Source: Ceraceosorus guamensis
Lineage: Eukaryota; Basidiomycota; Exobasidiomycetes; Ceraceosorales; Ceraceosoraceae
Direction: 5' to 3'
DNA: 50,262 nucleotides
NCBI RefSeq assembly: GCF_003144195.1
Contig: NW_020290100.1
Coordinates: 1 to 50,262 of the forward strand
The translations under genes were made by a program, and so were the position numbers. The notes below the pieces were generated by a model. That model had not been told where the DNA came from. It was given only the letters and a program-made list of their open reading frames with translations, and did not search any database. Each line of letters starts with the position of its first letter. The first letter of the stretch is position 1. Of the stretch, positions 1 through 50,262 are shown one piece after another.

Positions 1-3000
1 GAGGGGGGCACGCTCGTGCGAAGAGCGGATGGATCCAGCATGCGTAGCAACGGCTGCGTTTCGTTGTGACACGCTACAACAGCAAGTCGCGACTAGGGCA
101 CTATTACGAGTAGTCGTGAGTGTGAGCCAATGTGAGCAAGGCGTAATCAGCCATCGCGCCTGGAGGGCACTTCGGCTCCCACGACGACCCGAGTGTCAAA
201 TTGCGGTAGGCGGAGTGACCGCACGTGCTTCACGATTTCTCACGTAGAAGCTGACGTTCTTTGGGAGCCGTTGCGCAATTCGTAATTCGCCATTCACATT
301 TGCGAACTGATGCTGCTGGCTGAGTTTCGATGTGGCGCTAAAAACGGCGCGGAGATTCAAAGAGTTGGTCGGTGGGATAACACCTCACCCGGGACTCCAA
401 AGCTGCAGAGGCTCTTTCAAAGCGAGACATCCTCCTTCAATCAAAGCGTGTTTCCACGCTCGTCATTCAAATTATTTGCCGATATATCCTGCTTGCGAGC
501 TTGGCTTTGCGCCACACTATCAATGCCGATACGTATATACATGGATAGTGCGGCATGAAACCTCGACGCAATTCGCGCGTCCCGCTCGCACCGCAACGTC
601 GATATATTGCATGCCCCGACAGTGACTTTGATGAGGCAATATCCATGTTAGGCTGCTGTTAGCGAGTGAGCGGTTCAGATGCAGGATACCTCGCTTCTAA
701 GCGACTTACAAGCGAGCGCGCGGGCTTCGATGAGGCAAGACAAATGCACACATCATTTGAAGGAGCGGAGAAGTTGCAAAATAGAGTGAGAACTCAATCA
801 GAGTGGTGGGGTCATCATTGTCGGGGTCGAAAATGGTGGAACAATGGACATGTGAAGAATCACGAGTGATGACGGTCCACACCCAGCTCCACCAAGCTTT
901 TGCTCGACAAACATCCTTGGTGCTCTCGCGTTGCTGTTCCTGAATCACGAATCCTCTTCTTCTATGCTTTTCGTCAGCTCGTGTAGTTGGATTTCGTGTT
1001 GCGACTCGCGGCGTGCTGCTAACTCGACGAGGACGCTAGGTGCAGCATTCGAAGAAGTCACATTCGTCGACGTGTGTCGAGAATGCTCCCGACGGTTCAC
1101 AGCCAGGGGACTTCCCGGACGCGACGTCCGAACGCAGACCCTCTAGAGCGTTGGCAGCAGAGGGGCCGAGACGGTCCCAATTTCAGGTCAACGCCGGTGG
1201 CTGCTTCACAGTGCGACAGTGGCTGGCCACGCGGGCGGCAAAGCGTCCTAGCATATCGCGGGACGACGCTTGCGGGACGGAGTCGTTCGCCGTGCTATAC
1301 GCGACTGGGAGTACCCAGCATCCAAAATTTGCTGCGACGGCAATGCTTCGCAAGAGTCTGCCTATCTCGCATCCAGCAAGGGGCGCCGTGGCAGGCTCTT
1401 GCGAGCCTCGTTGGTATCTATTCTGACTCACGATTGTACTTCCTAAAATGGAGAATTTGATATCGCCGCTTGCAAAGGAAGTCCTCGAGCCTTGGGTGAA
1501 GAGACGTCGAGAGCCCATTCACTATTGGCACAATCGCCAAATAACTAACCAAATTCCTGTCCTCTTGAGCCCTCGGAGCTGCATGGCCCGATAGCCGTGT
1601 GTGGGAGACGCAACGCTCGGGTCGAGGCCTTCACTAGTCTAACAGCGCCTTGCGGTGCGCTGGCGATCATCCGGCTTCCTTTCGCATCGATCATGCGAAT
1701 GGAATGTCCAAGCTTTGTTGCCAATACTCAAAACTCCACGCTGCACCTTCTCCTGCTCTTCTGAAGCTTTCATGCCCGCACGGGCGCGGGCCCTTTGCAG
1801 ATTGGTGTGATGAGCTAACGACGATATTGCAAACTTCGACCATCGCGAACATTAAATCACGCGGCTTTCTCTATGTGTCCAGCCAGGAACTGGGTTCGCA
1901 CGTACTCGCGACTGCAGCTCTCCAGCGCGCCGCGCTCAACCCGCTGCCGCTTCTGAACTTACCGCGAGCGAGGTACGTAGCAAGCTTCGGCACTCGGACA
2001 TGAAATTCTCCGCGGATTCTCCTCCCATGCAGGCAGGCTCAGGGGAAAGCTGCTGCTGGGAATTTGCGACACTGACTGGAACCCAGCGGAATGGAACCTC
2101 GAGATCGTGGTCGACAGGTCTAGTGTGGCGGGTGCAACCATCTGCAAGGTGATGCGGCAGTCTATACTCTCGGGCCAATGCAGAACGTACCTTTGCTTAT
2201 GCTGAGCCCGAGGTGCAGCTAGGCAGCTGCATGAAAGGGGCTTAGAGCAGAGAGAGTGTCGCGCAGAGTCAGGTTCATAGCTCGCACACAGCTTTCATGC
2301 CGTTTACGGACTGCTCGCACGGTAAGGTGCGGTACCGGAGTCCGCTATGACGCTCTTCCTCTAGACTTGTGTGCTCACAAGACGGTGTAACGTCAGGCTC
2401 AAGCAGGCAAGCACTCACCATTTCTGTTTCACATCGGAATGTTCGTTGAAGCATCAAGCGTGTCCCAAAGACGAGCTGTGGACGGTGCCCAGGCCTCTGC
2501 GCAAAAGACGCATCTGGTTGCGGCGACCGACGTGGATGACTCTTTTTCCACGACTGCTTTCTGACTGCGCGGCAGGCCTAAATGTCTCTGCTGCGATCGT
2601 GTGGCCGCCGACAAGGGTCACGCCGCGCATCCAGGCGTCGAGATTCTGACTGCTCGATAGAAGATGCAATTCGTGACTACTACCAACCAGTGAGCAATCA
2701 AGAGCTCCACACGAAGCGTAGACGTAGACTGCTTCAACAAGCGGCGAGGTCTGCGCGTGGCGAGTTACTAGATATATGTAATTATTAGCGGATCGTGTCC
2801 ACCGCGCAGACCAATCCAGCAGCGGCTCTGCGAGATGCAAGCAGAATCAGAATGTGAGACCGGAGAACGGGCGTCGTGGGACACGGAGCAGCTTTAACAG
2901 GCACGCCCGGGGGTCTCTATTCGCACGCTCCTGTGCAAAGCTCCTCTCTTTCCCCCTAGGCCGCTGCGCTCACGCCTTGCCCGCAGCTGATCAGCATCTG

Positions 3001-3348
3001 CGGGCTGCGCACATGTGAAGCAACGAGCAGTGGCACTCAATCTCGAATGACTGTTCGTGCTACAACTACCACTTGTCATGATGGCCAATGGTTTTCATAT
3101 ATCGATCGACTCCCAGGGACTCGGGCAGCCATGCATGCAGCCGGCCGTCAGGTCCTAAGCGCAAATTGCGCTGCGTCATACACTTCGGAGCCGGCTGTTG
3201 GGTCTGACTGCTGCGATGCATGGGCATCTCAGGCGCACTGCTGGCGGCTGGCGCAGGTCGGGCATTCCGCTTCGCCACGCATTCATCTTGATTTTGACTG
3301 TCTGAGGGCGTGGCATGGCATGGTACTGCTACTACTACTACGACTACT
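1..3348. other. Gene-free stretch, left flank
   Basis: Open frames here are short, overlap on both strands and show no recognisable domain or plausible exon chain. Words related to TCACGAxT occur near 855, 944 and 1425, as in other gaps of this window. No tRNA-like B box was seen. A gene entering from the left edge cannot be excluded, but nothing supports one. Confidence 0.5.
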
Positions 3349-5999
<2,651 letters not shown>

Positions 6000-8900
6000 A
6001 TGGACCCTTCGCATCGAGCCGCGCTGCCTCGCAGACCCTCAGACGACTACTACACCTCGACACTCGACACCTCGCACGAGCCGCGCCTCATTGCGTTTTC
6101 CGATTCTACCACCCCTTCGGCGGCTTCGCGCCCTCGCAGGCCAAGTCTGCTGAACCTGGCCAAGTCACCGGAGGTGCTCTACGGCAGCATTCAGCTTCCT
6201 TCGAATCACAGGCGCAACTCTGCTGCACGATCTAGCAGCGGTCCAGAGGCTGCAGCGGGCATCCTTGCAGGCACTCGGCGCGAGATGCCCGCTCGCCCCT
6301 CATGGATGAGTCCTGACAGGCCCACAGTCGGACTGGGGGGACATGGTGCACGCATGCTGGACGAGGAGGAGGAGCCGCGGCCCCGCTACGGCGTTCGAGC
6401 GGATGTATCGAGCGTCGACGAGCGTTCCATCTCCACGACTGCGCCACATTCGAGACATCGAAGTCCTTCATCGTCGTTGAGCAATGGTTTGAGGAACCCT
6501 TCCCTCCACGCCCATCACTCCACACGTCCACGACCACCCGATGGTCACGATCTGCCTAGCGCGCCAAAGCCTGCTTCAACCCCCACCCGCACCGACAGCT
6601 TTCTCGCGTCCCTTATGCGTGCGGGCAGCGCGACAGCAAGCTCACCGACTTTGGAGCGTGAACCGATACCGTCGCCTACATTGACCTGCGCATCCGCTCC
6701 ACCACCTGGGCAAGTAAGATCCAACAGCCCTGTCTACTCGAGCACGTCTGGAAGGGGCGCGCCTGTTCACGTCGGCAATCACAATCGAATGCCTTCTCAT
6801 CCCCCCTCGAGGCCCTCGTCACGTGCCTCTGCAGACCGCGAGCTTCATGATCCACGCCTGACCCGCCATCTACACGACAAGGACAGCATGCTTGGCATGC
6901 AACGGCAGACCACCGACCGTCAACGTACTGTGAGCGCGTTTGGCCATCCAGATGCACGAGTCGGATCTGTAGCGCCGCTCAGTTCTAGTCCAAGGCTGCC
7001 AGACTTTGCGACCTTTTCTCGCCGCGTCGCGGAATCGGGCAGAGCGGATGGCGACCACAGTGGCTCCTCTGCCAGTACACCTGTACTCGGGAGTCGGCCG
7101 GTGTATCCCAGTATGCCGGCGCACCCAAATGCTTCGGCATTGGATTCGAGGTTGATGGTGACTCCGTCGCGCTCGCTGCGAGTCGGGATGCATCGGCGCA
7201 ATGCCAGTGGAGATCAGATCTTGGGCAAGCGCAAAGGCGATTGGGCAGGTGACGCTGCGCCCCCGGAACGCAACTCTCACGCGCACTACTCTGTCAATCA
7301 TCCCAGTTCCATGCCTGGCAGGCAGCCGCCCCCTCCACCACTGGCTTTTCCGCCATCGCGCTCGGCCACGGCCTCGCAGTCCAATGACCTGCACTACCGG
7401 GAAAGTCACACGCAAGAACCTGCCTACGCTTCGCCGACTGTTCAGCAGTCGTTTTCGAATACGTCCTACCAACCGTCTATCGTGCGTGGAGCGCAGTTGA
7501 CTCGCCAAGTGGAGCGCCGCGAGCAGCACAGCAATACGAGGCGACTACTGCTCCTCCACATCGCTTCTCTACGCGAGCAGACTTCTGGCGTACATCCCGT
7601 CGCCACCACATTCCGCGTCAGCCACGCCGCAGTGGCGCAAAAGTCGTACGGCGCCGAAAAGCGCTTCTTGTGCCCACCGCCGAGCGTCACGGTCAGAGGT
7701 GCGCCGCTGCGGGCATATGTCCCGAGCGACTCCAAGACGCAGCATCGCATCCTGATGCGTGTGACTGCCGTGGGCCCTGACGGAAGGCCTACCCAGTACG
7801 ATGAACTCGACGGTAGGGATCCCGGCGTTCATGGAAGAAGCGTTGCTGCCGAGCAATTGGCTCTAATGCGGGCAGATGAAATGTGGCCGAACGGAGTCTA
7901 CTTTCTCGGACTGCACGTGGGAGGGGACATGCGCAGCGACGGTGCCTCCAAGACATTTAAATTGCAGGTCGAGATGCTGACTCCTCCAGGTCTCAATGCT
8001 GCGCATTCAGCCTTTCCCCATGGCGTTCCCAACACGCTCGCTGGCTATGATGCGCGCCCATGGGCTTCCTTTCTTTCAAGTCCAATTAGCGTGATCAGCA
8101 AACCGGCAAGAAAGAGCGCCAAGTCTCGCAACACCTCTAGCACCGTCATGGCGAACAGCTTCGTCTGCCTTTACAACAGAGTCAACAGCCAGACGGTCAG
8201 AACCAGATTCTTGGGTATGGAGACTGAGCAGTCGAGGAGCGGACCGATCAGCCGCCTCACAGCGAAGATGGACGGCTGGACACCTCTACGCGTCGAAGTC
8301 ATTGGACGGCCATACAAGAACGTCGAGTTTACAAACGAGCCGCTCATGTATGGCCACATTATCGTTCTGCGAGACGAGGCAGGTCTCTCCTCGGATCCTC
8401 TTCTGGTTTGCCGAGTCGACAAGGGCAAAGTCGAGCTGTGGGACCATGCCAGTGGAGAGCGCTCGAGCTCGAGTGTTGCCTCGGACGGTATTCGGAGCTT
8501 TTTCAAGCTCACCGAGCGAGGAATGCGCGAGCTGGCATCTCAAGCTCCGCACCCAAACGATCCTCCAAGATACGGTCGAGGAGCCGCGGCTGAGACTGCG
8601 AAGATCGCTCTTGATGAGCATGCCGCCCAGCAGCGCTCTTCCGTTGATGCAGGCGAAGGCTCGACCACTCCTGGCGTACCAGGACAAAACGCGAGTCCGG
8701 TTAGTCAGATGCAAAAAGTTGCGCTGCTGAGGATTCTTCCCAGCTACGTACGCTGCGACATGGACGACGCCTCGTTCGTTACCTTGACACTGCCCAGTCA
8801 GCATCGCAATTATCTTTGCTCGACGGTTCCTGAGCGACGACATGAGCTCGGCTCTCAGCGGTCTCCTGAATCGGGCAACGGTTCTTGGACGGCTGCGCAG

Positions 8901-9909
8901 CGACCGAGAGCTCATGGTCATGATGCTGTCACATCGCAAGAGGTGGCGCGGAGCACCGCATACGCGCATGCTCGCTGCAGTGACGCCCCTTCAGGCTACC
9001 CGAACAAAAAACGCTTGCCAGCCTGGTCCTCGACGGTCGAGCCCAGCCAAGGGCGAGAGCATGCTGAACAACGTGCGAGTCACGCACCGCGGCAATCTGC
9101 ACACTCGGCATCGCATGGTGCCGCCGGCCCAGCCTCAGCATCCCTCCTTGAGGCCACTTCGGCAACATACGCCATACCCTCAAAAAGCGATCGAGAGGCA
9201 AGAGTAGGCTCAGGCCAGTTTGCAGATCACGTCGAGGTCGATGTGGTGGACGACACGCTGTGCTGGTCCGTTGTGATGGTCCGTGAGTAAATCGAGGTGG
9301 GAGATTCATCGCTCGCTCTCAGAAGCTCACGCATTTTCTGCATCGTTCTACTTGACAGATCAACTCGAATACACCTACATCGATGCCAATACTGCGCTAT
9401 CGGGACCTGGCCATCAGCCCCAGCCCATCAGCAACCTGCCCGTCACACCTTTCTCTGCGGTTGCAAGCAAGCCCTTCTTTGATCCAACGGAGAACAGGTT
9501 GAACTTTGCTACGCGGGATCTGTTCTATCCATTCCCAATGGACGATGGCGGCCCACCATGTCAGATAGCCTCGGAAATCTGGATTGGCGATCTTGGCCCC
9601 CTTCGCTTCGAGGTGCGCGGACCTCGACAACGCTCTGATCGCGATCCTCCGCCGCTCCACAATGACGTTGTCGTCACCTTGCCGCCGCCCGACGAGATGG
9701 CTGGAGCGGTTCATCGCGCTCTGACCGCTGCGTATCCAAACAGCTCGCCTGCGGAGCTGGAGGCAGCCAGTCCCGTAGGACTCCCAATCAGCTTGGTCCG
9801 AGGATTCGACGGTATCGCCTACCCGTCGGAGCATAAAATCTTCCTCGACAGAATGCAAAGCTCTCTTGCGCCCGACGCAGTCCAGCTCTACAGCATTCGC
9901 ATAGAGTGA
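6000..9909 (+). CDS. CSL (CBF1/Su(H)/LAG1) family transcription factor
   Basis: This encodes a DNA-binding protein of the CSL family, the fungal relatives of the Notch effector RBP-J, which act in the nucleus as transcription regulators. Exons are 6000-9282 and 9359-9909, giving 1277 aa; the 76-bp intron has donor GTGAGT, acceptor CAG and phase 1. The first 520 or so residues are low-complexity (Ser, Pro, Arg, His). The N-terminal Rel-like DNA-binding part follows, with QKSYG at 547-551 and then EKRFLCPPP. The beta-trefoil shows YNRVNSQTVRTRF near 723-735, YGHIIVLRDE, and PVSQMQKVALL near 900. Low-complexity inserts lie at about 825-895 and 940-1075. DTLCW near 1085 and the spliced C-terminus form the Rel-like C-terminal domain. 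The start is the first ATG of the frame. The long N-terminus suggests the Cbf12-like fungal class rather than the Cbf11-like one, which is inference. Confidence 0.93.
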
Positions 9910-9972
9910 GCCACGCTCCCTTGTTCTTTACCCCGCCTCTCGACTGTTCTCTCCTCGCATCTCTCTCGATGT

Positions 9973-9980
<8 letters not shown>

Positions 9981-10008
<28 letters not shown>
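9981..10008 (+). repeat. (CT)14 dinucleotide repeat
   Basis: Fourteen perfect CT units start about 70 bp after the CSL stop codon, probably within its 3' untranslated region. Confidence 0.9.
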
Positions 10009-10011
<3 letters not shown>

Positions 10012-13000
10012 ATGCCTGTCGGTCATCGTGTCCCTGCACTTAAAGGTCCCGCTAATTCCCGCGCTACGGCCCGGTCATGCCTGTTGCCGCGTGTAAAATA
10101 GACTGCCTCTTGCGCACCTTGCGTCTCGTTGCGCGCATCGCTGGCCGGCTGCTGCTGCTCCCACGACGATTCACAATCACAATCCCTACATTCAGTCTTG
10201 CTGCGAGCGGGGAAGCGTCGGTAGCGCACACCTCGGATCGCTTTCGCCAAGCTTTGCGATTGACCTGGCCTTGTGCTTTTTTTTTTTGACATTTGCCGCT
10301 GCGCTCCGGTCAGTGTCACCATTTCGCCGAGCCGGATGACACTGATCCTCGCTCCTTCTCGTTGTCGAACTTCTCCGCGGCGGCACGCTACTCCGTGTTC
10401 TAGTATTCGTTTCCATTTGCAAGGGCAATCAATCGAAGCCCGTCGGAAAGAAGATGCGGTGGACTGAGACAAGGTTGCGTCACGTGCGCGTATCGCAGCG
10501 CTACCTCATATATTGATCGACTCGGGTGCTGGTTTTTGACAATCGCTGTTCTGGGACATTCGCGCAACTCGCCATCTGGGGCTTTGCTGAGGTAGGTGTA
10601 TGTGTGATGCAGATGCACAGTGCAGCGTCTTGCAGCGCCGATCGACGGGCTATGTTCCAAGCTGCAAAAGAGTTGCATGCTATGCAGGCACGCTCATGAA
10701 GAAGCAGCCCGCAGCAAGCAGCATGGGCGTTCACAGAACGACCGACGTGCCAAATGTTTACATGCTGATGAGGAAGCGAGCGACGGCCGAGGGCCATTGA
10801 TATTGCCATGCCCCTTCCATTCGCTCGTCGGAGGAGCAAGTACAATTGCGTTGTCGAGCCTTGCCGAGCTGCAGGCAGCACATCTATCAGACTAGTGCAT
10901 TCATCACTGAACTGTGCTTACGCTCCTGAGTCGCGAGCGACACGCTGTAAAGCACAGCAGAGATCCAAATGCGGTTCAGGGTCGCATGCTGAATGGGCTA
11001 AGTGGCCAGCAGCATGCAAGAGTGTGACGATCGGACGCCAAGACCATGAGGTTGGCCGATTCGCAAATCAGGAATATTCTTGAAGGCGAATCGAGAATGG
11101 TTGCAGAAGATGACCGCTGATACACCATGTATGACCACCGATACATCGCTATATGTGGGAAATTGGTTCCATTCATTTAGCGTCGCTCCGCACTAAGATC
11201 CGAGTCGTGAGTCACAGTTGCATGGGCACTGACGGTCAGGTATGGCTGACGGCACCGTTATATCGTCGGCCGACAGAGGTGGGCGGGTGAGTACCGTCAC
11301 GATGGCAATCAAGAATCAAGAATCAAAATCTCCCGTCGGGGAGTTCGCGGCAACACTCGCGAACAGTCACGTGGGGACCAACAAGGAAATTGAAAAAAAA
11401 AGTGCGGGTGACGGGAAAGAGGGGTTTGACCGCGGACAAGTGGGGAGCCATCAGGGTCGCGCATGCATCACACATCACATGCAGCAGGGACGGAGCCAAA
11501 ATGGTGACCGGAGTGGAATGAGGTGTGATTGAAAGGATTCATTGGATGGAAGGGAATTCTTGCTTGTGAATCAAGATTGCACGCACGGATGATATCGAAT
11601 CAATTCAATCCATTATTACAAGCCAGCGCGGAGCGATGCTAATTGAGTGTGTGTATCAATGCGATCCACTTGAATCATCGTGTGGCGTCACCACGCATGC
11701 ACTACCTTGCGCGCTGGGGCGGCTCAGCGGCGTCTCACCCGAAGTCTATCATTTTTGATTCAACATGCATTGTTAAGAGCTTTGGTTAAGGATGAGACCG
11801 TTGCTGCAGGGGGCGTGGTCGCGCTCGAGTCTTTTCACATGCGCTGCGAACGGATTTCGATCAGTGTCTCCCGGGTCAGCGAATCGAGGGGTCGAAGACC
11901 GGTTCAGTCACTCACTCACGTGACTTGACGCGCACACGGCATCAGCTCACCACGCGAATCAGCCACCTTGGCTTGCAGGCACGTGTATGGTCAGTTTTGA
12001 GTGAGAAGAGGGTGACGAGTCGCAGCGACAGTCAAGCGTAGTCTTGAGTAGTCAGTCGTGGGTAGTAATACTCACGACAAGTCACCAGTCACAGCCATGA
12101 GTCGTGAGTCTGATGACTTAAAAACCACGTGAATGCACAACGCGAAGCCGCATCATTCACAGCGCAAGTCAATCCATGAATCTGCATGGCCGCGCAGCTT
12201 CTCGATAAGTGCGGGTGGTGGGGCGCACATTTCCATCGAAGTCAAACGGTGCAACCCAGCACCTGGGAGATTGTCGTGGTGCCGCTCTTTAGTCAAAAAG
12301 ACCAGCGGAATAGATGAAGCGAGCAAGTTTCTCATTCTGCCTCTCACTCTTGCGGGCGCAAGTTGTGGGACAGCTTGAACAAATATCCGGGGTGCTTCAG
12401 GATACTCACAAACAAGCGCGATGCACGCCGTGCGTGCCACTTCGTCCTGGCCGAATACGCTCCCGTCTATTTCGCTCATAGCACAGCCACGGGCTTGCAA
12501 ACACGCACGTGCATATTATTGGTCACTCATCCCGAGAGCTGACGATCGGCCGGGCAACCCTCCCTGACGAAATGTGAGGCCCAGTCGCATGATACCAAGC
12601 CAGAAGTGGCTGCCACACGATGCAAATGCTTGGCGACTCGAGCGAGAGACCAGGGGGGGATGAATCGACGAGCCATACCCTCTTGCCCACGAACAGGACT
12701 CAAGATTGCTGCCAATAGCTCAAATCTCGATATCCGACTACGCGCAAGTCTGCCAGTCTCCATGGTCTACGCCGCAGACGGCCCTCGACGCGCCATCACT
12801 TATACTTGCCACCGACTCATGTGCTCATGGTCATCTTCGAGCCACCAAGCGGTCGGGTAGCTCGACTCGAAGCTGACAGAGTGGCCGCCACACCATGCAC
12901 GCACATGCTGTACAATCGTCAACCTGGGCTTCAGAGAATCGCGAAGCACACCTCACGTCTGCTGCATGCTGATGCTTGCAGCATGTATGCCGCGGCCTGT

Positions 13001-16000
13001 CGGGGTTCAGAGAATTCTCGTATGCCGACCTTGGCGGTGCCGAGAGTCATATGCCGGACTCATGACTGCTATGTACGCACACATCACCTTCGTTGCCATC
13101 ACAAGCATCACACTGCATATGTGTTTGGCCCGCGCGCTCGCTGCGGAATCCGCGCCGAACCAATTTCTGAGTGCTTCTCAGAGCTACAGGTGCAGACGCG
13201 CGGATGACTCTTGAAGTGTGTGCTTCACGCTGCCGGAGAGCCTCGATCTTGAGACTTGCACAGCTGAGACTATGCGACTATTATGCGCCAGTCTCGCCGC
13301 CAGCGAACGATCTATATACACATATTCTTTTGAAGCCCTGAAACTTACTCGACTGTCCAAGCGGTCAAAATAAGGCCCGATGAGCCTCTATTTATAGCTT
13401 CGACGCTCGCGGCCTAGATTTGACTCATATATGTTCAACTTGCATACAAGCTGTTCATTGCGCCGGGGTGTCACACGAGCATCCGTGACTACAATGAGTG
13501 TGGAGCGACGTTGAGTAAATGGAATCAAATGAAATGAAATGTGTTTGCTGATGTTGCAGTCAGAAGAGTCTTACCCGACAGCTAACAGCATGCAGTCACC
13601 AATCTGTTCAAATTTGTAGCTTCGCGGATCGCGCGGGGCTCGCGCGACATTGCCTTCACGGTTGCTCGTGCCCAGTCCATCGTTCGTGGCTGCGTGGCGC
13701 CGAACGCTGTTCGCGTGGTCACGAATCGCAAAGGCATATTTCTGACGGTGCCTGAACACACACCTCTGCCCGCACCGAGTGTAGCGGATGATACGGTCGC
13801 TTTCACGCGGGCGCGGGCTCCCTCCCCGCCCACGTCGCGAGCCTAAACAAAGCTCGGGAGACGTGTTGCAAATCCATTCCCGCTCGGGCCTCGCCCTGCG
13901 TGCGCATGGTGAACATGAAGCAAACAAGCCCATTCTTGCTCCGGCGCTAACGCAAGCCAGAGGAACGCGTAGTGTGCCGCTGCACTGGGTTCGCGTCGAC
14001 CCTTCCCGCTCGCGGAAATGGCGCATTCATACAATCACACATGCGGTGCATGGTCGCAAGGCAGCTACAGGAGCAGCAATTCCGCGCGAAAAAGGCGAGT
14101 CAAGAGTCAAAAATTGGAAGCAGAGCTGACGTTCTCTTCAGAAAGTGCCTGAGCTCGGCGTGGCTGGATAAGTGTGCAAATCAAATGGTGAAAGATGTCT
14201 TTGCTGTGCCGCGTCAGTCAATTGAGTGTTGCACTCTTTGGTCAAGAGCACTCAAGACTGAAGCAAGCAAATCATATCATGCAGTCCGTAATACACCCTT
14301 GTACGTATAGCTCACGCTTGCTGGTCTGCGCGGGCCGTGCTGGGCGCCGAGGATCGACAAGCTCTAAAACGCCATGCGCGCGTACATCACACACGCACGG
14401 CGCCCGCGGCCGCCACCTCTACGACTCGCTTGATGTCGCCTGACGGCCGGCGTGCAAAATTTCGCTTCCCTTCAGGCTCACCGTGATGAAGCCAGCTGAC
14501 GGTTCGTAGTCAAAGCTTCGCGGGAAAGGCCCTGCGGCGGGACTTGACTCCAAACCACTCACGTTAGCCCAAGGCAAGCATTGAGATGGTCTGTGAAAGT
14601 ACGAGCTGGTGGAGAGCCTTCTCAAATTTTGAATACGCCACCTTATTGCCGCATGGTCATCACCGCCAAGGCTTGCCACCACTCGGCGCTCTTAGCAGCA
14701 AGCTGCTGTGCGCCGCGATGCGGCAGACCCTTGAATTTGCATAAGGTCTACATCTTGCTGCTGCTGCTGTCGCTGCAGCTATAGCCGCTTGCAGCAGCAG
14801 ACGCAGGCTCAAACGCGCTCGACGACAGCATCACGCGCCAGACCCCGGACGGCCGGCGCGAGCATATGCGTGTTATTTGAAGCCGCGTGACAAGAAGGAA
14901 GAGTGTGCTCCGGCTCACTCACGACTCGCGACTTATACATGCAGTCATCTGTGTAGCGCCCGCCTCGCATCGCTTCTGCGGATCCCATTCGCATCCATCA
15001 GCAGCTGGATGGCGATCGCTTGCAGATGTCAAGAGCTGCTCTCGTGCTGTCTGCCTGCAAGAATTCTGCAGGCAGATTGTGCGGTAGAGTAGTGCGACCA
15101 AGGGTCCAACGAAGCCGTAGGCGATGCGATGCCATATCGCTCCCCCTCCCCTTCTGCTTCGCACGCAGTGCCAATGCCCGTGCGCATACAGCAAGCGCGG
15201 GGGCAGCCTGCTAGGCTAGGAAGACCAGACCGCGTGGTGTGAGACAGGCATTTCTGCGTCAATCAGTGCCGAATTACCGGATTCGAGCCACACGATTCGA
15301 TGTGATAGTCGTGAGTATCACACGTACGTACGCAGCGGGTCGCAGCCCGCGCACACCTCTTGGCCGCCAGGACGCAGAAGCAGCAATTGCTGCTTGAGCC
15401 TTCGGGAGTCGTCACCCTCCGCAATCTGCGCGTGAAGGTATCATTTAGACGGGACTAGCTCGGATGCTGGCAGACGCACAGCCAAATGGAAGAAGAGTAC
15501 AGCAGGATGCGTGTTTGATGTGTGCTTGCTGTAGCAGACCGCTCCACTGTGCCTGACACTGAAACTCTTCCCGCTCTGTCACAATCCCATCCCGCCGCCA
15601 TTCGTGAGTGCATGGCAGCGGGCCAGATTGGTCACGATTGACACCTTTCGGCGGGCATTTCGCCTCGCTACTCCATCCGCTGTGCGGTGTTTCCGGAACT
15701 CGTCACTCTTCACAGTGACTTTGCAGCGCCGATCCATACTTGCCAGCAGCGGCAGAGGCACGACCCGCTCAAGCGGACCCTTGTCTCTCATTCCGTCACC
15801 GAATCAGCTCATCACCACGATAACCATTTTGCTTTGGGAGCGGGGATCGCTAGAGCTGCTTTCCACAACAAAGCGCGAGACGCGACACCGATTCAGCTTT
15901 CTATACATGGCTCATCGACATCCCGACGATCCTGCTCTACTCGCAACCACTCTTGCCCCAACCATTCACCTCTAACTCGTCTGACCCTCGGTACCTCACC

Positions 16001-16240
16001 ATACGACCTCGCGCCGCTCTACGCTGACATCTAGCGAATCCTCATCCTCGCCATCCTCATCCTCGAGATAGCGCAGCATTCGAAGCCGTTCGCTCTTCGT
16101 CCGCAGAACTGCATCTCCGCGTCAACGCTTCACGAACAGACACTCACGGTGCTAGGCTGGAACTAGCTTCTAACAGCATCCTCGACGACACCTCGCCTGT
16201 GCAATCCCTCGCCAGTCAGACCCTGCTTCTACATCAACTT

Positions 16241-16252
16241 CTTCAGGTGAGT
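16241..16252 (+). promoter_or_regulatory. Candidate 5' leader splice donor (CAG|GTGAGT)
   Basis: CTTCAG|GTGAGT at the end of a pyrimidine-rich stretch matches the donors of the real introns in this window. Paired with the CAG at 18721-18723, five bases before the cyclin ATG, it would define a leader intron of about 2.5 kb. A second GTGAGT donor at 18280 would give a shorter intron of about 0.44 kb. This is inferred only. Confidence 0.3.
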
Positions 16253-18728
16253 TGATCCTTGATCGTGCTCCAACTTTGGCTTCTGGCGCGTTTAGAGGTC
16301 GGGCATGGGAAAGCGCTCCACACAAAGTTCCGGGCAGGCGACACATCGCGATCCCGACAGAGCCTTGGCATCGCTATCGTATGCGCTGGCCGGCCGGAGG
16401 AAGCGAGTATGTAAGGTCGCCTCCCGACCGAGCAGCGTTGATTCAAGGTTGTCTCGCTTGGGGGAGGTGATGGTGGTCAAGTGTGCTAGGAGGACATCGT
16501 TGCAGAGGACATATCGCAGCAGTGCAGCTCGATGCTCTCGGATCGGCGGTCAACCCCAAGCCTATATCGGCTCCAGCGCATCCTTGTGGTTTACACCATG
16601 GCAGAAACATGGGTTCCATGGGACGTAAAGCATTCACTTTTGACTGGTCTGCGAAGCGAGCGATGCGAGGGAGTCGCATCGGTACGTGATCGTACCTCTC
16701 CGCTGCTATAGCCCGCGTGGCTTGCCTGCTTGCCGCGCTTCTACCGGCCGATCCAGAACTCAGACTCATGCGCTCGCGCGAGAAGATCTGCTGCAGTGTT
16801 GATCTTTGCCATGCGCGCCGCATGCACGGGCCGCATGCATCCAGCTGCAGCTTCGACGGCGCTGCGCCAGTGTCTTGACCATTTGTGAGCTCTGGAGTCA
16901 GGCACGCCGGGCGGCATGCGCCACCGACGCGTACCCTGCATGGATGCACGCGTCGTCTTGCACTCACGTGGAGCATGTCACTCATCGATCCAATCGATTC
17001 GCATTCACTCACGACTGATTCGCCTGGCAAAGGGGCGCGCGCCGCACAGCTGCTGCACAAGCGCGTGCGGGCTGATCGCGAATGCGCGAGGGGGACGCGC
17101 GTTTGGGACTCGCGCTCACTGGTCGGCGCCAGCCAACGCCCCCCCCCCGCCCCCTGGATACCAACTCGAGCTCTATCTCACCGCAACCTCTTTCCTTTTT
17201 GCTCCCTTCGCATTCGACCCCTTGCTTCGGCCTCGTCATCACCAATACGACCATCGAACGACGCCTGTGCCATCTCACTGCCTGCGCCCGCGTCTCGATC
17301 CTCGCCGCGTCTCCTGACCGCGACCATGCGGCACACGCCCCCGCCCACGACCATCGCTGTACCACTTGACTGGTCGACGCTACGCTCGCCACTTTGCCTC
17401 CTTGCTGATCCTGCGGCGTTCACGATGGCTGTCACGACGATTCACATTACATCATCTGCACGTCCGTGCCCCTCAACCTGTGCTGGCTCGCACCGTGCAC
17501 CGATGGCTGATCGCCCAATCGTCAATGTCTTGCCGCTTGCCATACCGCTCTACTGCCACCCGCCGGGCACTGCGACTAGAAGCGACGTGTACGTCGTGCC
17601 CGTTGGCACCTGACGTGTCGATTGCCTGCGACTTCTACCTCGCGCATTGCATCTTGCACCTCTTCACTGTTTGTGAGTGTCGTACGCCCAACAGCAGGGC
17701 ACGGGTAGCGATCTGGGCGTCATCGTTCGGAGTCCGCATTCCCCGCACGGCGTCTCGACCGCGCAGAGAGTCCATGGCGGCGCTCCCTGGCAGCGGTGTG
17801 AGGTGCCTCGCTAGACGCTCGCACCACGTAGCTGACCTCCTTGCGCTTGCTCGCCTGCACCATCCTTTGCCTTTTCCAAATCCGGCGCATTCCCTTTCAC
17901 TCGCGACTGCACACCCTCTCTCCCCTCTCTCTGCCTGTGCGTATCAATCCTCCGATGACCGTTATGCATCGCCGATCATCATCGAATGCGCCGCCACGCT
18001 CGCTACGCCCAACGTGACACCCTCTGCACTCATGCCATCCATCGGTGCACCTCAACCACCCACGCTGGCCACATGCCCGTGCACCCCTTTGCCCCCCTCG
18101 TGGCTGTTCGTGGCTTTGCACGTCATGCCTCCGGCCATTCCAACCAATCATTTCGCCTGCACGACCACGCAGCAGAGCAAGACTTGCACAGATCACTCTT
18201 ATCCGCTTGCAAACTGCGCGACCGTTGGATCTACTATACAGCTGCAAGGTTGGACCCTTCCACCGGTACATTGTGCCAGGTGAGTACATGTCGACTGACG
18301 GCGTCATGCGTGCCGCGAGAGTGTCCAGACCGCCGGGCGATCCGTTGCTACAAGCGCAAGCGAATTTCGAGATTCATCGCCAACGGCCCTCAACGGTCGT
18401 CGAATCGTGATCCGCGTGGGCGGCTCCTCTGTTTGTTGGTCTGCACACACTTCGCCTCGGTCGTACATAAGACTATGCCCTTGCTGACCGAAGCGCCCTT
18501 TGCCGCCTTCTCATCTCCATCACCTCGTCTTCCCCCTCACTCCCCACGCTTCTCACTTCTCTCGACATCGCCATCGACTTACTCATCTCTTCGTTCCAAT
18601 TGGACTTCTCACCTCGACCTTCATTTCTGCTCCCTTGTTCTTCGCGCCACTTGAAACCTCACGCTCGTTGCACCCTACGAATCTGCACCACCCTACCGCC
18701 GCACTTTGTGCTCGCCCCATCAGTCGAA

Positions 18729-20435
18729 ATGCCGGCCGCACCTTCCACCTCATCCATGGTGTCTCGACGCAGCTCCTTCTATGATCGACACCGACGCACC
18801 GACTCCAGCGGCTCTTCGAGCTCTTCGAGTCTCGACTCTGCATCGGCGTCCAGCGCGACCAGCATGACAAGCACTTCGAGCGCAGCAAAAGGACAAGCTG
18901 CAAAGGTGAGGTCCTCCGCCTCATCGCACCGGGCCTCTCCCCGCGCCCAAGCTCATCAATGCAATGCGGTCGCTTCTGCGGCATCTATCGCCGCCAAGCG
19001 CGCTGCTTCGTTTGCCAGCAAAGCGTCGACTTCGGCGGCAAAACTTGGTGCAGAAGCGTTCAAAGCTGAGGCAAGGCCCATCGTCAACGATATGGAGTAC
19101 TACGACGAGGCTCTCAAACACATGCATCATATGGAGGTGAGTCGAGCGTCGCCGTGGTTACGGTCCCCCGACATCTTGCTGATCGTCACGGCTCCTGCCT
19201 TCTAGCTTGCAACCTTGCCCAACGTCGACTTGATGGACGCTCAACCCGAGCTTCGATGGTACATGCGCCCATACCTCGTCGACTTTATCATCGAGATCCA
19301 CCAAACTTTCCGACTTCGCGCCGAGACGCTCTACCTGACGATGAACATTGTGGACCGCTACGTTTCCACTCGAATCGTCTACAAGCGTCACTACCAGCTG
19401 GTCGGTTGCGCCGCACTCCTCATCGCTTCCAAGTTCGAAGACGCCAAAGACCGCGTACCTCGCGTAGAGGAGCTCAGCCAGATGTGCGGCAGCGCATATG
19501 ACGAGTCGGCCTTCACTCAGATGGAGGGACACGTCTTGCAGGCAATCGGATGGACGCTCGGCTTCCCCTCTCCGGAAGCGTGGCTTCGAGCTTCGTGCTT
19601 GACAACACGCGAGGATCCCACCGTGCAAAGCGTAGCCCGTTTCTTTATGGAACTGTCGCTCTACCCTCGCGAGTTCCTCGGTGTGCTCCCATCGCTGCTT
19701 TCTGGCGGCGCCGTCATGCTTGCTCGCTACATCTGCGGTCAAGAGCCGCGCGCTCTCCAAGAAGCTGAGGAGGAGGCGGCGGCCGCAGCTCAGCTTCTCG
19801 ACTGCTACCTGCGTGCCAACTACTCTGCGCTCAGCCAGATTCTCGTCAGGAAGCACGGTCACGCACACAACTTCGGCGCTTCTGCCGTCGTCATCAAGTA
19901 CTACACCGACATCGTCAAGCAGGAGCGCTTGTTGAGCGATGGTTTGGCCAGCGAAGTTGCGACTACCTCGACAAAAGCATCGCCCTGCAACCTCAGCAGC
20001 GGGGGCGTACGCAACCTGGGCACCCCTCGCCGTGAAACCTCTGCTGGCATGTCCTCTGCGATGGTCGACGATGAAGATGACGACGTGTCTATGCGCTCTT
20101 GCTCTGCATCGCCGTCGTGCATGTCGCACACACCTATTCGTGGCGGCAACGATGTTGATGATGAAGACGACGATGACGACGACATGCCAGTTACGCCACT
20201 CTCTCTCAACTCTTTGCACGATCCATTGATCGCAGCCGGTGCCCAAGAGCGGATCTCGGCTCCCAGCAAAGAGCACTCGACGCACGACGCGCAAGGCAAG
20301 GAGAACAACCAGAAGGCTTTCCAGCACCATTCGCACGCCATTCCTCCTCCGGCTCAACCGGTCTTTGTGCACTCCTCTGCCGCACCGTCGCGTCCTGCTT
20401 TGATGCAACAGGATGTCAATGTGTGCGGGGCCTGA
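18729..20435 (+). CDS. CLN1: G1 cyclin (Cln/Puc1-type)
   Basis: This encodes a regulatory subunit of the main cyclin-dependent kinase for G1 and G1/S control. Exons are 18729-19136 and 19206-20435 (545 aa); the 69-bp intron has a GTGAGT donor, a CTAG acceptor and phase 0. The first 115 residues are Ser/Ala-rich. The cyclin box starts near 121 with DMEYYDEALKHM and crosses the splice into LPNVDLMDAQPELRWYMRPY. It continues with LVDFIIEIHQTF, DRYVS and CAALLIASKFED, then a second cyclin fold (SLYPREFLGVLPS). The C-terminal third has acidic Asp runs and Ser/Thr-Pro sites of PEST character, as expected for an unstable cyclin. It resembles basidiomycete Cln1 and fission-yeast Puc1 more than B-type cyclins; the symbol rests on that resemblance. 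The ATG follows an in-frame low-complexity stretch, so a slightly different start is possible. Confidence 0.88.
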
Positions 20436-22344
20436 TCAGGCGCCCGTGCACGCTCGCTCTCGGTAAACCTAGCACCTCACCGCATTAGTCGTCTATCATC
20501 TGCTTCACATCTCTCAACATCAGAGCGCCAATCTGCACCATCATACCAGCGTTTCTTCTGCACATTCTCCAACAAGGCCGACATCAAGTCTCTGAATCAT
20601 TCAAAGTCAAGTCTCATCGCATCCCAATCAACACACCAGGCGTCTTTGACCAACCACATCCTCGTTATCCTTGCTGCGTGCCTTGCTTGCTTGTCTGCCC
20701 CTCATCTCGGCGCGAATGCCGACCTCCTCGCACGCGCGCGGAGCCCACTCTGGAAAGGTGCAGCTCGCGCGCAAGAAGTGGTCCCTCACACCCATGCAAC
20801 ACCTTAGAGCGCTCATCGAGATTGTATTACTATCATCCCGCCCCCTATCCCCTGTCGCGATCCGATGGTCTTGGCTGCAGATGCGCCATTGGTTCATCTC
20901 GCTTTCCTCGATCTTCACCTCCACTCTCATCCATGTGGGCTCGTTCTCAGACTTGATCGCAATCCCGAAGCCTTCTCTTCTCTTTCTAGAGCGCAGAGGC
21001 GGGATGGATGGATCATCTCCTCTTTCCACAACCTCACTTTACTGCAAACATGCCTCCCATTCCACTTACTCCATCGTCGCGGGCCTCCTTCCACCCACAA
21101 TACAAAGCAATGCAAGCGCTTCCGTCCAGTTCTTGACTTTTTTGGTGCGAGAAGCGATTGGCGAGCGAGATGGTGGGCGTTTTGATTTTGCGCAAAGTTT
21201 TGATTGGCGATTTGCGATTTGCGATTGCGATTGCGATTGAGCGCAGCATCGCTGCTGGTGTGCTTGTGGTGAGTATTCACGATTGTTGTGGGGGGATTGC
21301 GTTGGCCGGGTATTGGACTCGAGACTGAGAAGCATTCGTGATTGCCGCACAAGTCACAGTGATGCGCCCGCCCCTCGCCCCCTCGCCCCCCTTCCACCCA
21401 CCGTAGAGCGCACACGCGCGAACTGTAGGTGTGCTGTGTATCATCATCAGACCGGCAAGGCATGCACCGACCGCGTATGGGCCGCCTTACGTGGCCGCGC
21501 GCATGCCTGCTGCCTGCTGCCTGCTATGGCTCTCTGGCTCTCCTCTCCAGCTGATCTTTGTGCATGCAGGAAACGATGGCGGGTAGGTCGGTGCTGGGAT
21601 GCCAATCAAAGAGAGCTTTTGTTCGAGTCGCTCTACAACAACATGCCAGCGCGCGCTCGGCGTGATTCAAAATGTCGGCGCGATTCTGATTGTCCCAGCA
21701 GGCTTGGTTGCCTCCGCGTAGCCTCGCTTGTGCTTGCTCGATGCTTTGCATGCACAATTGCGGCCCCGGATTGCTGTCCGCGAATAGCAGCAGCAGCAGC
21801 TAGCCAGCAGCAGCGCGTGGGTATACATGCCGTGCAGCGTGCCTGGATCCATCCATCCCCCTCGCGCACAACGCACATCCACCGCGCAGCATCTTGGCCT
21901 GCACGCAGAAACAAAAACGGGCCCTTGCGAGTACATCATCAACTCCAAGCACTCACGACTGCTGACTTGTGGATGGGGCGAAGAGTCACACACACACACC
22001 CCACACCCCACACACACACAAGCTTTCACTTTGCCCCGCCTCCTCTTCTCCACCCGCATCGCCGAGCAGAAGCGTCAATCATCGCCCGGCCCCTCGCTTG
22101 CCATTGCACTTGGCGACGTGCAACCTGGCAAAAGAACCTGGCATCTCCCGATTGCCTCTGCCTTGCCGGTCGGTGCACCTCTCCATTCCTTTGTTCCAGC
22201 CCACTCCATCCGCCTTTTGCTCGACAACATCTGATCGACTAGCCAAGTTCTGCGTTGCTCACGACGAAGCAGTGAACCCCAAACGCGAGGGGGCGGGAGC
22301 CGCGTCCGACCAGAAGGGGGGGGGGCGAGGTTGCAGCTGCAGTC
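20436..22344. other. Intergenic: cyclin 3' side and HEM4 upstream
   Basis: Open frames here show no domain and are attributed to high GC. The stretch holds a C/T-rich block after the cyclin, a tandem CGATT-type repeat at 21201-21239, an exact ACTCACGACT at 21951, and a CA-rich run near 21987-22020. Confidence 0.5.
21201..21239 (+). repeat. Imperfect GCGATT(T) short tandem repeat
   Basis: Units of GCGATT or GCGATTT follow one another (TTGGCGATTTGCGATTTGCG and on). This is a degenerate microsatellite with no sign of coding use. Confidence 0.7.
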
Positions 22345-24280
22345 ATGACGACACCCGAAGCAGCGATCGGGACGCAAGCTCGACCTACGACTGTGCTTCT
22401 TCTCCGAACGCCCGTACCTCCGTCCGTAGGCACGGATCCCTATCACGACATTTTCGGACCCTTTTGCCTGCCCTCTTTTCCCTTTAGCGCCTTGGAATCC
22501 GGCTCTTCCACACCTCTTCCCGCTGCGCCCCTCAATCCGCACTCGATCGGAAAGGGAGAAGGTGTGGAGCTGCTGAAGAACGCTTTGCAGGGTAGCGAGA
22601 CGGGAAGGAGAAGAGGCAGGTGGATCAGCGATGATGATAGCCTCACCACTACGCATTTGGAAAAGGTGAAGGTGAGGGCGGCGAGCAGGAATGGCACTGC
22701 TGCAGGTGCGGCGGATGGGCTGGATGAGGAGACGTTGGAGAGGGAGTGGTGCGTCTGCAGTATTCCCGTCTTGGGTCACAGCCTCATCGATACGGACGGC
22801 TTGGCCAGGAGGGCGCGCAGCGGCCCTCCTCCTCCTCCTCCTCCTTCTCAACCCTCATCATCATCGTCGGCGCAGGACGTGCAGATGGATGGAGATGCTC
22901 AGCCATCATCGCAGTCAGGAGCGCACGAAAAGTACAGGGGAGTCATCGTCACTTCTCAGAGAGCAGTGGATGCTTGGGCTGAAGCTGCAAAGCAGGTAGC
23001 GCAGGAAATGCAACAAGGAAAGCAGGGTGAGTGAGGGAATGCTTGGCTTTGCTCGACTTTTATTTCCTTCGCGGAGGTGGCAAGCCGGCGTGCCTTGCTA
23101 AGCCATCGCACATGCAAGTGTCTGACATCTGCTTTGTTCCATGCTTGCAGCTCCATCCACAACTTGGAATCGAGTCCCCTTCTTCGCTGTAGGGCCTGCG
23201 ACAGCGTCAGCGCTGAGGCAGCTTGCACCTTCCTTACCACTACCATTGCGACCTTCTTTGGTCATGGGTGGGGGCGCGACAGGTACAGGCGAAGCATTAG
23301 CCAACTACGTGATACGGCACTTTGGCGGCGATCCCTTTGCACCTCCCGCTCCCAATCGATCCGATCTGGAAGTCACATCTCAGCCTCCCATTCTGGTGCT
23401 TGTAGGCGACAAGAACGCGCCCACCATCCCGGACAAGTTGAGGGGTGCGGCTCTGAATTACGAGGTGCAGCAAGTGTACGAGACGTGCTTGGATGATGAC
23501 TTTGAGGAGAGGTGTACGGATCTAGCGAGGACTTTGCCTGCGACCAGCTCCAGACCTGGATCGAGGAGGCCCAGCAGGTCGAACAGCGGATCGTTTGGTG
23601 GAGGAGGAAGGAGGCCTAGCTGGGCAGCGTCTATACGCGAAGCTGCAGATCAGAACGCGGCTCATCTTCGGGAAGGCATCGCCTCTGCTCTGGGATCCAT
23701 CGCGAGCGTTGGAAGCAATCCTCTATCTGCCATGACTCCCGTATCCCATGCTCACGCTCAGGCCGGAGGCACGGGCAGCCCGCTGCAAGCGGCCAATGCC
23801 CTCGCAGACGAGGAGGGCGATGCGTTGCCCGATGCCCCGCTCCCTCTGGATACAGATCTAGGATTGGGCACGGGCCGAGGCACCAAGCCGGATTGGATCG
23901 TCCTGTTTTCTCCTTCTGGTCTTACCTATGCCTTGTCAGCTTTGCGGCGCAAGAAGTGGATTCCGCCCGCCCCTGATGCAACGACGAATGAGAATGGCGG
24001 CGGAGGGACGAGCTCGGGGGCGCCAGAGGGCTACCCACGCTTAGCATGCTTGGGACCCACAACCAAAAGAGCAGTCAAGGAGACTTTGGGCTTCCAAGCT
24101 GATGCGGTGGCCAGCGCGCCCGAACCCATCGAGCTCAAAGAGGCCATCAAGAATGCCGAGATTAGAATTAGGAGGGAGAGGGAACAGTTCAAGGAGGCTA
24201 GGATGGCTCAAGAGGCGCAAAGGAGAGAAAGAAGGGATAACCCCGATCCGGACGGTCTCATCGAAATGGATACCAGCTGA
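22345..24280 (+). CDS. HEM4: Uroporphyrinogen-III synthase
   Basis: This enzyme cyclises hydroxymethylbilane to uroporphyrinogen III with inversion of ring D, the fourth step of heme synthesis, in the cytosol. Exons are 22345-23026 and 23151-24280 (603 aa); the 124-bp intron has a GTGAGT donor, a TTGCAG acceptor and phase 1. Family signatures appear in order: VIVTSQRAVDAW near 200-211, VPFFAVGPATASAL near 236-249, ILVLVGDKN near 308-316, VYET near 336, DWIVLFSPSG near 475-484 and LACLGPTTKRAV near 525-536, followed by an APEP tail. The family usually has about 260-280 residues. This one is more than twice that because of Ser/Pro/Gly-rich inserts at about 60-190 and 360-470 and a charged tail. 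The start is the first ATG of the frame. The core motifs are all present, so the gene looks functional. Confidence 0.92.
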
Positions 24281-24703
24281 TGCGCTCGCTGAGCCCGACT
24301 CGGACACCATTTCACACGCTTGCTGGTCCAGCCGGCAAGGAAAGGATGTGACGGGAGGCGCGTCTCGATACTTGGGACAGGGTGCCTGACGAGCCACGTC
24401 GAGGCACTCGCCGTTGCCGCCAGGGTCGGGTGTCACCGGATCCCTCCTCATCGCGACGCGAACACTTTCAAATCGCTTCTCACTCTCCAGCGCCATTTGG
24501 CCGAGCCCGAGTCACCGCGGGCAAGTTGCAATTTATCGCAGGGAGCCAAAGGGATTTTTTCCTTCGTCGCGCAATTGCATACTCTCACGTGGTTCTGGCA
24601 CGAACTTGCACTTTGATATCGAGATGAGCCTTGCCGGTGTCTGATGATCGCTTGAAGAGAGTCGTCGAGGCTATGGCTTAGCTCTGCCGAGCACGCGAGG
24701 AGC

Positions 24704-25064
24704 ATGAGCTTCTCAAGTTCACATTCTGCCATTCTCGACTGGGTTCTGCTGTGGTGTACATGCGCCATAGCCCCGTACTCTACAACCTCCTCCCCGCCCT
24801 TTCCGATTCTAGGCCCCAACCTCGACTTGCTGCATGACCGAGTCGCGCATCTCAGCGCAGTCTTGCAGCTCGCGAGCAGGTAAGCGGGTGGAGCTGACGC
24901 TCTGGCGGGAGGCAAGTGTCGAGTACTTTGCGCCCTTCTACATCATGCTCCCCACTTGCCCCATTCGGCTGTGCGCCGATGCAGACCTAGCAATCCTAGA
25001 CGACCAAGTACAAGGCCATGATGATGCATGCCAACGATACATAAGGGCTCAACCTTTCGCCTAA
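24704..25064 (+). CDS. Weak candidate small protein
   Basis: An ATG at 24704 opens a 59-codon frame ending at TAA 24881-24883, just after AGCAG|GTAAGC. The distal part, LDLLHDRVAHLSAVLQLAS, looks like a short amphipathic helix. If GTAAGC at 24879 is a donor and GCAAG at 24911-24915 an acceptor, a 37-nt intron would join this frame to one reading VEYFAPFYIMLP and ending at 25064, about 107 aa in all. I do not recognise the product. The 37-nt intron is near the lower limit seen elsewhere here (39 nt), and the opposite strand also reads plausibly over 20 codons, so chance is a real alternative. Confidence 0.15.
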
Positions 25065-25502
25065 CGAATCGATGAACAAGGGTCGAGTGGAGGGAAAGAG
25101 TGTAGGATGAGCCAAGTGCGAAAGTGAGAGAGAGAGAGAGAGAGCGTGCGCGCTCTCCCGGTTCGTGGGGGTGGTGTTGGTACGCACCTATCCTGGCTGC
25201 TTTGAAGAACAAGCCGAAAAAGCTGCATCGGAGGGAAGCGGGAAAGGATATTAGCAAAATCCATCATGGGACAGAAGTGCAAACACCTCCAATGGGAGAT
25301 TTGCTTTCGAAACGGGCAACTTCTTTGCGCGATGCTCGAAACACTCTGCCGCTTGAGCCAATTCGGGCGAAACTGTGAGCCTTGCAGAGGCCCCAGGCTT
25401 CATGACGAACCGATGTGGCATGAGCACCAAACCTGGGCGTTCGTGCTAGCTGATGGCCCATGCGCACCTCATTGGCTTCGCAACCCGACATATCCGCCCG
25501 CC

Positions 25503-25505
<3 letters not shown>

Positions 25506-25584
<79 letters not shown>
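25506..25584 (+). repeat. Poly-C tract, C45-T-C33
   Basis: This is 79 bp of cytosine with a single T at 25551. The minus strand is poly-G and could form quadruplexes; the plus strand could form i-motifs. The length is likely to be unreliable in any assembly. Confidence 0.9.
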
Positions 25585-25587
<3 letters not shown>

Positions 25588-27463
25588 TTCCCCTCCCTCG
25601 CAGCAGAACAGAGGAATATCGGGCAAGTTCATCGCTCACCCTTCCTTGTTCCTATCTATCAATCCAGGGGCCGTCGCTCGAACGTATGTGCACGTGCATA
25701 TCATGAGCACGATGACGAGCAACAAGCTCTGAAAGTTGAAGAGAGCCGACATGATGTCCGCCCCCAGCCCCAGCCCGGCTTTTCTCTCTTGCCCCTGATT
25801 GTTTTTGGCCCCCGCGCGCCCTTTTGAAGAAGTCGCCTCGCCCTTTTGTCTTGAAGCACGAGCACGGGAGGGGGAATGGATGGCGTGTGCGTGTGTGCGG
25901 AGGAGGGGGTATATGCTCTCGAGGCAGACAGACGAGTGTGCTGTGCTGCTATTCTCCCCCTTCCGTCTTACAAGTCTGGATGGCCGGCGATTTGGGCCCC
26001 CTCAGAGGTTCGAGAGGCGTGATGATGCGTCTACTAGGAGCAAGCCAGGTCGTTTGAAGATCTTCGCTTCGCTTTTCCCCACCGGCCCGGCCAAAAGCTG
26101 TTTTCCCCAACCCCTCCAAGCTAGCCTTTGGCGGGCAAAAAGAAAGATGGCACGCGCGGGGCGATGCGGATGAGAATGGATTGCAGGTCTGGAAGAGGCC
26201 TGATGTCAAAAGATTTGCGCAAACAGGGGAATGATATTTACGCTTGTGGCGCTGCTGGTTGGGGGCCAAGGGTGCCACAAGTATGATGAGTGTGAAGACG
26301 TGCAAGTGTTGAGGTTTCGAAAAGGGGGCAGCGGACGTGGAAATTTCCTGAAGAAAATTGTCAAGTCGGAAAAGGTGGAAGAGTTGCGAGCCCGTCAAAG
26401 TTGAACGCAGCAGGGTCAACGTGTCAGTTCGTGTGTGGGAGTCACCAATTTGAGTGTCATGGCAGGTGAACGCTGACATGCCCACTCGTGACTCGTCTTC
26501 ACCGTGGATCAGCGACGTGCGCGGGCGCGATCGAAATGCTCGACTTGGCTCGCTGGCTGGCTGGCTGGTACATTCACACTGTGACTCGCATTGTACCCCA
26601 TGCATGCATACACGCCCATGCTGCACACTCATCACACAATCACGAGTCACGAGTCAAGACTTGCGCAAGTCACGAGTCGACTGACTGACTGCATGACTGC
26701 CTGCCTCCGCTCGCTCGCTCGCGCACGGACTTGGCGGCGGCGGGCGGGGGGTGTGCGTGCGCGTACGGGTTGAACGCGCTAGCGCAAACATTCACATTTT
26801 CAAAATTGACTCACAATTGACGATTGACGATTCTTGATTGACGATTCAGACTTCCGCATTCGCCCAAAAGATTCGTTCAGATCGAGGGAATTGGGAAATC
26901 GCGCAAAGTGGTTGCTCCCTCTCTCTCTTCCAGTCTCTCTCTCTCTCTCTGTGCACCCACATTCCTTTTCCCAGTCCCGCACTCGAGACTCGCCCACCTT
27001 CATCCACGCACACCCTTTCCAACATCACCCGCATCCACATCCCCCCTCCCTCTTTCCCCCCCTTATCGAAGCCAGAACGTGTTGCAAAGAATCTTTTGAC
27101 CTGCTGTCCATCTCCAGGGAGCTCATCGCCATCAAAGGACTTTGCAGTCGAGCTTACAACGCCAAGAAAGCGTCCAAAATGTGGGAATTGGCGGTGACGA
27201 GGAAGATGGGGCATTGAGATGAGTTTGTTGTGTAGCGTCGTCGTATGATAAGAAGAGCAAGTCTCGAGTAGGTTAGGTGACTCTGCGGAGGGGAAACAAT
27301 AAAGAGACCCAAAAAAAGGCAGACTTTCTTTTTCTGGAATGACGGGAGGGGCGGGAGGGGGTGGAGAGGTGTTTCGGAAGGGGGGAAAACAAGCTCGGCA
27401 ACGGTTCAGACAGAGCATCATATCATCCCCCATCGCATCCGCATCCGCGCCCGCCATCGTCGT

Positions 27464-30400
27464 TCAGAAAGCTGGACCATTGGTGCCTCCTGCAGGCAGA
27501 CAATGTTCCGAATCCGCAGCAGGATTGCCCCACCTAAAACCGTGCGATGACGCATCGTCAGAGAAGGGCGCAAAGAAAGGGGGAGGGGGAAATAAAACAG
27601 TGCGAGTGCGTCGAGGGGGCGGGGAAAAAGTCGACAAGATGATCAGCAGGTTTCTTGTTGCGCTTGCTATTCTTCCCTCCCAACACTCACCACCTAGGCA
27701 TCGGCACCACCTTGAGAATGGTGACGGACATGAAGAAGAGCACGAGGGCATTGATGGATGCTGCAAGTGGAATGAGGGGTGCGAAAAAGGTCAGGCGCGC
27801 GCACTGTGCAAGTCACTTTCATCATGCAAGATCGAAATTCGGCTCGATGAACACGACGCTCACTGCCAGCATCCAGAGCAGCGCTAAGGACGTAATTGCG
27901 CTTCGCAAAGAATTTAGGATGATGTTTGCGCATCCAATACTGCGAAAAGATGGCCGCTATAAAGCCGCTCGAAATGATCTGTGCAGAAGGGGTGGGGGGG
28001 GAAAAAGAAGAAAAGGGCGTAAACTTTTATTGAAAGAGACTTTTTTCTTTGTTTCTTTTCTGCTTCATCCAGGCGTGATTTCGGCTCGCTCACATTGGTG
28101 GGCACCTGAGGCGGCAGACCCGCGCCATGAAGCAGCACGGGAAAGTTGATCTGCTGCCACCATTTCCTTGGGAAGCGCTTGTTGAGCAGCCAAGGAAGGA
28201 CGGGCAAGAGGAAACCTATGAGAAAGCCAAAGTAGAGCTTGATGTAGTTGCCCACGAAGAAGCGAGCTGGTGCAATGGCGCCCCAGATGATGGATGCGCT
28301 GTAGAAGATGTGCACTTTTCTACCATCCCATTGACCTGTCGGATCCACTTTTTCTCCAGTGAGAAAGACCCGATAGCCTGCATCTGGACTGAGGATCAAG
28401 CGCACGACGGCCTGAATCAAGGGCAATAGTATGGGGGTACATCTCAACACTTGTGAGATGCGTCGCTGTTTGGAAACGTACTCACTAGATTGACGCAGCA
28501 ACCAATGACAGTTCCAATCGTCTGCGCGACAAACATGTGTCTAGGGGGAATCTCTGCCATTCACACGACGAGCGGGGATGAGCTTGATGCTGTGCACCCT
28601 TTCTAGAGCGGCCGCTCGTACTCACTCATGTAATGCGCCTGCCGCGAGCGCCGATGAACCTTGTCAGCTAAGTTGGCTTCCGCGAGTCAAACGTGAGACA
28701 CGACCACTCACAAGCTTGAGGTCCGTTGTCAAGTCCAGAGCCTGCGACATGGCCATGTATCCATAGCATTTGAAAGCGACATTTCCCACTGGTCTTCCGG
28801 GCCAAAGCAATCCAGCGACGAATTCGGTGACGACGTTGAGACCAATGACGGTGTCCGACACTGCTTTGATCAGACCCACAGGCACCAAAAAGATCAGCGC
28901 GATAGAGACGGCTAATAGCAGACCCGTGACCTGCCGACGTGGGTTCTCGTCAGCATGGCCTATGTCAGCGCGCGCGGGCATATCTGCCTGGGAACCGACT
29001 GACAGTGATCTGAAGGGGCGAGGTCGCTACGAGCAGAATGGCAGTCGACAAACTGATTGCCAAGGTAGCAACGTACCAGCTAGGGCGAAGAAGCACTCGA
29101 GGTGATCAGTAACTTGACCATGGTCCGCCGCGACGATGCTCCTTCCGCACCTCTTGGGGACTGGTTGGTACGCCTTCATCAGGCGATTGTGGATATCTTC
29201 CCCCGGCGGAGCAAAGATGGCTTTCATAATGTCCTTTCGATGCCAGAGCACCACATGCGTGATCATGGAGGTGAGCGTCGCAAAGGAGATACCGTACGAG
29301 CTGTTGCACGCGAAGTAGCAGGTGAGCAGACGGCCCACTGTCTAGCCCTGAGAAGCGTGCACTCACAGGGCAAACTGATCAGACAGGGCAAGATGGACAA
29401 CGAAGCCTTAGCCAGTGATCATCACCTGCACGACTCTCTCTCTCTCTCTCTCGCACCCCCCAAACTCACCCATGGCGTGAGCAGCAAAGGCGAGTTTTGT
29501 TTCCACTTTGTAGGGTCGAGCATATTCTTGCTATCCAGCACGCTCGACACGTTGAACTTTTTGTAGTCCCCTCCATACAATCCCGCCCCGAGCGGCGCGT
29601 CGAATTTTTGCGCGTCCCAAAAGCCATGTTCGCCGACGAAAAAGTACAAGCATGGCATGACTACGAACATGGCTCCCATGATGCCGGCATAGTAATTGAG
29701 CGCAGCCCAGAGCGGCGTGTAGAGAGGTCCGGCAGCACCAATGGCGGTCCAATCGAGGGAGAAGTTGAGCAGTCCGAACCCTTTCATGCCAGAGCCCAGG
29801 ATACGCATCGAGCGCGACTCGTTGTTGAACAGACAGAGCAGCGACACCGAAGTGAGGGTAGGCATGATGAGGGCTGGAATAAATTGATAGATAAAGACTA
29901 GAAGGTGCACGTGAAAGGCCTTTCGAGTGTCAGCTAAAGTTCGTTGGAGTCAGCAAGCCATGCTGAACTCACTAGCAACGAATGCAAAGGCAAAGAACCG
30001 AAGACGGGGCTTGGTGTCCGCACTGTGCGCGCCATGTAGCGTGTTGAACATCGTTGTGGTCACCAGAGTCCCTGGAAACACCATAGCGACGGGCTTGACC
30101 AGGATGGAATGCACCAGACCGGCAAAGCCAAAGCCTAAGGTTTGGGTCGTCAACAGCAGAGCCAGACTGGCCGGGATGCTCATCTCGGTGTGATAGAATA
30201 GATCCTGAATGTTGAGAATATCTGCTGCGTAGGCCGACGAGGCACCTGAACTCGACACCACAGTGACCAGCAGATGCTCCTTGATGGAAAAGTCACCAGG
30301 ATTGAGAGCGACGTAGCCTATGAGCGGGATCCAAATGTCCCTTTTTGGCGTCACTCGTGCGAGCCAGCGTCCTAGGGGCAAGGACACCAAGATGACCATG

Positions 30401-31237
30401 TAGGAGCTGAAGCTGGGCGAATTGGACTTGTAGAAAAATGTCTGTGGTGGTATAAGGGGCGAGTGAGTGATTGTTCAAGCGACTTGGGCAGCTCCAAAGC
30501 CGATGGCCACTGTATACAAGCCCCTTCGCTACGGGCCTCCCACTCTGTGTGCAGCGCGCCAGTCTACACGCTTGCGCTACGAGAGGGCAAGGAACGCTGA
30601 AAAGCCAGGCAATGCGCGATTGGCGAGGCAGTGTGCTACCTGCACAGCGCCATGGATGCCCTCGAGTCTCTGCATGTCAAAACATATCCAAGCCACACCG
30701 ACTCACCTGAGCCACTGCAGCTCCAGCAGTCGCAAAGATGCTGCCCATGATCACACCTCGCAGCGTGAGCGCGGTCATGGTGGGGTCGTCTGTTTCGGGT
30801 ACGGCCCTCCTGACCAGACTGATAGGATCGTCCGAATCTCGCGACGCCATACTCTCCCTCTCCCTCTCCCTTCCCCTCGCTCTAGCTCTCTGCCTAGCAG
30901 CTCGCGTTTGCGGATCCCTCAATAGGGCTTCCTCATCGCCCGCATCCGCATCCGAATCCAGATCATCATCATCCTCCGACTCGGACTCCTTTTGGTATGC
31001 CTCCTTGTCCAAATCACTGCCGCCTAGTGTCCCATCTTCAAACGCCTTGTCCCTCGCGCTTCGCATCGGCGTCAGCTCTACGTCCGAGTACGATGCGCTC
31101 CCACCTTGTCGACCTCCTCCTCCTCCTCCTCCGCTCCTCTGCGCGCCAACGCCGCTGCTGCTGCTGCGGGACATGGTTTCCATGGAAGGGTCTCGCCTAC
31201 GCAAGGGAGAGTACGGCACCGCGCTGGATGGAGGCAT
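27464..31237 (-). CDS. OPT-family oligopeptide transporter, 13 exons
   Basis: This encodes a proton-coupled membrane transporter of small peptides or related molecules. Thirteen exons (5' to 3' on the minus strand): 31237-30707, 30441-29973, 29933-29470, 29374-29367, 29300-29151, 29079-29004, 28930-28712, 28638-28626, 28553-28486, 28411-28094, 27978-27864, 27760-27691, 27533-27464. They sum to 2571 nt (856 aa) with phases that agree at every junction. All introns are GT-AG, 39-265 nt. The first 140 or so residues are cytosolic, Ser-rich and acidic. OPT signatures follow: ETDDPTM, NPGDFSIKEH (NPG at 224-226), SSAYAADIL, FIPALIMPTLTSVS, SYGISFATLT, DIHNRLMKAYQPVP, PGRPVGNVAFKCYGY, DLKLAHYMKIPPR (KIPPR at 644-648), YSASIIWGAIAP, SAALDAGT and PRWWGNP. 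The start is the first ATG of the frame. The substrate cannot be told from sequence; peptides, glutathione and metal chelates are all known in the family. Confidence 0.95.
28626..28638 (-). other. 13-nt microexon (exon 8) of the OPT gene
   Basis: On the minus strand the sequence reads GCGGCAG|GCGCATTACATGA|GTGAGTAC. It encodes AHYM plus the first base of the Lys codon of the conserved KIPPR motif; the next exon begins AG|ATTCCCCCTAGA. The joined protein reads LKLAHYMKIPPRHM, as in the family. Flanking introns are 73 and 72 nt. Confidence 0.88.
29367..29374 (-). other. 8-nt microexon (exon 4) of the OPT gene
   Basis: On the minus strand the sequence reads CTGATCAG|TTTGCCCT|GTGAGTGC. Inclusion restores PW-FAL-SYGISFA (residues 489-491), the expected OPT pattern before a transmembrane helix, and keeps frame (phase 0 in, phase 2 out). 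Flanking introns are 95 and 66 nt, with branch-like TGGCTAAG and TGCTCAC. Skipping it would shift the frame, and reading through the introns meets stops. Confidence 0.85.
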
Positions 31238-32357
31238 GTGGTTTGGTGTGGTGTGGCGGGTTATGGCGAGATGTGCTTGATGGGAGATGTAGCTGAGAGT
31301 AGCTGCTCCTTCCTCGTCCCCCCGGCGGGCAGATGACCGATGGTCAGAAGCGAGGGCCGCTAAAGCCTTGCCAATCAGCGATGCCAGCAGCAACACAAGG
31401 GCGCTTGTGACGCGTGGTTACAATCCAAATCGAAAATCGTGGGTTGAATTTCGGTGCGGAGGGTTGAAGCTGATTCTGATTATTGTCTGACCGACTTGCT
31501 TTCATGTGGGTCCCCAACAACACCTGCTTAGCTCGAATTGGCTGGCTTGCTCAAGCAGGTCGCGGTACCGTCGTTGGGACTCGTGATTGCAATATGGAGC
31601 AGACAAGACACAGCACAGCAGTCTGATGAAGTCGTCAGGCAGTAGCGGTGGCAGCGTGTGCTGGCGCTACGAGAGGCTTTTTTCTTTGAGGCGCTAAAGA
31701 GGGAGAGCAAGGTATATGCGCCGTGACAACCGTGGAGGTGTTGTTGCCAATCGTGATTGGAGCAAAATGGCACGCAGCGAAGGGGGGATGTGGTGTTTGA
31801 TGGTCGTCCGTCGCACCTCGAACAAAGCGAGAGCGTGCGTGATGACCGTGAGGACACCCCTGGGAAGCTGTCGCTCAGCGAGTCGAGGTGGTGAGGCAGG
31901 CAGGCAGATAGGCACGACTAAGGACCGACGAGGTGCTGTGCATGGGCCATGCAGCTGCTGCTGCCGCCAATCTCGTGAATTCAGAAGGTGCGCTAATCAC
32001 AATTCCTGCAATCGCGGTCATGCAGCGGTGGGCGGCGGCGCAGCAGCGTATAGCTACGCCAGCATGCGCGAAATGCGCGTGGGCGTATGTAAGCGCATCT
32101 TTGACACAATTCAGCCATGCTGCAACGCATGATCAATCTCGGACGAGACTCGTGACTCTTCGCGATCAGCAGACCCATTCTACGCCGTCACGTGGAATGT
32201 AGGATTGTGCCCTTTTCTTTTTTTCCCTACAGCAACCCATGTGCAATCGTGAGTCGTCATCTTGCTCCGCGTATACGCAACTCGCAAGCATATGCATGCT
32301 TCTCACTCGCATGCTGATTTTACCCTCTACATTCATAGCAAGCTCGTTCAATGCTCA
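31238..32357. other. Intergenic: OPT promoter and L-serine dehydratase 3' side
   Basis: No gene was recognised. TCACGA-type words occur near 31583, 31752, 32148 and 32247, and CACGTG near 32190. The OPT promoter should lie in this 1.1 kb. Confidence 0.5.
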
Positions 32358-35052
32358 TCAACAAGCAGGTACAGATACGGGTATACGAACAGCAGTGGCC
32401 AATCCGCCCAAAGAAGTTTCCTTGAATTCGCTCCTCATCCCCTGCGCCGTGGATCTCATAGCAGCCAAAGCTTCGTCCAAGCTGACCGCATGTCCACTCT
32501 CGCTAGTCTCTGATAACGCCAGCTGAGCGCTCACCACTGCCTTGGCAGCGCCCAAAGCGTTGCGCTCGATGCACGGTACTTGAACCAGACCTAGCGGCGG
32601 ATCACACGACAAGCCGATAGAATGTTCCTGTCGACAAAGGATTCATGACGATCAGCCCATCTATTACGCTTCGCGAGCCCAGGTTGTGCTGGGGAGTTGG
32701 GGCTTGTAGCTGCTGCTCCCTCGACCATCACTCACAATACCAATCTCTGCCGCTTGCTCGATGGTCGCTGGACTGCCACCCATACAAGCAGCAAAAGCAG
32801 CAGCAGCCATAGCGGTGCTAGATCCCACCTCTGCCATGCATCCACCCTCCGCAGCGCTTATGGTAGCGCCACGTTTGAACAACATTCCGATAGCTCCTGC
32901 AGTGAGCAGAAAGGTGAGCACGTCCCTCTCCTCATCTTCAGAGTAGAATTCCAGCGTATACTTGAGCACGGCGGGTATGACGCCTGCTGCTCCCATGGTG
33001 GGCGCCACAACCACCCGACCGCCAGATGCGTTGACCTCGTTGACTGCAATCGCATAACAGCTCAGGAAATCCGTTCCCGGCAGCGAGAGACGTCGAGGCG
33101 GTGTTGGCAAGAGAGGATGATCCATCCTACCGACCACACGAGGTGGACCGGAAGAGCGTGCGCGGCGCCGCAGATTGCCGCTGCCGCTGCCTACGACGGA
33201 GCGTTCTGAGAGAGCTGGAAGATTGCTTGGCCGAGCAGCGTCTGATTCTCCTCCGCCTTCGACTGATGCTCTCTCGTCCGAAGGGGACACACCTTTTAGC
33301 TTCGACGCCCCCACAGCACCGTTCGACCCCGCAAAAAAGCCCCGCGTCAATCGAGCGTACAATGCGGGCGCTCGCCTGCGCAGCCTTAAGGCTCCGGGAA
33401 GAGTCTCTTCGCTGGAATGCACGCCTTCGTAGATGCAAGTGTCCATCGTGTCCCAAATGTGCCTAGAGGTGCAGGAGAGTGCGGGGTTGTCGATTGGGTC
33501 GGTATCGATCTAGTCAGTCTATCAAAGCGCTCATTTCAACACCCGCAGCCTGGCCGCATTCCGATTGAGCGAAAGAGACTCACAAGAGCTTCTCTCGGAG
33601 CTGATCCGGTGAGTATCCAAGAGACACTTCATTCTCCCATACGATCTGCGCAATCGTCATGTTGTGTTTTCGTGTCAGGGCGAGCAGGCTAGCAGCGTCC
33701 CAGAATACGTAGGGCACCGTCGGCGTGCCATTCGCCTCGCCCACAGCATCTTTTGGAGGTTCGCTGACGCTGCAATCCTCCTCTTTCACTCGAGCTACGG
33801 ACTGGGACGAAGTCGGTAGCTTCAGCGACGATTCTTCCGAGTCTGAGGACCCCTCGCGATGAGCTTCTGCGCCGAGCCTTCGTGCCGCTTCTGCTTTTCG
33901 TCTGTCGATGCCCTTGTAGAACAGATTTTCTGCAAGATCGACAGGGTGCGATGCGGGCGCAGCTGACGGGACAGGCGAGAGAGTTTGCTGATCTGCACTT
34001 TGCAGAGCAGCATTCCCCGATGATGCTTCGTGGGATGTTGTCACATTTGCGCTCTTGGAAGAAGGAGCGACGCTCATCGCTCCATTGATGACGAAGCCCC
34101 CTCCTACAGAAGCGAAATCATTCGTGGCGAGCATATCTCCAGCTTCATCAAACACTGTCAATCTGAGTCCATTGGAATGCATGGGCAAAACTTCGCCCCA
34201 CATCCACTTGAGATCGGTCTTGTAGTCGAAAGCGATGGTCTGACCAGCAGCATCAGAGCGCGCTTCATCCGTCATCTTCGCTGCTGCTCGCTGCTTTGAG
34301 CTGGCCAGATGCTGTCCGATGCACAATTGCTTGTGATCCAGAATCTCTTGATACCTTTTGGGTGCCCAGGCAGTGTCCACAGTCTCTGCGTCGACACCTT
34401 CGATGCCGAGCAGCAAAGCTCTGGGCGTATAATGCCCTTCGCCAGTCGCTGCCAAACTTCCATACAGGTGTATTTGAAGCCTGTGAACGCGCTCGAGCAG
34501 CCCGGCACTTTGCAGCTCGGTGGCAAAGATGGCTCCTGCTCGCATAGGTCCTAGCGTGTGGGAGGAGGATGGCCCGATACCGATGGAAAATAGATCAAAG
34601 ACGGAAATGACTGCATGCTCCGTCGGCGTGCCTGCCGTCATTTTGAACTGACTAGCACCCGGTACCGAACTTGAGGATGCGGATGCGGATGCGGCACTCG
34701 TATCGCTGCCTACCTCCGCAGCTATGGCGCTTTCGCCTTGCCCATCCATCCCAACCCCTCGCTCCTTTTTCAGCCGTTCTGCGCGCTCTCTATCTTGCCG
34801 AAAATGAGCGTCGGAGTATGAATGCGTGTCTTTAGCATCGAGCGAGACGCTGCTGCTCGTGTGCAACTCTCGACGTCGACGACCGTGCTCCTCATGGTCG
34901 TTCGCGCGAATGCGCGGCTTTGGTGCGAAGCGTGTCGAGATGTGAAGTTGCTGCGATGGTCTGGGTGACGGTTGCGCAAAGACGAAGAGCCTTCTCCTTA
35001 GATCACGCGGCATGCTGACGTTGATGCCGCCCAGTGTGAGCGCAGGTCTCAT
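32358..35052 (-). CDS. Iron-sulphur L-serine dehydratase (SdaA type)
   Basis: This enzyme deaminates L-serine to pyruvate and ammonia using a [4Fe-4S] cluster, not PLP. Exons are 35052-33584, 33462-32736 and 32627-32358 (821 aa); introns are 121 and 108 nt, GT-AG, phases 2 and 0. The beta domain carries [18 protein letters not shown] (GPSSSHT at 160-166). The alpha domain carries [70 protein letters not shown] and PCIERN. Cys698, Cys740 and Cys751 have the 42- and 11-residue spacing of the cluster ligands known from bacterial enzymes. The last residue is Cys821, like the C-terminal Cys that plugs the bacterial active site. Bacterial enzymes have about 455 residues. Extra length here comes from an N-terminal extension and low-complexity inserts at about 365-450 and 535-615. 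The Arg-rich, acid-poor N-terminus suggests mitochondrial targeting. The start is the only ATG upstream of the beta domain with that presequence. Confidence 0.95.
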
Positions 35053-36394
35053 CGTGTGAGTGTGATCAAATGTTGAGCAGGAGTCCAGAGTGTGGATGTT
35101 GATCTTGAATGTTGATGTCAACCTTTGACTTGGCCCGACAACGCAAATGGACCTCCAAATCAAATGCTGACACTCTGTGACTGTGACTGACTGTCCTTCA
35201 ACAAGGCTTCTGCTTCTTCCAAATCATGATGGCGGATGTAAGTCTGATGAATGGCGTGTAGACCCGTCCACTCTGCAACCCCCTTATCATGCCCACCCCT
35301 CGGGTCTTTGTGACGAACGCGGGCGCGACTATACTCAGCCTTGCAAGTTCTACACACAATGCGCCCATCGCCGCAGTCTCAAGATCCCCTCAAATGTAAG
35401 GTATCTCTATAGGAGCGCAGGCAGCCGCCGCCCCCACCGACATCACCTAGTCGTGAGCATGAGTCTGCTGATAAGGTCAGGCATATCAGGCCGCACCCAC
35501 AACAATCGTGAATATCACTCACTATAATCGTGAATCGTGACTTGATGCGCCCGCCCCCCCTTCGCTGCGTCCTCGCGCGTGCCTTGCTGCTGATGCATGG
35601 CGTTCTCCTGGGCAGGCAGCTGCCACCTCGATCGTGATTGGCTGACATTTCCACGCGCGTCTTGAGTTTGAGTCCTCGGCACATCGCTGATTCGCGCGCG
35701 GCGCGTCGAGATTGAATCTATACATATAGGCGCTTTCAATTAAGCTGCAAAACGCGGCGGGCGATGGGACAGGAGGCCGCGGCTAAGTGTCCGGAGTCAG
35801 ATGTAGACGCGTAGAATGCTCTCGACTGTAGCTGAGATCTGAGGACATCACACGCAAGCCAATTCCTGGACAGCAGTCATGAGTGAGTCGTGGATTTGTC
35901 TGAGAGGGAATCAAAATCTTCCACGAATGCTGATATATAATCACAATAAATAATGACCAAATGTAAATCACGAATGGGCGAACATCATCTCATCTCGGTC
36001 CAAGTTGGCGGTGAGGGGTCATCTCGCTATGCCCACCTCAAGTCTTGCACGTGGACGGAGCGCTGATGGTCACCTTGTCACTATACAGGGCTTGATAATT
36101 CCAAGGAGTGGCGCGATGGGTCATGTCATCGCACAGGTGAGTTGAGCAAATCAAGAATCTTGAATGGTCGCGAGAAGAGATGTTGTTTTTGCTTTTCTGC
36201 ACAGGACTTCAAAACCTTCGATTGATATTCGAAGATGAAGGTCCTTCAGCTTTCAATCCACTTCGACGTGTGCTTCTAATCTGCATGCGCAATTCGTGAT
36301 CTTGCTTGTTGATTAGAAGAGGGAGAGAGAGAGCTTGGGCCACTTTACCCGTGATCGGGCAAATCAGGCCGTGAGCAAGCCAGCCAGCCAGCAG

Positions 36395-36466
<72 letters not shown>
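36395..36466 (+). repeat. (GCAA)18 tetranucleotide array
   Basis: Eighteen perfect GCAA units follow three GCCA units (about 36379-36390). The minus strand stays open through the array as a Leu-Leu-Ala-Cys repeat of about 98 codons in all, but there is no flanking domain, so it is judged non-coding. Confidence 0.95.
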
Positions 36467-36467
<1 letters not shown>

Positions 36468-36830
36468 ACAGATGAAGCACGCCGTGCCATGACCGCACGA
36501 GTCACGTGGAGTCACGGAGTGTGGTGATGTGCTGTGCGTGGAGGACAGTCAGAAGAGTCTTGAATTTTACTGATGAGAGGAGACGCGCTTCTGCTTACTT
36601 GCTCTACTGGACCATGCCAGCGGCGTGAGTTGTGAGTGGAGAAGCCGGAAAGCATGCACGACAGCACGACACGATTCGGATTCATGAAGCAATCAAGCTC
36701 AAGCAGCAGCATGTGTCGGCGGAGATTCGAGCTAAGCAAGACAGGGGTCCACCGTGCGTGCGTTGCGTGCGTGCGTGCGCGCTTGCTATATGCCTGCTGT
36801 ACGTGTAGCACGGATGAGCTTTATGCTGCT

Positions 36831-36886
36831 CGCACCCGCACCCGCACCCAGCACCCGCACCCAGCACCCGCACCCTCACCCGCACC
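36831..36886 (+). repeat. Imperfect GCACCC tandem repeat
   Basis: Units of GCACCC are interrupted by AGCACCC and TCACCC variants over 56 bp. This is a short microsatellite in the kinase upstream region. Confidence 0.85.
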
Positions 36887-37622
36887 AACTCATCAAACAC
36901 GAGCTCGCTCCATCACCGTACAACCTTGGGTAGAGCAGGCGGCTGGCCATGCTGCTCTCTGCTGATGCCGCCGAAGGGTCACAGCAGTCACTCGGTCACG
37001 AGTCACGAGTGTTGCGTGATGTTGAGAGTCAGAGTCAGAGTGCATGCATGCGCACCACCCTCGCCTGCCTGGCCTGGCCTGCATGCATGCATGCGCATGG
37101 ACTACCTCCTGAGCCCCCGTGTGCTCTGCCTGCTGCTGTGATGTGCGTCACGTCGGTGCTTTGCAGTCAAAGTCGTTGTGTTGTGGGCGGCCACACGTTG
37201 CGGAGAGTCGTGCGTGTGAGGTCTGATGAGATGTAGCACTCGTCGTGACGCTTGGCCGTCGCGAGGATGTGGTTCTTGATTCCGAGAAACACCCTTTCGA
37301 CTCACTCACCCACACTCACCACGCGCACCCATCGTGATGTAATAGCTGCAATCATCGGTCACCTTTCATCGCATCGCATATCGCTTCGCTTCGCATCGCA
37401 GCTAGCATCAACCTCGACATCTGTCCAACTCGACCTCACCTTCGTCCATACGGCTTCAGCACCTGCTCAGAGTCGATTCGCGGCTCGAATCTCGTGCAAG
37501 CTTCCCTCCTGTCTCATGCAAGGCTTGCCCCTCTGCAAATCGACGTCAGCGCATTGTCATTATTCGAGACAGAGACAGGGCTACCTTCTGGCGTGTCGGC
37601 CCGGCGCGCAACAACAAGAGCG

Positions 37623-37673
37623 GTGAGTGCTGTGCTGTGCTTTCAACACCCGGCGCATGTCTGGGCTGTGCAG
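37623..37673 (+). promoter_or_regulatory. Candidate 51-nt leader intron of the NDR kinase
   Basis: GAGCG|GTGAGTGC to GGGCTGTGCAG|CAATG fits the GT-AG introns of this window and lies 168 nt before the kinase ATG. It would be spliced within the 5' untranslated region. The branch point is not obvious. Confidence 0.45.
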
Positions 37674-37675
37674 CA

Positions 37676-37708
37676 ATGTCGAAGGATCATAAAGGTCGTC
37701 AGCGCTGA
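37676..37708 (+). promoter_or_regulatory. Ten-codon upstream ORF of the NDR kinase
   Basis: An ATG at 37676 reads MSKDHKGRQR and stops at TGA 37706-37708. No other ATG lies between it and the kinase ATG 132 nt downstream, so a scanning ribosome would meet it immediately before the main start. It lies in the same frame as the kinase but is closed by its own stop. Confidence 0.5.
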
Positions 37709-37840
37709 TCTTCATCCATCCGACACCTCCAGCTTATACTTGCCTCTCTCGGGATCTCTCCCAGCCAAACGACTACCACCACGACCACACGATCTTGACG
37801 ACGATCATCTACGCGCAGTGCGACTTTCATCGCGATTGCC

Positions 37841-40800
37841 ATGACAGCACGTCCAGCAGCACGACCGCTGCCTCACCCTCCCGCAGGGGGAGGCGGGGGC
37901 GCCTATCATTCATCCAACGATGCAGTCTGGTATGAGCACGAGGAGAGGATGCGACCATCCTACATCTCACCGCAACCAGGACTGCAAGCGTACGGAGGAG
38001 GAGGAGGAGGCATTGGACTTCCCAACTCACCACCAAGGAGCCCATCTGCTTGGTACAATCAACAATCGCCCTACATGAGATCGCAGCAGGCAAACCAATT
38101 CGCGCAAGGGCAATCTGGCGGCCAAGCGTATCCCTTTCCATCTGCATCCGCCTCTGCTTCCACATCTCGTCCATCTGGGCCGACCTACTCGAACAACCTT
38201 CCAGCTGGCGCGCAACCCTCGTATGCCTTCAATCAGCAGCAGGTACATCAGCAGTACGCCCCAGAGAAGAGGTTTGGCACCGCGAGCAAGAACAAGCACA
38301 GCAGCATGCAGCCATTCCCGACGAACAGGCTCCCAAATCCCTATGATGCTGGATTTGGACAAGCAGACGCCTTTGAGAACTCAAATAGAGGGGGCAGTGC
38401 ATTCATGGTGAGCAGGACGTGGGCCAGTACCGTCGTCGGCATCCACAGCACTGCTCGGCACGCGAGTAATTTTGCTTGCTAACCCTACGTGATGGACGCG
38501 TGACTTGACAGCACAAGGGCTTCTTTGACATTCTCTCTTTGGTCAACAATTCCCCCGCGCCTGGAGGTGCGCCCTCACGATTGGGTAGTGGACCAGGAGC
38601 GCCTGGAAGCCCGTCGCGCATCAAGGCAACCCTGTCGCGCGCAACCGGTGGACTGCGCAAGATGTCTGGTAAAGCTGGCGATGGGGGCGCGGCTGCGGCA
38701 GCCTCGGCTGCGCAAAATTCTGGCCCCTACTCATCGTCCGACGATCCTTTTCTCGGCGGTGGAGGAGCAGGACTGCGCCCGCCTCCAGCTCCAAGCTCGG
38801 GAGCAGCTCGAAGCGCATCTCCCGATGTATTCATGCGCGGAGCATCTCCGCTCTCTGCCTTTCCATCCACTACGAGTGCTGCTCTCTCACCGGGCGCGTA
38901 CGACGCTCCAGGCACACCAGCTGCAAGAGCGCAGAAGAAGCGCATCAGCGTGGACATGATTGGAGCGCCAAAAGCTGGCACCTTTGTGCATGCGGCCCAC
39001 GCGAGCGATGCGGAGCAAGCAGAGGAAATCTTGCGCAGATGGGGTCGGGATGGGATGGGCAAGATTGCGGGTGAGTTGGGAGAAAGCTTGGGCGAAGCAG
39101 GTCGCACATTGACCCTCTGACGCGTTGCGCTCTGCACCCTCAGACCCAGCTTGGTTCGAGCCCATCAAAAATGCCATGCGCCAACAAGCGATCCGAAACC
39201 AAGCTGAAGCGATCGCGCAAGTCCAGGCCGCGTTGCACCAAGAGTCGGTCATTCGAGATCAACCAAGGCAGTTGCACATCGTCAATGGCACAGCCAGCAA
39301 CGCTTCCTCCGCCCTCACTACCACCACGGCCACAGCTGGTCACAGCTATGGCAGCGCGACTAGCCCCGGTCTTGCGGATCAGCCGACATCCGGGGTGACG
39401 GGCACAGCGCGCGGACCATTTGCTGGCATCGCCGAGGAGCTTCGAGGCTCGGACGGCGAGGCTAGACCGGCGCCCTATCCGGATCAAGTCATCGCGCAGC
39501 CCAGGTCGTCTGCTCCACCTTCACCTCAAGCACGCCGAGCAACCACGCCCGCATCTCCTTCTCCAACCGTGCGCCCCACTCCCCCGCCTCTGCCAAGAAC
39601 CAATACGGGAGGAACCATGTTCGTAGCTTCGCCCGTGACGAGTGTCGATCAAGATGCGCCGGACTATCTTCAATTCCGACCTGCGCAAGCTCCAGCGGGT
39701 CTACAGCCTCCCAAGGCCATCGATGGACTGCCAGGATCTGGAGGTCGGGGCGCTATTGGCGCTCTGTTCGAGACGCGCCCCACGTCTATGGTTGTGCGAG
39801 AGATCGACGGCATTCCGGCCGCTAACAGTCCCGCTAAGAACGAGCAGGACTACGAACACCAGCAGCGCAAGGCGGTGCTTGGTGATGCGCAGCTCACGGA
39901 TGCTATGGCCCTACGAGCCGGCGCAGCTCTGCGACCCAGCTTGACGACCATCGAAAAGAGCGTCGCTGCGAAAATCTTCTTCGAAAATTTGTACTACGGC
40001 ATCTTGAAGACGCCGCGAGCGCGCGACACGAGGCGCGCAGGCTTGGAAGCGGATTTGGCATCGCTGCGCATTCCAGAGTCCAGCAAGGACCTGATCCGCG
40101 CAAAGTGGCTGGCCAACGAGACGGAGCACTTGCGCGATATTCGCGCACGCGTCAATGTCAACAGCTTTGCCAAACTCAAGACGATCGGTCACGGAGCTTT
40201 TGGTGTCGTCGCGCTGGTGCGCGAAAGAGGTACGGGCGAGCTGTTTGCGATGAAGCAATTACGCAAAGCCGATATGCTGCGCAAAGGCCAAGAAGGTCAC
40301 GTGAGGGCTGAACGCGACCTCATGACGAGTGCCAGTGGCGGCGCGAACGCCAAGTGGATCGTCAAGCTGGTGTACAGCTTTCAAGACGTTGATCATCTGT
40401 ACTTGATCATGTGAGTAAGGTGTAGGCGTCCTTTTTGTATTCATGTCTCTCAGCATTTTGTGCTTACGATGGGACGAATAACGGACGCGCAGGGAGTTCA
40501 TGGGCGGAGGCGACTTGTTGAACTTGCTCATCGAAAAGGACATCTTCCAAGAAGACTTTGCTCGATTCTACGTGGCCGAAATGATCCTTGCTATACACGA
40601 GGCGCACAAGCTGGGTTACATACACCGTGACATCAAGCCCGACAATTTCCTCTTCACCTCGAGGGGTCACATCAAGCTCGCCGACTTTGGCCTCTGTCAA
40701 AGCTTTCACTGGGCGCACGATGGCGCGTACTACGACCAACAGCGGAAGAACTTGCTGCGCAAGCACGGCATCGACCTGGACGACACCAAGAACGGCGCTG

Positions 40801-41858
40801 GTGCGGCGACGCGGGCTCGCGCACGCGAGGTTGCAGCTGCGAATGGAGGCGGCAACACCGGCGCAGGCAAGCGCGGACAGGCTGGAGCTGGGCTCGATGA
40901 CAAGGAGCTCAACGAGGTCATGAGCGATCGCAATAATGACGGTACGCCATTGACCCACGTGCTCACGTGGAGAGACAAGCAGAAGAAAAAGATTGCTTAC
41001 TCTGTCGTCGGCACCAACAACTACATGGCGCCCGAGGTGCTGCGGGGTCTGGGCTATGATCAGTCGTGCGACTGGTGGTCGCTAGGAGTCATTGTGTTCG
41101 AGATGCTGTACGGCTACCCGCCTTTCGTGTCCAAGTCGCGTCACCTGACGAGGCAAAAGATTTTGAATTGGCGACAAACGCTCAAATTTCCACCGAAGCC
41201 CAGGGTGTCGAAGGATGCTCAAGACTTTATCATGAGATTAATCTGCGAAAAGGACGATAGGCTAGGTTCGCAGTCCACCGCATCTGTCAGTCGACCCAAT
41301 TCGTTGCTGCAAGGCTCTCGACAGCAGCGAAGCGGGTTTGCGGCGACGAACCATGGTGGAGCGAGCAGTGTGCCTGGACTTGCGGATGGCGTGGAGGATC
41401 TCATGTCCCACCCGTGGTTCAGAAACGTCGATTTCTCCTCCATCCATTCGCAGCGGACGCCCTTTGACCCCAAGCTGGCCCATCCTGCAGACACGCGCAA
41501 CTTTGAAGAGGGCATAGAGGACGAACCGCTGGCTGCGCCCGGCGCTGCCGAAGCTGCCAAGAATGGTCAACCCGTGCCGCTCGAACAGCCGCGAGATCCG
41601 ATGCTGAGAGACAAGGCAGAGGGAGATCGACTTTTGGAAATGAGAAAGCAGTTGGCTTTTGTTGGCTACACGTTCAAGAGTCCCAAACCCTTTGACGCCA
41701 AGACTCAAATCACGGAGAGCAAAGTGATCGCTGCGGAAAGAGCTTCTGCTGCTGCTGCTGCTGCTGGACACACTGGTGCGGCGCCTGGTCTACCACTCGC
41801 GTATGAGCATGCGGAGCCTACGTTGGGCGGCAGCAGACTTCGAAGCATGTCCATGTAG
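37841..41858 (+). CDS. NDR/LATS-family AGC protein kinase
   Basis: This encodes a Ser/Thr kinase of the NDR group (relatives: Cbk1, Orb6, COT-1, Ukc1), which control polarity, morphogenesis and septation with Mob partners. Exons are 37841-38407, 38512-39070, 39144-40410 and 40493-41858 (1252 aa); introns are 104, 73 and 82 nt, with consistent phases. The first 600 or so residues are low-complexity. The Mob-binding-type helical region follows (KIFFENLYYGIL, RRAGLEADL). The kinase domain has the glycine loop GHGAFG at 724-729, FAMKQL, HRDIKPDN at 842-849, DFG (Asp862) and the NDR-type insert of about 90 residues after DFG. The activation loop is AYSVVGTNNYMAPEV (Ser968). The C-terminal hydrophobic motif is FVGYTF (Thr1191). 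Activation by a germinal-centre-type kinase at Thr1191 is known for the family. The VVGTNNYMAPE loop differs from Cbk1/Orb6 (STVGTPDYIAPE) and Dbf2/Sid2 (SVVGSPDYMALE), so I assign the group but not the orthologue. The ATG has a good context (GCCATGA). Confidence 0.95.
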
Positions 41859-42788
41859 CCCTTCGAGTGCAGATCACTGGGGAGCCCAGACGAACCCTTT
41901 GATCGAACCTTGCGGAAGCGCTTACCCGCCCCCTCCCCCCGCACAATTCCGATCCGGACTCGGACCTGCACCCGCGTACACCCCCCCTTCTTCTCTCGTT
42001 GCCCACTCTGCGCATATTTCAAGCCAACGCAACGCAAATGGAAACCCTCGCACCCCGCCCCGGTCTTTACGTTTGCTCTGCGCATCACTGCTGCTCCATC
42101 TTCTCACGCGACGCGCCTCCTTTTCCAATCATGCCGCTCGTCTCCTCCCCTTAGGATGACCCCCAGCCTCCAAAGTCACTTTCCCCATGCTTGCTTCTTC
42201 GCTCTCCCCATCATACATTTATTGCAGTCCACGCCCTCTGAAAGAGAGAGAGAGAGAGCGCGGGCCACATTGTGCGTATGCGAAATGCAAACACGTCTGT
42301 CTGGAGCCCAGCCAGCCCCTTTACGCTTCTTGCCTTGCTTGCGAAACCACAAAGAGAAACAGTCAAGTCACGAGTTCGGAAAACGCGCGAGTCATCCACC
42401 TGTGACGTGTTTCTCATTCACCGTCGCCCCGTTTTTTTTTTTTCTCTCTTCTGCAAATTATAGTATAGCGTCATGTTCCTCAGCGGAGGTGGTGGGAAAC
42501 CCTTTAAAGTCGTACAATTGTGGGAGGTCCAGCATAAGAAAAAGAGGTGGAAAGGTGCGGGCGGGCGGGCGGACGCGCGGTAACGTGAATCTCGGCGAGG
42601 GAAACCCGGGAAAACGGGGGGGGAGCAGTCGAATTGGGGTTCGCAAAAGGGGGGCTGGCTGACGCGGTCGCATCCCCGAAACTTGAGCTTCGCTAGCTAG
42701 CTCGCTGTTTCCCGAAAAAAGGTGTTCGGGGGACGTCACGTCCGACGCTTCTACCCCGAGTGGGGGCAAGTCAAGTGAGGGAAAAGTT
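41859..42788. other. Convergent intergenic region, kinase and bHLH 3' sides
   Basis: No conserved gene was found. It has C- and T-rich blocks, a (GA)n run near 42243-42258 and an AT-poor stretch near 42550-42660. Both flanking genes end here, so it should hold two terminators. Confidence 0.5.
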
Positions 42789-45573
42789 TCAAGCGGCGGA
42801 AATGTCCATGTCCAGGTCCATTGCGTGCGACTGTTGACCATCCTGCTGTGCAGCAGTCGACTGCTGCTGCGATGGGTGCTGATGTGGATGTTGATGCAAG
42901 TGAAGCTGATGCGCACCGGGCACCATTTCCAATCCGTACTGCGCATGAAGTTGATGGCCCATGCCTCCCAAATAACCTATCGGTGGAGGGGAGATGAATT
43001 GGCAAGAGGGACTGGGAGGCAGACCCAGTGCGGATCTGAGCTGAACTATCTCTGCACGAGCGTCCAATAGCGCCTTGTCCCTTCGCACCAATCTGGAAGC
43101 GATGCGGACCAGATACTCGTTCGAGTGGCGCAGCAGAGCCACCTTGCTAATGGCTCGATTGGCCAGTCTGGACGCCTCTCCATCGCACAATTCCGCAGGA
43201 TCGAACCTTTCAATCTCAATGTCCTCCGCCCTACCATCCGAGCCCAGGTAGGATCCGCCAGGCGCATCATCGTCCAGCGTAATGGCGGGCAACATTCCTC
43301 TGAGCTCATCAAAGCAGTACTTCAACGAGTCTCTCCTCTTCTGCTCGGCTGCCTTGTGAGATGTCCTTCGAGAATCCAGCGCTCCTCCACCCGCGGCCTT
43401 GTGCACCATCCATTCCTCCTTTTCAGCAGCAGACAAATGCCCTGGCGCAATGTTTCTCAGCGCGCTCAAAGCGCCACCAACACCGCCATTGTTGGGCTGG
43501 GCAGCATTGCCGTTGCTGCCCGTCACGGGACTACCATCGTTGGAATCTGCTCCCTCCGCAAAAGTGACCGCTTTGGCGTCTGACACTGCAACCTTCTGCT
43601 TTGCCTTTGAACTGGAGCTCGAGCTCGCACCGCCGAGGCCATTGCCATTTCCGGTGCCGCTCTTCGGAGCGATGCCCATGATGCTGCCTGGCGTCAAGGG
43701 CTTGCTGCTGGAAGGCGCAGGAGGGGGCGGCATGCTGCTCGCACTCAGATCGATCGGACTTGGCGTGCTAGCAGCGCCTTCGCTCGGGCTGGCATCCAGC
43801 GACTTGCCAGATCCGGCCATGACGGGAGTGAAAGAGGGCAAAGCGGACGTGTTGGTGGAGGAAGGGGCAGGAGCGCTATTGCTCGAAGCTGCACTGCTGC
43901 TGATCGTCGAACGGTTCTGACTGCCCGAGCGAGATCGGGAATGACCTTCGCCAGGAGTAGCAGTCGCAGGACTAGTGAGTCCCGAGGATGCAGCAGAATC
44001 GCCCCTCGATCGACCGCTCCGCGCGGGTGCAGTGGGCTTGACGAGCGGACTGGGACGCATCTTGTTCGCGCGGGCTTCAGCCGTTGTGCTCCTGTTCTTT
44101 CTGGGCAGCGGCTTGGAGTGGCCCATGAGCGCCAATGGGCTCGCACTAGGAGGTGCACCTGTTCGCTGAGGCCCAAATGCGGGCGAAGTGCTAGCTGCAT
44201 GTAGCCTCGCTGCTGCACTCGATGCCGAGGGTGGAAGCATCAAATCACTCGTGGGGATTTGTGGCCTCAGCGCAGGTGATGTGAGGGGAGAGAAAAAGTC
44301 TGCAGTCGTGGTAGCCGTAGAAGCGTTGGAGAAGACGCTCGCTGGGGTGATTGCTGGCGATTCCAGAGGTGTGAAGCTTCCATTGGTCTGCGAGTCACGC
44401 GCAAGGCTTGCATCAGCGGAGAAGCGATGGGAACAAATCCACTCGGCCTCTACTCACAAAGGGCATGTGTGCTTGCGACGACGAATTGAAAGCACCCGAA
44501 TTCATGGGCGTCAGCAGGCCATACTGCGCCATCGCCGAGCTCGTAGCTGCACCAGACGAGCTCATGCCACCATTTTGAGCCAGTGGCTGTCCTGTCATGA
44601 AAGGATTGCCGATCTGCGAGTGAGGCGAAGTCGAGCTAAAGGGCGAGACGAAGGGGCTCTGAGCATTCGACTGTGTGGGCGTGATACCTTGCGAAGCTTG
44701 AGCTGCCATGGCCAGCAGGTGCTGCTGTTGCTGTTGCTGCAGCTGCTGCAAGGCGAATGCATTTGTATTGACCGAAAGTCCACCATTTTGCTGCTGCGGC
44801 TGGTTGCCCCTCTGCTGCTGGTTGTCTCCACCACGACCCTCAGTCTGACGTTGCAAAGCCTCCAAATGCTGTCTCAGCACGGCGGTCTGCAGATTCTGAA
44901 GCCGCTCAGCGTGCTCCTTCTCGGCCAGTATGCGCTGAAGATCGCTTATGCTTAGTTGGCGATCCTGCGGTTGGCTTTGAGAGCGGGCATCGAGGTGCGA
45001 GAGGTGGTTGGAATTCAAGCCGAGCAACTGCGCAGCACTGTTGCCCTCCGTCCCGTTCATGCTGAGAAGGAGATTGGCTAGGGGCGAACCAGCTGCGGTA
45101 GAACTGCTGGCCGTACCTCCAGCCAAGTTGGCCGCACTGACGTGAGCTGATCTCGGACTTCCATGCCTGCTGCCGCTTCCACCACCACCGCCGGCTGCAC
45201 CTCCTTTACCACTGCTGCTGCCAGCTGCTGGACTGGGCGCGCCAGTGATACTTCCGGGCGCAGAGTGGGTGACGCTGCCAGCAGCCGCACCATGATGATA
45301 GATGTTGAGATCATCCAGTCCCGATGGAAGGGAAAAGTCTGCGCCAAAGTCGAACGAGTCAATGTTGAAGTTTGCCATGTTGGAACCGGGTGTATGCGCA
45401 GCAGCAGCGTTGTTCGCGCTGCTGTCCCTGCTCCTGCTCGCACTTCTATCTCTGCCCGAAGACTCTCTGGTGTGAAGGCCGCTGGAGCTGCGGCCACTCG
45501 CTTCTGGCGTGCCTCGTGCAGAGGCGGAGCGACCGCCTTGAGCCGGAGTGGAGCTGCGCGATGTCTCTAGCAT
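42789..45573 (-). CDS. bHLH-zipper transcription factor with a long loop
   Basis: This encodes a nuclear E-box-binding regulator. Exons are 45573-44458 and 44387-42789 (904 aa); the 70-nt intron has donor GTGAGT, acceptor GCAG and phase 0. Most of the protein is Ser/Pro/Gln-rich, with a Gln run near 275-285 (QQLQQQQQQ). The basic region RRTSHKAAEQKRR spans 712-724 and has His716, Glu720 and Arg724, the H/E/R triad of factors that bind CACGTG. Helix 1 is DSLKYCFDELRGMLP. The loop is long and acidic, about 45 residues (741-781), with helix 2 beginning AISKVALLRHSNEYL. It continues into a heptad-like stretch (ASRLVRRDKALLDARAEIVQ) that could form a zipper. A His/Gln-rich tail ends the protein. 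The ATG is the first of the frame. I cannot name an orthologue. Confidence 0.9.
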
Positions 45574-46757
45574 GGCTGCGATCGCGGTGCGTGAGCGACG
45601 AGACTGTGTTGCGCAGGAGGTCGGGTATGTTTCAGTCGAGGAAGTGGAAAAAATATCGAGTGGGGCGAAAGCAAAGAAGCCCTTCGGACTGTCGATGGTC
45701 GGCTGGGAAGAAGCAGCTGAGCGTGGTTCAAAGTCTCATCGGCTTTGTTGGTCGAAGGGCTGGTTGAGGCGCGGCACGAAGCGCGGAGAGCAGAAGAGGC
45801 GATTCTGATCGAGCTGCCGCCGACTGTGAGGGCGAGAGGAGTCTAGGAGCAGCTGCGACGAGCGGGTCAGGCAGAATTCGCGATCTGCGATGGTCAGAAG
45901 CATGGCGCGATGATAGACAATCACGAGTCTCAGACGAAACGAGAGTCACCAGTGCAGCAGCAGCAGCTGCATGTGAGAAAGCTCGCGCGGCCAGGCTAGG
46001 CCAGGCCACCAGTCAGCGTTGAGCGATCAAATTTTGCCCCGAGTCTCATCAGCAGTCTCGTCACGCGCGTGCGCGGGCGCGGCGGGTGGATCGGCAGCAG
46101 CAGCATGCAGTTTCACGCAGATGATGGAGCGAAGAGACATGCACCGCGCCGCGTGTGTACCTATACCGCGGTATGCATGGGCATCGCGCGAAATTAAGAA
46201 GCCCATCAACCGCGCGCGCGTATTCAAGATCATCGCACCAAATATGCAACCATACCGGAGGGGCAGATGTGCGCGACGATGTGAATACAAATTGAAGCCT
46301 TAACCATGCAGCAGATCGGAAGACGGGTCCTGCATGCGAGCAGAGCCTGAATTCATGCAGCAGCAGCATGCACAAATCATCCGAGCGACTTTTGGCGCGC
46401 ACACAATTTGTGTGACCCAGACTCACGACTCATGACTGCAAAGCTTTCCGAGCATGCGAGAGAGAGGCGGCACTGCATGGTACCGTCTATTGTATAATAT
46501 GGACGCACGACGCGGGAAACTCCATAAACAATCAAAAATCGTGAATCGAATTGTTGATTTGAATGAGAATTTGAATCTCAGTCGAGTCACGTGAAAGTTG
46601 ACTCTGTGTCTTTTGACATCATTCAGGTCATTCATGTGTGGTGAAAATCACAATATCAATCCTTTTGCATTACCAAAACAATGCGCTCGGTAGCGCCAGT
46701 GGAGCAGTGGAGGAGAAGAAGCACGCCATTGATTGAACCAACTGGGCGAGGGAAAGA
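45574..46757. other. Intergenic: bHLH promoter and glycosidase 3' side
   Basis: No gene was recognised. ACTCACGACT lies at 46421, and CACGTG at 46588-46593, about 1.0 kb upstream of the bHLH ATG. The bHLH promoter should be in the left part. Confidence 0.5.
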
Positions 46758-49128
46758 TCAGTACACGTTGAAGCGGGCAAGAGCCAGCGCAGCATTCGCA
46801 GGCCTTTGCGCGACAAGCCTGACAAATTTGGTAGTGAGGGGAGCGTTGAATTGGATATCGGTCGGTCCGTTGGCGACGAGCGTAAAGGCATTGCTTCGAA
46901 TATCCGTCCAACTCTTTCCATCCGTCGAGCTTTGCAATTTGGCGCTACCGCTAATTGGCAAAGCGTACGCGATCTTGTCCCCATTGACGCCTTTTCCAGC
47001 TTGGAAAAAGAGCTGAGCAGATCGGATGGATGTGGAAGCGTTTTCGAATTCGATGGAGAAGAATTCTTGCGTCGAGGAGGCGCTGGATGTGCTCGTCCAC
47101 GCATTGTCCGAAGCTCCAAAGAAGGCGATTTCCCGTCCGCCCACTGCTTGGTACTGGTTGTAAGCCGCATCGCCTACAAAGCCCGGTCCGGCGACGCCAT
47201 TGGAGCTGGTGCTGACTTTGGGCCAAGCGCTGTTGGTAGCTAGACGCAGAGACAATGGGGATCGAGAAGAGTCGAAGGTGGCAGAGCTGGTCTTGCTGGA
47301 TGGCAGCGGGACGGTCAATCGACCCGCATCTGCTCTAGATCCTACACTCTTTCCATCGACCTCCACAAGCAATCCCTTGTTACCGTAATGAGCGCCATCC
47401 TCGTCCCATTGCACCGTCAAGCTGTGTCCGTGGTAAGGGATCCTCTCTGCTCGGAAATACTTTAGTCCTCCTTGACTCGATGCTGGATTCAGAGGGTTCA
47501 CTTCCAACGTCGCATCCTGTCGAGGCTTGACGCCCACCAGACCGCTAAGCACCAAGTCTACAAATCCAGAATGAAAGTAATCGTGAGATCTGTCCAGGCC
47601 GACAATGTACTTGCCCGTGTCTGGGTCGTAATCCTCTTGGATGTCCGGTCGCGCAGTGTCGGGATTGTAGTGCTGGTCGACGTACTGTGACAAGAGACGC
47701 TTGTAATCGGCATTCGTGACCGCGTCCTTGTTCTTGTAGTGGTCCAGCAGATTGGCCATACCCTTCAACGCCTGCGTAGTCTGATAAGGCCATGAAGGAC
47801 CGTTCCATTGACATTCGCGTTTACCCGTAGGCTGGTCGTACCTGTACTGCTTCATGTAGTACTGGTAAGCCGGCTCCACCGTTCGGATTCCGTACTTGCC
47901 GCCCAGCCTATTGGGATCGAGGATAGCCTTCCAACTGGCGGCGTACTTGGCATCATCATCCGCCACGTCAAAGGTCCAAGGTAGGAAACCCACCAGCTCT
48001 CCTGGTCCTCGAATGGGATCCCAATACTTGACGTACTGATTCGTCACTTGGAAACGATCACGGAAAGCTACCATCTTGTCGTCCCAGAGATCAGCTTGAA
48101 TTCGGGTCTTGAGATCCGAAGCTCGCTTGTCGAAATCAGCTACCACATCATTCCGACCTGCAAGCTTGGCAAAGTTGGAAATGGCTCGGGCGGATGCGTA
48201 CATATAAGAGTCTGGTCGCAGAGCGCGAGACAGGGAGCATCATGGTCGATGGAAGGGGGTCAGACGCCACATTGTTGCGCGATACTGAAGCAGACTACTC
48301 ACTAATGCTAGGTCTAAAGGATGTGCCGCCGCCGAAGCCGTCCTTGCCGCCGCTAGCGTCGATGCTTGCGATGGTGTACTCTGTAGCATCGTACAGCGGT
48401 TCAATGTAGTACAATCCCTTGCTCGTATCGTAATGATCGTTCCAAGCATTGTACAGTCTGATCATATCGTCCAATCTGGGCAACTGAGCGTTGAAATCGC
48501 CAGTGACCAGACCGATGGCCCAAGCCGAGTCGGAAATGTGATCGGAAAAGTGCCGATCTCCACCGGTGGTGAGCATGAAGTTGATGTAGTCCTTGGCGTA
48601 CGTCTTGTCCCACAACCATCGAGCTTCGTTGATGTGATGGCCCGTGGCGTCGTTGAGGGTGCCCCATGGTGCCAAGGCCCAAGAAACGTCGTTTAGGAAT
48701 TCGGTAGTGACGTAGCCATGTTGAGAGCCTAGATTGCGTTGATGACTACGAAGGAGGGAGAGTCGGTAGTAGAAGATCTTGCGCGAGGCGGGCATTCAAA
48801 TCGACACGAGACGGGGTTGGAATCGGCAATCAGATGCGTTTTTCTTGCACTTCATCAAGAACCACGCCTCGATCGATCGATCGCTCCCTCGCTCTCGACT
48901 CACCTCGTCCAGCTTGGCATCGCTGCTCTCGAAAAAGGGGATGCGCTCCTTGTACCATGCCGAATCGTTGCCGAAACGACGGGCGACTACCGCGTTGGTG
49001 TCGATGGCTCTCTTGTTGAGATGAGCGGTGGGCGAAGCGTGAGCATTGTGAAGGGTCAATGCCAAGAGGAGGGTGGAGAGGAGCGTCGCAAAGAGCGTCG
49101 TCGTTTTTGCTTGACGGAAGGATAACAT
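46758..49128 (-). CDS. Secreted (alpha/alpha)6-type glycosidase with discoidin-like C-terminus
   Basis: This is probably an extracellular glycoside hydrolase of the MGH1-like/six-hairpin type. Exons are 49128-48904, 48777-48303 and 48211-46758 (717 aa); introns are 126 and 91 nt, GT-AG, phases 0 and 1. A signal peptide is visible: MLSFR, then a hydrophobic core at about 11-26 and an Ala/Ser cleavage region near 30. A Kex2-type Lys-Arg follows at 39-40. The barrel shows VTTEFLNDVSWALAPWGT, DHISDSAWAIGL, FRPSINSYMYASA, LVGFLPWTF, WNGPSWPYQTTQALKG (369 on) and IQEDYDPDTG (near 424-433) before DYFHSGFVDLVLSG. The acidic residues in these last motifs are likely catalytic by analogy. From about 556 a beta-rich F5/8 type C (discoidin)-like domain ends in FVRLVAQRPANAALALARF. 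The substrate is unknown. The ATG is the first giving a signal peptide. Confidence 0.85.
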
Positions 49129-50229
49129 GGTTGTGTGAGAGCAGAGAGGAATGGGAAGAGGTCGTGTGAAGAGGGTTTGGGCCCATGCATACGAGAGGGG
49201 AGGATGTGCCGACACAATATCACGATCCTCGCTCCTCTTATAAGCACGGCACTCGCAGCGAATGAGTGATCGGGAGCGATGACCCTTTGCGTAGACGGAC
49301 AGACTCCTCGCGCTTGTGTAGACATGGAGCACCGGACCGCAAGGCGAAATGGATCGATTTGTGGAAAACCCCTCCGAAAGAGCAATGCTCCGATCGACCT
49401 TCTCGATCCTAGCTAGCTGCCCTGATGCGATGCAGGAGAGCTCTGGCTTGGCGCTTGAGATCGGATGCCCGAAGAGAGAAAGAGAAAAGAGAGATGTCCG
49501 AATTTGATGATTCCGCGATTTGTGATGGTATGGAAAGGAAGGGAAAGGGTGGCGAGCAGCGAGCACACACTCGTCATTGCAGCACAGCCAGCCAGTCCGT
49601 CAAGCCTGCTCATCCATCCAGATTGTGGGGTAAACGCATTCATTCATTTTCACACTGCACGATGACTCCTGACTCCGCCTCCTGACCCTCGAGTCTCCCA
49701 TCTCGTGAGCAGATGCGGTGTGCTGAAGTGAAGTCGAAGCTTGCTGGACACATGCTCAGCTGCGCATGTATGCACTGACCGACCATGCATCCATCTCATC
49801 ATCAGAGCGCTGCCATCGAAGAATTGTGGGCGGGGCAAGGCGCTTGCTTGACTTCTTCGAGTGTGGGGTGCTGTATGGTATGCCGTGTATGGCCGCAAGT
49901 GCGACGACCTGTTGCGCCCGCCTTGCATCGTGGGGAAGCCGATCTTGCGCGTTCGGCAATCTCCTAACCGCACACCCACAACAAGCTCGTGATCGACGCG
50001 TACGTGATGCATATATTCTGCGCTCGACGATGCGCTACGGGGGGGGAAAGTTCACCAGATTGCCGAAGTAGGTACGCGCAGCTTCATATGCTTCGAGGGT
50101 TCAGAGATCTGCGAAACGTGCACTCTTCAGACTTGGCTCTTACAACACATAGCCCTAGCCCCCCTCCCTGCCTTTGCCTTCGTCTTCACCTCCAAGCCGG
50201 CATCCGGGCTGTCATTCGCGCTAGCCACG
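49129..50229. other. Upstream region of the glycosidase
   Basis: No coding sequence was recognised. It should include the glycosidase promoter just after 49129. The rest, to the right edge, is ordinary non-coding sequence with a few CT-rich runs. Confidence 0.45.

Positions 50230-50262
<33 letters not shown>
50230..50262 (+). repeat. Terminal C33 homopolymer
   Basis: The window ends within at least 33 consecutive C residues. This suggests that the contig or read support stops at the homopolymer rather than at a biological end; no telomeric repeat is present. Confidence 0.9.

Follow-up and report, generated by a model that had tools for sequence, protein, structure and literature searches.

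Predicted 8- and 13-nt microexons in an oligopeptide transporter gene of Ceraceosorus guamensis

Known fungal microexons and the transporter gene

An 8-nt microexon, gg/cac/gag, is known from the CYP5141A1 gene of Phanerochaete chrysosporium, where it falls within the I-helix motif AGHETT, and an exon of a single nucleotide has been described in CYP621A of Fusarium (both in the accessible text of PMC12940212). Microexons are reported to be numerous in the P450 genes of P. chrysosporium, in which the smallest exon measures 6 bp. With nearly one-third of these genes concerned, according to the accessible text of PMC1184071, the statement in the original prediction that microexons of this size are rare in fungal genes is overstated. 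Among the literature matches listed, whose coverage leaves out most subscription journals, no report of a microexon in a fungal OPT gene was found. Tiny exons are easily missed by gene finders.

The window is a stretch of 50,262 nt of Ceraceosorus guamensis (contig NW_020290100.1, positions 1 to 50,262). Its minus strand carries an oligopeptide transporter (OPT) gene at 31237..27687, stop codon included. The model, built from the minus-strand sequence, has 12 exons, an open spliced frame of 822 aa and no need of a base change anywhere. The protein matches the Pfam OPT profile (PF03169) with 493 bits over profile positions 2-622 of 623, where the curated cut-off is 25.8 bits. On this match the gene is, as had been proposed, an OPT-family oligopeptide transporter gene with a predicted transport function.

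All 11 introns are GT-AG, with sizes of 66-265 nt (66-115 nt in 10 of them), and nine donors start with GTGAG. Intron 10 (27979..28093) contains no CTNA-type branch motif 10-70 nt before its acceptor. The pyrimidine tract of this intron is the richest in the gene (19/22). Elsewhere on the minus strand of the window is a long ORF (32664..33509), the residues of which we take to resemble L-serine dehydratase. It is considered highly probable that the transporter gene is an ordinary member of its family, and that successive introns among its 11 GT-AG ones twice enclose a tiny exon, of 8 nt and of 13 nt, both probably constitutive.

The 8-nt exon and the competing joins

Exon 4 (29367..29374) is the 8-nt microexon TTTGCCCT, predicted to code for FA and two bases of L. 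It lies between exon 3 (29470..29897; 428 nt, last residues ...LLLTPW) and exon 5 (29151..29300; 150 nt, first codons C-TCG-TAC, SYGISFA). The minus strand around it reads ...CACGCCATGG|GTGAGTTTGG...CTGTCTGATCAG|TTTGCCCT|GTGAGTGCACG...GCGTGCAACAG|CTCGTACGGTATC, and a second extract gives GTCTGATCAG as the end of intron 3 and GTGCAACAG as the end of intron 4. The original prediction had placed the exon at 29374..29367 between CAG and GTGAGT, and TTTGCCCT is read there exactly. From the letters alone, CAG|TTTGCCCT|GTGAGT is an internal exon with a 3′ splice site before it and a 5′ splice site after it. Intron 3 (29375..29469; 95 nt, GTGAGT...TGATCAG) has a branch-like CTAAG at -34, the only CTNA-type candidate found, from which the final pyrimidine is missing. 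Intron 4 (29301..29366; 66 nt, GTGAGT...CAACAG) has a branch-like CTCAC at -23. Within intron 3, ahead of the microexon, 19 bases (29434..29452) form a (GA)n run.

Joining exon 3 (PW) directly to exon 5 loses the frame, as had been noted, and gives 632 aa in place of 822 aa. With the microexon, TGG + TTTGCCCT + C-TCG reads W-F-A-L-S. The frame argument holds for the boundaries that had been named, but an enumeration between exons 3 and 5 also found 14 single-intron joins that stay open. The frame alone is therefore not decisive; it is the family match and the quality of the splice sites that decide for the microexon.

The same enumeration gave seven microexon candidates that restore the frame, of which one contains a stop. 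A donor score was trained on the nine donors of the gene that do not follow a microexon, which range from 5.27 to 11.43. The donor of TTTGCCCT scores 10.71 and is the only strong one among the seven candidates, the next best reaching 1.33. Regional Pfam scores were obtained for eight variants, namely FAL, four of the six other microexon candidates, two of the 14 single-intron joins (those with the best donors) and an artificial join lacking any insert; the two remaining microexon candidates, one being that with a stop, were left out. FAL has the highest score of the eight (95.6 bits), followed by ASF (93.6 bits), AS (88.2), CT (88.1), ASLSIF (86.9), the join with no insert (84.4) and the two single-intron joins (75.0 and 73.1). 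These differences in bits argue strongly that the insert is short, at about three residues, and against the stretches of 14 or 15 residues left by the single-intron joins. Between FAL and ASF the profile favours FAL only weakly, by 2.0 bits. It is the donor score, 10.71 against 1.33, that separates the two predicted exons, ASF also having an AAG acceptor. The claim that the 8 nt restore the residues of the family as well as the frame is thus borne out by the top score of W-FAL-S.

One alternative without a microexon is a single intron from the donor at 29469 to the acceptor GGGCTAG|ACAGTGG, with the exon starting from 29341 and the protein reading PW-TVGRLLTCYFACNS-SYG. Its frame is open, it shares the strong donor of intron 3 (8.39) and its acceptor is a TAG, but it scores 22.5 bits lower regionally and 20.1 bits lower over the full protein (472.9 against 493.0 bits). 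It would also add a net 11 residues where both paralogues align without gaps, and is considered very unlikely. A single intron from the downstream donor CAG|GTGATG (29425) to the usual acceptor, adding VSLGGARERERESCS, is less probable still. That join is open and has a donor of moderate score (4.83), but it falls 20.6 bits lower and its extra stretch runs through the (GA)n.

An assembly or sequencing error that broke the frame, with no microexon present, is the least probable reading, close to negligible. The draft state of the assembly, in 199 contigs, would fit such a reading, but the join lacking the three residues is 11.2 bits below FAL, GTGAGT directly follows TTTGCCCT and the gene model is obtained with no base changed.

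The expectation by chance was estimated by shuffling the 169-nt interval between exons 3 and 5, with dinucleotide composition preserved, in 20,000 replicates. Candidates were counted if they were of at most 40 nt, restored the frame, followed [CT]AG and preceded a GT donor with a score of at least 8.0. Any such candidate appeared in 1455 of the 20,000 shuffles and one of exactly 8 nt in 163. An 8-nt candidate whose peptide is at least as close as FAL to the LFM of the C125 paralogue (BLOSUM62) appeared in 36 of 20,000, which is a low bar as FAL itself scores 0.

The 8-nt microexon is very probably real as a feature of the gene model. It predicts the spliced junction TGG|TTTGCCCT|CTCGTACGG; a transcript reading TGG|ACAGTGGGCC, or one in which the GA run is kept, would run counter to it.

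The 13-nt exon, the paralogues and other genes

A second microexon, absent from the original prediction, is exon 8 (28638..28626, minus strand). Its 13 nt, GCGCATTACATGA, are predicted to code for AHYM and the first base of K, and link exon 7 (28712..28930; 219 nt, last residues ...TTDLKL) to exon 9 (28486..28553; 68 nt, starting AG-ATT-CCC, (K)IPPRHMF) as AHYM-K. It is flanked by intron 7 (28639..28711; 73 nt, GTGAGT...GCGGCAG) and intron 8 (28554..28625; 72 nt, GTGAGT...ATGGCAG), and its donor scores 8.62. The regional Pfam score is 135.3 bits, 13.4 above the best alternative (the three alternatives, which comprise two other candidates and an artificial join lacking exon 8, have 121.9, 113.9 and 108.6 bits in order of score). 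The shuffle counts corresponding to those for the 8-nt exon are 266, 33 and 0 of 20,000. The predicted spliced junction is CTT|GCGCATTACATGA|AGATTCCC.

Two paralogues from the same genome, on contigs C125 and C37, were compared with the window gene; the OPT-like loci on C71 and C6 were left out. The C125 paralogue is 31% identical to the window protein, in a compared row where five X replace a stretch elsewhere, and is uninterrupted and gap-free against it at both microexon places. It aligns there as LPVSLFMAYWSGFAT against LTPWFALSYGISFAT and as DLKVGHYMKINPR (C125) against DLKLAHYMKIPPR, with LFM opposite FAL and GHYMK where the 13-nt exon codes for AHYM. The C37 paralogue (29% identical) is likewise uninterrupted and gap-free at the FAL site, so that neither paralogue has an intron at the site of the 8-nt exon. 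The C125 paralogue lies in one frame with a single internal TAA (L001, around 2181), which is probably contained in a short intron.

The C37 paralogue has a candidate microexon of its own, the 6-nt CATTGG (L003, 2637..2642) in GNG-I-GTNTLSKM, at a site that is intron-free in the window gene. It requires an upstream GC-AG intron with the donor GG|GCGAGT, and is followed by an exon of 38 nt (L003, 2702..2739). Skipping it keeps the frame, and its inclusion adds 5.2 bits to the Pfam score (131.6 against 126.4). This candidate is likely to be genuine, although the case is weaker than for the microexons of the window gene. The positions of the microexons differ between the paralogues, which suggests a separate origin in each.

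Wider searches returned no homologues from other species within their scope. The window protein found none in a PDB sequence search up to E 1. None of 13 pattern matches in viral contigs was confirmed as a homologue, nor was any of 21 matches to two short peptide patterns in bacterial and archaeal genomes.

A screen for small exons covered 58 junctions, each lying between two consecutive profile matches, in 25 complete or fragmentary genes for aldehyde dehydrogenase, CCT/Hsp60, actin and Hsp70; sugar transporters and P450s were left out. Junctions passed if the profile gap was below 2 or the genomic gap below 95 nt, as was the case for 46. The 12 with room were read by eye in the DNA, and none contained an exon below 30 nt. 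In a control on the OPT hits, the screen flags the stretches of the 13-nt exon and of the C37 6-nt candidate and misses the junction of the 8-nt exon. The 46 passed junctions are therefore no argument against 8-nt exons, and no rate is drawn from them. Outside the 58 stand single-match genes, two-match pairs on C25, C10, C20 and C1, and one C43 row. The C25 pair would pass the rule, the C10, C20 and C1 pairs have large gaps and the junction in the C43 row is an ordinary single intron.

Splicing, origin and comparison with known systems

Short introns with GTGAG donors fit intron definition, and the introns of the window gene would be recognised singly in this way. The two introns beside a microexon are probably removed in sequence. 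This would be the simplest path, because an exon of 8 nt cannot easily hold the factors of both its splice sites at once. Once one intron is out, the microexon would be fused to an exon of normal size.

The predicted protein would measure 632 aa after skipping of exon 4, 649 aa after skipping of exon 8 and 624 aa if both are skipped; with any one of the four flanking introns retained, it would measure 479-642 aa. As either event truncates the protein, the full-length transporter needs accurate inclusion of both microexons. Exon 4 falls close to where a moderately hydrophobic stretch begins, in which the 19-residue Kyte-Doolittle mean rises to 1.36.

These shortened products make a splicing switch possible, in which the microexon is accepted but is alternatively skipped or included to turn the transporter off or on; no observation points to one. 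A glucose-dependent microexon has been reported in Xlr2 of Trichoderma (accessible text of PMC11121469), but the strong standard donors at both microexons of the window gene suggest constitutive use, and such regulation is considered unlikely. Very little credence is given to the broader idea that OPT microexons, of 8, 13 and possibly 6 nt and located at three different places in two paralogues, arose repeatedly in the lineage, with peptide uptake placed under nutrient-responsive control when the 8- and 13-nt exons are skipped and the frame is lost.

The likely origin of the two microexons would be separate gains of introns, 8 and 13 bases apart, within conserved coding sequence. An origin by repeated copies of an intron was rejected: in a search with intron 3-exon 4-intron 4 and intron 7-exon 8-intron 8 (E up to 1, very common words skipped), both stretches match only themselves across the genome.

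The finding matters chiefly to annotation and to tests of splicing. Two microexons in one conserved gene offer a clean benchmark for gene-finding and spliced-alignment programs. At the 8-nt exon an open but wrong join is available, by which 14 or 15 spurious residues would enter the protein. Both exons together may also serve as a natural substrate for the question of how an intron-definition spliceosome handles an exon of 8 nt.

Of the systems described, CYP5141A1 resembles the window gene in being fungal and in carrying 8 nt within a conserved protein motif; it differs in belonging to the P450 and not the OPT family (accessible text of PMC12940212). The P450 genes of P. chrysosporium likewise form a multigene family of a fungus, with tiny exons amid short introns, but there the microexons span many genes (PMC1184071, as far as its accessible text goes), whereas here they concern two OPT genes, one of them as a candidate only. 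The same logic was applied to CYP621A, where a junction within a conserved motif was out of phase and an intronless relative guided its reading. For the exon of CYP621A, support from 20 orthologues and from sequence reads is given in the accessible text of PMC12940212, whereas that of the window gene is deduced from the genomic sequence. Xlr2 of Trichoderma virens is also a fungal case, but one in which inclusion is regulated, according to the accessible text of PMC11121469. Since exons this small have already been reported (PMC12940212, PMC1184071, in their accessible text), the understanding of fungal splicing is unchanged. The 8-nt exon of the transporter gene joins a known class, a fungal microexon of the same length being already in print in the accessible text of PMC12940212.
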